Source: Dillenia suffruticosa
Taxonomy: Eukaryota > Streptophyta > Magnoliopsida > Dilleniales > Dilleniaceae
NCBI GenBank assembly: GCA_033439265.1
Contig: JAVTVX010000021.1
Location: 16,767,001 to 16,831,000, forward strand
Reading direction: 5' to 3'
Length of the DNA stretch: 64,000 bases
The position numbers were made by a program, and so were the translations under genes. Positions 1 through 64,000 of this stretch are shown piece after piece; the stretch's first letter is position 1, and each line of letters opens with the position of its first letter. The notes under the pieces were generated by a model. The model searched no databases. It was given only the letters and a program-made list of their open reading frames with translations, and was not told where the DNA came from.

Positions 1-339
1 TCTAAAAACTTTCTTTGTCATTATTGGTGTGAGTTAATCTTCAGGTTGCTTCTATCCTGCCATATAAATTCTGGAATGAATTGATCGGCGGCACCTTTTC
101 TCTTGACAAAATACCGATGTTGTGTGGTGCAAATTTGGATTATAGATGATGTGATTAAGCTTCTGTCAAATATTTTTCTTCTTCCCAGAACAATAAAAAG
201 GATCAATTTTTCCCAAATCAGTCGTGCACCACATTTGTGCTTGCTCCTTAGCATTTCCATAAACTACATCTGCAATTTGTTTAAGGGTAATTTTCTTTTT
301 CAGTGTCCTACAAGAATTCCTTATGTTTAATTTTAACAG

Positions 340-3137
340 GTAAATCCACTCAAGTATAGGGCCATATCTTCAGGTCTATCCACCCTGTGGAGAGAAGAAG
401 GGCCCTCTGCACTTTGGAGAGGTTGGTCTGGCAAATTGTTTGGGTATGGTGTTCAAGGTGGCTGCAGATTTGGTCTCTATGAGTATTTTAAGAAGTTTTA
501 CTCCGATGTGTTGGTAGATCAAAACAAGAGCCTTATATTCTTTGTCAGCGGTGCATCAGCTCAAATTTTTGCTGATGTAGCCCTATGTCCTTTTGAAGCT
601 GTAAAAGTCTGTGTTCAAGCACAACATACTTTTGCAAAGGGCTTGCTCGATGGCTTCCCGAAGCTATACAAGGCTGAAGGGCTCTCTGGGTTGGTAAATT
701 ACCTTCATGGTTGATTTTCTTTGCTATGCTTCCCATTTACTCATTGATATGTTAACAAATTTATCCTTCATCGCAGCCTCTACAGGGGACTTTTTCCACT
801 CTGGGGCCGAAACCTTCCATGTAGTTTCTCTAGTCCTTTGTCTACCTTCAGAATTTTTCTTGTGCTTTTTGGCTAGTATGCTTAAGCTTAATTCTTGTTT
901 ATTTAGATTTCTTCCTCCTCTACTTCTCACTTCTATACACATACATGCAACAAGTATTGCAGACTATTGCGGTCTGGGCTTATGTGAACCTAGTTATCAA
1001 GTTTCTTTGAAATACTCTAGTAACTTTTGTGCTGGATGAGGATTAACAATGGATAGGCGAAGCAATTTTATATTGAGCAGCAAAACTCTCACACAATACA
1101 TTTTAAGTGATGAAGATTGCGTTTAAATTCTAGTAGTTCTGGTCCATTTTTCTTTCTCTGTAATGTATTGCATTGAAGAGAAATCTTGTTCTGTGATTTG
1201 ATCTTGGGTTAATATATGTCTTCCATGAAAATTAGTTCCAAATTTCACCTTCAAAGTGAGGAAATTAAGAATCCCATGTGTTAATTTAAAATATCAACTG
1301 CGCATATTAAGTTGCAGACTGTTCTAACTTTTATAATACTCTGTTTGTAAGCAGTGGCATAAGTTTTTCAATTAGTGACTCGGCCTCATAGGATCCCAAG
1401 TTCTTGTACAGAAAGATGGGTCTATTGGGTCCTTTTCCCAAAGAAAGATCCTTAATCCTAAACTGCCTTCTCTTAAGCCTTCCTCAGCACTAGTTCCATT
1501 GCAATCTAGTAAACTCTAGTAAATTCTAGTCTATAGGTTTGATTGGTGGTTTAATTCATGTTTCAATCCTGTTTAATGCACACTTATTTTTTCTGTATTA
1601 AATTTTCTATTTGTTTGGTTCTGGCAGTCTCCATGATAATGTTTTCAACATTTGAGCACACAGTGGACTTGATTTATAGTAAAGTAATTCAAAGACAAAA
1701 GGAAGATTGTTCAAGAGCCCAACAGCTTGGTGTGACATGTTTAGCAGGCTACGCAGCTGGAGCTGTTAGCACCTTTGTCTCTAACCCTGCTGACAACATT
1801 GTTTCTGCTCTTTACAACAAAAAGGCAGATACTGTGTGCCAGGTTGCACATTTGAAACAGACTAACTTCTGGTGGAATCACTAGCTTGATTTGATTTCAG
1901 AAGACGGTTTCTGATATTTTTCCCATATTTTTCATGTGTGCAGGCTGTGAAGAGCATTGGACCTGTTAATCTGTTTATTAGAAGTCTCCCTATTCGTTTC
2001 ATGCTCGTGGGACCTGTTATTACTTTTCAGTGGTTATTCTATGATACAATTAAAGTGCTAAATGGACTGTAAGTGTATTTCCCTCCTAAATTATTGTTCT
2101 AATTAAAACATCGTGCCTTGCACATCATTAACATTTTCTCTTCTTCTTGTAATGTGTTATGTGGGCTGTGTTGTCATTTTCCCTCTTGGAATTTTGAGAT
2201 ATATGCTTCTCTGAAAAGCAATTGGAGTCCATTAGTTGATAAAGGATAAAAGTTTGTGTGGATCGTGTAATAAAGCATTCCATTTTCAATCGCACTAATG
2301 GTCAACGAGAGGGAACTTGAAAGACTTCGTAGCGCCCTGAGTCATGCAGGCCTGTTTGTTTCTTTTCATAGTTGTAACTGATTAATAATCATATGAGTAA
2401 ATGCTACGGTGACCACATAAGATTTTTCCTTTTACATGCCAGATGATGGCAGTTGAAAACCTTGGCCAGTGGGTTAGCCATCTGAACCAAAATTACGAGA
2501 AATGTAGGTTGTTTCATTCCATTGGTTTTATCTGGTTTCCTCTTTCCATTTGAAGTGGAAGGGATTGGGTTGTTGAAAGGAGTTATTTGTTCCTTAAATT
2601 AGATTAAAGCATGGAATTATCTCTCGAACTGGATATTGGAATTTCCAAAAGAAAGAGCAAAATCTACATTCACTTCAAGATGTGCAGTTCAGACTACACT
2701 TTGATTAGATTGCACAGGCAACATTCTGTAAAACTTGTTCTGCCAAAGCATCTGCCGCAAATATGGACAAATATGATCCAATTTTTCTGGAAGGGGAAAA
2801 CTTAAGTGAGGACAATTTGCTTCATTTCTTTCTTAAGATATAGAACATACTCCAGATTTGCAATTTCTCCCCAAGTGTACACATGCCAAATGGGATGGTT
2901 TGTCTACAACAAGTTTGGCTGTTGTCCTGTTTAGAGGATCAACTCTATACATGTTCAATTAAATGAAGACTTTTGGTAGTTTCTTTCATTGCAAATGTGT
3001 TCACAACGTCCAATTTTTCTAGGCCTACAAGCGGAGGTTTGAGCAGGCATGCTGCAGAAGCTAGTCAAGCAGTTTTGTCTGATGAAGGTGGAAAAGACTT
3101 TGATCGTGTCAATCATTCCAATAGCAAGTTACGATGA
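340..3137 (+). CDS. MPT1: Mitochondrial phosphate carrier (PHT3/MPT family), 5' end outside window
   Basis: This is a solute carrier of the mitochondrial inner membrane that imports inorganic phosphate for ATP synthesis. Coding exons read as 340-689, 777-820, 1628-1842, 1944-2068 and 3023-3137 (stop TGA 3135-3137). All joins use GT-AG and keep frame, giving 282 residues. Family landmarks are VNPLKYRAISSG, LWRGWSGKLFGYGVQGG, the second-repeat signature PFEAVKV, MFSTFEH and, in the third repeat, NPADNIVSALYN. The wording is closest to Arabidopsis At2g17270 (MPT1/PHT3;3) rather than the MPT2/MPT3 forms; this comparison is from memory. The exon with the start codon and the first PxD motif must lie before base 1, so bases 1-339 are intron. 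The last intron (2069-3022) is long. The C-terminal tail after PTSGG is longer than I recall for the family. No sign of decay was seen. Confidence 0.93.
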
Positions 3138-3211
3138 ACAAGTTTATTACAAGGAGATCAAGGCCGGTCCTTAGTTTTTGACTTTGTACATGCATGTCAT
3201 ATGTCATATAG

Positions 3212-3217
3212 AATAAA
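3212..3217 (+). terminator. Polyadenylation signal of the phosphate carrier gene
   Basis: A canonical AATAAA lies 75 bases after the carrier stop codon. It is in the expected near-upstream position for plant mRNA 3' end formation. Placement is inferred from motif and distance only. Confidence 0.5.
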
Positions 3218-3994
3218 GGTGCATGATACAATTTTCTTAAATTCTGGGGATGTAATTGGCATCAACCCTATGACACAAGACAACAGGACTTGATTATGGG
3301 AAGTTATATAAATTTTGTGAGCCATGTTGTTTTGTGGGCAAACTATATTTCCTTTTAAATAGAGGTATGCCTGATTCGATTTGTTTTACCTGTTTATGGT
3401 TATGAATTGCATTATGACAGTTTGTAAGCCATTAATAGTAGGTAAGTTGAATGATGCTTTATTTTGTGAAGATGGCTAAAAATGCACTTGCTGCCGTAAG
3501 TTGTCATACTATATATGGCACTGGGATTTGAGATTACCCAGGTAAGCAGCAGCCAAACAAAGAAGAAAGTTGGTTGGTTGCTAGTTGCGGTCTTTAAACC
3601 AAAATAGTATTATGGACAATTTCGAAGAGTTGCATGATGTTGAGGATCAAGATTCAAAACCCTTAATAACAAAATGTCGGATGAAGTTTTATTGATGTTT
3701 GGGAATTGGATTGCATTAAACCACAGTGTCATCTTGCCTTTGCATTTAAACCTTTGAATGATATGGTAGTTGGAACTTTTGTCTTCAATGAGCCATAGCT
3801 GGATTCCTTTTTAAAAGGTCTTTAACATTGGGCCAGTTAGAGATGGGGGACCTCCCTACGCTCTCAAGTTGTCCAGATTCATCTGTCAGTTGTTTTCATT
3901 GCCGAGGAGAAACCAGTGTTGATTAGATTAGTACCACATAAATAAAACTGGTCAAGAATTAAATAATTTAATTTATCGACGTGGGTTGATTTAA
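3218..3994. other. Intergenic, nothing recognised
   Basis: AT-rich DNA downstream of the phosphate carrier gene. I see no conserved reading frame, RNA gene or terminal-repeat structure here. Confidence 0.5.
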
Positions 3995-4191
3995 TTGGAT
4001 GTGGAGTTAAGTGTTTTTAAATATGATCGAGATTCGACTCCTGCTAAGAGTATCGGATGTTCATGTGTATGGAGCGTTCCTCGCTGGGAGACTCATCTTT
4101 CGAAAAGAAGTCACTGCAGCAGTCAGTCCAAATTAGTTGGGGTGAAACTCCTGATAACGGACAGTGTCCAAGATATATACCAAAAAAAAAA
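3995..4191 (+). mobile_element. tRNA-derived SINE-like element
   Basis: The segment begins GGATGTGGAGTTAAGTG, carries a pol III B-box-like GATTCGACTCCT about 40 bases in, continues through a GGGAGACTCAT region and ends with a block reading GGTGAAACTCC before a 10-base A run (4182-4191). The B-box and the GAAACTCC tail block are shared with the better preserved SINE at 45394-45581, so both probably belong to one family. The flanking duplication is weak (TAATTGGATG before, TAATTTGATATG after), so the exact start is uncertain. Confidence 0.55.
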
Positions 4192-4935
4192 TTATCTAAT
4201 TTGATATGATTGTTTATATCAGTAAAAATTAAACCATTTTAAACTAAATATAATTTTTTTCTGTAACATCTCGAAACTCTCTCCTAAAAATGAATTTTTA
4301 GTTTTTGATATTGTTGTGAGGCCCGTGAGGGAGGTTTCAAGTTTGACATTGGGATAGGCACCGAGAGGAAAGTCTTCGAATGAAATAAATGCACCAAATC
4401 AAACACCAGATTGAGTTTAAAATTTACTGGCCTTCTGGGGGAAAAAAAAATGAAAGTTGCTACTTTGGCAAGGATTGAACTCTTTGGTAAACGAAGCAAA
4501 CAGTTGACCAAGGTCTAGGAAACCAGTGTCCGAAACATGTTACTTGGTGCACAGAGAGAGAGAGAGAGATGAAGGTGTGAGTCAAAAAATTTGGCAAATA
4601 GTATAAATGGTTCGCTGGGGGAGGCATTAAGTGAGAAAACCAAAACTTGAAATGCAAGGTAAGGAGAGGAGAAAAAAGTTTTGAGGGGGTGAGAGAGGCT
4701 GATGATGATGGATGAGGACCAAGGCATTGGGATGTTTGACCAAGTCAAACTTTCCATGGATGGATCTTTTACTTTGTGTTCAGACAGAAAAACGCGAGCA
4801 TTCCCACGTCCCAAATGTAATATTTGCTAATTTTGCTAATCCACGAGGAGTTTGGTTGGTGTGGGGAGATCAAAGAGTTGTCTCAAATTTGGCATCCTCC
4901 CCCGTTGTCAACTTTTTATATCAACTAAACTGTTA

Positions 4936-4987
<52 letters not shown>

Positions 4988-6380
4988 CTAAGGTTAGCAT
5001 GAATATGAGTTGTTCTCACAAATAGAGTTAATTAAGATTATTTTTTTTTTCATTAAAATGCCAAAAAATATAGGACTATATTTGTACACATATTGAAATA
5101 GGAATCACATGTTCATTAATGTGGGTTAATCCTAATTCTAGTATCTTAATAAATATAATTGACATAAATTTTATGCAATAGTTATATATCATTGATTCTA
5201 TCTAGCTAAAGTTTTTATTCTTTTAAAAGCGTTAATAAAATCTATTTTTTTCTCTTAATAAAAAATTAAAATAATTAACAAAATGGTATAATTTTACTTC
5301 AAGTAAACACTTCTTTTACAATACGTGTGAGAGTTTCAGAGAGAAAAGAAAAGATTATATAAGAAAGAAAAGAGAAAAAAAGAGAAAATTTATAATTTTC
5401 TCTCCATTTTATTTGTAAGTTTACAAAAGAAAAGAAAAATAATAAGTTTTTCTTGTTTGGGAATTAAGAGAAATGGAGAAAAAAATTGCATTATATGTAA
5501 ATTCATTAGAAATAAAAAGTTTTGGTATCAAATTTTGAAAGATAATTTTAAAATATAAAAAATATTTAATTTTAATATTTTCTCGAGGAAAAAAAATAAT
5601 TTTTTATTCCAATTCTTTTTTTTTTCCTAATCTTCTTGTCCAAAGGAATATTTAATATTGGGAAGGCTACTAATAAATTGACTGATAATCCTCGAGACCG
5701 TGAAGACAATATGATGAGTTGTATGATTGAATGAAAATTGCCCAAATTAGGGAACAAAAGTTGGAATTTTCAAAAGGTATGCCATAGCCACAGAGACGCG
5801 TCAAGGAATTGGACAATGAGGTCGTACGAATTGAACTCTGAAGGGCCCCGGGGGGGGGGGGCGGGAAGAGAGAGCGCGCGTGTTGTGTTTTGTGTGGACA
5901 GAGAAAAGTGCAAAGAAAGCTCGTGTGGGTGTTGCGGTCAGCTGGACAGGAGTAAGGAGGGATTTGGCTTCCGATTTTTCTGAGCAGCGTGACAGCAAAC
6001 AATCTCTCAATCTTGCATTGTTATAAACAAACAAAAGACCAAACATTATTAAAAAAAAAAAGAATAGTATTTGCTCTTTCTTTATAAAACTAAAACCAAA
6101 CGGCAGATTCAAGGAAACCCACCACAGAAAAAAAAAAAAACAGTAATAATAAACTAAATAAAAGAAACCATTTTTGTTTCATTTGTCTCATTTTTCTGTT
6201 TTATCAGTTTAATTAAAAATAGTTAATATCCTCTCCTCTCTCCTCTCTCCTTATTCAACGTGATCGGGGGTACCACGAGACCGACGAACCAACCATGAAA
6301 CATCTTCCTTCACGACCACGACCCACGACCCCTTTAAGTCCAACTCTCATTTCTTTCTCTCTCCTCCTCATCTTTCTTTA
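4192..6380. other. Intergenic between phosphate carrier and CPK
   Basis: AT-rich DNA with homopolymer runs, a 48-base (TC)n tract at 4938-4985 and a run of G at about 5850-5861. No frame resembles a protein family I know. The last few hundred bases are pyrimidine-rich and lead into the kinase promoter. Confidence 0.5.
4938..4985. repeat. (TC)n microsatellite
   Basis: Perfect 24-unit TC dinucleotide tract in intergenic DNA. Confidence 0.95.
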
Positions 6381-6801
6381 GGTATATACATCCCACCCTT
6401 CCCCCCCCGCCACTTTCTTTCTCTCTCTCGATCTATTCTTTCATTCTTTCTCTCTCTCTCTCTCTCTCTCTTATTCCCTTATATTCCCTTGTTTGCGTGA
6501 GAGTTGCTTGTTTGGTGCCTATTTGGTAAGGGTTTTGTTTATTCGAATTTTCAATAACGGAATTTTGATTTGCTGATTGAATTTCCTTCTTTTGTTGTTA
6601 AAGATCGAATCATTTGTATGTTTGTGTTGTTTCCATAAGAAGATGAATAGGATTTGATCTGGGTTCTTATTTTATGTATTTATTGTTGTTCTTAGGCAAA
6701 CTGTTCTTCGTTCCTAAGGCTAAAGACTTTATTTTTGAGAGGAAATTGATGAGAAAAACGTTGGATGTGGAAAAGGGTGCGAGGAATTTGGTGAGTGTTT
6801 G
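6381..6801 (+). promoter_or_regulatory. Probable core promoter and CT-rich 5' leader of the CPK gene
   Basis: A TATA-like GTATATACATCC lies at about 6381. About 30 bases later a pyrimidine-rich leader begins with a CT repeat (about 6416-6472). A possible 5' UTR intron could run from GGTAAGG near 6523 to TTCTTAGG near 6697, but this is only a splice-motif reading. The leader precedes the kinase start codon directly. Confidence 0.4.
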
Positions 6802-11870
<5,069 letters not shown>

Positions 11871-12628
11871 CTTCTGATTTAAGTGCCATGTACAGGTAAT
11901 ATGCAAATTTATATTGTTTTGGATTTGTTGTGTTCTTCTGCCATAACCATTTAATGCAAACTAGTTCAAACTAATGAGTAGACTATGATAGGAATGTAGT
12001 GTTTCAAATGTCACCCCAAGTAGTTGAGACTTTTGGTTATAAGAGATGAAGGAGGATAAATTTTGTATAGTCATAAAATCCAATTGAAAACTGGGAGCCT
12101 CTTTCTCAGTTCTCCTAATTGGAACTCCTGATTCCGAAGAACACTTTTTAAAACAGCTGATTCTCAACCAAAAAGTAACAACTATGTCCTCAAAATATGA
12201 CTATAGAAAGCCCCTTAACTGGTCTTTGGGCTGAAATCCTAAATATTATTGGTCAAGTTAGATATTTAGATAAATGTTCATTGTTTTATGCCAGTGCGAC
12301 TGAAGAACTTTTTTGCAGTTTGACTTAAACTGTATTGCCACCTTTTGATTTGAAATGCATCATGTAAGCTCTTACGATTTAACAAAATTTTTCTTATTGC
12401 AAGTTGGTTCTACCTTAGTTCAGCTTTTAGCTATGTGGATATACCTCTGAATTGTTTGTCCTTCTCTCCATGGAAGGATAGAGAGAGAATGCCAAAACAC
12501 TGAGAGTGTCCTAAGCCAACTCCTTATAGCTTATTGTACTGACCAACATTACCTGGACAGACTTTGTACAGCTGTACCCATGCTGAGTGGAAATGACATG
12601 GGTATTGGTAAGGGTGTTGTTCCTTTTT

Positions 12629-12660
<32 letters not shown>

Positions 12661-14207
12661 GTTGGGTGGGGGGTGGGGTTGTTCAAATGAGGTGGATGTT
12701 GCGTGTGACGCATACATGCACCCTGTACCCCATTCCTTGTAGCATGCAATGATAAGGTTTATTTCAAGTCCCCACTGCCACCAAAAAAGGTCCCTTGTTT
12801 CTGATTTTCATATGATTAGATTTTTGGAGAAGGAAAAATAAGCATTGATGGTTGTCTCTGGATGGAATAAACTAGAGATACATCAACTGTGACTCATTAA
12901 TAATGTTATCATTTTCTTTATGGGAGGGGACCATAGAATTAATTACTCACGTCTTAGTTGTTCTGGCTTTCTGATGTTGGCTTTGGTTGTTCCCACTGAC
13001 TTACTATACTAATTGTCTCACAGATTTAGGGACTGATGATGTCTCCAGTGCAAAATAAATATATGTTACATCGTTTGCCAATATTAAGGGACCTTGTTTC
13101 CTACTTCTGGGATCTGGCAGTAGATAATAAAGTCTTTGTGGTGGTACAGAAACATTGATTATCAGCTTCTGCCCCTGCCTTTGGATCAAAGGTTACTAAA
13201 GGGAGATTAGGTCCCAACCATGTAAGCCCCCCCCCCCCCGGGGGGGTGTTCAACCACCCATCTTATCTCCCAAATAACCCCCCCCCAACACACAAAAAAA
13301 AGAAAAAAAGAAAGAAAGGAAGAGAAAGAAAATTCCATGATGTAGCAAATAATTAAATACAAATTTGAAGCTTATGATTTGATAATGCGAGAGGATTAGT
13401 TTCATCTTCAACATCTTGAGGCCGTGTGACAGATACCAAGAGATATCTGCCATATGCGATCCATGGCATCTGAAAGCTGCAAAGCATTCGCCCATGTTGA
13501 ACTTGTCACTTCTCAAAAGAGCTTCATCATCCATTGTGTTCAGCAGGGCAGATGGGTAAACAGAGATCTGAACACTCCATTGAAAGCCCATGGCAAGAGA
13601 TGCCATCAAAGTGGGTTATCTCACATATGACTAGAGTATACCCCCTAGAAAATGGGTTCGAAAAGAACAGTATCTCACTGTACGATTATTCATTCAAGGT
13701 AGCACGTATTTAGAAAGTTTTAAGTGGACACAGACCTGAAAACATTCATGGTGATGAAAAGATATTTTAAATAGGTGAGTTCCAAACATTCATGTTATCC
13801 CTCGGGTATATGATCTATGGTGCTGAATAAACTTGACAAAAGAATTGAATGCTGAAGCTTGTATCCACCCAATCCTCCAACTATTGTAGTCAACAACATT
13901 TCATGCTTATTTTCTTATTCCTTTGCAATGATTATGATTCTGTAAATAAGTGGTCAGCTTGTCTCTTTTATTGGTTATTTCAGGATATCCAGCAAGAAAA
14001 CGGAAGAGAGCCAGTGATGCAACTTGGAGTGCTGTGGTGCAGAAAGGTTTGGATTGCAACAATTATCTTCTTTGTCCCAATTGCCTCATCATGCCTTTGT
14101 CTTGGCCCTTTTAGCTGATGATTTCAGGTTGGCAAACTTCATTCGAAGTGTTACAGCTGCAGAGGAGACAATGGTTTTCGCATGTTTCTGCTTTTGGGAA
14201 ATTTGTG

Positions 14208-14243
<36 letters not shown>

Positions 14244-14400
14244 CTTTTCGTTCTTGAGGGAAGTCGACAAATAGTGTATTCCCCCCAAGATCTAAGATTA
14301 TCCCGCTTGAGCTTATTTGTATCCTTCTGGACTGTCACATATTGAGGGTAAACCTAAAGTCTCCTGTAGAGAAGAACAATTCCGATTGGGCTTCTATATT
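11871..14400 (+). other. CPK 3' UTR with a probable 2.1 kb UTR intron
   Basis: Shortly after the stop codon the sequence reads TACAG|GTAATATG (donor at 11896). A strong acceptor, TTATTTCAG|GATATCC, ends at 13983. I infer a 2088-base intron inside the 3' UTR, followed by transcribed sequence to about 14.4 kb. The proposed intron holds a poly-T run (12634-12660) and C/G homopolymers (about 13229-13245), and I see no coding frame in it. The alternative is that the mRNA ends before 11896 or shortly after and the remainder is plain intergenic DNA. Confidence 0.45.
14211..14239. repeat. (TA)n microsatellite
   Basis: Uninterrupted TA dinucleotide tract of about 29 bases near the proposed 3' end of the kinase transcript. 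Confidence 0.9.
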
Positions 14401-17400
14401 GTAGTGGCATTTGCAGCAGTTAGTGCTCAACAATTTTTTTATTTTTGGTTATACGAGAGTTGAATTCCGGATCACGTTATAAGAATAACCATTAATCAAA
14501 TGAAAACCTATAGGAATGGACAACAAAAGGTAATACAATTACTAATTTGATCTTTAAGGGTATTGATCATCAGATATAACTAATACAAAAATAACAGTTT
14601 GATTAATAGGCCAAATGGAAAGGAGATCTATGACTAGAAAAACACTATGTTTATGAGTAAAATAATTCAGTACAATGTCTTATACTCCAACAATTTCGTA
14701 CTAAAATACACATTGTTGCTTACCATTTGGTTGTTGCGCTTGACTCTCTTACGCCATCCGTAAACTAGATGAAGATTCTCTCTTTTGATGGCAGTTATAC
14801 CACACAACAAAGAAATGACCCTGTCTTTCCTGCTTTGCCACGTGCATCATTCCACAATGAAAAACACTGTGAAATCAAAAATGAACATGACGGGATGCCT
14901 TCTGTGAATGGACAAGACAACAAGAATTGGATACCTTCTATCATAATCCACATTCTGATACAGGGTACGACTCCCTTATATGACGTAGGATTCTCACCAC
15001 CATTTTCAAGCTGGACATATGAAGCAAATGTAGGATTCTCACTCACTCTTTGCCAGTAATTATGGCTATAGGAACCTGCAAGGACTATGACAAACGCTAC
15101 CTTTGACATTAGATCCCATTTCGACTTACTAGTAAGTAGCTCCAGTGTCCTGCCGGTGCTCCATGCAATCATAAACAAGGTAAACCAAAATTGACAAACT
15201 CTAAGCCGATGCAAAGATGGTATTCAACTGGCATGGGGGAAAATAGAACAGTCTCATTCTGTATCACTAGTTTGCGTCTCTTGCCCTCCGAATGCTGGCC
15301 AACTCTAACATACATTTTTTTTACCTTGGCTAGGTCACCGTTGAGTGTCTGACCGATTACTGTAGGACCCGCTTTGGGGGACGGATCTCCCAACATTCAT
15401 TTTTTTCGCTTCTATCCCGAGTTAAACCCCAAAAGTGGTGGAATGGTGCAGCCTCGTTGGCCGGCTGCACCAACCAATGTACATACATACATGGCTATGA
15501 GAAATGAATGGAATCATGCACATTATGCCAATGAAATGACCCGGGAGGGGGGGATTACAGGTATTTTTGCATAAATATATATCAAGAATGCATGAGATAA
15601 CTTACCTTTAATTTTCAGAATTAATAATTGAACTCCGATACTATAATTGACAACTTTAACAAGTTACTCCTATCATTTAGCTAGCATTTTACTCCAGATT
15701 TCATAACCACCATCCATCACCAATCACATTTCACTAAATATTAAATTAGAATCAAATACAATAAACATTGCATTAGAATTAATTAAATATAAATTTATTA
15801 ATACAATTTACTATATTTATAATATAGTTGTGATTCTTAATTCCCTCATGAGGGCCTTTGGGTCAATATATACAGCAAGCGACAGACAAGGATGGGATGG
15901 TCCATCCAACTTGCAAAATAAATTGATTTAATTTGGGAATAGGATGGGGTTTAACTTAGAAAAGAAAATCAATGGAGTTACTTAAACTGATGCAATGCAA
16001 AGAAGCTCTTAATTGTGCAATAATTAAAGTAGAGAACAAGTAATTACTAATTAGTATGTCCAAGTTATACTTGCATATCGAGGCTAATCAAGCACGGGAT
16101 GATTGAGTAGATGGCCTATGAAATATTAGTTTTCATTCTTTTCAATCTCCCCCCGCCCCGCCCTTTAAAATAATAATTACAACTCAAATTAAATATTTTA
16201 TCATAGAAAAAAACTTTGTTAATCACAAAGAAAAAATATGTTCATGGGAAATGAGCCGTGTTAATCATAAATTTTCATTTACAATTGTTTGTTTTTTTTT
16301 TTTTGGGGGCGGGGGGGGGGGGAGTTGATCAAAATTTTAGATTCAGTCCCTTCTCAACCCCCATATTTTTGTCTGGTTTTTACTCCTACTCTTGCAGTCG
16401 ATGCTCAAGGGGTATGGGGAATGTGTTGGCAGGTGAGCAAGCCAACACTCAATGGCAAGTCACGATAATTAATGGGGATCCCCCATGTGCTCTTTTGAGT
16501 TACCCACATCACAAGCAGCAGCAAGCGGTCAAGGATAGGACTTTGTTTTATTGCATTTCTTTTTGGCTCCGCTGGCTTTTTTTTTTTTTTTTTTTTTTTT
16601 TGTTTTGTTTGGAATCAACACGTCTCCCCAACACCGAAACCGATCCAGATGATGAGGGGAGGGGCACCGACACTTTTGGAGGATACAGGCAGGGCAGCCA
16701 GTAGGCACGTAGGTAGGACTAGGACTAGGAGAGTCAAATGATGATGGAGTTTTTTGGTGGCGGTCATGTGTTATGACTCGATTCATAGCTAGCTTCTGGC
16801 TCTGCCCAAAGTCAGCTCTTCTCCAGCAAAAGTCCCAAGGAGGCGAGGATGACCCATGGTTTCTCTCTTGCAATGTGTTCATTAGAGTTTTATTAAAAAT
16901 ATATATATTCAATTTAAATTATAATTATTTCTTATAAAACGAATGTATCAATACTCTTTTATTCCTTTTTGTCTCTTTTGAAATACAATTAACAGAAACA
17001 TAAGGCGATCCCTAATGCTTAATACTAATTAGGCAACAGCAAATCCGTTCAACCACTACCGATGAATATAATTTTGGGGTATCCAACAAATGGAAGCAAA
17101 TGACATAATATTCGAGAAAATTAAGAACAAAAAAGAAAGAGAGAGAAGGAATAACTTCTCATTATATTTATACATTGAATTACATTATTAACGACACTTA
17201 ATAATACATCAAAATTTAAAAAAAAAATACCCAAAATAATAACAAATATCATCAAACAAAATAGTATTTACCAAAGAATAATAGATCCTAAGGCGTTGCA
17301 TTTGCGTTGGTTTCTCCCACCGACAATCATTAAAATCTGGAAAATCTACTTAGCATGGCTGGTCCTACGTACCAGGTACGAGGTAGCAGCACGACACACC

Positions 17401-17431
17401 ATTTTCTTTTTTTATTTAAATTTTTAAAACT
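14401..17431. other. Intergenic, no gene recognised
   Basis: AT-rich DNA with G runs (about 16305-16321), a poly-T (about 16570-16600) and purine stretches. Open frames of 100-150 codons occur, for example minus strand 14795-15214, but none has a recognisable domain, sensible composition or splice context. I therefore annotate no gene here. Confidence 0.5.
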
Positions 17432-17905
17432 TTAACCATGAATGGTTGCCTTGCCGTCGTCGAAATTCTTGGAGTAATTGTAGGAATCGTACCTGTAGGT
17501 CTGAGGAAGGCCGACCCGATCGGAACCCATGAGTCTCCGGAGCTCGGAGCGGACCTTATAGAAGACGTGTCTCCAGCTGCCCTTGTTGTGGCACCCGAGG
17601 ACGGCGGTTTCCTCCTCGTTCATTTCCAGATCTTTGGCGAAAGTCGGCTTCCTGGACATGATCCAGGCCCAACCCCAATCCCACCATTTCCGTATGGATC
17701 CGCCCGCCTGCTCTCCCATCGCCGACACGGATTTGGTCCGGCGGATGACCCATGAAGATGCCGGGGCGGAGATGGGCTGGATTTTGAGAGAGAGGGAGGA
17801 GAGCCGCCGACGGAGACTGGGCTGGGGTTGATCTGCTTGGGATAGAGGGAGAGACTGGTTCCCTCCTAGTCCAACCTTTTGAAAGTTGTGGAATATGGAG
17901 CTCAT
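17432..17905 (-). CDS. Small Trp-rich plant protein of unknown function
   Basis: Single-exon gene of 157 codons; ATG at 17905-17903 (reading MSSIFHNFQKVGLGG), stop at 17432. The N-terminal third is Ser/Leu/Arg/Pro-rich and looks disordered or transit-like. The centre has a block rich in Trp (RKWWDWGWAWIMSRKP, about residues 72-87), followed by an acidic DLEMNEEET, then a basic segment (GSWRHVFYKVRSELRRLMG) and a Tyr-rich tail. I believe plants carry conserved proteins of this layout but cannot name a family with certainty. GC content is clearly higher than the surroundings, which supports a real gene. An (AG)n tract lies 75 bases upstream on the promoter side. No membrane span or catalytic motif is evident. 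Confidence 0.75.
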   Translation of the reverse strand: MSSIFHNFQKVGLGGNQSLPLSQADQPQPSLRRRLSSLSLKIQPISAPASSWVIRRTKSVSAMGEQAGGSIRKWWDWGWAWIMSRKPTFAKDLEMNEEETAVLGCHNKGSWRHVFYKVRSELRRLMGSDRVGLPQTYRYDSYNYSKNFDDGKATIHG

Positions 17906-17978
17906 TTTCTACGGTGCACCCGACTCAATTCGGATGGGATCAATGAATGAAAAACAAAATGAAATAGAAATGCTGGGT

Positions 17979-17980
<2 letters not shown>

Positions 17981-18011
<31 letters not shown>
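17981..18011. repeat. (AG)n microsatellite in the 5' leader of the minus-strand gene
   Basis: A run of about 15 AG units. On the gene's own strand this is a (CT)n tract close to the start codon, as in the 5' leaders of the CPK, BIG1 and HMGR genes in this window. Confidence 0.9.
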
Positions 18012-18013
<2 letters not shown>

Positions 18014-18089
18014 ACAGGGAGTGTGCAGTCACAACTCACCACGAAAGAAAAAGGAGAGAGAGAGAGAGTGGGTGTATCACACAAGACAG

Positions 18090-19103
18090 TCTGGGTTTAT
18101 TCGATATGTGGAAGATGGGAGGGTGGCGGGTGGTAGGGACCATTCACATTCAACCCTCTCCTCCGTCTCCCACATTTTTCACTCGGCATTCACAACTCTT
18201 CTCCTCTTCTCTCCTCCTCACGCGATTATTTGGTTAGCTCAGCTGTACATTTCAATTTCCTACTAATCATGAATAATTAAAATCTCTAAATATTTCTCTC
18301 AATTTCGTGCTAATAAATAGTATTTTCCTTAATTGTTTCCTAATAACTCGGGCAATGTTGCTGAGTTTGCGGGATGTCAATTTAAGGTAATTTCTTTTTA
18401 AGATTTCAAGCTGTTGAAGAGATAATTTTCTTTTATTCTAATTAAATAAATTTGAATAATATTAAATGCATCAAATTTCACATAATAATCTATAATAGTA
18501 AAACATAAATTTAACTCGTTACTATTATTATTTGAGAAAATATTAGTAATATAAACATTCTGTATATTATTGTTAGAAAATAATATGGCATCTTAGGCGG
18601 CATATATTGAGTGGGGCCTATCTGCTTGTCGGTTGTAAAGTCCGGATCTCCCAAAATTCAAAACCATATTACACCTTTTCTTTTTTAATCACACATTTCA
18701 ATTCTTGAATTTAATACGTAAATTTGGGTTGTCCATTTCATTTAATATTGGTAGTGGGGCCGCATCGTTGGATAGAGCATGGGCAACGACGTGGGCTTGA
18801 CCAAATTTAGCTTCGGGCTAATCTAGGTGCCACGGACACCTGCGTTATGCCCTCTGGGACTTCCGCCCAGGTTTGCAACCCACATACTGAGTTTACGATG
18901 TTCATACCAGATTAATTATGTAACTCAAATATCAATTGATCTAAAATCAACCAAAAAAGAAAATAAAATAAAATAAAAACAGGGTTTGGGGGCTGGCCAG
19001 GACGGAGAATGTAACTGATTTTGGAAATAGTAGAATAGTAGTGATTTTTCTTTTTTAAATTTAATTTAATATATGTAATTATGAATTAACCACTGTTACA
19101 GTT
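18090..19103. other. Promoter-side and intergenic DNA
   Basis: AT-rich DNA upstream of the minus-strand small gene. A GC-richer patch at about 18750-18900 may be an old repeat but has no diagnostic ends. Nothing else recognised. Confidence 0.4.
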
Positions 19104-20990
19104 GAGAGAGAGAGAGAGATCTGCTGTGCTTATCGTTTCCTTGAAGAAAGAGTGCAGGCTAAGATTACCAACTGGGAAAGGATGCTTCTTAGCACAGCAG
19201 GAAGAGCCACCCTCATCAAATCTGTCACCTTTGCAATCCCAATTTATACTATGCAAACAACTTGGCTGCCGGAAGTTACCTGCAGAAGGCTGGATAAGAT
19301 GAGTCGAGATTTCTTGTGGGGGGACATGCCTAACAGAAGGAAAATTCACCCTATCAACTGGTATCAAGTCCGCAAAAGAAAGAAAGAAGGTGGCTGTGGT
19401 CTAAGACGCTCCGGAGGAAACAATATTGCCCCCCTCTCTAAGCTTGCATGGAGAATAAATCATAATGACAACGCTCTTTGGTGTCTGAACCTTCTTGGTA
19501 AATATCTAAATCAAGAAAGCCTTCTCCAAGCTTGCAAGAAGCCCATCAGTTCTCCAGTCTGGAGGGGAATTATAAGGAGCAGGTTCTGCGACATGAAGGG
19601 TACCAAATAGAGAGTAGGTAATGGCCTTGATATAAACTTTTGGCAAGATCTTTAGGCAAGAAATGATAAGTTATTAGACCACGCTCTCATCCCTAAAGAT
19701 CAGATCCTCCTTAACACAAAAGTCAGCTCATTCATCACCAGCAAAAGGAAATAGGACATTGAAGAGCCGTCGAAGATCCTTTCCCGCCAAAAAAGTTGAA
19801 GAAGTTAGAGCCATCATCCTTCCCATGTGTAGAGAAGATAGAGACAGTTTCTTCTGGAAAGCCTCCCCAGATGGCACCTTCTCTGTGATCTCAGCTTACA
19901 GTCTGCTTTGCTCTGAAGATCCCCCTCAAAGTTGGAATTGGATTTGGAAAATTGTCTGCCCAGAAAGAGTCAGATTCTTTGTCTGGCTTGCTAGAAGAGG
20001 GAAAATCCTTACCAAATCTGAGAAAGTCAGAAGAAAGCTTTCAAGCGATCCCCTATGCCCTATCTGCAGAAGGGAAGAAGAATCCATTCTCCACCAACTG
20101 AGAGATTGCGGTTGGTGCAAAGAAGTCCTTTAATTGACAACTCCAAGCAAACAGAGGCTTAATTTAACTCCTCAGCAGCTTAATGGCTCAAATATAACAC
20201 CACCTATCACAAAGGCACTCATGACTGGCTTCCCATTTGGCACATTTGGAAGGCCAGATGTAAATTCGTGTTTGAAAATTCCACTCCAAATGCTAAGACC
20301 ACTGTTGTTCAATTTAAGCTTTTCTCCGCTAACATGGCTCTTGCTTATGTTCAAAGCTCCAAGCCCAAGCAGCCTCACCCCATTCTGGTAAGTCCCCCTC
20401 CTGTGGATTCAATTAAGCTCAACACTGATGGCTCCGTGAAGATTGCAACAGGAAAGGCAAGTGTAGGAGGGCTTTACAGAGATCACCATGGAAACTGGAT
20501 TCTTGGCTACACCATTACAATAGGCATCTCAGATAGCCTCTCTACTGAATTATGGGGCATTAGAGTAGGTTTGAAAATAGCCGGTGAAAAAGGCTACTCT
20601 AACATGATCATTGAATCAGATTCTGCCACTCTCATATCCCTCCTCAGCAAAGGTGTGACCTCCTCCCACCCTCTCTTTCCAACCATCAAGGACTGCAGAA
20701 ACCTCATCTCCTCCATTGCCTCTTTTAAGATTGCTCACACCTTCAGAGAAGGCAACAAGTGTGCTGATCACTTGGTGAACCTCACGTATTCAAATCCGCC
20801 AGGATTACTTACTCTCCAAGCCCACCCCCCAGCAGCCTTCGGCGTCCCCTGCATGAAGACATACTGGGCATCCCCTCGATGAGGATTTAGTTTTTTCTTG
20901 TTGAGCCTTGGCCGGAGTTTTGCTTGTTTTAGGCTTCTTATGTACCCACCAAAAAAAAAAAAGGCACCAGAGAGAGAGAGAACTGCTGTG
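19104..20990 (+). mobile_element. 5'-truncated L1-type LINE with RNase H, with target-site duplications
   Basis: The body is 19129-20962. It ends in a 12-base poly-A (20951-20962). It is flanked by GAGAGAGATCTGCTGTG (ending 19128) and GAGAGAGAACTGCTGTG (ending 20990), a target duplication of about 17-23 bases with one mismatch in the non-repetitive part. The remaining coding parts, in order, are the end of the reverse transcriptase and linker (MQAKITNWERMLLSTAGR, DFLWGDM), a zf-RVT zinc finger (CPICRREEESILHQLRDC) and an RNase H domain (LNTDGSVKIATGKASVGG, then ESDSAT and FREGNKCADHLV). The RNase H block (20268-20882) is open. The RT/zf-RVT part has several in-frame stops, such as the one after GTK at 19608 and after FWQDL. 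The endonuclease, ORF1 and most of the RT are absent, as is usual for 5'-truncated LINE insertions. Confidence 0.92.
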
Positions 20991-21831
20991 TGGGACTTCT
21001 TAAGGACGCAAGAAAATCTAGAAAAGACAATTCAATCATAGATTAGGTATGTAAGCGTGGGAACAAGATGATACATGAGTAATTCACTCCAATCACATAA
21101 TGTGCTATGATGTTAAAAAGAGAGGCAGCAAAGAATTTGGCCAGTCAGTGGTTGGTATCAGCTTTACTTTCAGATCTTTATGAAGATTTTTTTAGGATTT
21201 ACACTAGTAGGAAGAAGGAACTAGGTTTTAGTATCCCAAGTGTAAGATAAGTACATAGTAGTGCAAGGTTTTAAAAGGTGAAATCTTTCTCGGGCTAAAT
21301 ATAGCACAAATTATTCAACAATTTCATATTAAGTAGCAATTGGGGAACCCTTTCAATAAATTGATGTGATTGTTGTCTTGCATAGGCAAGAGAATCATCA
21401 CTGGCGCTTGTGCAAGACCATATAACAGTGCATGACATTTTGGCAGCAGATTTACAAGTGTTGGTGACAAGGACTTCTGGCCATTGCATTGCTTGAAGTA
21501 ACTACATCTTAAAAAGGGTCGAATGAGCAACTCAGCTTGTGTTTTGCACTCCCAACTTACAAGGCAATCTCTTTTCAAAGGTCAAAAAATTAGCTAGAAA
21601 TCACAAAAAAGAAAACAAGTAACTGGTGTTGAAAATAAACCTGTGTCCCACGTCGCAGTAACTCGAATTAAGGATGCTGAGCCAAATATCTTATTAAAAC
21701 AGAAGTTACACCCATTAGGAGGCTGAGCCACAAATATATTATATTGATGATAGTTTATATCAGAAACATAGTTTTCATAGATTCAATCAGGTACCATAAA
21801 AGAGATAATAGCATCAAGCTAAATAATACTA
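20991..21831. other. Intergenic, nothing recognised
   Basis: AT-rich DNA between the LINE and the decayed ligase gene. A minus-strand open stretch at 21295-21578 has no similarity I recognise, and it does not match the missing C-terminal part of the ligase. Confidence 0.4.
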
Positions 21832-24800
21832 CCATAATCTTGCAACCCAGCATCCACCTCTAGCTGGCTTGACAAGTAGTGTTTCACAGTGGAGCTTCAA
21901 GGTTAACTTATGCCAAATATTCTTTACTGCCCCTTTTAGCAAATCATCTTTTTTCCACACATCCTTACTAATGGTCGGTACTGCCACCTCCGATGGCTGT
22001 CATTCCCAGAAGATATAATGCTTTTAGTTACATAAAATTCAGATCAAGAAAACTCGAATGGCAAAATTATAAGGTTTTGTGATAGTGAAGAAGGTTCTAA
22101 AATACAAATTATGTTATCAGAGCCAATTCATTAAAAATATCAATTTACTCAAACTAGTCAAGAATGCAAAGGAATTAGTAATTAAATGAAAGTACAGAGT
22201 GGAAGGGTATGAAGAGGAAACTGCAGTCCCCAAGTCTTAGTTTCAAATTGACTAGATTCATAATTCATTCTCAAACACCCCGGTAAAAAAAATTATAATA
22301 ATGATGATGATAACAAGAATAAAATTTGTGAAAGTTTCAAATATGGACTATCTGCAGGAAATCAGTCCAAACCATGCTACATGGACTCCGTGCACAAGTT
22401 TCAAGCATGGACAGTACAAGAGATCTTGTGCGAGGTGTCAATACAAAATATTACATAATTTTATCTTGTGTTGGCACTTGGCAGTACACAAATAAAACTG
22501 ATAAAGCATAAAGTATATGCAAACTATGCCCTAAGAAAAAACACACAAACACACACCGATCCCTTCATAAATTGGTTTGAAGTTAAATTATGTATCCTAG
22601 CATTATAGATGTGATAGGATATCATAAACACGCAATGTTATGCGAAACAACCGCACATCACTAAGAGCAAGTGAGGTTGCAACTTTGTCCATACAAGTCA
22701 TGGAAGCTACCACACTAGGACCTTCAGTTCAAAATCCAAAAAGGTTCCAGGAGAGATTGAAGTGTGCCATCTTCACCAATGCCACCATGTACTATACATA
22801 AATAAAATAAACTTGTCAAGGAAATACATGTTTCCACCTCAAATTTTGTTACACTTGCAGAACTAGACCATAAACTTCTAATTAGTCAAGGAGGGAACAG
22901 GATGATCACCTGTTAGTTTTGATATTGAACAAGTACACTCTTTGCATCACCACTCCTATTTTAGCATCATTATTGAACTTTTAGATTTTGAAAATTGTAT
23001 TAGTTGTTAGCTCAATCCTTAGAATTAGAGTTTAATGACATAATTATTTTTTTAGACAAAAAACAAGAACATTGAGATGCATAAAGTCATTTCCGAGCTA
23101 TGATACCAAAATGCCACAATGCACTAGAGTTCAAGTAGAGGAGGAACAAAGAGAGGGAAAGGCAAAGAGAAGAAAAAGGATAGGAAGAATAAGCCAGGAT
23201 TTTTAGTAGAGAGAGAGAGAGAGTAGGTGTGTGGTGGGTCCACACTCTTAACAAAATTGGAATGTGGTCACTTTCCCATATTGATCAAGGAGAGGGATTC
23301 ACATTAATGCAACAAGCCATGGTCACAATAAAATGCAAGAATATGAACCAAGGGACTGATTTGAGATGATCCAAATTGAGGTTTTCCAGAAAGATATTCA
23401 ATAAACCAAGGTCACAACAAACCTACAAGCACTTTCATGGGCCAAACATCAGTATTAACATAGATATTGGTCTTAGCAGCCTATATTCAGACAGTGACAT
23501 CAAGTTAGTATCGAAGATGTGCACACTAGTTTGGATCTAGCATGAAATATTAGAAACACTTACCAAGATAGATAAGTGACTCGCTCTAGAACAATACCTA
23601 CGCTAGGAAACCAGGTAATGTTACAAATCCTTGTCTGCTCAGCTCCAGAGATGCGTCATACTATGAACGATTAAAAAAGAAAAAAAAAAAGAAGCAAATG
23701 TCAGTGGATTGAGAAAAGGAAAGAACAAGGAAAATAAATGTTTCAGGAAAATAGAGCATATTATCAAACCAAAGAGTGAAGACTTTCAAAGAAGTGAAAT
23801 AGTAATTTGTTTCACCCTGTCAAATGTTTGACGATATGTATTTGATCGAGGTCCAACAAAAGGAATGTTGTATTCTTCCAGCAGCTCCTGAAACATGACA
23901 ATCAATAAGCATTAACAAATGCAGCGGAGTACATTTACATGTTATGACTTCATATTACGACACCTGAATTCCACCATCCTCTCCAAAACAACCATGTATA
24001 ACAGGAAATACTATGTCCATGGTATGAGCTAGGTGCTTTGCAAAGTCAGCCAAAGACTGGAAACCTTGGGCAAGACTGTAAAAGATATTTTGATTAGCAA
24101 TATGACAACTTCCACCTGCAACTAAATTATGCATCTTAATTTATTTTCTCACCTATCAAGTTTAAAATCAAAATCAGCAGGGGTGTTTGAGTATACCAGT
24201 AAATGAAAAAACAAGGACATCTAAAAGAGGAAGTAAAACTGCAAAAAGATGGAACTAAACTACCGAAACAATCTCAAACACATGTAGGACACCCTCAAGG
24301 GGAAGAGTGGAAAAAGGATATATTTAGCTGTCCAAATTGGAACGAAAAGGAACATAGGACATTAAGTAACAAATGTATGCCCCAATAACAATCCACTTCG
24401 GTGATAAGCTCATACAAAACTAAATAAACAATATAATATCATGGAAAAATTAGAAAAAATTATATTATTCAAACTTGCTTATCACAAACAGCCCAACACC
24501 CAAAACAAAGAATTGCAAGAATAAAAGACATTGCCAGCACAGGGCCAATCTCACAAGACTTAAGATAAATCAGAGCCAGTATCCAAAGCCCTCAAAAGAA
24601 AGTACTTGAATTCACACAAGACAAATATTTTATTTGAAGATCAACCACATACAAACCTGGGCCGAAGAGATTGCATATGCATTCATATTGCTATCAATGT
24701 GGTAGCAGCTTATGTGTAATATGAAAGTTAAAACTCCAAAAATCAGATATTCCGAACCCGTATTATATTCACACCATTAAAACATTTTTCCTAGGAAAGC

Positions 24801-25314
24801 AAAATAATCACCAATTTATAAGGGAAAAAAAATCTCTTGTATGTGATCAATACTCCAAGATTTCCAAGAAACGCGTGTTGTATAATTTAAATCCTTTCTT
24901 TTTTCCCAAGAAAGAAAAGATAATTCTCACACTAACAAAGCAAAGTATTAGACATTCAAGATTTCCAAGAAGCACAAACTCAGTTTAAAAGTGTCAAAAT
25001 GACCTGTCTGTGATCAAGAACTGATCGTGCAGAATTCAAAGAAATTCCATACTCCGCGGATGAACCTCCACAAACAACACCAATTCGCAAAAACTCTTTC
25101 TCTCTCCTTCTCATCTTCAACGACTCGATCACGTATAATCGCGAACTATCTAACACCAGAACACTGTCTCCTCCACAACAAATTCTTCAATCTTGAATTG
25201 TTCTTCTAAATTACGAGTGAATTACAAGAAAACAAGCGATTTTGTAATATTTTTCCATCCTGAAGATCGATGACAGAGATTGGAAAAAGAGGAAGAGAGA
25301 GGAGAGGAGGCCAT
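21832..25314 (-). pseudogene. Decayed plant D-alanine-D-alanine ligase-like gene
   Basis: Exon pieces lie in the correct order on the minus strand. A possible transit-peptide start MASSPLSSSFSNL is at 25314. Then come LRIGVVCGGSSAEYGISLNS...SVLDHRQ (about 25010-25090), IDSNMNAYAISSAQ (24657-24708), VYSNTPADFDFKLD (24153-about 24197), LAQGFQSLADFAKHLA...FPVIHGCFGEDGGIQ (23964-24075), ELLEEYNIPFVGP (23816-23887), YDASLELSRQGFVTLPGFL (23602-23660) and, from the second ligase half, VPTISKDVWKKDDLL...LLVKPARGGC (21832-21992). Plant homologues are plastid-targeted double-domain ATP-grasp proteins of about 900 residues. Here about 450 residues between FVTLPGFL and VPTISKD are missing and so is the C-terminus. 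The acceptor before VYSNTPADF reads ACTG instead of an AG. The transit frame meets a stop, and the ATP-grasp motif GCSTGVARL is shortened to GCWVARL. Confidence 0.82.
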
Positions 25315-26187
25315 TGAATGAAATAGAAACTATTAGGGTTTTGAGAAAGAAAAGAGAAGGAGTGGAGGACTGAAGGTTTCATTGAGAACTGTGGAAGAGT
25401 GAGTGGAGATGGTGACTAGTTTTCGCCATTTTTTAAAAGAGACGAAAAATTAACTGGAACGGCATAGGGAGAGAGAGAGAGATGCGAGGATGGGAAATGA
25501 AGAGTTGAAGAGGAGAAACCGGGATGGAGGACTTCATAAAGGTGACATACGTAGGGGACTGACAAGACTTTCTATTTCTTTATTAACAATTTTAATAAAT
25601 TCAGATAAACATATTAGATTAATTAATAACCGGCAAATTTTCAAATAATTTCTAATGTTGTAATAATATATTTATAATAAATGACATATCTTATAAATTA
25701 TTTATTATGATATATTTTAAAATATCAGAACAGAACACAAAACATTATTTTATTTTAATTATTATAAATAATTAAATTGAAAAAAATTATATAATAAATT
25801 TATTTAAATAAATAAATTCAAATAAACATATTAGATAAATTAAAAGAAAAATAAATTATAATTATAATTATAAAATAAAATTCAAATTTATAAGTAATTT
25901 TTATTTTTAGAATAAAATAAATTGTGAATTTCTATTTTTAATACAATAAGAAAAAAATTAGGCGTGAGAGTCAAGAAAATCATTTAAGTTTATCAGGTAA
26001 TATCACAACAAAAAAAAAAAAAAAAAGGAAAAGGATTTGAAAAGTCGGTAATAAATACGAACTCTTGCCTCCCACGTTAGTCCCCAACGTATCATGACCT
26101 TTACAAAATCCTCCACCCCACTCTCTCCTCTGCAAGTCTTCATTTCCGATCCTCGCTTCTTTCTTTCTCTCTCTCTCATCCTCTTCA
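25315..26187. other. Shared upstream region of two divergent decayed genes
   Basis: Very AT-rich DNA (25560-25960) lies between the start regions of the minus-strand ligase pseudogene and the plus-strand MRL1 pseudogene. A CT/AG-rich leader flanks each side (25250-25510 and 26160-26230). This is what remains of a bidirectional intergenic promoter region. Confidence 0.4.
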
Positions 26188-29100
26188 ATGGAAACAACAC
26201 TCTCTCTTTCTCTTCCCCTCTTCCTCTCCTCTCTTTTCTTCTCGCCTTCGGTGACGAATCTAGTCATGCGTAGAAACAAATGCAAGGAACGTGCAATTTC
26301 GATTCAGTCCCTGAATCTGGTCATTAAGGCTTCGATGGATACCAATTTGGTTCTTGTTATTTGTCTCCGTCATCGCATTCTCTGCCCTGGCTTTTTTCCG
26401 CATGGACTTCGATTTCAGGAGAGAAAAAATCATCTCAGGTGATTCTCAATTTTATAATTTTCAGTAATTTTCTCGAAAATTTGTTTTGAAACAATTAAGT
26501 GAAGATTATTTGTAATTTTGAAATCGACTCAGAAATTATTGTTTCTATTGCTGAAATAATTCTGAATTTGGGGCTTCTGAATTTAGGGTTTTGTTGGCTT
26601 TGAAAATTGGGATTTTATTTTATGTTGTAATGCATTGATTCGGAGATTTGCACTTTCCTTGTTGATTTTTTTTTTTGGGACATTTGAATGATTAGTTTAC
26701 TACCTTTTGTCTTTTATACGTGTTTTTATTTTTAACTTAGGATTTCTTGATTTGAATTGATTGATATTTGTGCTTTTTTTTTTTTTTTTTTGTTAAGCAT
26801 TACTCACTTGACATTCTTTTTGGATAGTTGAATGAAAAGATCTCCATTTCCTTTCTCTGGAAATGAAAATTGTTCTTTTATGGCTAACTTTCTTAGGGGC
26901 CAAATTGCCCGAGAAATTTTGCTAGTCACTAACTGTTGCTGCACTTTTAGATTGACCATATGAAGTGTTCAAAGCATTTAAAGAATTCAGCAATTTATGT
27001 GTCATATCAAGTAGGTTAATGTTGCCGGACAAGAACCCCCTTAGATTGATATGGAATAAGATCCATCATCCCTCCCACTCCCTAAAACCATGCCGCCATT
27101 TCTATCAAAGAAACTATCAAAGAAAAAAAAAACACGTTACTGGAAGAAAAGCCCCAATGTGAATCATCTATTCCCTAGGTTTTAGGCGCTTCAACAATTG
27201 AATCACCTGAGGAAGGAAACAAAACCTCAAAATCAAGTTTCCCATTCTAGAAGTTCTGGAGATGTTGGAGTGAAATATGTTTGAAAGAGAGCATGTTGTA
27301 GATTGAGGAAATGCGAGGAAGTGATCATGCTTCTGGGAGTATCAAGGCCCCAGTGCAACTCTAGGAAACTGCTTCTATGCATGAGCAGGAAGTTGGAAAC
27401 TTACCTCAACAGAAGGCTACTTTGGTTTTTACCATTTCTGATGAATTTGCACATTTGAAAGAATCAGAAGTTGTGGGAACATCCCTGCCTTCTTATGTTC
27501 CCTTCAAGGGTGAAGTTGAATTCGAAAGTCATCACAGTGAACATGAGCTGGCTAACTTGAGAGTAGAAAATGCTTTTTCCGTTTATGCCGCTCCAAATGA
27601 TGCATCTCTAGATGTGGGTAAAGATAAGATGGTGAACTATGAACCTACTGCCAGCATTGCTTGTCAGATCTATGGCAACATTTTACAATAGTCTATCAGA
27701 GAAGGCTATGCACTTTTTATGAGACAAAGCAATTGCAATGCAGTCCATTGAAAATGGCAATGCTATAAAGAGTTCATCTTATAAGGCTTTGATTTTGGAA
27801 GCCAATAGCATCACTTCATTAAGGAAATATAATACAGTAAAAGGCACAGAACTTTCGGCAAAGAGTTTTCACCGTTCTGCAGATTCGGCTATTCCACATT
27901 CTCATAATTTTTCCCATAAATACATACTCACATGCAAATTGTCGTTTATTTAAATATATGTTGTATCCTTTGGCACTTGTAAAAGGTAGTAATCAATTCG
28001 GAGGTTGCTGGAGAACAAAGTCCTTTTGCTTGTCATAAAAAAAATATGTTCCCAGAAGGCAAGAATCAGGAAATAGCACAAATAGAATGAAACCTCAGGA
28101 CTGGTATTGGACTTCTTTGGGAATCCATTTACCAAATGGCATGCATGTCAGGAGCAAAAATCTTCCTTCAGCATACCTGAGTACTTAAATCGTTTGGTGA
28201 AATCTAGTAGGTAAAATTATTCTTTCATAATAATCCTGCAGTAATGTTGTTTTTCACCTAATATCCACTATTTGCTAAAGAAAAAATATGCAAATGATGC
28301 AATGCAAACATACTGGGGATTTTTCTCGTAAATTATATTTTCGTTTATTAGGAGCTCACAAGTTGTGAAGTTTTATTGTCATGCTTTTTTGTGATTTTGT
28401 CTGCCTGTTCTCTTAATTCTCTTGGGCCTGTTATCCAGTTATCATGAATTTTTCAGGTTAAATAATTGCATCGAATTGCTTGAAGAATTTAGGAGAATAA
28501 GTTTGTTGGACATGGATAGAGTATGGCTTTCATTTGCTTAGCTGTTAGTGTTGGTTTAGTGGAGTGCATTCTGCTGGGCTAAACAGATGTTCCATTGTCT
28601 CGGGTTTATCATGCAAGATTTTTTGAAAACTGCAGAAATCAAAACATCAAAGAAGCATTTTGCATCTGCCAGCCAATACGAGATCCAACTCTTAGCACAT
28701 TCAATATACTAATGACTGTCTGTGCACATTCTCAAGATTTAGAGCGTAAATTCCTCATGCATTGTTTGGGGTTTTGCAATTGCAATGTGAAGCATTTCAA
28801 CTTTATTAATAATTGTTCACTGAATTTTGTATTTTATTCATTTGGTGGCTTTCCAAATTCTACAACTTGCTTAGGAGGCTGGACTAAAGGTCGATTGTAA
28901 ACTATATACTACACTTATATCAACTGGTGCCAAGAGTGGAAAAGATGATGCAACGTTCGGAGTATCAGGATTTCCTTGATGTCTTTATTTTCTTGTACTA
29001 GGCATTGATGGAATCTTTTCTTCTTTTGATTTCATTGTGTCATCGCAGTTTGTTGTGGTACAAAGTTCTAGGAGTCAATGTGACTGTCATAGTTGTCATA

Positions 29101-31045
29101 TGGGAAGAAAAAATAAAAAGGAATTATTGTTATGTTGCTTACAACCTTGAATACAATGTCAATGATCAAATAAGTTAGTTAATTGAAATTACTTGCGGTA
29201 GATTCTCTGCATATAACCATAGAATCCCATATTAATTGGTTTTAATGTGTTGTTTTGTCAATAGGTTTTTCACAAAATGTAAATGCTAAATTGGAACCTA
29301 ATGTTCATACATATGGTGCGCTTATTGATGGTTGTGCAAGAGCTGGGCAAGTTGCTAAGGCAGCTGGTGCTTATGGAATAATGAGGTCCAAGGTATGACT
29401 CTTATCAAGATTTGTAGTATTATCATCATCATGCGTTTGACTTCTCAGAAAATAATGATGCTTTTCTTAGTTATCTCATTCTCGAATATGCTTTCACACT
29501 GATCCGGTGTTACATGCAGTAGAAGGTGAATCCAGACAAATTTTATTCAATGCTCTTATCACTGCTTGTGGCCAGTCAGAAGCAGTTGATCATGCTTTTG
29601 ATGTATTGTCCGAGATGAGGGCGGAGACTCAGTCTGTAGACCCTGATCACATCACTATTTGTGCTTTAATAAGGGCATGCTCAAATGCTGGCCAGGTGAG
29701 GTTTTGTCTATGGTTTTTGTGAAGTTCAAGTGCATTGTTATTTAATTATTTATTTTTAATTCTCTATTGTTGCGTCTCCCATCTGCTTTGTTGTTGGGTA
29801 GAATATAGCCATTAAGTATGAAATTGAGTTTAGTTATTGGACCTAATATAAATATATGTACTCATCTGCTACCATTGGGAATTGATTCATTCAAACATGT
29901 AATTCGACACTATCCATATGAGTAGTCCACTATATTCACCATCCCCCTGGCCAAGATTTTCTTTTATTTCAAACATCAACACTTCTATTTTTTCTTCTTG
30001 TTTCCCCATACGCTCTAATCTTACCTCATAAAACTAAAGACCTAGTTTATTGACACGATCTATCACTACATACCCTCATAAAACTAATGATCCCACAGAC
30101 CTAATGCCACTCACTTGGTAGAAAATAAGCATCGTGGTCATGGTTCATATGAAACTAGAGCAACAACATTTGATAAAAGATTATGTCAAATAAATGTTGT
30201 GCCAGCTATTTATTTCTGCAAATGGATAAGTTTATTAACTAATTTTATGTATTTCTACAATTGTTGATCAATTAAGCCAAGCAATATGGCTTCTGCTAGA
30301 TAGATAGGGCATGAGAAGTGTACAAGATGATTAATGAATATAGCATCAAGGGCACCCCCGAGATATATACCGTAGCTGTTAACAGTTGCAGCCAGAGTGG
30401 TGACTGGGAGTTTGCACGTAATGTGTATGACGACATGACAAGAAAAGGAGTCGCAGTTGATGAGGTTTTACAGAATGTGAAATGCTTCACTCCATGTAAT
30501 AGAACATATATTACTGCGCCTTAAGCATCGGTTCTAGATATATACACAGGAAGAGACCCAGAAGTCATGATTAGATTGCTTGGTTCAATTTCTAAACTTC
30601 TAATTCACTGCAGTTTCAGCTTATTCCTGTGAAAATGCATCACTACTACAATTGATAATTCAAATCATTCAACTGTCAAATCGTTAAGGATTGTCTGAAA
30701 CATGTCATTGTGTCTCAATTAATTTTATCCTTGAAGATTTATCCTCTTGCATAGAAAATATAGGTAGCAGTGATTTAAGCAGTGAATACAAATAATTCAA
30801 ATCTCAATACATCTTTTGTTCACTTTTTGAACACTCCTTAGGATCTTGATATCTTTAATTCTTAAATGTTCTTTTGCAGTAATAGAATTATTCAAGTATC
30901 TGTTTTTTCATGCAAATGTTTCTTAGTGCTCTAATAGATGTTGAGGGGCATTCTGGAAAATTGGATTCTACCCTTGAAGTCTTGCAAGGAGCAAGGAATC
31001 AAGGAAATCATCACTTATAGCTCCTTAATGGGTGCGTGTGGCAAG
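26188..31045 (+). pseudogene. MRL1: Decayed, 3'-truncated MRL1-type PPR gene
   Basis: MRL1 is a chloroplast pentatricopeptide protein that stabilises rbcL mRNA. Recognisable exon pieces, in order, are: METTLSLSLPLFLSS and LNLVIKASMDTN (26188-26440), an acidic linker containing VVGTSLPSYVPF (27377-27690), LNNCIELLEEFRRISLLDMD (about 28460-28520), VYHARFFENCRNQNIKEAF to TVCAHSQDLE (28595-28745), EAGLKVDCKLYTTLIS (about 28875-28965), LEPNVHTYGALIDGCARAGQ (29270-29394), LFNALITACGQSEAVDHAFD (29516-29695), EVYKMINEYSIKGTPEIYTV (30312-30462) and ALIDVEGHSGKLDSTLEVLQ (about 30930-31045). Breaks include a frame change after the N-terminal MDTN region (the VSVIAFSALAFF span reads in another frame), another before LFNALIT and one in GARNQGI/KEIITYSSLMG. 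Everything C-terminal to SSLMGACGK, more than 400 residues in Arabidopsis, is absent. Repeats that survive keep strong PPR wording, so decay looks recent. Confidence 0.85.
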
Positions 31046-31731
31046 GTATGTTCCATTGAGACACCACTATAATATGTCTCATCAGCTTATCAATAGGAGA
31101 GTCTGCAAGGTGAGTGTTGAGATCATGTTTTCGACAAGCATTAGGCTTATCCATAACCATCTGTAACAATTTGGAAAATGTTCCATCCGTCTGGTTTTGG
31201 TTTTTTTTTAGGTTGTCCAACTCAGTTTCTACAAGATTGATGTCTAAAGAAAATTTGGCATATGATGATTAGTTACTGACAAGTTTTATATTGAAATGGA
31301 ATGTTTCAGAAACGGAGAATGTTAGTGTTGAGACATTTTTATACATTAGAAATTATAGCATCAACACAAAATATCATTTTTATTAAAGTTTTATAAGGAT
31401 GGGTATAATTAAGAGAATTTGAACAAGAGGAAGAACAATAAGAAGTAGAATGAAGAAAAAGAAAAAATAAGGTATACACCAAATTGATTTCTTCCATTAG
31501 AATCACTTAAAATAAACGAAATGGAATGCAACAATGTACAACAGCAAAAAAAAAACATTAGACCATATGGTATACATGCTCCAAAACATGAGGACCTTTC
31601 AAACCACACACCCCCCCCCCCGGGGACCCAAGAAGTCTATATTGAATTATTTTTGTCACACTGAGCAGCCTTAAGGAACCTTTTTATGAAAACATGTCTA
31701 TATTGAATTATGTGCACAAGAAAAGGGGTAA
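31046..31731. other. Gap between MRL1 remnant and NPH3 gene
   Basis: AT-rich DNA where the missing 3' part of the MRL1 gene should lie; none of it is seen. A short run of C followed by G occurs at 31611-31625. The end nearest 31732 should be the 3' UTR of the minus-strand NPH3 gene. Confidence 0.45.
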
Positions 31732-34074
31732 TTAAGAGATGGAGAATCTTCGTCTTCTGGGCTTGGAGAAATCGACGGCAGGGTCATCATTGATATTAGA
31801 GGTGTCCTTTGATCCATGCTTAAAGGGATTCAATTTGCCCAGTGTCTTGGACACTGATGAGAAGAATGTCTTCCTTGAACCCGAAGCAGGACCTGGGATG
31901 CTAGGACCTGCTCCCCTTTTAGCAGATGATTGGGTTTTCTGCATCTCTTCTGTGTACATCTTCATCTTCAACAATTCGGTTCGCAGTGCCTCATTTTCTT
32001 TAACAAGGGAAGCATCCGCCTGTAATTGTTTCCTTGTGGTGACGGTGTCTGGTTGTTGGGTGTGGCCGTGGTCGTCCATGCCGCTCCTTAACCTCAGCTG
32101 ATCATAGTAAAGGGCGTGAAGAACGATTTGAACAGGCAAACGCTTGTTTTGAGATGCATGAAGCCGTGCCTCAAAAGAGAGTTTGAGGGGATCCATCACG
32201 CTGCACACCTTCTCCCTTTCAATTTCGTCCAATTCTGGATGAGCCTACAATTTTAATCATCGATCAAATAGTGTAAACTCTTCCCATTTAATAGGTAGTT
32301 TTTAAAGAAAAAATAAAACAAAGATAACTTTTCAAATAAAAATTAAATTCTTTATTTGAGAACCCACTCAAAAGTAAAGCATTAGTTTTTTTCTTAAAAA
32401 AAAAGGGTACCTTCAAATAGATGTCAATGGCGCGATATAGATCATCATCGACCTTACGAGCAGTCTTAGGGATAAGATTAGCTATGCCATTAAACTTGGA
32501 GATGCTGAGCTCTCCATAACTGGCGATCTTGCTCAGATAAGCATCCACCGTCTTTGCAACCCTCTGCATTGCAGTCGAGCTCACTTCTCTGAAATCCCCA
32601 CTGTTGAAAACCCCTATGCTCTTCTCCTTCTCCACAAAGAAGGAGATAATCCTCCTCACGCTCTCCAGATCAAACAGCCTCTCTCCGTCATAGCTGAACG
32701 AAACCACCAGCATTTCATCCACCGTCACGTGCTCCAGTATCCCTGCTACCCTTTTCTCCAGCTCTGTCTTGCACGTGCTTCCCGCCTTGAGGAATATTGC
32801 GCACCGCAGCAGACAGCATAGGAAATTGATCGGAAAAGCCGCTTTCTCTGCTGGCAAGATGCCTACTATTGACTCCAGCAGCTCTTTCTGCTTGCTTCTC
32901 ACGTCGGAATCCACTTGGTCCAGTGATTTCACCCCATTTCCCGAGTGATTGCGCACCAGATCTCTCAATGATCTCTCCGTATAAGTGACCAGACCACGTG
33001 CAAGAGTTGCTGTTTTGGCTCCTCGCGCTTTCATTGCGGTTATGACTCTCTGGAAGGATTTTATGTCCAAGATTGTCAGCTCCTCCGTCCACCAATTAGG
33101 TAGCGATCGGCTTGGAAAATTTGCCTCGTTACACGCCTATCCAGTTCAGATACTTAATTAGCTAACAATAAGAGAACAGGATTTCATTTTCTTGATTTTG
33201 CAAAACAATCGTTTTGGCGATGTCTCGAATTCATGACCTCCGACTGTGGTGCCAGCTCGCGGAGTGACTATTTATTCCAAAAACTTAAAAACTTATCAAA
33301 GGAAGCATTATTTACTATTTCGTGTTCAACACACTAACTCCGTATCAAATTGAATTGAGTAGTTAGTCAGTACCTTGACAGCGGCAACATCAACACAACG
33401 TTGGACAATGTCGAGGTCCTGGGCGATGGGGGGAAAGTCTTCGCAGGATTTGAGGACGACAACGGCACCGGAGAGGCTGGTGAGTGCAACTTGGTTGAGG
33501 AAGTCATCGGTGCGGCCAGCCAGGTTGCCTTCGCAGTATTTGTCCGTCATCTGCAGGTACTCCGCAGCACAGCGAAGAGCAGCAACGTTGTGGACAGTGA
33601 TTTCAAAGTTAACTCCATAGCAGAACTTGGCTGCCTTTTCGAAGATCTCCGGCCCTCCAGGTAAGTCGGAGAGATCCATTCTGGCTAGATCGGGCTCTTT
33701 GGACTCTATGATCAGCTTTCTTATGTAATTGCTCTTGGCCACCAGCATGAACTACATACAGCAGGTTACCCCCCATAAGAGTTAGACCCGTGTATGATTT
33801 CCCCCATATATATATTTACATATATATAAAAGAACATAATGATATACCTTGTGAAGGGAAAAATTAGCTTCCCCGACCTCAACCACAACATCAGTAGGAA
33901 TTTCTTGAGAGAAAACCCTGTCAAAATTTTTGTTTATATTTAGAAAACTTGTTGGTTTGATGAGAATATAGGTAGAGATCTTTAGTTTAGTTAACGTAAA
34001 TTAATTTACCACTGGCCGGTTCTCTCCATGCCAAGGGAAAGCCTGCTGCTACTCTTCATAGAGGGGGTAGCCAT
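31732..34074 (-). CDS. BTB/POZ-NPH3 family protein (SR1IP1/At5g67385-like)
   Basis: NPH3-family proteins act as substrate adaptors of CUL3 ubiquitin ligases or as plasma-membrane scaffolds for phototropin and auxin signalling. Five exons, from the start: 34074-34010, 33917-33848, 33751-33374, 33136-32411 and 32244-31732, all with canonical splice sites and correct phase, giving 583 residues. The start reads MATPSMKSSSRLSLGMERTG. A BTB/POZ domain follows (IPTDVVVEVGEANFSLHK, FMLVAKSNYIRKLI; about residues 29-130). Then comes the NPH3 domain beginning ACNEANFPSRSLPNWWTEEL and running through LYRAIDIYLKAHPELDEIER. A coiled-coil region follows (LVKENEALRTELLKMKMYTEEM), then a Ser/Lys-rich linker and a basic tail ending RRRRFSIS. 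The wording most resembles At5g67385, from memory. No damage is seen. Confidence 0.95.
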
Positions 34075-37000
34075 ATCTATCTTTCCCGTCTCCCCTCTTT
34101 CTGTGCTCTACAAGAAAGGTCGACACACAACAATAGAGATATGTGATATATCTTTTTCAGATTACAAGCAATAAAAATGTTAAAAAGATATCTCCTAGCC
34201 TTTTGGACGTACCTTTTTTTTCTCTGACTACTTGAAGTACTTCAAATATCCCGGGTTTGGTTTTCGTTTTTTAGTTACTTGTGGCTATTGTAGTAATACT
34301 CGCATGAGATCCCAATGTTAACCGGTTAATTTGGAGAATGTTGAGCGTTTGGAACTGAGTGAAACATAATTCGATAACCAACCAGTAAATCCTAAGAGGA
34401 TGGTTTTGATGCAAATTCGTATGGATTTCTCTTCATGATTTATTTCATTATTTCATGTCGCAAAATATTTTTCAATCTTTATGAAGCTTATGACCATTTT
34501 GCTCACCATAATGTTTTCATCTCTCTTCCTCTTTTTCACAGGGTGTGAAGGCCCTTTTTTGTGAGTACAAAGCGGGTGCAAGTTTTTGTTATATGGTATT
34601 TCCAAATAAGGAATAAAACGCAAAAAGGATGATCCATCGATAAGTGAAAAATTGGGGGTGGGGGGGAGCCACAAGATGCCTTTGGATACGGTGGTGCCAC
34701 GCCATATTGTCAAACACTGACTGACACGGCCCTTTCAATTCAATTCCGCCGGGCATAAATCAAGCCAAAATACATTACGCTGTCGCCCCCAAGTATTGGC
34801 ATGATCTACCAGATAACAAAGGTGGGCTACCACGGGAATCCTAATCTATCTCCTACTCAGCAAATCCTCGTTGTAATAAATAAATAGATGAATTTTATTT
34901 ATTTGAAAATAAATTTTTTATTTGTTATTCTCCTCTGAGCATTATTTCTCATTCACTAATAATTAGTGTTTTTTTTTTTTTGGCGGGGGCCCGGGGGGGG
35001 GGTTTTACCTCCAAATTTTGGAAATTGCAGTAATATTTATTATTACAACATGGTATGATTTCTGAATCCGTCGTTGCAGCTAGCTTTCTCCCCCTTCTCC
35101 CCTCCAATCTAATCCGGAACACCTCGATTGCTCTTACATTATTCCATCTCAAAACTCTAATTACCTTTTAGCAGTGACTCAAATACTATCAGAAATTTAG
35201 TTTCTGAAAGTACTATTAATTAGAATAAATAAAAATAAAGAAGGACCACAATTAATATGATCATTTAGTATTAGACACAGCCAGTGGGTGGAGTTTGGAT
35301 TACCTTCAGCTGTACAATTTTGACCATCCAAACACGTTTACAAAGAAGTGCGTGCATGAATAAAGGGGAGGGGATCACAAATTCAATATCAAGGCACAGG
35401 CACCCGCACCCGCTTCTTCCAATGATTTTCACCATTATTCAACCTTTGACTCTAGAGAGGGTCACAAATTGCACTTTTTTTTGGGTATAAAAATTCATCT
35501 AAATAGATTTAACAATTTCTAATTACGGGACCTCAAGAACTACTCTTTCCCATCGAGGCACTTTCTTTATGTGCGCCCTCGAACCGACTATTTGGGCTTC
35601 AAACTCTTTTTTTCCCCATTTCTTTTGCTGCTTAGGAGTAACTCATGATATATGTATAGTGATAGGTTTTTATCTCAAGATGAGTAAGGATAGAGAGTTT
35701 TAACTCTTGAATATTCCGCAAATTCATAAATTCATATTATCGGAAAAGTAAACTATATAGAGGTAAATGGGTAAATACTATAAATTAAAAAAAAAAAAAA
35801 AAACATTCTACAAAATTTTAAAAAAATTTTATATTATTTGTTAAAATGTTGCTAAAATATTTTTAAATTTATACATATTAATTTTCTCTTTTACTAAAAT
35901 TTTGGGGAATTTTTAAACCACCCCACCCCCCCTCTTTCCCCTCGCCCCTGCTTGGACAGGAAGCCAAACCGATGATTTTCCGGGGCAACGATTGGGCAGG
36001 ACCAACATATGCAGACATTATTTGGATGTATTCAGCAGGTCCATCTCTCCCGACTGGCTCAATACTAATGCCAAATTCGAATCTACGAAGCTGGTGGTTG
36101 CCGTGGACTGAGGGCCTTTCCTCGTTCCCCCACCTAAAGTCACACTCATCCCTCTCGTGTGTCCCTTTCTTCCTCAAATTGTATATTAGGAATGGAAGCA
36201 CTATCACCCCCAAAATAGGATTTCTCTGTTCATCCGTTCCTCTTTCGGGGCCCGGAGGGTGGGGGTCGTCTAGGGGTGTATTCGAGCCAAGTGAATCCTG
36301 AGTATCTTTATACTCGAATTTAAACTCGATTCTTTTTATCCGACTCGAACTTGATGAGTAATAAATAATAAGATTCGAAATCAACTAACTGTATAACAAA
36401 CTGTTTGAATTCAACTCGAAAACTCGATTATTTTATAATATGTTAATATATTTTATTTAATTTAATTTTTTATATTATAATCATATATAAATATATATAA
36501 TATATATTAATATATGTAATCGAGTTACTAATCGAGTTTTCAAATCTAAAATTCTAGTATTTGAATTCGAATTCGATTCGATTCATGATAAACTTGATTT
36601 GAATTCGGTCAAATTCGAATCAAGTCAAGCCGTTAATCAAGCGACTCATGAGTTGTTCGACTCATGTAATAGCCCCAGGGTCGTCCATTCCCGCCCTTTT
36701 GCTCTGCGAGTTCTCTTGTTGCCATGGAAAGGTTCTATCACCCCCAGAATAATAAAAAATGCACGAAATGGCCAACGAGAGGAGGAAAAGTCACGAAGGA
36801 CACAAATTGGGGGGACCCGGAGGGTGGGGGTCGTCCATTCCAGCTCTTTTGCTCTGCGAGTTCTCTTGTTGCCATTGAAAAGTTCTATCAACCCCAAAAT
36901 AATAAAAAATGCACGAAGGGGCCCACGAGAGGAAGAAAAGTCACGAAGGACACAAGTTGGGGGCCCCGGCAACAGGAGCAGCTCAAACATGAAACCTTGA

Positions 37001-37192
37001 AGAAATTGGGCCGCTTTGTCAGGTTAGTTTAGTTTCAATTCAACATGACCTGGCCCAAATGGATTGGATAGTGGATAGTGATAGTGGCCCAAGTCTTGGG
37101 TTGGGTAACATTTACACTCAATTTTTTAAATTTTATCCAACCTAAACAGTTGATGGACGGGGGACTTTTAAGGAATTTGACTGAGAGAGAGA
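34075..37192. other. Intergenic with low-complexity and old repeats
   Basis: NPH3 upstream DNA followed by AT-rich DNA with G runs (about 34657-34665 and 34982-35003). From about 36296 to 36660 it repeats motifs of the type ACTCGAATTT/GACTCGAACTTG/AATTCGAATC on both strands, as in short plant dispersed repeats. It also holds the 150-base tandem duplication listed separately. No coding gene recognised. Confidence 0.5.
36681..36975. repeat. Two-copy tandem duplication, period 150 bases
   Basis: Copies start at 36681 and 36831, each opening TCGTCCATTCC and containing TTTTGCTCTGCGAGTTCTC, then AATAATAAAAAATGCACGAA and AAAAGTCACGAAGGACACAA. The two copies differ at scattered single bases. A related GGCCCGGAGGGTGGGGGTCG block appears once more at about 36248-36267. 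Confidence 0.9.
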
Positions 37193-37197
37193 GAGAG

Positions 37198-38631
37198 TGA
37201 TAGAGCTTAAATAAGTGTAATATTTGCTATTGATTTTGTATTAATTTTGAATAAATATTATAATATTACACTAATATTTATATTTTGTGACATTTGATTT
37301 AGGAGGAGACTTATTTTGGAAAATGAAGAAAAATGAGCTAAATTGAAGCAATTTTGTAAAGTATGGAAATTGGACAGCAATACTCTTTCATTAGCACGTG
37401 GGCATGTGGATTTCAAGAGGCAAGCAAGAGATTTTGAAGATTTATTGCAGTAAAAATTTCCTTTCCTAGTTACACATTCAAGAGGAAATTGGGATGGAAT
37501 TGAAGATATTGAAGAATTTTATTTCATTCCTAATATTTAGGAAAAGAAATTTTTAAAGATGTAAATTTGTTAGATATTATGTTTTAAAAATTTTACTTTT
37601 TACTTTTTACTTTCTTTTTATTTAGTAGTTATTAGGATTAAAAATATTTACTTTTTACAAATAGGAAAAATCCTATGTTCTTTAGGGTTTCTACTCCTAT
37701 ATATATAGGAGTATTCCATACTTTTTGGAAGAGAACCTTGGAGGAGGCAGCCGGACAGCCCCTTGGGGGCAACACTATTCACGTCTACAGTAGCAGCCTT
37801 CAGCCGGGAGAGAAACTCTTTGTTCTTTTTTTCATTTCTTAGGAGCAATAAATCATTTTTTATGAGTTTTCTTTTTATTATGTTTTGTCTTTAATTTATT
37901 TTTCTAGTCAAAGGATTATTGAACCCTTGATGAATGATGATTGTACTTGATATTTGTGGGTATTTATTTAATCTCTATACTTAGTGTTTATGATTGTTTT
38001 GGGATTGTTAAATAGAGGCCTATGTTTAATAGCCCTAGAATAGTCTACAACCATTTAAAAATAGCAAGATTTGTGTATTTTTAATGGAGTGGTAATTGAC
38101 ATAATTTTATGGCCTCGCAAGCGGTAGAATTTATGTCAAGAGATTAGGTAATCTAATTTAAATAAATCCAGGTTGGAATTTACTGATTAGAATTGAGTCT
38201 TTCTAGATCTTAATGCTGTCGGAACATTAAATCCAACGAGGGTCTCTTGGGTTGTCTTTCGATTAGGGAAGTAATTAACGATGGTATCTTACGATGGTAT
38301 CTTGATTACCGAAGAAGTACGGAGAGATTGGTCGCTTCGTGGTACTTAGCGGTTATAACCAATTTATTCACATAATATCGAATAATTTTTGTATCAATGA
38401 TCAAAAGATGGAAATAACTCATTTGGCTAGATTTTCTCTCATTGATATCCATTCTTTTAATTGGCATTATTTAGTTGTTTTATTTTAGTTAATTTATTTA
38501 TTTTTGTTAGATTTAGATCATCTCTCAAACCCCCCATATTTTCATTATAAATCTACCGTTCCCTGTGGATTCGACCCTGCTCACCTTAGTGAAGTAGGTA
38601 ATTTTATTTTTGGTTGTTTGACGACACACCA
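37198..38631. mobile_element. Solo LTR of an LTR retrotransposon (fossil)
   Basis: A 1434-base segment opens TGATAGAGC and closes CGACACACCA, and is flanked by the 5-bp direct repeat GAGAG (37193-37197 and 38632-38636). Near its 3' end is CCCTGTGGATTCGACCCTG, a sequence I recall from plant LTR elements. There is no internal coding region and no second LTR, so it is best read as a solo LTR left by recombination. The GAGAG duplication falls in a GA-rich tract, so the duplication is less diagnostic than usual. It sits at the 5' border of the PPR pseudogene. Confidence 0.7.
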
Positions 38632-38955
38632 GAGAGTGAGAAACGAATAGGAGTATCAGAGCTCTTTCTGCTGATGCCGGGAAGCTTCAGATTCATGGAG
38701 GACATTTTAATAGGACAATGGGAATGATAAGGACGAGAGACAGGAGCAAGAATGGGAAACCCTTGCAGGGGAACGTTTCTGAGCATCGAAGCCATTTAAT
38801 CTGTGCAGGCCCTCATGCGCTCCTTCTTCTCCAACTCCAACAATCACGATCTTGATGCTGTCTTGTCTTGCGATTTCAGATGCTTAGTGAAGCGCGATAT
38901 GATTGCCGTCCTCTCCGAGCTCCTCCGCCAAAACTACTGCTTCCTTGCTCTCAAG

Positions 38956-40044
38956 GTTGGTTCTTCTTCGGCTGCTGGATTCTCTTTCACCTCTTAATTT
39001 CCTTTGCAAAATTGAACCAAACCCAATTGTATGGTATGTATAATGGTTTCTTTCCCTCATCGATGCCATTATCAACCTTCTAGGACTGCTACTCACTCAC
39101 TAGTTGTGTTGTGCCAATGACTTTTCCCAATGAGAGAGATTGAGAGAGAGACAGAGAGAGAGAGACAGAGAGGGTTTAGGAGTCATGAGGTAGATTTCGT
39201 GGCATAATTTGAAACCTTCCCATCAGAGAGCCCATTTACTGCTGAGCTGTGTTTCTCGATTTCACACATGCATCCCCAACACCTCCTATCTCATTTGTTA
39301 GGAAACGAATTTTAAAGTGTTGGGGCAATATGATACTAGAAGGCTAAAGGGATGTTCTTAAAATCAAATCAATTTTTCTCCTAGGAAAGGGATGCAAGGC
39401 CAATCGGCACACAACCGTGAGGTCCTCCTTCTGCTGTGAAAGTCCGGTTTGAGCCATCATGTGTGGTATCTAATTGGACCGTACGGGTTTTCAAAAATAA
39501 TAAAATATAAAACCATATGTGATATTAGTGGCACTTGGAGAAATTGTCTGCAAGCCTTTTGCACTCTTTAGTGCTTATGTTTCATCTCTGCTAGAAGCTT
39601 GTAAAGAAAATTAGTCTTCTCACATGGTCACATTCTAAATTTCTTGGAGTATAAGTTGGTTTCTTTTATAATGGAATACTTGGTATCTTACCATATCCAC
39701 TGTTCCTTTCATTAAAAAGGTTTGGAGGATATGACAACACTATGAGGCTAACTTATGGATGACAACTTCCCTTTGCAACAATTAATCAGATATGAGCATA
39801 TAGAAAAGTTCCCCTGATTGGCTTGTGTAAGTGCCAAGGTGCGTACCTTTCTCTGTGGGGTAAATAGCATCATTAAAATATAACATGAGCACTGTGGGCA
39901 TCTATCCATATGTTAATTCTTCTAATTCCTTGTAAACTCCTTTTTCTTTTTTGGGGTAGGCATGTGATATTGGATGTGCTCATTGTCTTTTCCTTGTAAA
40001 TTCTCAGTTTGTTTTTAGTTTACCAAGTCTATTAGGATTCTCTC
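38956..40044. other. Remnant intron of the PPR pseudogene
   Basis: AT-rich non-coding DNA following the GT donor at 38956, with a short GA-repeat stretch at about 39133-39170. No gene recognised. Confidence 0.45.
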
Positions 40045-42231
40045 TGTAACACCCCTACCCCAGGGTGCTACCAGTGTGAAGGTATCGACGGACTGCTGAA
40101 TCGGTTAACACCATCATCAGCCTAACTAGACATCTTAAAATATAAACAAATAATATAATGAATAGCAAAAAAAAAATAAATACTTTATAAAATAAAAGTT
40201 TGACTAAATTAATTGATAGAATAAGTCGAATTTTCTCAAATTTCAGATCAATATAACTAAATTAATAAAACAAAATATCAAACTAAATAAATTGGTTCAA
40301 ATTACAAATTTTTTCAAAATAAACGAAATATGAAAGAAGATATTCTAAAAGTCAAATACTCGTATGCAAGTATTCTAACCTCCATGGAACTCTAAACTCC
40401 ATCCCACCTGAACTCAACATCGACCGGATGAACGATCAAAAAAGAGTGTAAATTGTGAACTATTCCTCACCTGGGAAATGTAAGAAAATGACGTGAGATA
40501 AAAAGGTCTTAGTGAGTGTAACTAGACTCACAACGGGACTTATGTTCAAATACACAAAAATCCGTATAAAATTAGTAATAAAAAATCCATGTATGAGAGT
40601 TCATATAAAAAATAGGGCCTATGGGATTCAATAAAAATAAATATTTCAAAATTCACGCTAGTTCGCATTCAAAACACAAAACAATCATATTATGTAACAG
40701 GCTCGGGATCGGTCTAGGGCATAACAAAAGCCATCGGCCAGCAATGATATCAAAAAAATAATGTCTTCCTCTACCTCTAGGTGTTAAGGTATTATATGCT
40801 ATATACATGTAGGTAGACCTACATCTAGATTCTTCATAATATCCAAATTTAAATCATAAAACCATTTGTACAACCAAAAGATTCCGAACTCATACTCCAA
40901 AATAATACAACAGTCCCAAATAAGATCATATGCAATATGTCACCCATGAGGTCAATATATATCAAAACAGATATATTTCAAGATTCTACGTGATTATAAA
41001 AATAAAAAGATCGGATACTATCCCGTATACAACTAACAATTATCATCATAGTTTTCAAAACATACATATACATAAATAAATAAATTATGGACCAAATCTT
41101 ATTAACATGAATAGTAAATAAAAGAGATTGAAAATGACTGATTAAAATTGTTGTTTTATTTATTATTCATATGTTAACGTGATTTGGTGCAAGATTTATT
41201 TATTTGTATGCATGTTTTGAAAACTATGATAATGATTGCCAGTTATATATAGGATAATACTCGATTTTTTTATGATCATGTGAAATTTTGAAATTTATCG
41301 ACTTTGATATATATTGTGCTTGTGGGTGACATATTGCATATGCTATGTTTTTGTTTGAGAGTGTTGTATTATCTGAGAGTATGAGTTAAAAATCTTTTGG
41401 TTGTACGGATGGTTTTATAGTTTGGATTTAGATATTGTGGAGGACCTAAACGCAGGTCTGCTTACTCGCATATAGCATGTAATGCCTTGACATCTAGATA
41501 TAGCATGTAATGCCTTGACATCTAGAGGTAGAGGGAAGACATTATTTTTTTCGAGATCATTGATGGCTGATGGCTTTTGGTATGCTTTGGATCGACCCGA
41601 ACCTGTTACATAATGCGATGTGTTTTGTATTTTGAATGTGAATTGGCATGAATTTTGAAATGTTTATTTTTATTGAAACTCATGGATCGTATTTTTTATT
41701 ACTGATTTATACGAATTTTAGTGCATTTGAAAATAAATCCCATTGTGAGCCTATTAACGCTCACTGAGATCTTTTTGTCTCACGTTATTTTCTCGTGTTT
41801 CCTAGATGAGGATTAGTTCACAGTTTACACTCTTTTTCGATCGTTCATCCGGTCGACATTGAGCTCAAGTGGGATGGAGTTTGGATCTCCATGGAGATTA
41901 TGATATTTACATGCGAATATTTGGTTTTTAGAATATTTTCTCTCATATTTCGTTAATTTTGGAAAAGTTTATAATTTGAACTAATTTATTCAGTTTGATA
42001 ATTTATTTTATTAATTTAGCTACATTAACAAGAAATTTGAGAAAACTCGACTTATTCTATTCATTTAATTTGGTCAAACTTTTATTTTATAAAATATTCT
42101 TTTCTTTTCGCTGTTCATTATATTATTTGTTTATATTCTAAGGTATCTAGTTAGACTGGAGATGGTGTTGGTCAGCTCAGTAACCCGCCAATGCCTTCAC
42201 GCCAGTAACACCTTGTGGTAGGGTTGTTTCA
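40045..42231. mobile_element. 2.2 kb palindromic LTR-type insertion with 5-bp target duplication (fossil)
   Basis: The left arm (40045 to about 41125) and right arm (about 41150-42231) are inverted copies of each other, separated by a loop of only about 25 bases centred near 41138. Left-end TGTAACACCCCTACC matches the reverse complement of the right end, TGAAACAACCCTACC. Internal pairs include GAACGATC (40430) with GATCGTTC (41839), and CCAAATCTTATTAACATGAA (about 41093) with its partner near 41172. By eye, identity is about 80-85 percent. The element starts TG, ends CA and is flanked by CTCTC on both sides (40040-40044 and 42232-42236), as expected for integrase-type insertion. No coding region was found. 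It may be two opposed LTR-like units or an unusual foldback element. Confidence 0.85.
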
Positions 42232-42657
42232 CTCTCATCATGTCATTGGCTGATAAAGGTTTTCGAAGAATTATGGAAGGAGTGGTATAAGCCTCATGAT
42301 TCCTTGTATGTAGACATATTGAAACATTGGTTAGCAATGGCTTTTCTAAAGAGGTTGAACAACTTTTCATGTATTTGAGAACAGAGAGTATGATAGAGCC
42401 TGGCAATGAGGGCTTTAATACTCTTAGTAAAAATTTTGATAGGTTTTGACCTTACTGGGCTTGCAATAAAGTGCTTTTACTTTATGAAAGAATTAGAATG
42501 TGAACCAGATAAGTCATCATTTATGCTGTTCGTGAATGGGTTGGAATCAAAGGGAGAAACAGGTCTGTCAACTACTTTGAGGCAGGAAGCTAAGAAAATT
42601 TTTGGTGAATTTATAGGCTTTATGGACCTGAAGGAGATGAGTGTTGCCGATAGCTGA

Positions 42658-43911
42658 GTTTTCTCAACATGCTAGAATAGCTTCAGTGCAGAGGTTGTAT
42701 TTTGGAAAGGTTATGACCACTTGCCACAAGGACGTTGTTATTGGTTGCTTCTAAAGTGACGCCTCTTTGCTTGAGCACCAAAATTGTGAAACCTATTATT
42801 GCAACTCCTTATTGGGTGTTGTATGATGTTTTGAAAGAGCAGTCTTAGAGGTCTTTGTAGAAAAATTTGTCCATGAAATGAACCTCCATTTCCAGTTTCT
42901 CTAGTTCATTAACATCTTTGACCAGTTGCTGCACTTTATAAATGCAACCATTTTATCACTGATTGATCATCATGCTCATAACTAGTAGGTGTGGTGTGTT
43001 ATTGAGATGTTACTGTAGTCCCATGCCTGATGATATGTATTTGTTGAAAGAAGAATAAATATTCAGATTGCATACTCTAGAAATGACATTAGTCTTCAAC
43101 TTAAAATGTGAAGTGGTAGATGGTCTCAACTGGGTGATGAAACAGTTATTAAGGTTTGTAGCCCCTGCTTATGGAATAAGCTCATGACACGTTCTCAGGT
43201 CAGGATTGTTGCATAATCTTGCTTCTGTTAAGTAATGATGATTCATCCTTTATAAGAAAAGCTCACTTTTATATGTATCATTTAGGAAAAGCATTTAAAT
43301 AACTGGCAGTCAGACATTGACAACATGGAAGACATACTGATCCACTTCTTTTTGTTCATGTTATTACCCCATCTTCATTACAGGCCCCCCTCCCCCTCCC
43401 CCACCCCCCCCCGGCGCTAAAAACAACTCTCAAACATGTCAAGTGTAACTCCATGTGGAAAGGAAAGGAAATAGTATTATTCTTTCAAGGCTCATCCTAT
43501 AATGAGCAACTACTGTGTTGGTGATTTTCCTTCTTGTTCAGGTTCATATTCATAAAATGGTGTTGGAAATCTTCTTTACTTAACCACTTCTTGCTTTATT
43601 TGAAATCATCTAATGCATAGAACTAGGATATAACTTGAGGACACGGCTTAATACTCAAGAAAGGAAACATGTTGTTTAGTAATTACATTGTACAAAATAT
43701 GTTTACAGCTAGAAGGCAGCTTTACTTTCCTCCCTTTGTTTCTATTAATATGTGACCCAATTCTGATGATATAGATGTAGCAATGAAGTCCAGTTGCTCA
43801 TGAGTAGATGGCGCAATACAGTTGACACAAAATGAGGTTCTTTACAACCTTTACTTGTTCTTAAACTCGAAGGAGGACTCTGAGAAGCTATTTACACTTC
43901 CTATTTAGGTT
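42658..43911. other. Intergenic, nothing recognised
   Basis: Non-coding AT-rich DNA after the PPR remnant. A C-rich run is present at 43383-43412. No conserved frame recognised. Confidence 0.45.
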
Positions 43912-44072
43912 TGGATCTGCTCCTTCAAATGTCTGACCAAACTGCCATTTTGGGGGAGCAACATTGTAAGCAACTAAAGTTTTGCCACTGCTGGTGGTCA
44001 CTTCAAATGAATGAGGCTTACTTTGACTGCAGTTACTTCGCCATCCAACCCTCCATTGCTGATCAGTACCTG
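43912..44072 (-). pseudogene. Expansin C-terminal fragment
   Basis: On the minus strand, [17 protein letters not shown] (near 44069-44019) and then, in another frame, [20 protein letters not shown] followed by PKWQFGQTFEG match the C-terminal wall-binding domain of alpha-expansins (family wording VLISNVGGAGDVHAV, SFKVTTSDGRT and APxxWxFGQTFxG). The block between the two pieces, which normally carries the MSRNWGxNWQS motif, is deleted. The N-terminal catalytic-like domain and signal peptide are absent. It is a non-functional scrap. Confidence 0.75.
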
Positions 44073-44399
44073 AACAAAGCCGAAGCTTGCTTGCACCGTA
44101 AACCTGAGTAAACACCACCCCCCCCTGCGGTTCTCTTTGGCTCTTGACCTTACACAGCAAAACTTTATTCTTGGTTTTTCCGCATATTAGATATAGATAG
44201 AGCAAACTGAATACCACCAGATAAGTAGAATGAAATGCAATGATTACTTATTATGTTATAATCTCTACCTTCTATATTAGATGGGCACTACATCAGCTTT
44301 GGTGATTGCAATTTGAGCAAAGGCAGCCTGAGACATCTCAAAGTGCTCTCGTTAGCGTTTATTGCACCAACCACCATAGTCAGCGGACAAGCCATAGTT

Positions 44400-45341
44400 T
44401 GGGGGGACAGAAATTTGTAGGGGAGAGGATGACAGATGGACTGCCCTGAAAGCAAGATGTGGTCGACACACCTCAGCCCAAAGCAAGCCCCACAGGTACT
44501 CCCTCTATTGAATTATTTGCCGCTCACTCCAGCTCTGTAATAGTAACCATTTCCGACATGGAATGGCAATGGATCCCCTCTGTCCTCTATGCTGGGAGGA
44601 GGAAACAATTATTCATTTATTCTGAGGTTGTTCGGTGGCCCGGCAGTATGGAACCAAACCCTCAAATCTTCCTTTTTATTGAAGTTGGTGTTTTCTCAAT
44701 CCCCAATTAGAATTTGGATTATTAGAAATTGTAAATCTCATGGCTTACTAAGGGGTGGATTGCCTTTTCGAGAGAACCATTTCATCCCCCTTATTTGAGA
44801 CATTGGATTACTTGGTATCCTCCTTCTACGGGTTCCTACAAACTGAGGGTTCCTACAAACTGAATACGGATGGCTCAATGCATTAGAATACAAACTCAGC
44901 CGACATGGGTGGGCTAATTACAGATAAGGTTAGGCTATGGATCAAGAGATTTTCCAGAAATTTGGGGGGTCTTGTGAGGCGTTCGAGAGGGGTTGCTCAT
45001 TCTAATTAGGTATAACCTCACCCCGGTGATTGTGTAAATTGATTCAAATGAATTAGTAATGCAACTCGGATCGAGAGTTGAGCAATATTATCCTGCTTAT
45101 CATATCATATGAAAGTGTCAATAATTAATGAGGACGGTAATGGTTCAATCAGTGTCATTTATTCTGCATGAAGAAAATAGATGTGTAGACACACTAGCTA
45201 GTTTGGGCATTTGATGCCTCATGGTATCCATGAATTGTTGTCCCTCTCCCAATGAGTTTTATAGAGTTTTATTTAGTGATAACCGAGATTTAACTTCTTT
45301 TAGAGGTTAATGTTCTTACTCAGGTGTTTTAAAAAAAAAAA
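44400..45341 (+). mobile_element. Heavily decayed LINE 3' end (zinc finger and RNase H relic)
   Basis: A zf-RVT motif (CPLCWEEETIIHLF, stop, GCSVARQYG) lies at about 44581-44650. An RNase H start (YKLNTDGSMH) is at about 44857-44886, with DMGGLI following. The RNase H tail (NRCVDTLASLG) is near 45178-45210. An 11-base A run at 45331-45341 probably marks the 3' end. Several stops and frame changes separate these parts, so it is older than the LINE at 19129-20962. The left boundary is uncertain. Confidence 0.72.
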
Positions 45342-45375
45342 TGTGTCCCAAATGGGCACGTCTATTTGAGGATGT

Positions 45376-45599
45376 ATGAAACTGAAATTTGACCGACACT
45401 TATTGATATAGATGGGAAGAGTACTTTCGTCCCTTAATCAGGTCGGGAGTTCGACTCCTATCGGGTACGGAGAAAATAATGTTGGGAGATCTCCCCCTCA
45501 AATGAGACCTGACAGTCAGATCGATTCTGGATTAGTCGAGACGAAACTCCGGATACCGAAAGGTCCATATTAAAAAAAAAAATGAAACTGAAATTTGAC
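45376..45599 (+). mobile_element. tRNA-derived SINE with 18-bp target-site duplication
   Basis: The body is 45394-45581. It carries the B-box-like GAGTTCGACTCCT and a tail block reading GACGAAACTCCGGATACC, and ends in poly-A (45572-45581). It is flanked by perfect direct repeats ATGAAACTGAAATTTGAC at 45376-45393 and 45582-45599. The perfect duplication implies a fairly young insertion. It shares its B-box and tail block with the element at 3995-4191. Confidence 0.92.
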
Positions 45600-46103
45600 A
45601 AGTTTTAGACCCTGGACCCAAAGTCTAACTTCAAATTTGACTTTGTGTTCACTCTGCTCCAAAAGACACCCGAGCTCCAGCCCAGTGTTCCTTCCAATTC
45701 AATAAATTAGCAATAATGGCTTCTGGGCCGAACCTCAAGTGATAGATTTAAGTAAAAGAATCACATGTAAGAAGGTCCAATACAAACAAAACTGATGAAT
45801 TTGTTGATCCATGAATACATTCTCGGACTCCCCAAAACCAAAACCCAACCAAAAGAGAAAGTATGGTGGCGACCCAAATACACGATGATGCTGCTTTACC
45901 ATGGTGGGGGGGGGGGGTTATAGGACTATGATATATTTGAGAGGCACATCATTGGGGTCGTAGGTGGTGGTGCTGTTGCTGTTGGGGTCACAAATAGAGT
46001 GGTTGCTGCCGGTGGTGGTGCCGCAAATAGAGTTTTTGCGGATGATGGATTTGGGGCTTCTATTATTGTTGGGGCTGGAGTATGGGGAGGAGGCCTAAGA
46101 AGA
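45600..46103. other. Intergenic, low-complexity
   Basis: Contains a G run (45905-45917) and a GGTGGTGGTGC-type trinucleotide stretch (about 45962-46080). The 70-80 codon frames here are compositionally biased, and I do not call a gene. Confidence 0.4.
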
Positions 46104-46459
46104 AACTTGATAGAGGTCCCATGTTGCTTGATCCAATGTCCCTTCTCTGAGCACAAATACACAGTCATCTTCCTCCATCCTCCGAAACTTCTGTTCCAGC
46201 CTCCAAGAAGATAGTTTAGTGGTCACAATCCTCCTCGCTCAACCTGATGATCCTGGGTTCAAATAACCAAAAAAAAAAAAAGAAACTTCTGTTCCCATGT
46301 TGCTTGATCCAATGTCCCTTCTCTGAGCACAAATACGCAGTCATCTTCCTCCATCCTTCGAAACTTCTACTTCAGCCTCCGAGGGAACAGTTTAGTGATC
46401 ATAATCTTTTTCGCTCAACCCGGTGATCCTGGGTTCAAATAATCCAAAAAAAAAAAAAA
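46104..46459. repeat. Tandem duplication of a SINE-like unit, period about 176 bases
   Basis: Two units each contain ATGTTGCTTGATCCAATGTC (46121 and 46297), then a tRNA-like stretch with TTTAGTGATCA or TTTAGTGGTCA and GATCCTGGGTTCAAAT (A-box- and B-box-like), and end in an A run followed by GAAACTT. The poly-A at each unit end and the tRNA-like part suggest a retroposed sequence that was later duplicated, or inserted twice head-to-tail. Confidence 0.7.
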
Positions 46460-46769
46460 GAAACTTATGTTGTGCAGCGGCATTCCCCTGTAATATTATT
46501 CATTAAACCACCATAATGCGGACCCAATCAAAAGTTGTTCACTTGCTACTACCTTTTTTATTTTATTTTATTTTATTTTTATTTGTTGCTTTGTTTAGAT
46601 ATTAAATGCATCAAAAGATTTACATGGCTTGTTAGAAGCAGGCTGAGTTTGGGCAATTGGTGGAAGCCGGCTGTCATGAAGTCAGCAATCCTCCTCCCGA
46701 GTTGATGGAGCTGCCGAAGCATGATGCGAAAGAACCTTCTTGGGTGAGAAGGAAGGGGTCGGACTTAGA
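46460..46769. other. Intergenic, nothing recognised
   Basis: AT-rich DNA including a TTTTA repeat stretch (46557-46580). No feature assigned. Confidence 0.4.
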
Positions 46770-47095
46770 CATGTAACCGGGCCGGGCCCGGTCCGGTTCA
46801 AGGGCTGTTCCAGGAACCGCGGGCCGGGCCGGCTGCGGTTCCTAGGTCAGTCCAGGCCGGGCCGGGCCGGTTTGGCCAAACAAGGAGAGGGAAAAATTAT
46901 TAAAAAAATTCAAATAAAAAAAAGGGACAAAGAGCCGTTGGAACCGGGCCGGGTCGGTTCCATGTCGGGCCGGTTCACGGTTCAAAAAACCCTTGAACGG
47001 CCCGGCCCGGCCCGACAGTACCGGTCTGGTACTGTAGCACCGGGCCGGTTCACGGGTCGGGCTTTTCCGGGCCGGTTGTCGGGCCCACAGACCCT
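46770..47095. repeat. GC-rich CCGGGCCGG-motif repeat
   Basis: The motif CCGGGCCGG and its variants (CCGGTCCGGTTC, GGGCCGGTTCACGG, GGCCCGGCCCGG) recur about 12 times on both strands in an otherwise AT-rich region. The palindromic units could pair with one another. It lies about 500 bases upstream of the BIG1 start codon. It looks like a dispersed plant repeat, and I cannot assign a class. Confidence 0.6.
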
Positions 47096-47379
47096 TGGGC
47101 TTTTCTCTTGTTTGAGTTGGGTTCGTTTTTGTGTTTCTCTCTCATCACAAAAAAAAAAGTCAAAATAAAGAAAGGGGGTGGGGCCAGGGGCTCATTACAA
47201 TTACAAAGACAAGGTGTCGGCTCTTCAATCTCTTCTCATTCTCAAACAGACCCAACAAGTCCAAATTCCCCTCTGATTTTGTAGTCCCTTCCGTTCCACA
47301 CTCCTGAATTCCTGAATTCCAATTCTTCCCCCAAAAAACGAATCAACCTTCTCTCTATTTGCTTCCTCGTTTTGGTTTC

Positions 47380-47586
47380 TGCTCTCTCTCTCTCTCTCGC
47401 TGTTCGTATTTCCATTTCCTATATCTACTGATCTATCTTCGTCTGAGGTGTATTTTTGAGATCCTCTCTCTCTCTCTCTCAAGTCTCAAGCTTTCATTTT
47501 GACACTCTGCAAATGGAGATTCTTGGATTGGATCATCAATCGTAAATTCATCGTAACCTAATTTCGATTTAGATGAAGAAGAAGAG
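47380..47586 (+). promoter_or_regulatory. CT-rich 5' leader of the BIG1-like gene
   Basis: CT repeats at about 47382-47398 and 47463-47480 lie in the presumed 5' UTR just before the start codon at 47587. No convincing TATA box was identified. The CT-rich leader suggests a TATA-less, broadly expressed promoter; this is inference. Confidence 0.4.
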
Positions 47587-50500
47587 ATGCCGAGCTCTCA
47601 AACCCTAGGCGGAGCCTCCCGATCCGGTCGGGTGCTGGGACCGTCTCTTGACAAGATCATCAAGAACGTCGCCTGGCGCAAGCACGCCCAGCTCGTCGCC
47701 GCCTGCAAATCCGCTCTCGACAAGCTCGATTCCCTCTCCGACTCCGTCCCCGACTCCTCATCAGATTCCCATTCTCCTCCTTCCCCGCTTTTCGGAATCC
47801 CTCTCTCCGATGCCAAATTCGTCCTCAACCCCATTCTACTAGCCCTTGAATCCTCCTACCCCAAGGTCGTCGATCCCGCCCTAGAATGCCTCATCAAACT
47901 CTTCTCTCTCGGCCTCATCCACGCCGAGATCAACCGCTCCTCCGATGACGCCAACGATAATACATCTCCATCCCTTGCCTTCCGCCTTCTCGACGCCGTC
48001 TGCAAGTGCAGCAACCTTGGCGATGACACTATAGAGCTCTCCGTTCTCCGCGTCCTCCTCTCCGCCGTTCGATCTCCTTGTCTTTTGATCCGTGGCGATT
48101 TCTTGGCCCACATTGTTCGCACCTGCTACAATGTCTACCTCAGCAGCGCTAGCGGCACCAATCAGATCTGCGCCAAGTCCGTTCTCGCTCAGATTGTGAT
48201 CATTGTCTTCGCCAGAGTCGAAGAGGACTCCATGGACGTCAATGTGCGGACTGTGTCCGTCAGTGAATTGTTGGAGCTGACTGACAGGAACTTGAGCGAT
48301 GGCAATTCTGCCAACTTCGTCCAGAACTTCATTAACGAGGTCATGGAAGCCTGTGAAGGAACCCCGTACTCGAAACAGCTTCGACCTCATTTGGAGAATG
48401 AGAATGGCGATGTTTTGGATGGGAAAGGACAAGGGGACTCAGGGGACAAAGAGTTAAACGATGGAGCTGAATCTACCAGCACAAGTAAGATTCGAGACGA
48501 TGGTTTTCTCCTATTTAAAAACCTCTGCAAATTATCTATGAAGTTCTCTTCTCCGGAGCAACCAGATGACCAAATCCTGTTGAGGGGCAAGGTTCTGTCC
48601 CTTGAATTGCTCAAGGTTGTTATGGACAAAGGGGGTCCCATTTGGCGCACAGACGACAGGTATGTCTTCCTGTTCTTTTTCTTAGTTCAGTTTCTTAAGT
48701 TCGATGATTTGATTTGATATTAATTATACATGGAACTTAAGGCTATCGGCTGACCTTACACACCCTTTTGGCAAACTTCTCGTAACCATGACTATGTTGG
48801 ATATCTGGGTACTAGAAAATCATAAACTGAATACCTATGGGCAATTTCAGGGAAAGGGTGTTGAGAATACATATGAATTGAAGATTGGATTGAAATTGGT
48901 GCTTTGTAGGATAATAAGCATCATTTGGTATATCCAGGCCAAATTAATAGTGTTTATGGTCTAGGAGGGCTGAATTCCTAAAATCATAAACTGACGGACT
49001 ATTTCAGGAAATGAATGTTGAAAATTTATATGAATTGAAGTTTGATCTGGGCTTTTGAAGGATATTGACTAGAAAAGAGATACAGCATTAAGGGTCTAGT
49101 AGGAGCACTGCTTGACTTCATGGAACTAACCGGTGCTTAATTGTTATAAATCTTGTTTCGCTGGCTTATCTATGAATTCCTTAAATCATCCATCTGCCCA
49201 AAGTCAAATTTGATCAAAGTTCATTAACTTCAACTTGTGTAGAGTTGGATTGTGTGGTTGTGAATCATAAAAATATCATGTTTGGTCTTAAAATAAATCA
49301 AGTTTGAAAGCTTTACTTTATGATTTCGTAAATTTTTGCGTAGTGGAGTCTTGTGCTGCTTTTTTTTTTTTTTTGGTTTTTTCTGTTTTTTACTGCTCTA
49401 AGGCTAACATTTTCTTTCTTAGTGCAGGTTTCTTGGTGGGGTGAAGCAATATCTATGTTTATCATTATTAAAGAACAGTGCGGTATCAGTGATGACAATT
49501 TTCCAGCTTATGTGTTCCATTTTCACAAGCTTGTTATTAAAGTACAGATCAGGATTGAAGTCAGAGATAGGAATTTTTTATCCCATGCTTGTCCTTCGTG
49601 TACTTGAGAATGTTCTCCAGCCAAGTTTTTTGCAGAAGATGACGGTCCTAAACCTATTGGACAAGATTTCCCAGGACTCACAGTTAATGGTTGATATTTT
49701 TGTGAATTATGACTGCGATGTGGATTCGCCAAACATTTTCGAAAGGTATTCATATCTTTTTAGTCCTCCATTATTCCCATAATGTAATTTCATGAACCTT
49801 TTCTAGGCTCAGGAGTTGATCTCTCTCTCTCTCGGTATGTTTAATTGATTACATTGTGAATTTCATGTTGGTAGCTGTGTAAGTGTTGGGTTGGCTCCAA
49901 TTATTTTTTACCATGGGTATTAGTGGTGAATTAAGAATTTGTTTTGGGCGGTTTTTGTTTCTTAGATGAATTCCCCCAACCAGAAAAGGTTTAAAAAGAA
50001 AAAAAAAATCTGGGAGTCATTTCTTGCATTTGAAAATTTATCATTGAAGTAGTATTTTACAAATGATATTTTATCATTATAAAGACTTATAGTATATAAA
50101 TATCTTATCATGAATAAAGAACCATTGTAGATTTTTTCTTTTTCTTTTTTTTTTTTGAGGGGGGGGGGGGATGGAAAACCATTAAGGTAATTAAGATTGC
50201 TGAAATTGGGATTTTACTTATGCAATTATTTTTGGGGCTCCTTGATAGGATTAGATTAATTGAAGTATGGAATCTTTTGGAAATGTTCATGTGTCCCCCA
50301 ATTGCCTCTGGTCTCCTCTTCAGATCCTACTCGTAGCATTTCTCAACTAGGTTTTTTTATATAGAAAGTGGTCATCATACTAGTAAATTTTGGTATTGAA
50401 TGTTAGATTTTCCTTAAGTAGACTCTTGCCTCTACTACACCCAAACAGCGTGTTAGCCTTTTCTAAATCACAGTTGTGAAAGAATCCTTTTTTTTTTTTA

Positions 50501-53500
50501 ATCTTTTTTAGATGCCTATCCAAACTGACATAAGATTCCCAACAAAAATTTCAGCATGTATAAGCTGGTTAGATCATGGAATCAAGATCCAAAACTACAA
50601 AATGAGAATCACCCAACATTGGCCTGTTAAAATGATCAGTTCAGAACTGAATCTAACTGTTTTGTTTTGTGCCTGTCAGTGGGCCTCTTAATTTTTCATG
50701 TGCAATGTTCTACTGCTCTTCTGGAAAGTTTGTCCATATACCTAGTCTCTTCCTAATAGGAAAAAATTAACTAAAAGCTTAAATCTTAAATTGTCATTTT
50801 GGATTTTTTTTTGTTTTTTTTTTCCCCCTAAAAAATGTATTAAAACTCTTTTAATTCCATCAGATATGTGCAGGACTGTCAATGGCCTACTGAAAACTGC
50901 TCTAGGTCCGCCTCCTGGTTCTACTACAACTTTGTCTCCTGCACAGGATATAACTTTTCGTTTCGAATCAGTGAAGTGCTTGGTTATCATCGTAAAGTCA
51001 ATGGGAACTTGGATGGATCAACAGCTAAGAATGGGAGATTCTTATCCTGCAAAGGGTTTTGAGAATGATAGTTTAGCCGATAATCAGCCGGCATTGAATG
51101 GAGAAGAAGGAGTTATTCCTGATGAACTGAACTCAGAAATAAACCCAGAATTATCAAATGCTGCTACACTTGAGCAACGCCGGGCTTATAAATTGGAACT
51201 TCAGGTTTAATAGTCCTTTTGTTTTTGTTTTTCTGTTAGTGTTTTTCCCCCTTTACAGATCCAAATTTAGAAAAAGATAATGCATCTGGCCACCAACAAC
51301 CAATAAATCTCAAATGGTTGACGGTTTTACATTAGTCTTATCATTATTTTTTTAGTTATTATTATCTGGTTTTCCTTTGAAATGTGTGTTCTTTATCAAG
51401 GAGTTTGCTTTAGTCTGAGTTGACATTTTTCCTCATTGAATGCAGAAAGGCATTTCTCTTTTCAATCGGAAAACTTCGAGGGGCATTGAGTTTTTGGTGA
51501 ACTCCAAGAAGATTGGTGGTTCTCCTGAGGAAGTGGCTTCTTTCTTAAAAAACACAAGTGGCTTGAATGAAACTATGATTGGGGACTATTTGGGTGATAG
51601 GGAGGATTTTCCTTTAAAAGTTATGCATGCTTATGTGGATTCATTTAATTTTGATTCCATGGATTTTGGTGAAGCCATTAGGTTTTTTTTACGGGGCTTC
51701 AGGTTGCCTGGGGAAGCACAGAAGATAGACCGCATAATGGAAAAGTTTGCTGAGCGCTATTGTAAATGTAATCCGCATTCTTTTACCAGCGCAGATACAG
51801 CCTATGTTCTTGCTTACTCTGTAATAATGCTTAACACAGATGCTCATAATAGCATGGTGAAAGATAAGGTGAGTTTGCAGAAATTTTATTTAAGTTAGCT
51901 TATAGTGAACCTCGAGATCACAGGTTTGAGGCATGGAAATAGCCTCTTTGCAAAAAATGCAAAGGGTAGACTGTGTACATATACGCTCACCCTCCCTCTA
52001 CCCCGCACTAAGCCGGGGAGCACTTTGTGTACTGGGTGAGCCCTTTTTAGCTTATAGTGAATTAATGTTGGCCGTGATGCACAGGCTTTCCCATTTCATT
52101 ATTTGATAGTGTCATTGTTCTAGAAATCTTTTCATGTCTAATTGAGACTTTCAATGATATTATCTGTATGGCTAGAATGAAACATTACCTGGGACACTTA
52201 TTATTATTATTAGTTTATATTTAAAAGCTGAGGAGTTGTAAATGGGTGGCAGATCCACTCGTTTCTGATTGGGGAAATTGCATCTGCTTAAATTCAAAAT
52301 TTTGTTCCTTATTTATGAATTACACCAGGTGCCCCACACCCTCTTCATTAAACTTGCCCCAAATAATTTTGAAAATTTAAGGTTACCGTGCATGGCCTAT
52401 ATATGTTCCTTCTTTGATGACTTTGTGGTAACACTGGTAAATACTGTTTGTAATTTTGGGCATATTTACTCACACTAACATGTGATGATCGAGTAACTTT
52501 TTCTTTTGTTCTTTTTTCATAAGAAAGAAAGAATGGCTTGGTTTAGTGTAATGATGTTGTTGTTTGTGTTTCTTTTTGTTTCTTTCTCTTTGGTTTATAA
52601 AAAACTTTCTTACTCCATGATGTGTCATGGCATGAATCAAGTACATGACAGTGGGTCTCTTTTCTGATATGAAGTAACAAATCACAAGTGTACACAGGAA
52701 TAGGAGTATAAGTCAGGAAAGAAAATTAAGGGCATGGTAGGAATTTTGTAGTTTTACAATGTTTTGTGTTATGCATATATACATTATGTATGCATGATTG
52801 GTTAAACACATATTCAAATTTTTTATTTTGTTGATTTTGACTTCACATCTGATTCATGTCTTCAAATTTTTTTATTTAGATGACGAAGGCTGATTTCATC
52901 CGCAACAACCGTGGAATAGATGATGGTAAGGATTTACCCGAAGACTATCTTGGGGCTCTTTATGATCAGATTGTAAAAAATGAAATCAAGATGAATGCTG
53001 ATTCTTCTGCACCTCAAAGCAAGCAACCAAACAGCTTAAATAAACTATTGGGCTTGGATGGTATACTCAACCTGGTCACAGGGAAGCAGGCAGAAGAAAA
53101 ACCCTTGGGCGCGAATGGGTTTCTCATCAGGCACATCCAAGAGCAGTTCAAGGCAAAGTCAGGAAAGACAGAGTAAGCTTCAAATATATAAGTTCTATTC
53201 CCTGACACATTGAAGTCTGGTAATTTGTATAAGTTGATTCCAAGGACCTCCATATTGGGATAAGAAGATAATTGATGATCCACAAACCGTGCAGCAGGGG
53301 TGGAGAAAATCCCATTTTGAGCTGGAATACTTTGAACCAACAAGAATAGCATAGCACAACTCACAAGATTTTAGTTAATGCAATTGTTGTCTATATTGAT
53401 AAGGCTGGGGAACCTAACTTTCTCTCTCCCTAGCTTAATTCTTTCTGAAATAATTTGATGCATAATATTATGTGGCCTTGCAGATCTGCTTTTTATCCTG

Positions 53501-55222
53501 TCTCAGATGCGGCAATTTTGAGGTTTATGGTAGAGGTCTGCTGGGGTCCAATGCTTGCTGCATTCAGCATGACACTTGATCAGAGTGACGACAAGGCTGC
53601 TACATCCCAATGCTTGCAGGGCTTTCGGCATGCTGTGCATGTTACTGCAGTCATGGGAATGCAAACACAGCGGGATGCTTTTGTCACAACTGTGGCCAAA
53701 TTCACTTACCTTCACTGTGCTGCAGATATGAAGCAGAAAAATGTTGATGCTGTTAAGGTGAGCATGCACTTGCCAGTGTTATGTAAGATTGTCCGCAGTT
53801 GGACCAGATGCAAATATTTTTCACAGTATCTTCCTATTCTTTTCTTAACTACTTTGTAATTCCTGTATCAAATTAAAGTGAACTTGGAAGTACATAACCC
53901 TATCTTGCTTATTCCCATGCTAGGGTGGATTCAGAAGTTTTTATTTTGGTTAAATATAATGTTTCTCTCTTCCCTTTGCATTGTTTTCTTATTTCTATGC
54001 TTGGCTTTGACAGACAATAATGTCAATTGCCATTGAAGATGGTAATTATCTTCAAGAAGCCTGGGAGCACATATTGACATGCCTCTCACGATTTGAGCAC
54101 CTGCAGCTGTTGGGGGAGGGTGTACCACCTGATGCATCCTTTTTCACTGCATCTAATGTTGAAGTGGAGGAAAAATCACAGAAGGCTACTGGTTTTCCAA
54201 ATCTAAAGAAAAAAGGAACTCTTCAGAATCCAGCTGTCATGGCTGTTGTTCGAGGAGGTTCATATGACAGCACCTCTGTCGGATTTAGTACATCAAACTT
54301 GATTACTCTAACTCCTGAACAGATTAACAACTTCATCTTAAACTTAAATCTGCTTGATCAGATAGGGAGCTTTGAGTTGAACCACATATTTGCTCATAGT
54401 CAGAGGTTAAACAGTGAGGCAATAGTAGCTTTTGTGAAGGCCCTGTGCAAGGTTTCCATGTCAGAGTTGCAGTCTCCAACAGATCCCAGGGTATTTAGCC
54501 TTACAAAAATCGTAGAAATTGCGTAAGTCTCTTTTTCACTCCTTTCTGTTATTAACCATGTTCATCAGTTTAATCTACTTATAATTCCTGCATGGCATTG
54601 ATAAAGTTCTATGGTGCCATAAAATTGTGACTCTAATTTTACATGTTTTGCTGCTTTCTACATTGAGGAAATGGCATCTTCTGTTTATCATCACTGGTGG
54701 ATTTTTTATGCCTCTCCAAGTCATTCAATAACAAGTCAAGAGTTGCAAAAAGAAGTAGAATGAATTTTATAATTGTCTTACACCTCTACTGCAGGCACTA
54801 CAATATGAATCGTATTAGACTGGTGTGGTCTCGGATATGGAATGTTCTTTCAGATTTCTTTGTGTTGGTTGGCTTGTCAGAAAATCTTTCAGTTGCAATC
54901 TTTGTGATGGATTCCTTGCGGCAGCTTGCTATGAAATTTTTAGAGCGCGAGGAGCTGGCAAATTACAATTTCCAAAATGAATTTTTAAGACCATTTGTGA
55001 TCGTTATGCAGAAAAGCAGCTCTGCTGAAATTAGAGAATTGATTGTGCGATGCATTTCACAGATGGTACTTAGTCGTGTCAACAATGTCAAGTCCGGTTG
55101 GAAGAGTGTCTTTATGGTATGCAAGAATCCATGTCCATTTCTAGTTATCATGGAAGTTTTAAGAGACTGCATTATTATTATTATTATTTTGTCGAAATAT
55201 GCTCATTCCCTCAAATATTTTC

Positions 55223-55262
<40 letters not shown>

Positions 55263-57821
55263 ATTATGTTATGCATAAATAGGCTTCACAATATCCACCA
55301 AAATAATTTATGCACTCTGAATGGGATTATGTTTTATCTATTCCATTCGGTCTACCCTGAAATTTTCTATTTCTGATGCAATGTTGCTTGCTCAGGTTTT
55401 TACAGCTGCTGCAGCTGATGAACGAAAAAATATTGTCATGTTGGCTTTTGAGACCATGGAAAAAATAGTTAAAGAATATTTTCCGTATATCACTGAAACG
55501 GAGACCGTAACTTTTACCGACTGTGTTAGATGCCTCATCACCTTTACAAATAGCAGATTTAACAGCGACGTGAGCCTTAATGCTATTGCCTTTCTGCGTT
55601 TCTGTGCCATCAAACTTGCAGAGGGAGGACTTGTTTGCAACGATGAAAGTAAAGACAAGGACCTGTCTATAGCATCCACCAAAGGTGATGTTCCAGATGG
55701 TCATGCTTTGGTGGACAAAGATGATCATGCATCTTTCTGGGTTCCTTTGCTGTCAGGTAGCTAATCATTCTAATTCACATTCCTTCCATCTACTATATTT
55801 ACAATCTGTTCCATCTCAATCTTTTATTTACTTCTGGTAGTGCATCAATGTTGTTTTATGGTAATTTTTTCTCATTGAAGCATGCTTGAATCTACTTCAG
55901 ACTATATTTCGTCTTGCTTCGCTTTTAATCCAAGGTTTCAGATATGGCTCCTAACAGTCACTGCATTATATGCATACTGATGTGGTGGTTATATTTCTTT
56001 GAGATAAGTCTATAAATTTATAGTTATGAAGAATAACATCCATTTATGTACTGAAATTCATTTCTGTTTTGCAAATTTTGTCTCCAGGATTGTCAAAGCT
56101 GACATCAGATCCCCGTGGGACCATTCGGAAAAGTGCTTTGGAAGTGCTTTTTAACATTCTAAAAGATCATGGTCATCTGTTTTCTCGGCAATTTTGGAAT
56201 GTCATTTTCAGTTCTGTTGTTTTCCCCTCATTTAACAGTGCACATGAGAAGAGAGACACACAGACAACTGATGATCCATCACCTACACAGCTTGAAGGAA
56301 GTGCATGGGATTCTGAAACCTCTGCAGTTGCAGCAGAGTGTTTAGTGGACCTATTTATTAGTTTCTTTGATGTTATAAGATGTCAACTCTCAAGTGTTGT
56401 ATCAATACTGACAGGCTTCATAAAAAGTCCTGGCCAGGATCCTGCTACCTCTGGGGTGGCCGCACTGGTTCATTTGGCTAGTGATTTATGCAGAAAACTG
56501 TCAGAAGATGAGTGGAGAGATATTTTTTTGGCTTTGAAAGAAGCTGCTGCTTCTACTCTACCAGGATTTTTAAAAGCTCTAAAGATCATGGATAGCATAG
56601 AGGTGCCTGATGTTGCTCAAGCCCACACTGATGTGGAAGTATTATCCGACAATGAATTGACCAATGATGATCTTGAAGATGACAATCTGCAAACTGCAGC
56701 CTATGTTGTTTCAAAAGTGAAGAATCATATATCTGTGCAGCTACAAATTATACAGGTTTCCTCTCTGTCTCCCCCCCCCCCAAAAAAAACCAAAAACAAT
56801 CTGTTGCTTTTCATTTTCAATCTCTTTCTTCTGCAATGTAGCTACAGTCCGATAAGCTTTCACTTGAACAAGCTGACCAAAAATCTTTACATAGGCTACT
56901 CTAAATTTTATCAAGTCTGAGGATGATCCTCACTTAACTTATTTTTAGATGACATGGAAAATACGAGGAATTAGGTAAGAGATAGATGTCATCTTCTTAA
57001 ACTGCATGACTGCCTTTTTTCTTTTCTTCCACTGGCAGATTAGCTAAAAAGAAGGATCTTCATTATAATAATTATGCGAAGTATTCCAGTAAATGTTTTA
57101 TCAGAAAAACAGTAGCTATAGTAACTGTTCAGATGCTGGACTTGGTACCTATGAATCAGTTTGTTTGGTAGTTTGTGTGCAAGTAGTCTTATCTTGTTTT
57201 CTATTGCAGGTGGCAACTGATCTGTACCAGAACCATAGGCCGTTCTTGTCTACAGCAAATGTCAACATCCTTATTTCTGTGATTTCATCCATTGCATCAC
57301 ATGCCCACCAACTGAACTCTGAAAGGACCTTGAAATTGAAATTGCAGAAAGCATGCTTTATCCTGGAGCTCCATGAGCCACCGATGGTTCATTTTGAAAA
57401 TGAATCTTACCAGAAGTTGCTCAGTTTTCTGAAAAGCCTTACCACTGATAATCCTCGTGTATGTGACGAGATGAATATTGAATGTCAGCTAGTGGACGTA
57501 TGCCAAGAAATCATGGGGATATACCTGAAATGTGCTGGAACCGGTTCTTCACGGAAGAACCAGAGTAACCAGCCAGAGATGCACTGGATCCTCCCATTAG
57601 GATCAACAAAAAAGGAGGAATTGGCAGCCCGGACAGCTTTGGTCGTGTCAGCTTTGCGTGTATTGAGCAGCTTGGATAGGGAATCATTCAGGAGGTATGT
57701 CTTGCAGTTCTTCCCAATGTTGGTCGACCTTGTAAGGTGTGAGCACAGCTCCGGAGAAGTTCCGCGCTTGCTAAGCAATATATTTGAGACATGTATAGGC
57801 CTGATAATGATGGAGTTATGA
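47587..57821 (+). CDS. BIG1: BIG1-type Sec7 ARF guanine-nucleotide exchange factor
   Basis: Large BIG-class ARF-GEFs load GTP onto ARF GTPases at the trans-Golgi/early endosome for coat recruitment and secretion. Exons: 47587-48659, 49428-49745, 50874-51204, 51446-51868, 52880-53172, 53484-53757, 54014-54522, 54795-55116, 55396-55756, 56088-56755 and 57210-57821. These sum to 5184 bases, or 1727 residues, against about 1690 in Arabidopsis. All joins use GT-AG and keep phase. The N-terminus [16 protein letters not shown] with [13 protein letters not shown] opens the DCB domain. The Sec7 domain is at about 580-770 and includes [12 protein letters not shown] with catalytic Glu664, then [12 protein letters not shown]. 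The HDS repeats follow, including [20 protein letters not shown]. The wording is closer to BIG1 (At4g38200) than to BIG2/3. The C-terminus [16 protein letters not shown] fits the family. No damage was seen. Met in [10 protein letters not shown], where resistant forms have Leu, predicts brefeldin A sensitivity. Confidence 0.97.
51895..52061 (+). mobile_element. TS-like tRNA-derived SINE in BIG1 intron 4, with 15-bp target duplication
   Basis: The body is 51910-52046. It starts GATCACAGGTTTGAGGCATG (B-box-like), continues GGAAATAGCCTCTTTGCAAA and ends GTGAGCCCTTTTTA. This order and wording match my memory of the TS/tobacco-type SINE superfamily, although the A-box end is missing. Perfect direct repeats TTAGCTTATAGTGAA at 51895-51909 and 52047-52061 mark the insertion. 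It lies only 26 bases past the donor of intron 4, yet splicing signals are intact. Confidence 0.88.
55225..55261. repeat. (CT)n microsatellite in BIG1 intron 8
   Basis: An uninterrupted CT tract of about 18 units between exons 8 and 9, on the coding strand upstream of the acceptor at 55395. Confidence 0.95.
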
Positions 57822-60794
57822 CATATAGGACATGAGAGTAACCATCTATGTTGTGCAAGGAGTCCCATCAAGTCTTGGTGATGATGAAACCTTCCCCCCG
57901 ATTTGGGAGGAGCATTTGAGCCCCACTATGATCTACTCTCGATTTTGTAATACGCTTACTTGTACATTTAGGATTGGGGGGTGGGGGATTATTATTGAGA
58001 ATGTAGAAGTGATTCCTCATAATATATATTGAAATCAATTTTATTTTCTTTTGGTTGGAGTTGTAAATATCTCGTTTTAAATTTGCAGTTAAACCCTTAA
58101 CCCGGTATGGATTCCGAGCCATGAAACGGCTTGGGGAAGTTTGCTTTCTCAAACTACCAGCTACGTTATACATGTGGTTGGAGTGGGATGGAGGCGCTCT
58201 ATTTTAATTTTTAATGTAAACTACAATAAGAGAAAGAACAATGAAATAATAATTTATAGACGAGAATTTTATCAAATACTTTAAGGCCAAAAATATAACT
58301 TAACCTAGTTTCTATTTGTTTGTCAAAAACATTTTTCTTGCTTCAATGTTTGGCTACCGGAAAATTTTTCGGATTTATGGAAAACATTTTCGGGTTAAAA
58401 TCAAGGCAAATTTTGAAAAAACATGTTCCAAGAAAAAAAAATTATTTGCAAATTTCTGTGTAACAAACAGGGCCAAAACAGTGTAGGACCGGGAAGAGAA
58501 TTCATACGTACGCTATTTGACTTGCACTCCTCCGGTGTCTCCTCATTTGTCAACCCACCAACCCCCCCAAAGAAAATCAGCCTCGTCTTCTTCTTTAATC
58601 TCTTCGGTCCTACACAAATTTTTCTCATTCACAGAAGCAGATATTAGTACTTAGCATAACATGGCCACTGATGGAACCCATTTCTACCTACCACACTATA
58701 TACAAGTATGAAGTATATACTAACAATTGGGATTCATTCCGTCGTAGCTAGGACACCATGCTTGGAGTGAATTCCTTATTTGTTCAGTAGGAGAGCAAAT
58801 GCTGAGCTCTTTATAAAAGGAAAGATGGATTGTGAGGGCTCTAACCCTCTGGGGTCACCAACAAAGAGGGCTGAACTCTCTTGTATCATTAGGCCAACAG
58901 ACCCGCGATTGAATCCATTATTTAGTGAAAATTAGGATGATCTCCCCCCTACAAAGAGCTTACTTTTCTTTGTAGTTCATGTTCATGTTTACTCATTACG
59001 TTATCCCTTTTTTTTCCCCCAACGAGTATGTCATTCGAGCACAACTACAGCCACTTGGAACTTTTGAAGGAGTCCTACTATAAATATTATATGTTCCACG
59101 AAATAACAATTATCCAAATTGAGTTGGCAGGAATGGTATAATAGCCATAAGCAAGAGGCAGGTTTCCGTCGGCAATTTGGACTTGCTCACATTTCCACAC
59201 AAGTTATAGCGATTTTAATAGCTACTTCAAGTCTCTCTTAAACCAACTTTTTTACCCAAATTTTATTTATAATGTGGGAGTTTAAAAATATTTAGAGTCG
59301 TATACTCAAATGAAGATATTGTACCAATTCGATTCAAAATTGATTAGATTGTCCGGTTTAATTTGCAAAAGAATCACATCAAATTGATGGGCCTCCTTTC
59401 TTTTTCTAAAAAGGATAAAAAAAAAAAAAAAGTAAAGTTCCAACCGGGGGGTGTTAATGTACAGGTGCCCAAACTCTAACCGGTTGGGCCTAAACAATTA
59501 TAATTAGATGAAAGAAAATAGAGACCCTGCATTTAAAAAATAATCTCATGATAAGATGTAATATCCTCCAAATATTAGTTAATTAAAAATGATCACAATG
59601 TAAATGTCAATGGACGCAGATGTGAACACAACACAATTTCAGAATACAGAAGTCGGAAGCGCAAAGGACGCGGAGTGGTTAGGTAGACACATAGTCCTGT
59701 CAGCTCAGTAAGCCTAAAAACCTAATCGCATCAACATCAAAATTAATTGCAGTATACTATTTTAGTTAGCTGCGCAGAACCTTTTCAAAACATAGAATAC
59801 CATAAACACCCAACTCAAACATTGTCATGTTCTTCAACCTTCTACTAATGTATCATCCTAATTAACTTGAAAACTCAGGTTGAAATGGAGAAGCCCACCC
59901 CCCCCCTGCAAGCACTTGGAAAATTAGGAATGCGGTGGTTGCAAGATCCTAATCAATTTTTCTATAGTTGACCCTTTGTAATGGGGTATGCTCTATTATT
60001 AATGTGAGCTGAAAATTTTGGATAGTCATAGATTTGCCATGCTACGTCGGAGTGGTGGTTGCTCCCAAGTCCTCAGTAAAACAAAATGGCGCCCGCCACC
60101 TCGGACTTTATGTATACGGGATGGGACTGACAGACAGCGATCGCTAGATGGCAATTGCATCTTAGTTCGCTAATATTTTACGTGTACGTGGGACGGGGGG
60201 TTTTCCTATGTTGGGTTCAATTTATTAAGATAATTCCAATAAGATTGCTTTTTATTTTTCAATTTAAAAATCAAACAGCTTGAGATTGATGCAAAACAAA
60301 CGTTGGGTGACCAGAATGGATGATCCCCCACATGTGGGATTTTTGTTGTTCAATATGATTCATATGATATTTTATAAACAGAGTTGTAGACTCTGATAAA
60401 ATTATTGCACATTTTAAACTTAATTGATTTTGAAGGGGTAGACGACACAAGAAGTGGGATTGGATTGAAAGTCAAAACTCAAAAAGGTAAAAGGTCTTTA
60501 TATTTACAGCAACGCCATGGACATGCTAAAACCATTACCTATGGAGGTTGAAAGGTTGGATATGTTCAGACTTTTTAGCATCATATACTAACGAAATCAT
60601 TTTAATTCCATCACCGACGTGCCGTGTGGTGTGTGTTCCTTTGATTTCATTTCATTGCGTTTCTTTTATGATGATGGTTTTTTTTTCTTTCTAATTTTGG
60701 CGTGAAACATATGATCAGATCAATAAAATAAAACAAAAGCGAGAGTTATGCTGAATTTGAGTTTCTATTTTTTTTTTGGGTAGAGGAATTTGAA
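57822..60794. other. BIG1 3' UTR and intergenic DNA
   Basis: The first few hundred bases should be the BIG1 3' UTR. The rest is AT-rich with homopolymer runs and no recognisable gene. The stretch at about 58800-58930 may be an old retroposed fragment but lacks clear ends. Confidence 0.45.
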
Positions 60795-61887
60795 GACATG
60801 TACCGAAATAACATAAAAAAAAATTTTAAAACAACCCGAACGAGAAAAAATTTCTCCAAATAACTCGAATTTGTCGGGAGTTGGAGACGCGATCACTGTG
60901 TCGCGTCTTCAACCCGCGACAAAGACAAAGTCCAGAGAGAGAGAGAGAGAGAGGAGCCTGCGGGGGGGAGGGAGAGAGGGGAGGAGAGCGGCGGGGGGCG
61001 GAGGGGTGAGGGAGGAGCGCGGTGGGGGGCAGCGGCGGGACGGAGAGAGAGGGGAGGACCGCTGCGAAATGCGGAGGGGGAAGGAGGGAGAGAGAGGGGA
61101 GGGCCGCAGAGGGGGGAGGGAGGGAGAGAAAGAGGGGAGGAGCGCGGCACTGGGCGGAGGGGAGAAGGAGAGACAGAGGGGAGAGTCGCAAGGGGTGCGG
61201 AGGGGGGGAGGGAGAGAGAGAGGGGAGGGCCGCAAGGGGCGGAGGGTCGCGGGAGACGGAGGGGGGGGAGGGAAGGAGGGAGGGAGAGAGAGGAGAGGGC
61301 GGCGGGGGATCCGCCAGAGGAGGGAGAGAGAGAAAGAGGGGAGGAGAGTGGTAGCGCTGCTCTCCTCCTCTAGCTTTGTCTCTCTCTCCCTCCCCCTCCG
61401 CCCTGTCTCCCCTCTGTCTCTCTCCTCCCCCCTCTGCCCCCCGACTCCTCCCCTTTTTCTCTCTCCCCTCCCCCTCCGCCCCCTTGCCGCGCTTCTCCCC
61501 TCTTTCTCTCTCTCTCCCCCTCCGCCGCCCGCCGCCCGCCGCCCGCCCCCTCCTCTCTCTCTCTCTCTCTCCCCCGACGGACCCCACACCGCCCTCCCCT
61601 CTTTCTCTCCCTCCCTTCCCGCTCCGCGGCCCTCCCCTCTCTCTCTCTCCCTCCCTCCCCCTCTGCACCCCGCCGCGGTCTTCCCCCCACCTCGCTCCTC
61701 CCTCCCCCCCACTCTCCCTCCGCCCGTGGACTCCTCTCTCTCTCTCTCTCTGGATTTTGTCGCGAATTGAAGAAGCAACACAGTGTGTCACGTTTCCAAC
61801 TTTCGATAAATTCGGGTAATTTGAAAAAACGTTTTCCGGTTCGGGTTGTTTTAAAAAAAAAAAATTTATGTAATTTTGTTACATGTC
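60795..61887. repeat. 1.1 kb foldback with homopurine and homopyrimidine arms
   Basis: The outer parts of the arms are inverted copies: GACATGTA with AAACAACCCGAAC and ACTGTGTCGC on the left (60795-60945) pair with the right side (61745-61887), which reads ACACAGTGTGTCAC, GGTTCGGGTTGTTTT and TACATGTC. Inside, 60946-61360 is nearly all A and G with short GCCGC/GCGCGG islands. By contrast, 61361-61760 is nearly all C and T. Within each arm, units of roughly 60 bases recur (GAGAGAGGGGAGG, GCCGC, GCGGAGGGGGAGGGAG), so this looks like a minisatellite grown inside an inverted repeat. The long open frames on both strands are a by-product of composition. Confidence 0.85.
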
Positions 61888-62475
61888 TCGAGAAATTTGA
61901 GTTTCCATCTCCACCACTAAGCATTGATTTAGCTTACAAAAAGTTCAGATTAGAGTAGACGAAAACTATACTATAAAAAAATTATTAAAACAATAATAAT
62001 TCTAATTTTTCTTTTAAAAATTAAATGTATTTGTAATTTTCAAAACAAAAAAAATATTTTGATTAATAAATATTCTAAATAAAATAAAATAAAACATAAT
62101 ATAATTCAAATAACGATGATGATGGGTGGCGCATCTCATGTCAACTCAACCGTGATAATTCTAATATGTAATTTTGATACATTACAATGAATGTATATAT
62201 ATATATATATAAAGATTTTGTTAACAGTGACGATCTATAAATAACTATACAAAATTGCATAACATATTGAATGAGAATATAAAAGAATACTTTATTTTTT
62301 ACACAAATGACAATTTGAGTTTATACGTCTATGTATGGCTGCACTGTATCTCATATCATTTAAAAATATTAGTCTATTCAAAAAGAAATCTTGATTTACC
62401 AAGTTAGGCCACATATCACCATCCTAGCATTTGACAATACGTTTCACAACTCCTTCCGCATTCCATCCCCCTCCC
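61888..62475. other. AT-rich upstream DNA of HMGR
   Basis: Very AT-rich, with a short TA repeat (about 62192-62211). It probably contains distal promoter sequence of the HMGR gene; no specific element can be named. Confidence 0.4.
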
Positions 62476-62663
62476 TATAAATCAGAATCCCCCCTCGTTT
62501 CCCTCTTTCCCGTCCATAATAAATTAAGATAAATAAAACAAAACCAACAGCAGGAAAGCAAGGGGCGTGGGGGTTTGGATGGAATTATAATCCTCAGATC
62601 AAAATTCCAATTGGTCTTTCTCCTCCTCCGTTCAGTTTTCCGTTTGTGGCAGGGGGTGAGGTG

Positions 62664-62699
<36 letters not shown>

Positions 62700-62764
62700 C
62701 CTCGATCCGTCGTCGGCCCACTTTTCTGCCAGATAACTTTGCTTCTTTTTCTTTAGGCAGAAAA
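62476..62764 (+). promoter_or_regulatory. HMGR core promoter and 5' leader
   Basis: TATAAAT at 62476-62482 is a good TATA box, which would put the transcription start near 62508-62515. The leader is pyrimidine-rich and holds a (TC)n tract at 62666-62697, less than 70 bases before the start codon at 62765. Confidence 0.6.
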
Positions 62765-63801
62765 ATGGACGTTCGAAGGCGATCGAGCGTCGCCCCGCCT
62801 CCATCCCCAGTGGTAGGGAAACGCAAAAACGACGTCGGATTCATGAAGAAGGTGAAGGATTTGCCTCCTCATCCTTCTCCTCCTCCGGCGAAGCCGTCTG
62901 ATGCCTTGCCGCTCCCGCTCTACATCACCAACGTCGTCTTCTTCACCCTCTTCTTCTCCGTCGTCTATTTCCTCCTCCAGCGCTGGCGCGAGAAGATCCG
63001 CAACTCCACCCCGCTTCACATCGTCTCTCTCTCCGAGATCGCCGCCATCATCGCCTTCGTGGCCTCCTTCATCTATCTCCTCGGCTTCTTTGGCATCGAC
63101 TTCGTCCAGTCCTTCATCCTTCGCCCTTCTCAGGACGATGCCTGGGACGACGATGAAGTTCTCGCAGATAATAATGCCAATCTCGACAAATTCTTCATCA
63201 AAGAGGACTCCCGCTCTGCACCCTGCGCCGCCGCCTTGGACTTGGACTTGGACTGCCCTCTTCCCCCCGTCAAGAAGGTCGTCGTCGATCCAATTCCGGT
63301 TGCCCCAACCCCTTTGCCTGCAGAAGACGAGGAAATCATAAAGGCTGTGGTTTCCGGCACAATTCCCTCCTACTCTCTCGAATCCAAGCTCGGAAACTGC
63401 AAGCTGGCAGCAGCTATTCGCCGCGAGGCTCTGCAGAGGATGACGGGAAAATCTCTGGCGGGGCTGCCCCTTGATGGGTTTAACTACGAATCCATATTGG
63501 GACAGTGCTGCGAGATGCCTGTGGGCTACGTTCAGCTGCCCGTGGGCATTGCTGGACCTCTGTTGCTGGACGGCAAGGAGTATTCTGTTCCAATGGCGAC
63601 CACTGAAGGGTGTTTGGTAGCCAGCGCCAACCGGGGTTGCAAGGCTATCTATGCTTCGGGAGGTGCTTCGAGTGCGGTGCTGAGAGATGGCATGACCAGA
63701 GCTCCTGTTGTTCGTTTTCCTACCGCGCAAAGAGCTGCCCAGTTGAAGTTCTTCCTCGAGGAACCCCTCAATTTCGATACCTTGTCTTCTGTCTTCAACA
63801 G
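62765..63801 (+). CDS. HMGR: 3-hydroxy-3-methylglutaryl-CoA reductase, first exon (3' end outside window)
   Basis: HMGR reduces HMG-CoA to mevalonate with NADPH, the committing step of the cytosolic isoprenoid pathway, in the ER membrane. Exon 1 encodes 345 residues and ends AAC AG|GT at 63801, the usual plant split in an FNR codon. The start MDVRRRS has the Arg-rich ER signal of plant HMGR. Two membrane spans follow at about 50-71 and 91-116, then a variable acidic linker (about 122-190). The catalytic domain then starts with [20 protein letters not shown]-CoA binding segment [21 protein letters not shown] (split here: [21 protein letters not shown]; 250-270) and TTEGCLVAS with catalytic Glu281 are present. 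The later catalytic Lys, Asp and His motifs must lie in exons beyond 64000. GC is high for this window, as is normal for HMGR exon 1. No damage seen. Confidence 0.97.
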
Positions 63802-64000
63802 GTAGTCTAAATTGCTGCTTTTCCTGGTATGATTCGTATCTTATGGAAAATCTTTTGGTAATCATAGGACTAAATGACTCTTAATTATGTAGTAATGAGT
63901 GATTGGTGATGGAAGGATATAACACGATACCAGGAGTTGCCTTGCCAATTTGTTTTGTATTGGAAGTCTATTTTTAAAATATAAATTATTTCCATCAGCG
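63802..64000 (+). other. HMGR intron 1, partial
   Basis: Begins with GTAGTC directly after the exon 1 end and is AT-rich to the window edge, with no acceptor used inside the window. Confidence 0.7.

Follow-up and report, generated by a model that had tools for sequence, protein, structure and literature searches.

A palindromic insertion in a PPR-like gene of Dillenia suffruticosa, a probable by-product of Ty3/gypsy reverse transcription

An ordinary LTR insertion has one U3 end and one U5 end. The same holds for the solo LTRs of plant Ty3/gypsy elements, which consist of LTR sequence with TG...CA ends and a 5-bp target duplication, the internal region being missing. Plant foldback and long-TIR DNA transposons, such as the foldback MULEs, have long inverted arms with little between them; the target duplications of MULEs are about 9 bp long, and the members of a foldback family share one junction. 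Self-priming of minus-strand strong-stop DNA has reportedly been studied in vitro with HIV-1. Snap-back strong-stop DNA is a failed product of in vitro reactions that is suppressed by nucleocapsid protein.

Here we describe a palindrome from the genome of Dillenia suffruticosa, located in a stretch of 64,000 nucleotides (hereafter the window), that resembles each of these systems in part. It shares LTR sequence, TG...CA ends, a 5-bp duplication and the lack of an internal region with a solo LTR, but it has two U5 ends and no U3-side part. Its long inverted arms with little between them recall foldback elements, whereas its duplication has another length, its arms are LTR ends and its junction is unique among the places scored. 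Like self-primed HIV-1 strong-stop DNA, it has an inverted U5-side copy, a short loop and the U5 outer end that would be expected; the HIV-1 molecule, however, is an in vitro product, whereas in the present case we infer integration. No description of palindromic insertions with two U5 ends was recognised in the literature searched, as judged by titles and the beginnings of abstracts.

The palindrome, its empty counterpart and the host gene

Positions 40045-42231 of the window form an inverted repeat of 2187 nt (~2.2 kb), with arms of ~1.08 kb each and a spacer of about 25-30 nt. The full 2187 nt align with their own reverse complement at E = 0. The outer ends, TGTAACAC... on the left and ...GTTTCA on the right, are of the TG...CA type, and CTCTC abuts the palindrome on both sides. 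Self-alignment and sequence thus confirm the architecture given in the original prediction, namely two inverted arms of ~1.08 kb, a loop of ~25 bases, TG...CA ends and CTCTC flanks. The accompanying term “near-perfect” was an overstatement: the arms (40045-41123 and 41154-42231) are 77.1% identical over 1118 aligned columns with gaps included and 81.8% identical across 1043 ungapped columns, so that 18% of the latter differ, and the divergence of 15-20% estimated by eye was correct. Inverted pairs of at least 60 nt within 5 kb were sought throughout the window; besides the palindrome, the longest measures 100 nt (70% identity). The features of the insertion are as follows.

40040..40044, no strand: target-site duplication, left copy CTCTC (sequence; empty site on C8, see below)
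40045..41123, minus strand: left arm, the final ~1.08 kb of a Ty3/gypsy LTR, on its U5 side, in reverse complement, with the LTR 3' end facing out leftwards; its homologue in non-palindromic LTR copies is their first ~1.1 kb, read in arm orientation
41124..41153, no strand: centre or spacer, mostly LTR sequence that prolongs the right arm until its distance from the LTR end is about 1.10 kb (multiple alignment)
41154..42231, plus strand: right arm, the same part of the LTR read forward, with the LTR 3' end facing out rightwards (self-alignment, multiple alignment)
42232..42236, no strand: target-site duplication, right copy CTCTC (sequence; empty site on C8)

The right arm carries a private, perfect 28-nt tandem duplication at 41470-41525, which the left arm lacks. 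Elsewhere in the window, 60824-61856 is a GA/CT-rich stretch of low complexity in which many inverted repeats overlap and both strands have long open frames, and 19065-20882 holds open frames that by eye look like pieces of a non-LTR retrotransposon (a reverse-transcriptase tail and an RNase H-like part).

When joined with a single CTCTC, the flanks of the palindrome match G000:C8:132581-133067 with 90% identity, unbroken through the junction (...GGATTCTCTG|ATCTTG on C8, ...GGATTCTCTC|ATCATG in the window minus the insert). The C8 sequence is a paralogous duplicated segment that contains exons of the same gene, is free of the insert and has one copy of the 5-mer. Because this duplicate has the same site without the insert, the sequence comparison indicates that the 2187 bp and the 5-bp duplication arrived together, in a single event. 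At the centre of the palindrome, multiple alignment places the end of the left arm at AATAAAAGAG, and the right arm goes ~24 nt beyond, to TTTTCAA. Both breaks lie within LTR sequence, and neither host DNA nor a second target duplication was found between them. Two separate neighbouring insertions, the case that was to overturn the original prediction, are a misfit for such a centre and were rejected. Palindromes are also a known class of assembly and library fold-back artefacts. We rejected this explanation too and consider it next to impossible: an artefact should have nearly identical arms, whereas those observed are only 82% identical, and the limits of the insertion are set precisely by the empty site in the paralogous segment.

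The palindrome is flanked to the left and right by exon pieces of a PPR-like gene, at the following positions of the window.

38800..38958, plus strand: exon 1 of the PPR-like host gene, last open piece (...ELLRQNYCFLALKV); limits predicted from the C8 counterpart, where the exon is one open frame (L032), whereas the window changes frame
42259..42657, plus strand: exon 2 of the PPR-like gene, frameshifted here; open over 133 codons on C8, from which the limits are predicted

In the C8 counterpart, the open exon 1 ends in ...LALKV and the open exon 2 starts with VFEELRKEDWYKP... Exon 2 matches PPR_2 (E 1.5e-8) in Pfam, no Pfam family was matched by exon 1, and the best solved relatives of the gene product are PPR proteins. 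Since such pieces flank it, the insert lies in an intron of that gene, of which the copy in the window is frameshifted, and ends 27 nt ahead of the predicted start of exon 2. The earlier placement of the palindrome inside a host gene is therefore supported.

Relation of the arms to a Ty3/gypsy LTR family

With 40 of 105 candidates scored, a search of the genome that holds the window (596 Mb, 37 contigs) with the left arm yielded at least 45 matches. Of these, 30, including the window's own two arms, span 996 or more of the 1076 bases. Identity was 75-81%, except for the query and a piece of 69 nt at 87%. Twenty loci of ~10 kb each were fetched and inspected base by base; other copies were judged from match positions. 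Many copies among the matches listed stay alike past the arm (in arm orientation), out to about 2.5-2.8 kb; for L021, L023 and L026 the match to L009 stops sooner, at 1.18-1.27 kb. When 11 copies are aligned, members with unlike flanks diverge near ...GGCCCTCACA (L013, L024) or variants of it. We read this boundary as the 5' end of the LTR, whose length would then be about 2.7 kb. The U3 start of the LTR is TGTGAGGGCC... in L024, and its 3' end is ...GGGGTGTTACA in L009.

A PBS-like sequence adjoins the arm end in five of the 20 fetched loci. In L012 and L013, TTGGTATCAGAG stands four bases past the LTR 3' end and is identical to the site at which initiator-methionine tRNA primes plant LTR elements; L009 and L010 have near versions, and the version in L011 is degenerate. 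The Pfam families matched by open pieces from the internal region are RVP_2 (E 1.1e-12 in L010, 1.7e-23 in L011) and Integrase_H2C2 (E 5.6e-14 in L019). No Pfam match above the cut-off was obtained with a gag-region piece or with pieces that by eye resemble reverse transcriptase, the integrase core and the integrase tail. Given the homology to the LTR 3' end, the adjoining PBS-like sequence and the RVP_2 and Integrase_H2C2 pieces, each arm is the U5-side portion of an old Ty3/gypsy LTR, with both U5 ends outward and the U3-side portion absent on both sides.

Two marks of LTR retrotransposons are therefore present: the arm is part of an LTR found beside a PBS-like sequence and, in the family, protease and integrase pieces, and the TG...CA ends come with a duplication in the 4-6 bp range. 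The arrangement of a solo LTR, with one U3 and one U5 end, was not found, as both ends of the palindrome align to the LTR 3' end. The LTR-type integration suggested earlier is supported by this assignment of the arms together with the empty C8 site and its single 5-mer.

An ordinary solo LTR or element could also have inserted first and become an inverted duplication through later rearrangement at the locus. Rearrangements are common in plant DNA, and this family has many LTR copies here: the pooled searches gave at least 62 arm places in at least 49 clusters, after leaving out four split second pieces of the left-arm search. The left end of an ordinary insertion is, however, the U3 start seen in L024, whereas here a U5 end is flush with the duplication, and the inverted copy would have had to stop exactly at that point. 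We regard such a later rearrangement as improbable.

Some copies of the family lie in repetitive surroundings. L012 (G000:C29:4978500-4988400) is an LTR copy surrounded left and right by diverged internal repeats, several hundred to 2500 nt long. At G000:C21:1866321-1867591, three partial arm copies follow each other in one orientation, about 420-530 nt apart, with a two-fold analogue at C21:1953589-1954242; there, an LTR segment seems to have turned into a short tandem array.

At 19 of the 20 fetched loci the arm has no inverted partner. The only other U5-out palindrome among them is at about 2777-5551 of L014 (G000:C16:15139200-15149100). Its arms measure ~1.3-1.45 kb, and the LTR end is about 1.45 kb away from its centre, which is unlike that of the window. 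Since the outer ~140-150 nt of one of its arms are lost, its target duplication is unreadable. Its arms are sisters in the arm tree (96/97) and hence share a recent source. Searches with the centre of the window palindrome as a probe gave at least 86 matches, of which only the window spans the centre, the others ending at or near query position 324-329 or earlier (40 of 65 candidates scored). The L014 centre is likewise spanned by no other scored place (40 of 76 candidates scored). At least three cases of opposite-strand arm neighbours occur among the 62 places, namely the two palindromes and the L009/L011 pair, whose members are 6.3 kb apart and look like two elements back to back. Among the clusters of copies counted, at least 49, these two palindromes of the family are the only ones seen.

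These counts bear on the explanation that the palindrome belongs to a foldback or long-TIR transposon family and moves as such. The long inverted arms, the TG...CA ends, the 5-bp duplication and the existence of L014 would all agree with it, but several insertions with the same junction were not seen among the places scored, where each centre is spanned solely by its query locus. On this ground an active palindromic family was rejected. The differing centres of the two palindromes, the 19 loci without an inverted partner, the five with adjoining PBS-like sequence (one degenerate) and the retroviral protease and integrase pieces in the family also speak against this explanation, which we consider very unlikely.

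Divergence, source and pairing of the arms

Pair statistics were calculated for 24 arms (276 pairs), with WL and WR denoting the left and right arm of the window. Mean pair identity is 0.793 (sd 0.013), and the WL-WR pair ranks sixth (0.8178). WL is the closest copy to WR; the closest to WL is L012 (0.8182), with WR second. In the ranking by transversions, L022/L022b, taken to be two LTRs of one element, comes first, L022/WL second and WL-WR third. WL and WR share nine derived states, none of them transversions (rank 29 of 276). The arm tree is star-like, with three of 21 inner branches well supported (L022/L022b, 100/99; L014/L014b, 96/97; L009/L028, 97/83). It leaves WL and WR unjoined and places WL elsewhere, weakly (66/73). 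Constraining WL with WR costs 4.25 log units (p-AU 0.317); the control constraint WL+L012 costs 4.82 (p 0.323), L013+L024, a likely LTR pair of one element, 4.82 (p 0.318), and WR+L013 12.46 (p 0.104). As the likely LTR pair and the WL+L012 control fare alike, this topology test has little power.

The flanks of the window and C8 were compared over four aligned segments (one 69-column match was dropped for its length). They differ by 7.05% transitions and 5.79% transversions (175 of 3020 columns), with transversions at 3.7-6.6% per segment and lowest in the junction segment. The two arms differ by 14.7% transitions and 3.5% transversions (37 of 1043 columns). Compared with the flanks, arms have fewer transversions (Fisher p = 0.0046) and more transitions (p = 1.8e-12), a comparison that is a rough clock, as the flanks contain exon sequence. 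These values fit an insertion that postdates the segment duplication, and because arm transversions fall below those of the flanks, the arms may have been identical at the time of insertion. A single source for both arms is plausible. The original prediction had offered either an old structure or one built from two diverged copies. Its age is supported; two diverged sources would agree with a tree that does not join the arms, but they are not needed, given how few transversions separate the arms relative to the flanks.

Decay is transition-dominated in the family generally (the transition/transversion ratio over all arm pairs is 3.2), which is likely due to cytosine methylation, although the context counts are unspecific. 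A CG-decay signature special to the palindrome was rejected: WL-WR counts are 22/86 for CG, 24/67 for CHG and 107/464 for CHH, and the values for all pairs are 0.37, 0.31 and 0.27, respectively.

If transcribed, the palindrome would fold as had been anticipated: its central 1021 nt are predicted to form one long RNA hairpin of -526.7 kcal/mol, a value without shuffle control. This predicted fold, and the intronic position of the palindrome in a host gene that is read on the same strand, would suit a hairpin gene kept by selection for siRNAs against related LTRs. In the sense strand, however, the changes between the arms make 79 G-U pairs and 74 A.C mismatches, so pairing is not kept by base choice, and selection for it was rejected. 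The arms have also decayed like other copies, and the gene copy is frameshifted. We consider a selected siRNA hairpin highly improbable, and the sequence features gave no sign of a regulatory role.

Origin from a cDNA with two U5 ends

Two U5 ends together with one target duplication point to an aberrant cDNA. We are rather confident that the palindrome was a single insertion with two U5 ends, and it was probably made by integrase from an aberrant palindromic linear Ty3/gypsy cDNA of which both ends were U5. The best reading is that a cDNA with two U5 ends, either snapped back (self-primed) or end-joined, was integrated by the integrase of the element. In the snap-back route, minus-strand synthesis would begin at the tRNA primer and copy U5 first. 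The nascent DNA strand would then snap back about 1.1 kb from its start and prime its own copy. The resulting hairpin could be copied into a linear duplex with two U5 ends, for example with a second tRNA priming at the copy of the primer site just made, and integrase would use both U5 ends. The breaks are near-symmetric, the offset being ~24 nt for the window and ~27-45 nt for L014, and this symmetry, the outward U5 ends and the short asymmetric loop are what fold-back of a nascent minus strand would be expected to leave. We nevertheless propose the snap-back step as the source of the palindrome only tentatively, at somewhat short of even chances.

The main rival to snap-back is that two partial cDNAs, both complete at the U5 end, served as the two ends in one integration, and that non-homologous end joining linked their inner ends before or after it. 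Two U5 ends and one 5-bp duplication would result likewise, and the unequal arm lengths, the arms left unjoined in the tree and the marginally greater closeness of WL to L012 than to WR would be explained. The near-symmetric breaks, however, demand a common stop for both cDNAs, the L014 arms are sisters, and transversions between the window arms are low (rank 3 of 276). On balance we hold this joining to be rather unlikely.

Snap-back might have involved strong-stop DNA. Of 12 copies compared, drawn from the 20 loci, 10 keep a TATA-like site 1129 nt from the LTR end. Plant transcription starts about 30 nt below the TATA box, and this site would put the start near 1.10 kb, close to the centre of the window palindrome, as strong-stop DNA needs. 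The agreement is suggestive only; TATA-like sequence is conserved at three places (134, 1129 and 1607-1609), of which one fits well, so chance may explain it. The L014 centre fits none of the start sites predicted from these three places. Stems for fold-back priming beyond chance were found at the window centre in none of 12 ordinary copies; for the L014 centre, three of 12 copies have stems that reach the 0.05 shuffle level or fall below it. That self-primed strong-stop cDNA forms in plant retrotransposon particles, becomes double-ended and integrates via two U5 ends is therefore put forward as a conceivable but doubtful extension of the snap-back route. If it were true, the centre of the palindrome would mark the transcription start of the family, and such insertions would be recurrent fossils (two here) and natural donors of long hairpins.

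The palindrome is probably an unusual and rare fossil, a one-off by-product of reverse transcription. Insertions of this kind would be ready-made long hairpins for RNA silencing, a role without support here for the one in the window. If an origin from a two-U5-end cDNA is right, the integrase of a Ty3/gypsy element is able, in a genome, to perform paired integration of two U5 ends, and fold-back errors of cDNA synthesis get into the germ line. A U5-out palindrome with a target duplication would then be a signature that can be counted across plant genomes.
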